A DNA stretch of 8,794 nucleotides from contig JAAZBR010000113.1 of the NCBI GenBank assembly GCA_012513735.1, positions 1 to 8,794 on the forward strand, given 5' to 3'. Each line of letters starts with the position of its first letter. Position 1 is the first letter of the stretch. Both the position numbers and the translations under genes were made by a program. The DNA comes from Clostridiales bacterium. Its GTDB lineage: Bacteria; Bacillota; Clostridia; Christensenellales; Aristaeellaceae. Under the pieces are notes generated by a model, which was given only the letters and a program-made list of their open reading frames with translations, made no database searches and was not told the origin of the DNA. Of the stretch, positions 1 through 8,794 are shown in pieces.

Positions 1-115
1 CGTGTTTGTGGGCGCCCTGATCATCATTGGTACAGGGGTCAGCGCCTATCAGGTGATCCGTGCCAACCGGGTCGTCAAGTCCAGCTTGCATCGAAAGGAG
101 GCGCTGAGGGCATGA
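1..115 (+). CDS. ABC transporter permease, C-terminal fragment (5' end outside window)
   Basis: An open frame runs from base 2 to a TGA at 113-115 and encodes the last 37 residues of a protein. It starts with a hydrophobic glycine-rich stretch (VFVGALIIIGTGVSAY) that reads as a final membrane helix, followed by a short basic tail (RANRVVKSSLHRKEALRA), the usual ending of an inner-membrane permease with its C-terminus in the cytoplasm. Its stop overlaps the ATG of the next permease (ATGA at 112-115), so the two are translationally coupled. By analogy with RbsC-type importers that use two different permeases, this is probably the partner subunit of the downstream gene. The family call rests mainly on context because so little of the protein is visible. 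Confidence 0.6.
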   Translation, partial: VFVGALIIIGTGVSAYQVIRANRVVKSSLHRKEALRA

Positions 116-1134
116 GCAACGCAACAGTCAAGGCGCAGCGCCGTCTGTTTGGGGCGAAAAATCAGCACATCTGGCGATTGGTGGTTGTCATGGTCATCTG
201 GATGATTTTCATGGCAATCACGCGTTTCAACAAGTTCTATACCCTGATCAACTTTCAGACCATGGCCTCCCAGTTTCCCGAGTTTGGGCTGATGGCCCTG
301 GGGGTCATGCTGTGCATGATTACAGGGGGCATCGACCTGTCCACGGTGGGCGTGGCCAACCTGACGGCCATTCTGATGGCCTTCCTGCTCAAAGGGATGG
401 CCAGCCCAGAGGGCGATCTACCCTTCTATGCTATCCCGCTGGTTTTTGTGCTCAGCATTTTGTGCGGCGCTATCCTGGGCGCCTTTAATGGCCTGTTGGT
501 CAGCAAGATTCACATCCCGCCCATTTTGGCTACGCTGGGCGTCAGCGAGCTGCTGGCCGGCATTGCCATCGTGCTGACCAACGGCGCTGCTGTCAGCAAA
601 TTGCCCATGGGCTATGCCATGGCGGTGACCAGTCGCATCGGCGGGCTGGTGCCGGTGCAGTTGATTATCTTTACCGTGATGGCGCTGATCGTCTGGTTCC
701 TGCTGAGCCGCACCACCTTTGGCACCAAGATCTACATGCTGGGTACCAATGCCCAGGCAGCCCGCTACAGCGGCCTGAACAACGACTGGCTGCTGATCAA
801 AACCTATATGCTTTCGGGCATCTGCGCGGCATTGGGTGGCATGATCATGCTGGCCAACTATAACTCGGCCCGGGCCAACTACGGCAGTGTGTACGTGCTG
901 CAATGCGTCCTGATCGTGGTGCTGGGCGGGGTCAGCCCCTCCGGTGGTAAGGGGCGTATCAGCGGCGTGGTGCTGGCTATCCTGCTCCTGCGGATGCTGG
1001 AAACGGGCATCAATCGTTTTCCGCAGATCAGCAGCTACTATATCAGCCTGATCTGGGGCGGTGTGCTGCTGCTGGTCATGGTGCTGGATTACTTCACAGA
1101 GAACAAACCCCGTTGGTTGCGCAGAAAAGTGTAG
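112..1134 (+). CDS. Sugar-type ABC transporter permease (RbsC/BPD_transp_2 family)
   Basis: This 340-residue polytopic membrane protein would form half of the channel of an ATP-driven importer in the cytoplasmic membrane. After a basic N-terminus (residues 1-22) it is a series of hydrophobic helices. Two signatures of the ribose/simple-sugar permease family are visible: GGIDLS at 72-77, followed by a helix that normally starts S-V-G, and the cytoplasmic coupling region LGGVSPSGGKGRISG at 271-285. Length is normal for the family (about 310-350). The start is fixed by AAAGGAGG at 94-101, ten bases before the ATG, and by the ATGA overlap with the preceding permease. The solute-binding protein and ATPase would lie upstream of the window. 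The substrate cannot be read from the sequence: ribose, another pentose, AI-2 or a related sugar are all possible. The GGIDLS motif argues against the nucleoside (YufP/YufQ) branch of the same superfamily. Confidence 0.88.
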   Translation: MSNATVKAQRRLFGAKNQHIWRLVVVMVIWMIFMAITRFNKFYTLINFQTMASQFPEFGLMALGVMLCMITGGIDLSTVGVANLTAILMAFLLKGMASPEGDLPFYAIPLVFVLSILCGAILGAFNGLLVSKIHIPPILATLGVSELLAGIAIVLTNGAAVSKLPMGYAMAVTSRIGGLVPVQLIIFTVMALIVWFLLSRTTFGTKIYMLGTNAQAARYSGLNNDWLLIKTYMLSGICAALGGMIMLANYNSARANYGSVYVLQCVLIVVLGGVSPSGGKGRISGVVLAILLLRMLETGINRFPQISSYYISLIWGGVLLLVMVLDYFTENKPRWLRRKV

Positions 1135-1151
1135 CGACAACAAAGTGTTTT

Positions 1152-1187
1152 GCAGATGCCCGGCCAAGCGCCGGGCATCTGCCTTCC
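1152..1187 (+). terminator. Hairpin after the permease operon, likely terminator
   Basis: A perfect 13-bp stem (GCAGATGCCCGGC at 1152-1164 with its complement at 1170-1182) closes a five-base loop, 17 bp after the permease stop. Only a weak pyrimidine tail (CTTCC) follows, with no true U-tract. It may be an inefficient intrinsic terminator or a 3' mRNA-stabilising hairpin that ends the transporter transcript just before the next promoter. Confidence 0.65.
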
Positions 1188-1190
1188 AAC

Positions 1191-1219
1191 TCGACAGACG
1201 ACGGACATTTGCCTATACT
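1191..1219 (+). promoter_or_regulatory. Sigma-A type promoter for the phosphoesterase operon
   Basis: TCGACA (1191-1196, 5/6 to TTGACA) and TATACT (1214-1219, 5/6 to TATAAT) are separated by exactly 17 bp. They lie immediately after the permease-operon hairpin and 28 bp before the phosphoesterase start codon. This implies that the two genes downstream are transcribed separately from the transporter. Confidence 0.72.
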
Positions 1220-1247
1220 TAGGATAGGTATCTGAAAGGAGGAGCAC

Positions 1248-1949
1248 ATGATCAGCCTGCGTGCCCTGGTGGTAGCAGATCAGGAGAGCAAGTTCATTTG
1301 GGAGCACTTTGACAGGTCCCGCTTCCGGGGAATTGATGTCATTGTTTCCTGCGGCGATCTGAAGGCCAGCTACCTCTCCTTCTTAACCACCATGGTGGCA
1401 GCCCCGCTTTTGTATGTGCCAGGCAACCATGATGCTGCCTATCTGCACGAGCCGCCGGAAGGCTGCGAGGATTTAACGAACCGTATGGTAACCATCAAGG
1501 GGGTGCGCTTTATCGGCTTCGGCGGCGCTAACAGCAGCACCCCGCAGCCCTTTCACTACACCGAGCGCGAGGTCGCCCGCAGGGTTGCGCGGCGCATCCC
1601 GGAGATTTGTACCCACGGCGGCTTTGACGTGCTGGTTACCCATGCGCCCCCCCTGGGGATCGGGGATGGGGAAGACCGATTTCACAAGGGGTTTGGCGCC
1701 TATAATGCGCTGCTGAAGCAGTTCCAGCCTCGCTACCACCTCCATGGGCATCAACACATGAACTACAAAGGCGCAACTAAGCACAGCGTGTACGGGCAGA
1801 CACAGATCATCAATGGTTACGGGTACCATATTATGGAACTTGTGGTGCCCCGCAGGAAGCCCGCCCGCCTCTCCTACATCAAAACCCGTTATGAATGGGG
1901 GAAGATTTATGCAGGACAATTATCAGCAGCAAGCCCGGCAGGCCTATGA
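1248..1949 (+). CDS. Calcineurin-like metallophosphoesterase (DxE variant)
   Basis: This 233-residue, probably cytoplasmic protein has no signal peptide or membrane helix. The metallophosphoesterase motifs occur in order: D11-Q-E13 (motif I, normally DxH), G36-D37 (motif II), G59-N-H-D62 (motif III), T131-H132 (motif IV) and H166-G-H168-Q-H170 (motif V). All expected ligands of a two-metal centre are present except that Glu replaces the usual His in motif I. From memory, clostridial relatives carry ADEES-type sequences here, so the change looks like a subfamily trait rather than damage. The reaction would be hydrolysis of a phosphomonoester or phosphodiester, but the substrate is unknown. AAAGGAGG at 1235-1242 fixes the ATG. 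The last 41 nt overlap the start of the next gene in a different frame, suggesting coupled translation and a shared job. Confidence 0.85.
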   Translation: MISLRALVVADQESKFIWEHFDRSRFRGIDVIVSCGDLKASYLSFLTTMVAAPLLYVPGNHDAAYLHEPPEGCEDLTNRMVTIKGVRFIGFGGANSSTPQPFHYTEREVARRVARRIPEICTHGGFDVLVTHAPPLGIGDGEDRFHKGFGAYNALLKQFQPRYHLHGHQHMNYKGATKHSVYGQTQIINGYGYHIMELVVPRRKPARLSYIKTRYEWGKIYAGQLSAASPAGL

Positions 1950-3804
1950 CCGCGCCTGGCGCCGGGGCCAGAAAGAATACAGCACCCTGACCGCCCGGGG
2001 GGAGAGAGGCAACCTCCTTGTGCTGGATGAATTGACGGAGGAAGGCCGTATCATGGCCTATATCCGCCAACCCACCCGCGAGATTTCGCTGCGCCAGGTG
2101 GCGGGCACCTACACGGCGGCCCGCGCCCGCTCCTTCAGCGCCAGTTTCATGCCACTGCACCCAGCTATCAGTGAATTTGGCAGCAAGTGGATCAGCCTGT
2201 GTTCGGCACATATGAATGAAGGCCTGCGTGACCCGATCCAGGTGTATGAGTACCTGTGGCAGTATTACGTGGTGGAGGGCAACAAGCGGGTCAGCGTGCT
2301 CAAGTATTTTGATGCGGCGACTGTACGCGCTGAGATCACCCGCCTGGTGCCCCAGATGGACCCGGAGGACCCGCAGACTGCCATCTACCATGCCTTCCTG
2401 CGCTATGACAAGGAGGGTTTGTTCCGGGATATTCGCCTCAACTCTGCCGAACGCTATCAGATGCTGCTCGACACAGAGCAGCACCTGCTGAGCCAGCTGC
2501 CCCCGGGAACAGAGAAGCCCAATTTTAACGCCATGTTTCTGCGCTTTGAGAGCGCCTATATGCGCGCTGGCGGCAGCCAGGCGTTGGGAGACGCGTTTTT
2601 CGACTACCTGCACGTGTTTGGGTTCCCCCTGGATGTTTCCTCCGACGAGCTGGTGGCCCGGATCGTCAAGCTGGTGCCCCAGCTTGTGCTGGCTAGTCAC
2701 CTGGACAAGCAGCCTACGCTGTTGCTGGACGCCCAGCAGGAACTGCCCCAGCCCAGCCTGGTGACGCGACTGTTTGGTGGCAAGCGCACAGCCAAGGTGG
2801 TGTTTGCCTATGCTCAGGGGAGGACGGAGAACAACTGGATTGGCGCCCATGAGAAGGGTCGCCTGCAAATGCAGCAGCAGTTGCAGGACAGCGTCACCAG
2901 TACCTGCATCGACGGCCTGACGCCTGAGAACGCCTATGAGCGGCTGAGCGAGCAGGCCAAAGGGCAGGACCTGCTGTTGGTCACCTCCTCACAGCTGGCC
3001 CCCGCCGCCCTACGGTTTTCACTGGAGAACCCCGATTGCCTGACGCTGGTTTATTCCCGTGCCCGGCAGGATTACCGCCTGAACACCTATTATGGTCGCT
3101 ACTATGAGCCTGTTTTCCTGTGTGGTGTGGCGGCCGGGTTGGGCACGAAAAGCGGCAAGGTGGCCTATGTGACGCCCCATGTGACGAGGGTGCGTCATAC
3201 GGCCGATATCAATGCCTTCGCCCTGGGAGTGCGCAGCGTGCGGGCATATGCGGAAGTTTATCTGGTGATGCGCGGGTTCAGTCCGGAGCAGCCCGCCTCC
3301 TGCGAACAGGGGATCCGACAGGCGGTGGAGCTGGGGTGCGACATTGGCCTGACACCGGATTATCCGGGGCTCAGCATGATCGGTACCCCCGAGGGCGCTT
3401 TCTCGTTCCTGTTGCGGCTGCACGGCATGGGCAAGCCTTCGGAGTACTTGGCTGCGCCCGCCTGGCTGTGGGGTCGGTATTACACGCAAATCGTAGAAGG
3501 TTACCTGAGTGGCAGCCTCGACTTCCTGCGCGATCTGGACAATCGGGAACCTACGGTTACCGGCTTCTGGTGGGGGCTGGGTGCCGGGGTGCTGGAGTTT
3601 AAATCCACGTCTTTCCTGCCGCCCATAGCCAACAACCTGATGCACTTTATTCGCAGCAGCATACAGCTTGGCCGTTTCAACCCCTTTCGCGGCCCCATTA
3701 CCGATAGCGAAGGAGTTTTGCGTGTCAACTCTCATGCGGAGCTGAAGCCCTATGACATCCTGAGCATGCAGTGGCTGGTGGATTTTGTCCGGGTGATTGA
3801 TTGA
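1909..3804 (+). CDS. ParB-like/BMP (PnrA-type) fusion protein without signal peptide
   Basis: This is a 631-residue protein of unknown function. The N-terminal part contains residues 105-148 (G-LRDPIQVYEYLWQ, then YYVVEGNKRVSVLKYF at 119-134), which resembles the ParB/Srx superfamily, where a partner-sequence motif of the type GERRxxA follows a 'value' strand; GNKRVSVLK would be that motif. Residues 149-294 are mostly helical in character. From residue 295 (AKVVFAYAQG) to the end the protein reads as a BMP/Med/PnrA nucleoside-binding-protein fold: an N392-T-YYGRYYEP-FL-G-AAG segment, GKVAYV, DINAFALGVRS, and near the C-terminus GPITDSEGVLRV, matching the BMP 'GPIKDxxGKV' ending. BMP proteins are normally lipoproteins feeding nucleoside importers; here there is no signal peptide or lipobox, so it should be cytoplasmic. 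The start at 1909 has GGGGGAAG at 1897-1904 and removes a 32-residue implausible extension. I recall similar clostridial proteins annotated only as BMP-family. The N-terminal assignment is the less certain half. Confidence 0.78.
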   Translation: MQDNYQQQARQAYDRAWRRGQKEYSTLTARGERGNLLVLDELTEEGRIMAYIRQPTREISLRQVAGTYTAARARSFSASFMPLHPAISEFGSKWISLCSAHMNEGLRDPIQVYEYLWQYYVVEGNKRVSVLKYFDAATVRAEITRLVPQMDPEDPQTAIYHAFLRYDKEGLFRDIRLNSAERYQMLLDTEQHLLSQLPPGTEKPNFNAMFLRFESAYMRAGGSQALGDAFFDYLHVFGFPLDVSSDELVARIVKLVPQLVLASHLDKQPTLLLDAQQELPQPSLVTRLFGGKRTAKVVFAYAQGRTENNWIGAHEKGRLQMQQQLQDSVTSTCIDGLTPENAYERLSEQAKGQDLLLVTSSQLAPAALRFSLENPDCLTLVYSRARQDYRLNTYYGRYYEPVFLCGVAAGLGTKSGKVAYVTPHVTRVRHTADINAFALGVRSVRAYAEVYLVMRGFSPEQPASCEQGIRQAVELGCDIGLTPDYPGLSMIGTPEGAFSFLLRLHGMGKPSEYLAAPAWLWGRYYTQIVEGYLSGSLDFLRDLDNREPTVTGFWWGLGAGVLEFKSTSFLPPIANNLMHFIRSSIQLGRFNPFRGPITDSEGVLRVNSHAELKPYDILSMQWLVDFVRVID

Positions 3805-3831
3805 TCGATATCTGGACAACAAGATAATAAT

Positions 3832-3873
3832 GAGGGACTGCCGCATTGTGTTTACGGCAGTCCCTCTGCTTTT
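3832..3873. terminator. Intrinsic terminator between convergent genes
   Basis: A 12-bp perfect stem (GAGGGACTGCCG at 3832-3843 with its complement at 3855-3866) has an 11-base loop and is followed on the plus strand by TGCTTTT. It ends the phosphoesterase/BMP transcript. Because thrS converges from the other side and ends at 3893, the same hairpin can serve as its terminator; on the minus strand it is followed by ATTATTATCTT, a weaker U-rich tail. Confidence 0.85.
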
Positions 3874-3892
3874 ATCAACAGGTTTTTGGGGA

Positions 3893-5818
3893 TCACACCT
3901 CCCAATTCCGCTCCAGCGCCCGGGTCTTGTCCTCGTGCAGCAGCTTCTCAATCAACACATCCTGCGCCATTACGCCCAAAGTTTCTCCCTTGCGGGTGCG
4001 TACGGATACGGTGTCCTCCTGGGCCTCCCGGTCGCCGATCACCAGCATGTAGGGGATCTTCTGCATCTGGGCCTCCCGCACCTTGAAGCCGATTTTCTCG
4101 TTGCGCAGGTCGATCTCTGTGCGCAGCCCGGCGTCCTCCATCTTGATGCGCAGGCCTTTGACAGCTTCGTCTGCGCGCTCGGTGATGGTCATGATTCGGG
4201 CCTGCACGGGTGCCAGCCACACGGGGAAGGCACCGGCAAAGTGCTCGGTGAGGATGCCGATAAAGCGCTCCATGGAGCCCAGCACTGTGCGGTGGATCAT
4301 CACGGGGCGATGCTTCTCACCATCGGGGCCCACATACTCCATATCAAAGCGCTCGGGCAGGTTCATATCAAGTTGCAGGGTACCGCACTGCCAGCTGCGG
4401 CCCAGGCTATCCTGCAGGTGGAAGTCAATCTTGGGACCGTAGAAGGCGCCATCTCCCGGATTGATGGTGTAGGGCACGCCTAGCTCCTCCAGGGCATCCT
4501 GCAGGGCCTTGGTGGACAGCTCCCACATTGCGTCCGTACCGATGGTGTTTTCCTCAGGGCGGGTAGACAGCTCCACCTTGTACTGGAAGCCAAAGTCTTT
4601 GTACACTTGGTCGTCCAGCTTGTACACGCCGATGATTTCGTTCTTGATCTGATCAGGCGTCATGTACAGGTGGGCATCGTCCTGGGTGAAGGAACGCACA
4701 CGCATCAGTCCGTGCAGAGCGCCTGACTTCTCGTGGCGATGCACCAGGCCCAGCTCGGCCACCCGCAGGGGCAGGTCGCGGTAGCTCCACATGCGGCGCT
4801 TGTAGGCCAGAATGCCGCCGGGGCAGTTCATGGGCTTGATGGCATAATCCTCATCGTCGATCTTCAGGGTGTACATGTTGTCCCGGTAGTTTTCCCAGTG
4901 GCCGCTTTGCTCCCACAGGGATCGGGACAGGATGATGGGCGTCTTGATCTCCTCATAGCCGGCCTTGCGGTGCAGCTCTCGCCAGTAGTTTTCCAGGGTG
5001 TTCCTCAGTACCATGCCCTTGGCATAGAAGAAGGGAAAACCGGGGCCCTCATTCATCAAGTCAAACAGATCCAGCTCGCGACCCAGCTTGCGGTGGTCGC
5101 GCTTCTTGGCCTCCTCCAGTTGGAACAAGTAAGCTTCCAACGACTCCTTATCCATGAAGGCCGTGCCGTAGATGCGCTGCAGCATCTTGTTTTTTTCATT
5201 GCCGCGCCAGTAGGCGCCGGCCACGCTGGTCAGCTTGAACGCCTTGATACGCCCGGTGCTGGGCAGGTGGGGGCCGGCACACAGGTCAAGGAAGTCCTCC
5301 CCCTGGCGATAGAAGCTGATTTCCTCATCCGGGGGTAGGTCGCGAATCAGCTCTACCTTGTAGGGCTCCTCCCGCTGCTCCATCAGGGTAATAGCCTCCT
5401 CCCGGGGCAGTACAAAACGCTCCTCTCGGTCATTCTTCTTGATGATGCGGCCCATCTCTTTTTCAATCTGTTCAAGTACGTCGGGGGTGAAGGGCTCGGG
5501 CACATCAAAATCGTAGTAAAAGCCGTTTTCAATGGCGGGGCCGATGGCCAGTTTGGCCTCCGGCACCACCTTTTTGACGGCTGCAGCCAACACATGGGAA
5601 GCTGTATGACGCAGCACATGGCGCGCCTCGTCACTGTCAAAGGTCAGAAATTCCAGTGTACCGTCCTCCTCAAGCGGCTGCGCAAGTTCCACCAACTTCC
5701 CGTTGAGGCGGGCGGCAATGGCAGCCTTCTTGATGTCCCCCTCTTGTTCCCGGAGGATATCCAGGGCATTGATGCCCTTTTCATATTCCTTGGTTTGTCC
5801 CTTCAGCTTGATAGACAT
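3893..5818 (-). CDS. thrS: Threonyl-tRNA synthetase
   Basis: This class II synthetase charges tRNA-Thr with threonine in the cytoplasm. The 641 residues match the usual length of about 640. Domains in order: TGS domain (about 1-60); editing domain with H71-TAS-H75 and C180-AGPH, the site that clears mischarged serine; catalytic core with the zinc ligands C332 (NCPGG), H383 (DDAHLY) and H509 (MIHRTVLGSMERF), close to E. coli C334/H385/H511; motif 2 around HRHEKSGALHG; and motif 3 with the RTVLGSMERF helix. A C-terminal anticodon-binding domain starts near FPVWLAPVQ. All catalytic and editing residues seem intact. The start at 5818 has GAAAGGAA at 5832-5825 with a six-base spacer. An in-frame ATG at 5866 is rejected because it lies inside the leader terminator. 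Expression is controlled by the T-box leader upstream. Confidence 0.98.
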   Translation of the reverse strand: MSIKLKGQTKEYEKGINALDILREQEGDIKKAAIAARLNGKLVELAQPLEEDGTLEFLTFDSDEARHVLRHTASHVLAAAVKKVVPEAKLAIGPAIENGFYYDFDVPEPFTPDVLEQIEKEMGRIIKKNDREERFVLPREEAITLMEQREEPYKVELIRDLPPDEEISFYRQGEDFLDLCAGPHLPSTGRIKAFKLTSVAGAYWRGNEKNKMLQRIYGTAFMDKESLEAYLFQLEEAKKRDHRKLGRELDLFDLMNEGPGFPFFYAKGMVLRNTLENYWRELHRKAGYEEIKTPIILSRSLWEQSGHWENYRDNMYTLKIDDEDYAIKPMNCPGGILAYKRRMWSYRDLPLRVAELGLVHRHEKSGALHGLMRVRSFTQDDAHLYMTPDQIKNEIIGVYKLDDQVYKDFGFQYKVELSTRPEENTIGTDAMWELSTKALQDALEELGVPYTINPGDGAFYGPKIDFHLQDSLGRSWQCGTLQLDMNLPERFDMEYVGPDGEKHRPVMIHRTVLGSMERFIGILTEHFAGAFPVWLAPVQARIMTITERADEAVKGLRIKMEDAGLRTEIDLRNEKIGFKVREAQMQKIPYMLVIGDREAQEDTVSVRTRKGETLGVMAQDVLIEKLLHEDKTRALERNWEV

Positions 5819-5853
5819 TTTCGATTCCTTTCTTGGCTGTTGATCTTTCCTGC

Positions 5854-5888
5854 AAATAAAAAGCATCCGTCCTGTGAGGGACGAATGC
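5854..5888 (-). terminator. T-box regulated intrinsic terminator in the thrS leader
   Basis: On the minus strand GCATTCGTCC (5888-5879) pairs with GGACGGATGC (5872-5863), 10 bp with one G-U, across a six-base loop, followed by TTTTTATTT (5862-5854). The 5' arm and loop include GTCCCT, which can instead pair with the AGGG side of the T-box to form the antiterminator. Without bound uncharged tRNA-Thr this hairpin stops transcription 35 bp before the thrS start codon. Confidence 0.92.
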
Positions 5889-6062
5889 TGTGCATCCGCG
5901 GTTCCACCCTACTTGCCTGTGGCCACTTGAAAGCGCTGTATCGCGCGCCCTGCGTTCCAGGTCCGGCGCTGGTAGCTTGCCTTCCCTTGCCTGGGGCGCT
6001 TTCAGCCTGGGCGCACCCTCTCTTTGAAGCGGTGAAGGGGCCTGTCGCCCTCCTTCCCGGAT
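5854..6062 (-). promoter_or_regulatory. T-box riboswitch leader of thrS (Thr specifier ACC)
   Basis: This leader RNA senses uncharged tRNA-Thr and lets transcription continue into thrS when threonyl-tRNA is scarce. The conserved T-box AGGGTGGAACCGCGG is at 5910-5896 on the minus strand. Upstream, a Stem I can be drawn by hand: GGCG (6049-6046) pairs with CGCC (5968-5965) at the base, CCUUC (6038-6034) pairs with GAAGG (5984-5980), and an AGAGAG element near 6023-6018 precedes the distal hairpin. The internal loop on the 3' side between these helices contains ACC (5973-5971), a threonine codon at the specifier position, which fits the downstream gene. The 5' end is estimated from the promoter -10 at 6069-6074. 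The fold was made by eye, so helix limits are approximate; the class assignment is secure. Confidence 0.95.
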
Positions 6063-6068
6063 AGGGGC

Positions 6069-6098
6069 AGTATACGGCGGCGGCGGCTAAGCTGTCAA
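6069..6098 (-). promoter_or_regulatory. Sigma-A type promoter of thrS
   Basis: On the minus strand a perfect TTGACA (6098-6093) and TATACT (6074-6069, 5/6) are separated by 18 bp. The spacer contains a run of GCC/CGG triplets (plus strand 6075-6086 is four CGG units). The transcript would start about 7 bp downstream, near 6062, giving a leader of about 240 nt before thrS. Between this promoter and the end of the upstream gene (6140) there is only a short stretch with no obvious terminator. Confidence 0.85.
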
Positions 6099-6139
6099 GG
6101 CGGGCCGATCATCTTCTGGCAGCCCGTTGGGTCGTTGGG

Positions 6140-6895
6140 TCAGATCTCTTTGGCCAGCCACCGCACAATATTGTGCCACAGCGATGTGTAGGAGGGGCTT
6201 GTGCAAAACTCAGCAGAAGCCCAGTGTGGGGCCAGGTCGCTGGCCCAGGCAACAGATCGACCCTGCCCGAACTGACCTACGGCCAGCAGGGGATCGTTTT
6301 CATAGGCCACTAGGGTCTGGCAACCCTCCTTCAGCCGGGCTCTGTTGTAGCCCAGCAGGCTCAGCGGCCCTGTTATGCCCTTTAACAGGGGGTGCTGGCT
6401 TCCCTGCACCTCTACGTCAATACCCTCCGGGTGCTCCTGCCGGTCATCATGGGGCAGGAAATCCACCGGCAATACGGTTTCCAAAATGCTGCCGTAATAT
6501 TTTCCCTTGCCCTCCATGCCCATGAAGGTTAGGTAGCCACCGGCCATACACAGACCGCCGCCCTGCAACACATAGTCCTTGAGAATCTGCAGCTTGTTGG
6601 GGCTGCGTTTACATTCCACAAAGGTTTCCATGGGCAGCAGAAAGGTATTGGCGCCCACGTCGCTGATGATGATGGCATCGTACTGTTTCAACCCTTCGGC
6701 GCTGTGAGGAAAATCCAGCCCGATCCGGTGGCTGGGCATGTGATGGAAGGAAAAACCGTCCGTGGACAGGACTTTCTCAATGTACTCCGTACCTACCCCA
6801 TAGCTGTCAAAGGTGAATACATCATAGCCCTTTGCTTCCACCGTATGGATCATCCAGGATTCTCCGATCAGCAGCGTGCGCAGCGTTTTGCCCAT
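6140..6895 (-). CDS. GATase1-like (DUF1355-type) protein
   Basis: This 251-residue, probably cytoplasmic protein resembles the 'putative glutamine amidotransferase' family once called DUF1355, which has a class I glutamine-amidotransferase-like alpha/beta fold. Visible family features are GESWMIH near the N-terminus, the Y-IEKVL-G--HMPSHR segment (about 38-57), YDAIIISDVGANTFLL (72-87), the elbow region GGGLCMAGGYLTF (112-124) and a C-terminal GRSVAWASDLAPHW with LWHNIVRWL. Real amidotransferases have G-x-C-x-G-x-Q at the elbow; here it reads G-L-C116-M-A-G-G, so the Cys position is occupied but the context is non-canonical, and no clear His-Glu pair follows. Glutaminase activity is therefore doubtful, and no reaction is established. 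AAGGAGG lies eight bases before the ATG. It is divergent from the ArsR-type regulator, which suggests control by it. In other genomes such genes often lie near sugar-catabolism genes (recollection, not checked). Confidence 0.82.
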   Translation of the reverse strand: MGKTLRTLLIGESWMIHTVEAKGYDVFTFDSYGVGTEYIEKVLSTDGFSFHHMPSHRIGLDFPHSAEGLKQYDAIIISDVGANTFLLPMETFVECKRSPNKLQILKDYVLQGGGLCMAGGYLTFMGMEGKGKYYGSILETVLPVDFLPHDDRQEHPEGIDVEVQGSQHPLLKGITGPLSLLGYNRARLKEGCQTLVAYENDPLLAVGQFGQGRSVAWASDLAPHWASAEFCTSPSYTSLWHNIVRWLAKEI

Positions 6896-6930
6896 GCATT
6901 GTTCCTCCTTACAGATATTAGTTTATGTAT

Positions 6931-6958
6931 TATTGTCCGGACACTACGACAGACAATA
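6931..6958. repeat. Inverted repeat over the minus-strand -10, candidate operator
   Basis: TATTGTC (6931-6937) and GACAATA (6952-6958) are perfect 7-bp inverted arms with a 14-bp gap. The right arm contains the -10 of the minus-strand promoter. Nested inside is a perfect 10-bp palindrome, TGTCCGGACA (6934-6943). The location suits an operator for a dimeric regulator such as the ArsR-type protein encoded just to the right, but binding is inferred only. Confidence 0.5.
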
Positions 6959-6981
6959 TCCCAAGGCGCTAGGTATGTCAA
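6953..6981 (-). promoter_or_regulatory. Promoter of the GATase1-like gene
   Basis: On the minus strand a perfect TTGACA (6981-6976) and TATTGT (6958-6953, 4/6) are 17 bp apart, followed by an untranslated leader of about 50 nt before the RBS and ATG at 6895. The -10 overlaps one arm of an inverted repeat, which suggests that a repressor can block it. Confidence 0.68.
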
Positions 6982-7059
6982 GATTGGCAGATTTGAGAAC
7001 TACTTATAAATCCAATAAACTTCCTGAACGAAGATTCACAATTTACTAACAAATGACCG

Positions 7060-7088
7060 TTGTAAAACGAATTTCAGTTCGCTATAAT
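7060..7088 (+). promoter_or_regulatory. Promoter of the ArsR-type regulator
   Basis: TTGTAA (7060-7065, 4/6) and a perfect TATAAT (7083-7088) are separated by 17 bp, 46 bp before the start codon of the regulator. The surrounding DNA is distinctly AT-rich compared with the flanking genes. Confidence 0.75.
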
Positions 7089-7104
7089 ATGAAACGTTCT
7101 GAAC
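7073..7104. repeat. Imperfect inverted repeat flanking the regulator -10, candidate operator
   Basis: TTCAGTTCG (7073-7081) and CGTTCTGAA (7095-7103) form inverted arms matching at 7 of 9 positions, with the TATAAT box between them. The right arm contains a compact palindrome, GTTC-T-GAAC (7096-7104), at the expected transcription start. A further CTGAACGAAGA at 7024-7034 resembles CTGAACAAGAA at 7099-7109 as a direct repeat. The position fits autoregulation, but no binding evidence exists in the sequence. Confidence 0.45.
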
Positions 7105-7134
7105 AAGAAAAGCATTTGGAAAGAAGGAACTGAC

Positions 7135-8067
7135 ATGCTCTATTACCAGTCCCTCCAAGAGGGGTTTCCGTTGTTTAAGGCCCTGGGTTCCCAGACCCGC
7201 ATTGATATCCTGGAGCTGTTGATCAGAAGCGGCCCCATGCGTATGACAAACATTGCCGCCGAAATGGATATTACCGGCGGCGCGCTGACCAGCCACATCA
7301 AGGCACTCAACGATGCGGGCATTATTGCCATTGAGGAGCGCAGCGGCAAACATGGCATCCAGAAGATCTGTCACATTGTGGATGACCGTATTCTGATCGA
7401 TTATCCTGCGGCAGCCGACCGTGGCCTTAGCCACCGGCTGACAGTCGCCTTGGGCGACTATGCCCGATGCGAAGCCACCGCTCCTTGTGGCCTGGCCACG
7501 GCGGAGCATGCGCTGGAACCCCAGAATGACCCGGCGGTGTTTGACCATGAGTTTCGCAGCCAGGCCGGTTTGCTTTGGCTGGCTGAGGGCACGCTGGAGT
7601 ACTGTTTGCCAAATCCTTTGAAGACAGAAGATGACCCAACCGAGCTGCAGCTCATCCTGGAGCTGGCGGCCGGAACGCCCAGCGCGCCTGCGATGACAGC
7701 GGGCAGCGTGCTGCTTTCCATCAACGACAAGGAGATTGGCAATGTGGAGCTGCCCCTGTTGAAGGGCAAGCTGGGCAACAATACCAAGGCTGTCAACTGG
7801 CGTAAGGGAAGCGGCCTACAGCGGGGCGCCAGCAAGATCGTTCGTATAGACAAGGGGGCCAGTTATCAGGACGGGCATGTGCTATCCGGCGTTAAGCTGA
7901 GCGACCTGAAGCTGGCCGGCGATGAGGAAATCCGCATCAAGCTGCAGGTGTCCGCAGATGGCCCCGGCATGCTGATGTTTGGCCAGGAATACGGCCAGCG
8001 GGAGGAGGGCCTGTCCCTCATGCTGCGGTACAATACCAAGAAGCGCCGCAACACCAAAAAGACCTGA
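7135..8067 (+). CDS. ArsR-type winged-helix regulator with large C-terminal domain
   Basis: This 310-residue DNA-binding protein has an N-terminal winged helix (about 8-80): FKALGSQTRIDILELL is the typical ArsR first helix, MTNIAAEMDITGGALTSHIKAL (37-58) is the helix-turn-helix, and a wing runs to about residue 79. ArsR proteins are usually about 100 residues; here some 230 more follow, including P117-C-G-L-A and a later part rich in beta-strand-like segments (LWLAEGTLEYCLPNPL, LQLILELAAGTPSAPA, INDKEIGNVELPLL). I recall clostridial regulators with the same CGLA and 'ELASEAPG' pattern; their C-terminal region may be a beta-sandwich effector domain for a sugar or glycoside, though this is inference. 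No metal-binding CxC typical of ArsR metal sensors is seen. AAGGA at 7124-7128 supports the start. It is divergent from the GATase1-like gene, its most likely target along with itself. Confidence 0.85.
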   Translation: MLYYQSLQEGFPLFKALGSQTRIDILELLIRSGPMRMTNIAAEMDITGGALTSHIKALNDAGIIAIEERSGKHGIQKICHIVDDRILIDYPAAADRGLSHRLTVALGDYARCEATAPCGLATAEHALEPQNDPAVFDHEFRSQAGLLWLAEGTLEYCLPNPLKTEDDPTELQLILELAAGTPSAPAMTAGSVLLSINDKEIGNVELPLLKGKLGNNTKAVNWRKGSGLQRGASKIVRIDKGASYQDGHVLSGVKLSDLKLAGDEEIRIKLQVSADGPGMLMFGQEYGQREEGLSLMLRYNTKKRRNTKKT

Positions 8068-8071
8068 AGCT

Positions 8072-8118
8072 GAGTGACTCAATCACTCCACAGGCCCGTT
8101 AACTGTGCGGGCCTTTTT
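8072..8118 (+). terminator. Intrinsic terminator after the regulator
   Basis: AGGCCCG (8092-8098) and CGGGCCT (8108-8114) form a GC-rich 7-bp stem with a nine-base loop, followed by TTTTT (8114-8118). A smaller hairpin, GAGTGA/TCACTC (8072-8077 with 8083-8088), lies between it and the stop codon. Transcription of the regulator should end here. Confidence 0.85.
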
Positions 8119-8157
8119 GTACGCCACAAACCCTGCCCTGCTTTGAAGCTGCACGCC

Positions 8158-8186
8158 TTTGCACCGATGATGCCTTGTGGTATACT
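8158..8186 (+). promoter_or_regulatory. Extended -10 promoter of yicC
   Basis: TATACT (8181-8186) is preceded by TG at 8178-8179, giving the extended -10 form TGGTATACT. A weak TTTGCA (8158-8163, 4/6) lies 17 bp upstream. It is 21 bp before the yicC start codon, so the untranslated leader is very short and consists mainly of the RBS. Confidence 0.68.
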
Positions 8187-8207
8187 AAGCGGAAAGGGGG
8201 TAGAGCA

Positions 8208-8794
8208 GTGCGCAGCATGACGGGTTACGCCCGGCACTTTGAGCGGGAGCAAGGGCGGGAGATCACGGTGGAGCTGAAAAGCGTCAACCACCGCTTTCTT
8301 GATCTTGCTTTTCGGCTGCCCCGCCCGCTACAGTTTCTGGAGAATGGCTTGCGCAAGCAGCTTGCCAGCCGCCTGGCTCGGGGCCATGTGGATATTTCCA
8401 TCAACTATGTAAGTAACCGCGATGACAGCGTACAGGTGGAGGTCAACCAACCTCTGGCAAAGGCCTATCATAAGGCGCTGAAGCAATTGGCTAAGGAGAA
8501 TAAGCTGTCCCACGGCCCGGCCCTGGCTGACCTGGCTGCCCTGCCCGAGGTGTTGCGCACTGTGCAGCCCCAGGAAGACGAGGACATGCTCCAGGTACTG
8601 TGTGAGCGGACAATGAATGGCGCAATCAGCCGGTTGTTGGAGGCGCGCAGCCTGGAGGGGGAAGCGCTGAAGGCGGACCTGATGGTGTATTTAAGCAGCC
8701 TGATGACGCTGCAGCAGCAGATGGCGGCGCTGGCCCCCCAGCAGTCCGCCCAGTATCAGCAGCGATTGACGGAGCGGCTTTCCGCGCTGAATGC
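8208..8794 (+). CDS. yicC: YicC/YloC-family endoribonuclease, N-terminal part (3' end outside window)
   Basis: The frame from a GTG at 8208 stays open to the window end and encodes 195 residues of a protein that normally has about 290. The beginning, MRSMTGYAR with ELKSVNHRFLDL-FRLP and L-RGHVDISI-Y, is the diagnostic N-terminal domain of the YicC family (E. coli YicC begins MIRSMTAYAR). Members are cytoplasmic endoribonucleases; E. coli YicC has been linked to small-RNA turnover. The GTG is chosen because AAAGGGGG (8193-8200) lies seven bases upstream and because it restores the conserved R-S-M-T-G-Y; the ATG at 8217 would cut this off. In Firmicutes the gene usually opens a run with remA, gmk and rpoZ, which would be expected just beyond the window. 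In Bacillus the orthologue is called yloC. Confidence 0.93.
   Translation, partial: MRSMTGYARHFEREQGREITVELKSVNHRFLDLAFRLPRPLQFLENGLRKQLASRLARGHVDISINYVSNRDDSVQVEVNQPLAKAYHKALKQLAKENKLSHGPALADLAALPEVLRTVQPQEDEDMLQVLCERTMNGAISRLLEARSLEGEALKADLMVYLSSLMTLQQQMAALAPQQSAQYQQRLTERLSALN

Follow-up and report, generated by a model that had tools for sequence, protein, structure and literature searches.

What does a substrate-binding fold do in a protein that has no export signal and begins with a long extension of another fold? The question is raised by a gene on an 8,794-nucleotide stretch of a Clostridiales bacterium (contig JAAZBR010000113.1, hereafter the window), whose product belongs to a large family found mostly in Clostridia, Lacrimispora of the Lachnospiraceae included (7,954 proteins at E<=1e-30 in our homologue count, with lengths of 641-666 aa among the best 120 of these matches). 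Databases name the family "BMP family ABC transporter substrate-binding protein", and no description of the fusion together with its metallophosphoesterase (MPE) partner was found in the open-licence PMC literature searched.

The original prediction for this locus had described the product as a ParB/Srx-like segment fused to a BMP domain. This layout was borne out by structure modelling and fold searching (Table 1), and residues 100-150, which had been singled out for checking, lie within the ParB/Srx fold. The BMP assignment is carried by PF02608 (28.6 bits in the window's fusion, cut-off 24.1) and by a match to AtzT at E 5.4e-22. The helical region is common, up to about residue 239 by hhalign, to partner proteins of other classes that have no BMP domain. 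The start of the fusion gene overlaps the end of the MPE gene by 41 bases. Neither the MPE partner nor the variant outside Clostridia, in which an Fe-S domain or a short tail replaces BMP, figured in the original prediction.

Table 1. Features of the window discussed in the text, by position and strand, with the evidence for each.
Feature	Position	Strand	Evidence
Strong hairpin, gap between permease gene and two-gene unit	1152..1182		RNAfold
Sigma-70-like promoter candidate, TCGACA-17-TATACT	1191..1219	+	Consensus scan, 10/12 matches
Ribosome-binding site of MPE gene, AGGAGG	1237..1242	+	Sequence
MPE gene, 233 aa, conserved partner	1248..1949	+	PF00149, conservation
ParB/Srx-BMP fusion gene	1909..3804	+	631 aa product
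Residues 52-150, ParB/sulfiredoxin fold	2062..2358	+	AlphaFold2 model, Foldseek, VIA-align
Residues 123-127, EGNKR, candidate GxxR phosphate-binding motif	2275..2289	+	Conservation, hhalign
Residues 155-268, helical region	2371..2712	+	AlphaFold2 model
Residues 292-631, BMP (PnrA/AtzT-type) binding domain	2782..3801	+	PF02608, AtzT match, fold
W310, equivalent of guanine-stacking Tyr45 of AtzT	2836..2838	+	104/104
R429, position of guanine-binding Glu165 of AtzT	3193..3195	+	Conservation
14-pair hairpin, gap between fusion gene and convergent thrS	3832..3866		Terminator scan, RNAfold

The database name would assign the fusion to an ABC transporter as its substrate-binding protein, a reading favoured by the presence of the BMP domain and by a sugar-type permease gene upstream in the window. 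However, no signal peptide or lipobox was found in any of 104 homologues, against 15/15 lipoproteins of the class under the same lipobox pattern. The original prediction had described the 631-residue product as lacking both features, and this held; a secretion signal in close homologues, which would have counted against it, was absent from all 104 examined. The export signal being missing, use inside the cell, which had also been proposed, is therefore probable. A transporter role is further opposed by the 290-residue N-terminal extension with its ParB/Srx fold and by the neighbourhood, as transporter genes do not recur regularly next to the fusion among 43 loci (the commonest cluster after the MPE reaches 12/43) and, in the window, the pair is set off from the permease gene by a hairpin and a promoter-like site. 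With export signal and regular transporter neighbour both missing, we rejected the fusion as an ABC transporter component; the role is extremely improbable and the annotation of this large family very likely wrong.

The permease gene ends at 1134, and the hairpin that follows it (-28.5 kcal/mol and 13 pairs in RNAfold of 1145-1200, without a T tract) is a possible boundary between that gene and the two-gene unit. The promoter candidate is weak evidence, because three such sites were found in the scanned region against 1.4 expected. Beyond the fusion gene, the hairpin at 3832..3866 has a T-rich tail on the minus strand and may serve as a terminator shared with thrS, in a region where the terminator scan found five sites against 2.6 expected.

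The MPE gene adjoins the fusion in 38/43 loci, in three arrangements: same-strand upstream of the fusion (3 loci), convergent downstream (20) and same-strand downstream (15). On a tree of these 38 loci three changes of arrangement are needed, where two is the minimum possible and one of the three is seen in row L057 alone; adjacency persists through all of them. Across 391 genomes the fusion occurs in 39 and the MPE in 41, with both present in 38, the fusion alone in one and the MPE alone in three; in one genome (G172) the two are on separate contigs. The N-terminal part was found at 42 places in the same genomes, fused to BMP in 41. The two genes overlap in the window, in L002 and in L033. 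A parA-parB pair adjoins them in just L002 and L033 of the 43 loci, and a chromosome-segregation role drawn from that neighbourhood was rejected for this reason.

The window's MPE matches PF00149 (Metallophos) at 32.6 bits against a cut-off of 21.5 and carries the metal-site motifs D11-x-E13, G36-D37, G59-N60-H61-D62, H132 and G167-H168-x-H170, of which D11, D37, N60, H61, H132, H168 and H170 are present in 38/38 MPEs of the class. Most, though not all, calcineurin-like metallophosphoesterases have a His in the first motif (D-x-H). Here that motif reads D-x-E in 37/38, with P in place of E in the remaining one, and D-x-E/V/I/R in 15 MPEs from outside Clostridia; D-x-H was never found among these 38 and 15 proteins. 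Part of the protein is matched in profile searches by lariat debranching enzyme (E 3.5e-5) and MPPED2 (E 1.2e-4), and the cut-off of curated NCBIfam models was reached by none of three MPEs scanned. The substrate is perhaps a nucleotide or a phosphodiester. The MPE is also matched by a PADLOC candidate model for phage defence, PDC-S10 (E 1.1e-18), which makes a defence role a possible lead.

Outside the class, the MPE adjoins a ParB/Srx protein without BMP in 13/15 loci. No ParB/Srx gene lies beside the MPE in the other two, and a search of one of these two genomes (G391) found none elsewhere; in a further genome outside the class the ParB/Srx match is on a different contig from the MPE. The BMP-less proteins are homologous to the N-terminus of the fusion (hhalign probability 99.2, E 1.2e-19, 204 columns), and a profile built from them recovers the fusions in all five of the fusion-bearing genomes to which it was applied (E 1.4e-14 to 5.4e-9). 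Fer4 domains were above cut-off in four of seven BMP-less partners scanned, and several have a 2[4Fe-4S] domain at the C-terminal end. The MPE and the ParB/Srx-plus-helical part are constant, and only the C-terminal domain is exchanged: members of the class have BMP there, those of other classes an Fe-S domain or a short tail. Because MPEs outside the class pair with homologous BMP-less proteins, we regard the MPE and the ParB/Srx protein as the core of the system and the C-terminal domain as exchangeable.

Conservation in the fusion is highest at residues 52-150, where 24/99 columns are at >=95%, versus 28/340 in BMP. Every position of EGNKR is retained in 103 or 104 of 104 homologues, hhalign placed GNKR (G124-N-K-R127) onto GERR of ParB, and by sequence the motif is compatible with GxxR, through which ParB-type NTP binders hold phosphate. 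The window's fusion has no match to PF02195, and a few relatives match weakly; ParB_N (Pfam) matched two of 19 N-termini (best E 0.007) and, among 25 genomes, one fusion at 17.9 bits (cut-off 26.3). Comparison with eight ParB sequences by hhalign was likewise modest (E 0.007, listed probability 5.4). The ParB HTH and C-terminal dimerisation domains (PF17762 and PF23552) gave no Pfam match in the fusion; both are matched by the canonical ParB of L002. Without either domain, identity as a canonical ParB/Noc partition protein was rejected. According to a 2025 survey, ParB-fold fusions no longer bind NTPs once the R of GxxR is changed to A (PMC12704722). Because 17 of the 28 purified ParB-fold proteins in that survey showed no NTP binding, the fold by itself is no proof of it (PMC12704722).

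In the BMP pocket, the stacking position is Trp in 12/12 proteins compared from the window's clade and in 104/104 overall. The equivalent of Glu165 is Arg in 12/12 of that clade, variable in the other 39 compared and Arg in 65/104 overall; Asp433 and Arg429 are both fixed in the 12. Equivalents of AtzT Phe98, Trp194, Asn218 and Asn220 are replaced in all 12, and that of Ser97 is retained in eight, so the full AtzT purine-binding set is absent from these 12 members of the clade. Loss of Asn218 and Asn220 says little, because the class's own lipoproteins also replace both (15/15). Among the other clades Glu165 and Trp194 are both retained in 8/39, and polar ligand-contact positions vary from clade to clade. 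Ligand binding is plausible on these residues; the ligand would probably resemble a purine in some clades and be of another kind in the window's. The original prediction is thus partly supported: it was right about the architecture, the missing export signal and, probably, internal use, whereas nucleoside sensing stays a hypothesis, since several guanine contacts are replaced in the window's clade, although the stacking aromatic remains.

Since the fusion has no export signal, has a predicted nucleotide-binding fold and is paired with the MPE, it is probably an intracellular, metabolite-controlled switch for that enzyme. We put a probability of about 0.5 on the specific reading of a cytosolic nucleotide switch that is gated by a ligand and controls the adjoining MPE. 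In this reading, an NTP would be bound by the G-N-K-R residues of the ParB/Srx domain, the BMP clamshell would close on a small metabolite and thereby alter the nucleotide state, and this state would activate or inactivate the MPE through direct contact. Rather more tentatively, the two genes may form a signalling module that Clostridia share with related classes, in which an NTP switch of the ParB/Srx fold operates an MPE dedicated to it and the input domain is swapped, according to lineage, between a BMP nucleobase-type receptor and 2[4Fe-4S] redox clusters.

The same components could be read as a kinase-phosphatase pair, in which the ParB/Srx domain would phosphorylate small molecules like SerK and SbnI, BMP would present the substrate or sense it, and the MPE would remove the phosphate again. 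However, the catalytic glutamate of SerK, E30, mutants of which are named in PDB titles among the fold matches, was not matched to any residue of the fusion, and the Fe-S domains that stand where BMP would be are more in keeping with sensing than with presenting a substrate, which leaves the kinase reading unlikely. It should also be considered that BMP might be a scaffold that has lost ligand binding, the fusion then being an unregulated ParB/Srx partner of the MPE. The clade-to-clade variation of polar contacts and the AtzT contacts lost in the window's clade would agree with this, but Trp310 is retained throughout (104/104) and Arg429 and Asp433 are fixed in 12/12, which suggests that the pocket has changed rather than decayed, and we consider the loss of binding improbable. 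More doubtful still is a ParB/Noc-type DNA-linked regulator, in which the ParB fold and helical region would bind DNA or the chromosome and BMP would act as a LacI-like effector sensor, even with Noc and KorB as the best Foldseek matches of the N-terminal model, LacI/PurR-type regulators among the fold matches of the full-length model and the parA-parB neighbours of two loci.

CTP/NTP switches based on the ParB fold were discovered only recently, and little is known of what they control apart from chromosome segregation. The present family unites a ParB-type fold, a metabolite-receptor fold and one specific enzyme, thereby naming a candidate input, switch and output. The BMP fold is known extracellularly as a nutrient catcher; if the switch reading is true, it would here receive metabolites inside the cell on behalf of a ParB-type switch. 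Residues 292-631 share fold and sequence, aromatic stacking position included, with the BMP/PnrA purine-binding lipoproteins (AtzT, 3s99, PnrA and 2hqb, the ComK activator), from which the fusion differs by its missing signal peptide and lipobox, its 290-residue N-terminal part and the replacement of several AtzT guanine contacts. The MPE shares Pfam Metallophos above cut-off with calcineurin-like metallophosphoesterases (Dbr1, MPPED2, YfcE) but differs in its first motif, never D-x-H, and in reaching no curated NCBIfam cut-off (three scanned). The free serine kinases SerK and SbnI match the modelled ParB/Srx domain in fold, and one BMP-less partner protein weakly matches their model; to our knowledge they have no BMP or Fe-S domain. 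With ParB-CTPase/Srx fold proteins, residues 52-150 share the fold and a GxxR-type motif. The 2025 survey covers ParB, Noc, SerK, Srx and fusions to HNH, CBS, methyltransferases and others, and its main text makes no mention of BMP, ferredoxin or phosphoesterase (PMC12704722). Its domain search began from PF02195 (PMC12704722), and most of the fusion family would escape a survey that takes the Pfam ParB profile as its starting point. As in this family, the surveyed proteins join the fold to a partner domain, and the nearest idea among them is the archaeal CBS fusion, in which metabolite sensing is coupled to the NTP fold (PMC12704722).

In the window, the gene for the ParB/Srx–BMP fusion overlaps by 41 bases that of a metallophosphoesterase (MPE) matched by Pfam PF00149 above cut-off. 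The AGGAGG site, the promoter-like sequence, the flanking hairpins and this overlap suggest that the two are likely to form one transcription unit (see table). Homologues of the fusion (62 sequences, 48–90% identity) mostly have a common start site and a length similar to it. Across 43 compared loci (40 regions of further genomes besides the window, L002 and L003), an MPE adjoins the fusion in 38, mostly overlapping it or within about 130 bases, with a gap of 458 at locus L057; gene-family clustering placed every other family in at most 12 of the 43. As for the remaining loci, L003 and L051 are truncated at a contig end, in L049 the MPE is found on a separate contig, and L071 and L072 represent divergent second ParB/Srx–BMP copies with no adjoining MPE, in genomes that also hold a normal pair. 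The MPE lies upstream of the fusion on the same strand at three loci, the window among them, downstream on the same strand at 15 and convergently downstream at 20. A tree of the 38 fusions gave three arrangement changes (minimum possible two; one depends on the single row L057), and thus the two genes remained adjacent as their surroundings were reshuffled. In raw counts that ignore kinship, 38 of 391 genomes of the class (Clostridia, to judge from homologue names) have both genes and 349 neither, the fusion occurring without an MPE once (G101, at a contig end) and the MPE without a fusion three times (G080, G214 and G238).

Other neighbours were also seen. At nine loci a gene from one and the same family of the clustering lies directly upstream of the fusion; its member in L045 (L045:9375-9866) scanned as DUF402, a group of proteins that includes nucleotide phosphatases. 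In two relatives from the window's lineage (L002:4431-5267 and L033:11272-12039), parA-parB immediately precedes the pair, which is not so in the window itself. Genes for SPFH/Band 7 proteins come after the fusion at L002:8870-9913 and L003:1686-2666.

Features of the window and BMP-less partners at loci outside the class
Feature	Position	Strand	Remark
Hairpin ahead of MPE gene	1152-1182		
Promoter-like sequence before MPE gene	1191-1219		weak evidence
AGGAGG site of MPE gene	1237-1242		
MPE gene	1248-1949	plus	233 residues
Fusion gene	1909-3804	plus	631 residues
Hairpin after fusion gene	3832-3866		14 pairs
Threonyl-tRNA synthetase-type protein	3893-5866	minus	
GATase1-like protein	6140-6895	minus	
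ArsR/MarR-type regulator	7135-8067		
ORF	from 8175 (within 3893-8794)		presumably YicC-family
BMP-less ParB/Srx partners, several with 2[4Fe-4S] ferredoxin ends	L161:5653-6645; L166:5642-6655; L160:3957-4901; L157:5597-6598		

Full-length relatives of the fusion were found at 41 places in 39 of the 391 genomes. Searching these genomes with a profile built only from the N-terminal part gave 42 places, of which 41 are fusions; the forty-second (L150:3842-4969, E = 3e-9) is a distinct ParB/Srx-like protein, 375 aa long, that carries the motif VEGKHR. A protein search returned at least 1,297 proteins at E ≤ 1e-5, and two further searches at E ≤ 1e-30 at least 4,346 and at least 7,954, each drawing on at most about 8,000 candidates. 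Among the matches listed, the commonest names are 'BMP family ABC transporter substrate-binding protein', 'basic membrane protein A' and 'basic membrane lipoprotein Med', homologues P0055 and P0071 are named 'hypothetical protein', and the genera include Lacrimispora, Hungatella, Lachnoclostridium and Thermoclostridium. Because P0071 is named from a Candidatus Limnocylindria assembly, the family may extend beyond the Clostridia. When 299 genomes drawn from the phylum were searched, none outside the class yielded a full-length fusion at E ≤ 1e-30, and the seven other matches covered the BMP part only.

Beyond the class, 15 genomes of the phylum have the MPE, and at 13 of these loci it adjoins a protein with the ParB/Srx part and no BMP domain. 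By tblastn the fusions matched 12 of the 13 partners, with best E values of 8e-16 to 6e-9 at the individual loci; the thirteenth, the shorter L154 protein (208 aa), was assigned by alignment and a Pfam ParBc_2 match under cut-off (E = 7.6e-4). In genome G406 a ParB/Srx match lies on a different contig (E = 3.9e-36, 127-residue frame), and a search of genome G391 found no such partner. Profile comparison of the BMP-less partners with the N-terminal part of the fusion gave a probability of 99.2 (E = 1.2e-19, 204 columns). Fer4 matched above cut-off in four of seven partners scanned (L160, L161, L166 and L167) and was absent from L154, L157 and L158. Among the 12 partners aligned, two full four-cysteine motifs occur in L160, L161, L164, L165 and L166 and one in L167, while the group of L155, L157, L158, L159 and L163 has four cysteines in total. 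This homology and these differing ends indicate that the constant element is the MPE with the ParB/Srx-helical part, and that the C-terminal domain is what has been exchanged. DUF4032 also matched the helical region in five of the seven partners scanned, above its cut-off in two. The BMP-less partners form a separate family which merits its own study.

The original observation that the fusion carries no signal peptide or lipobox was borne out by its relatives. With one lipobox pattern applied to both sets, a lipobox or strongly hydrophobic N-terminal stretch was found in none of 104 fusion family members, whereas each of the 15 BMP lipoproteins used for comparison shows the two features together, so the fusion is very likely cytosolic; P0025 alone among the 104 has a hydrophobic 19-mer somewhere along its length. 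The guanine contacts described for AtzT (PMC6834077) were mapped onto 51 fusions and these lipoproteins. All 15 lipoproteins retain Ser97, Glu165 and Trp194 (AtzT numbering), but Asn218 is replaced by His and Asn220 by Asp in every one. The stacking position is Trp in all 51 fusions. All 12 fusions compared from the window's clade have Arg429 in place of Glu165 and replacements of Trp194 and Phe98, with Ser97 retained in eight. Position 165 in the other 39 is Gly (14), Asp (13), Glu (10) or Thr (2); Trp194 is retained in 15, and both Glu165 and Trp194 in eight. As contact retention differs by clade, some clades may plausibly bind purines, but for the window's clade such binding is doubtful or has changed.

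Predicted structure and motif place the fusion in the ParB/Srx fold group, in agreement with the N-terminal segment first proposed. Conservation is highest in the ParB/Srx part (24 of its 99 columns at ≥95% vs 28 of 340 in BMP), with E123, K126 and R127 invariant in 104 of 104 fusions and G124 and N125 kept in 103. The MPE has complete metal-ligand positions (D11, D37, N60, H61, H132, H168 and H170) in all 38 class members and the 15 outside. The first MPE motif usually carries a His; 37 of the 38 have Glu there instead, and the 15 from outside have Glu (7), Val (5), Ile (2) or Arg (1). Partial profile matches to lariat debranching enzyme (E = 3.5e-5) and MPPED2 (E = 1.2e-4) hint at a phosphodiester substrate. 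PDC-S10, a candidate model for phage defence in PADLOC, also matches the window MPE (E = 1.1e-18), and fusion residues 108-137 give a very weak match to PDC-M38A (E = 0.0079).

We favour a switch, in which the C-terminal domain would sense the state of the cell (a metabolite through BMP, redox or iron through Fe–S), that state would gate how the ParB/Srx domain binds nucleotide, and the MPE would be controlled by the nucleotide state of this domain; sensing, NTP binding and MPE control are each steps that we infer. The main rival is that the two proteins would instead be a kinase–phosphatase pair of the SerK type. A 2025 survey of fusions to the ParB fold reports that these proteins need the GxxR arginine to bind NTP, that 17 of 28 purified ParB-fold proteins did not bind NTP, and that NTP specificity is not predictable from sequence (PMC12704722).

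The main text of that survey makes no mention of BMP, ferredoxin or phosphoesterases, and no description of the fusion–MPE pair was found in the portions of the open-licence PMC literature searched. Partition proteins of the ParB/Noc type have an HTH and a dimerisation domain; the fusion has neither and so does not belong with them. The BMP lipoproteins share the BMP domain with the fusion, but differ from it in two defining features, since the fusion has no export signal and no transporter gene as a regular neighbour.
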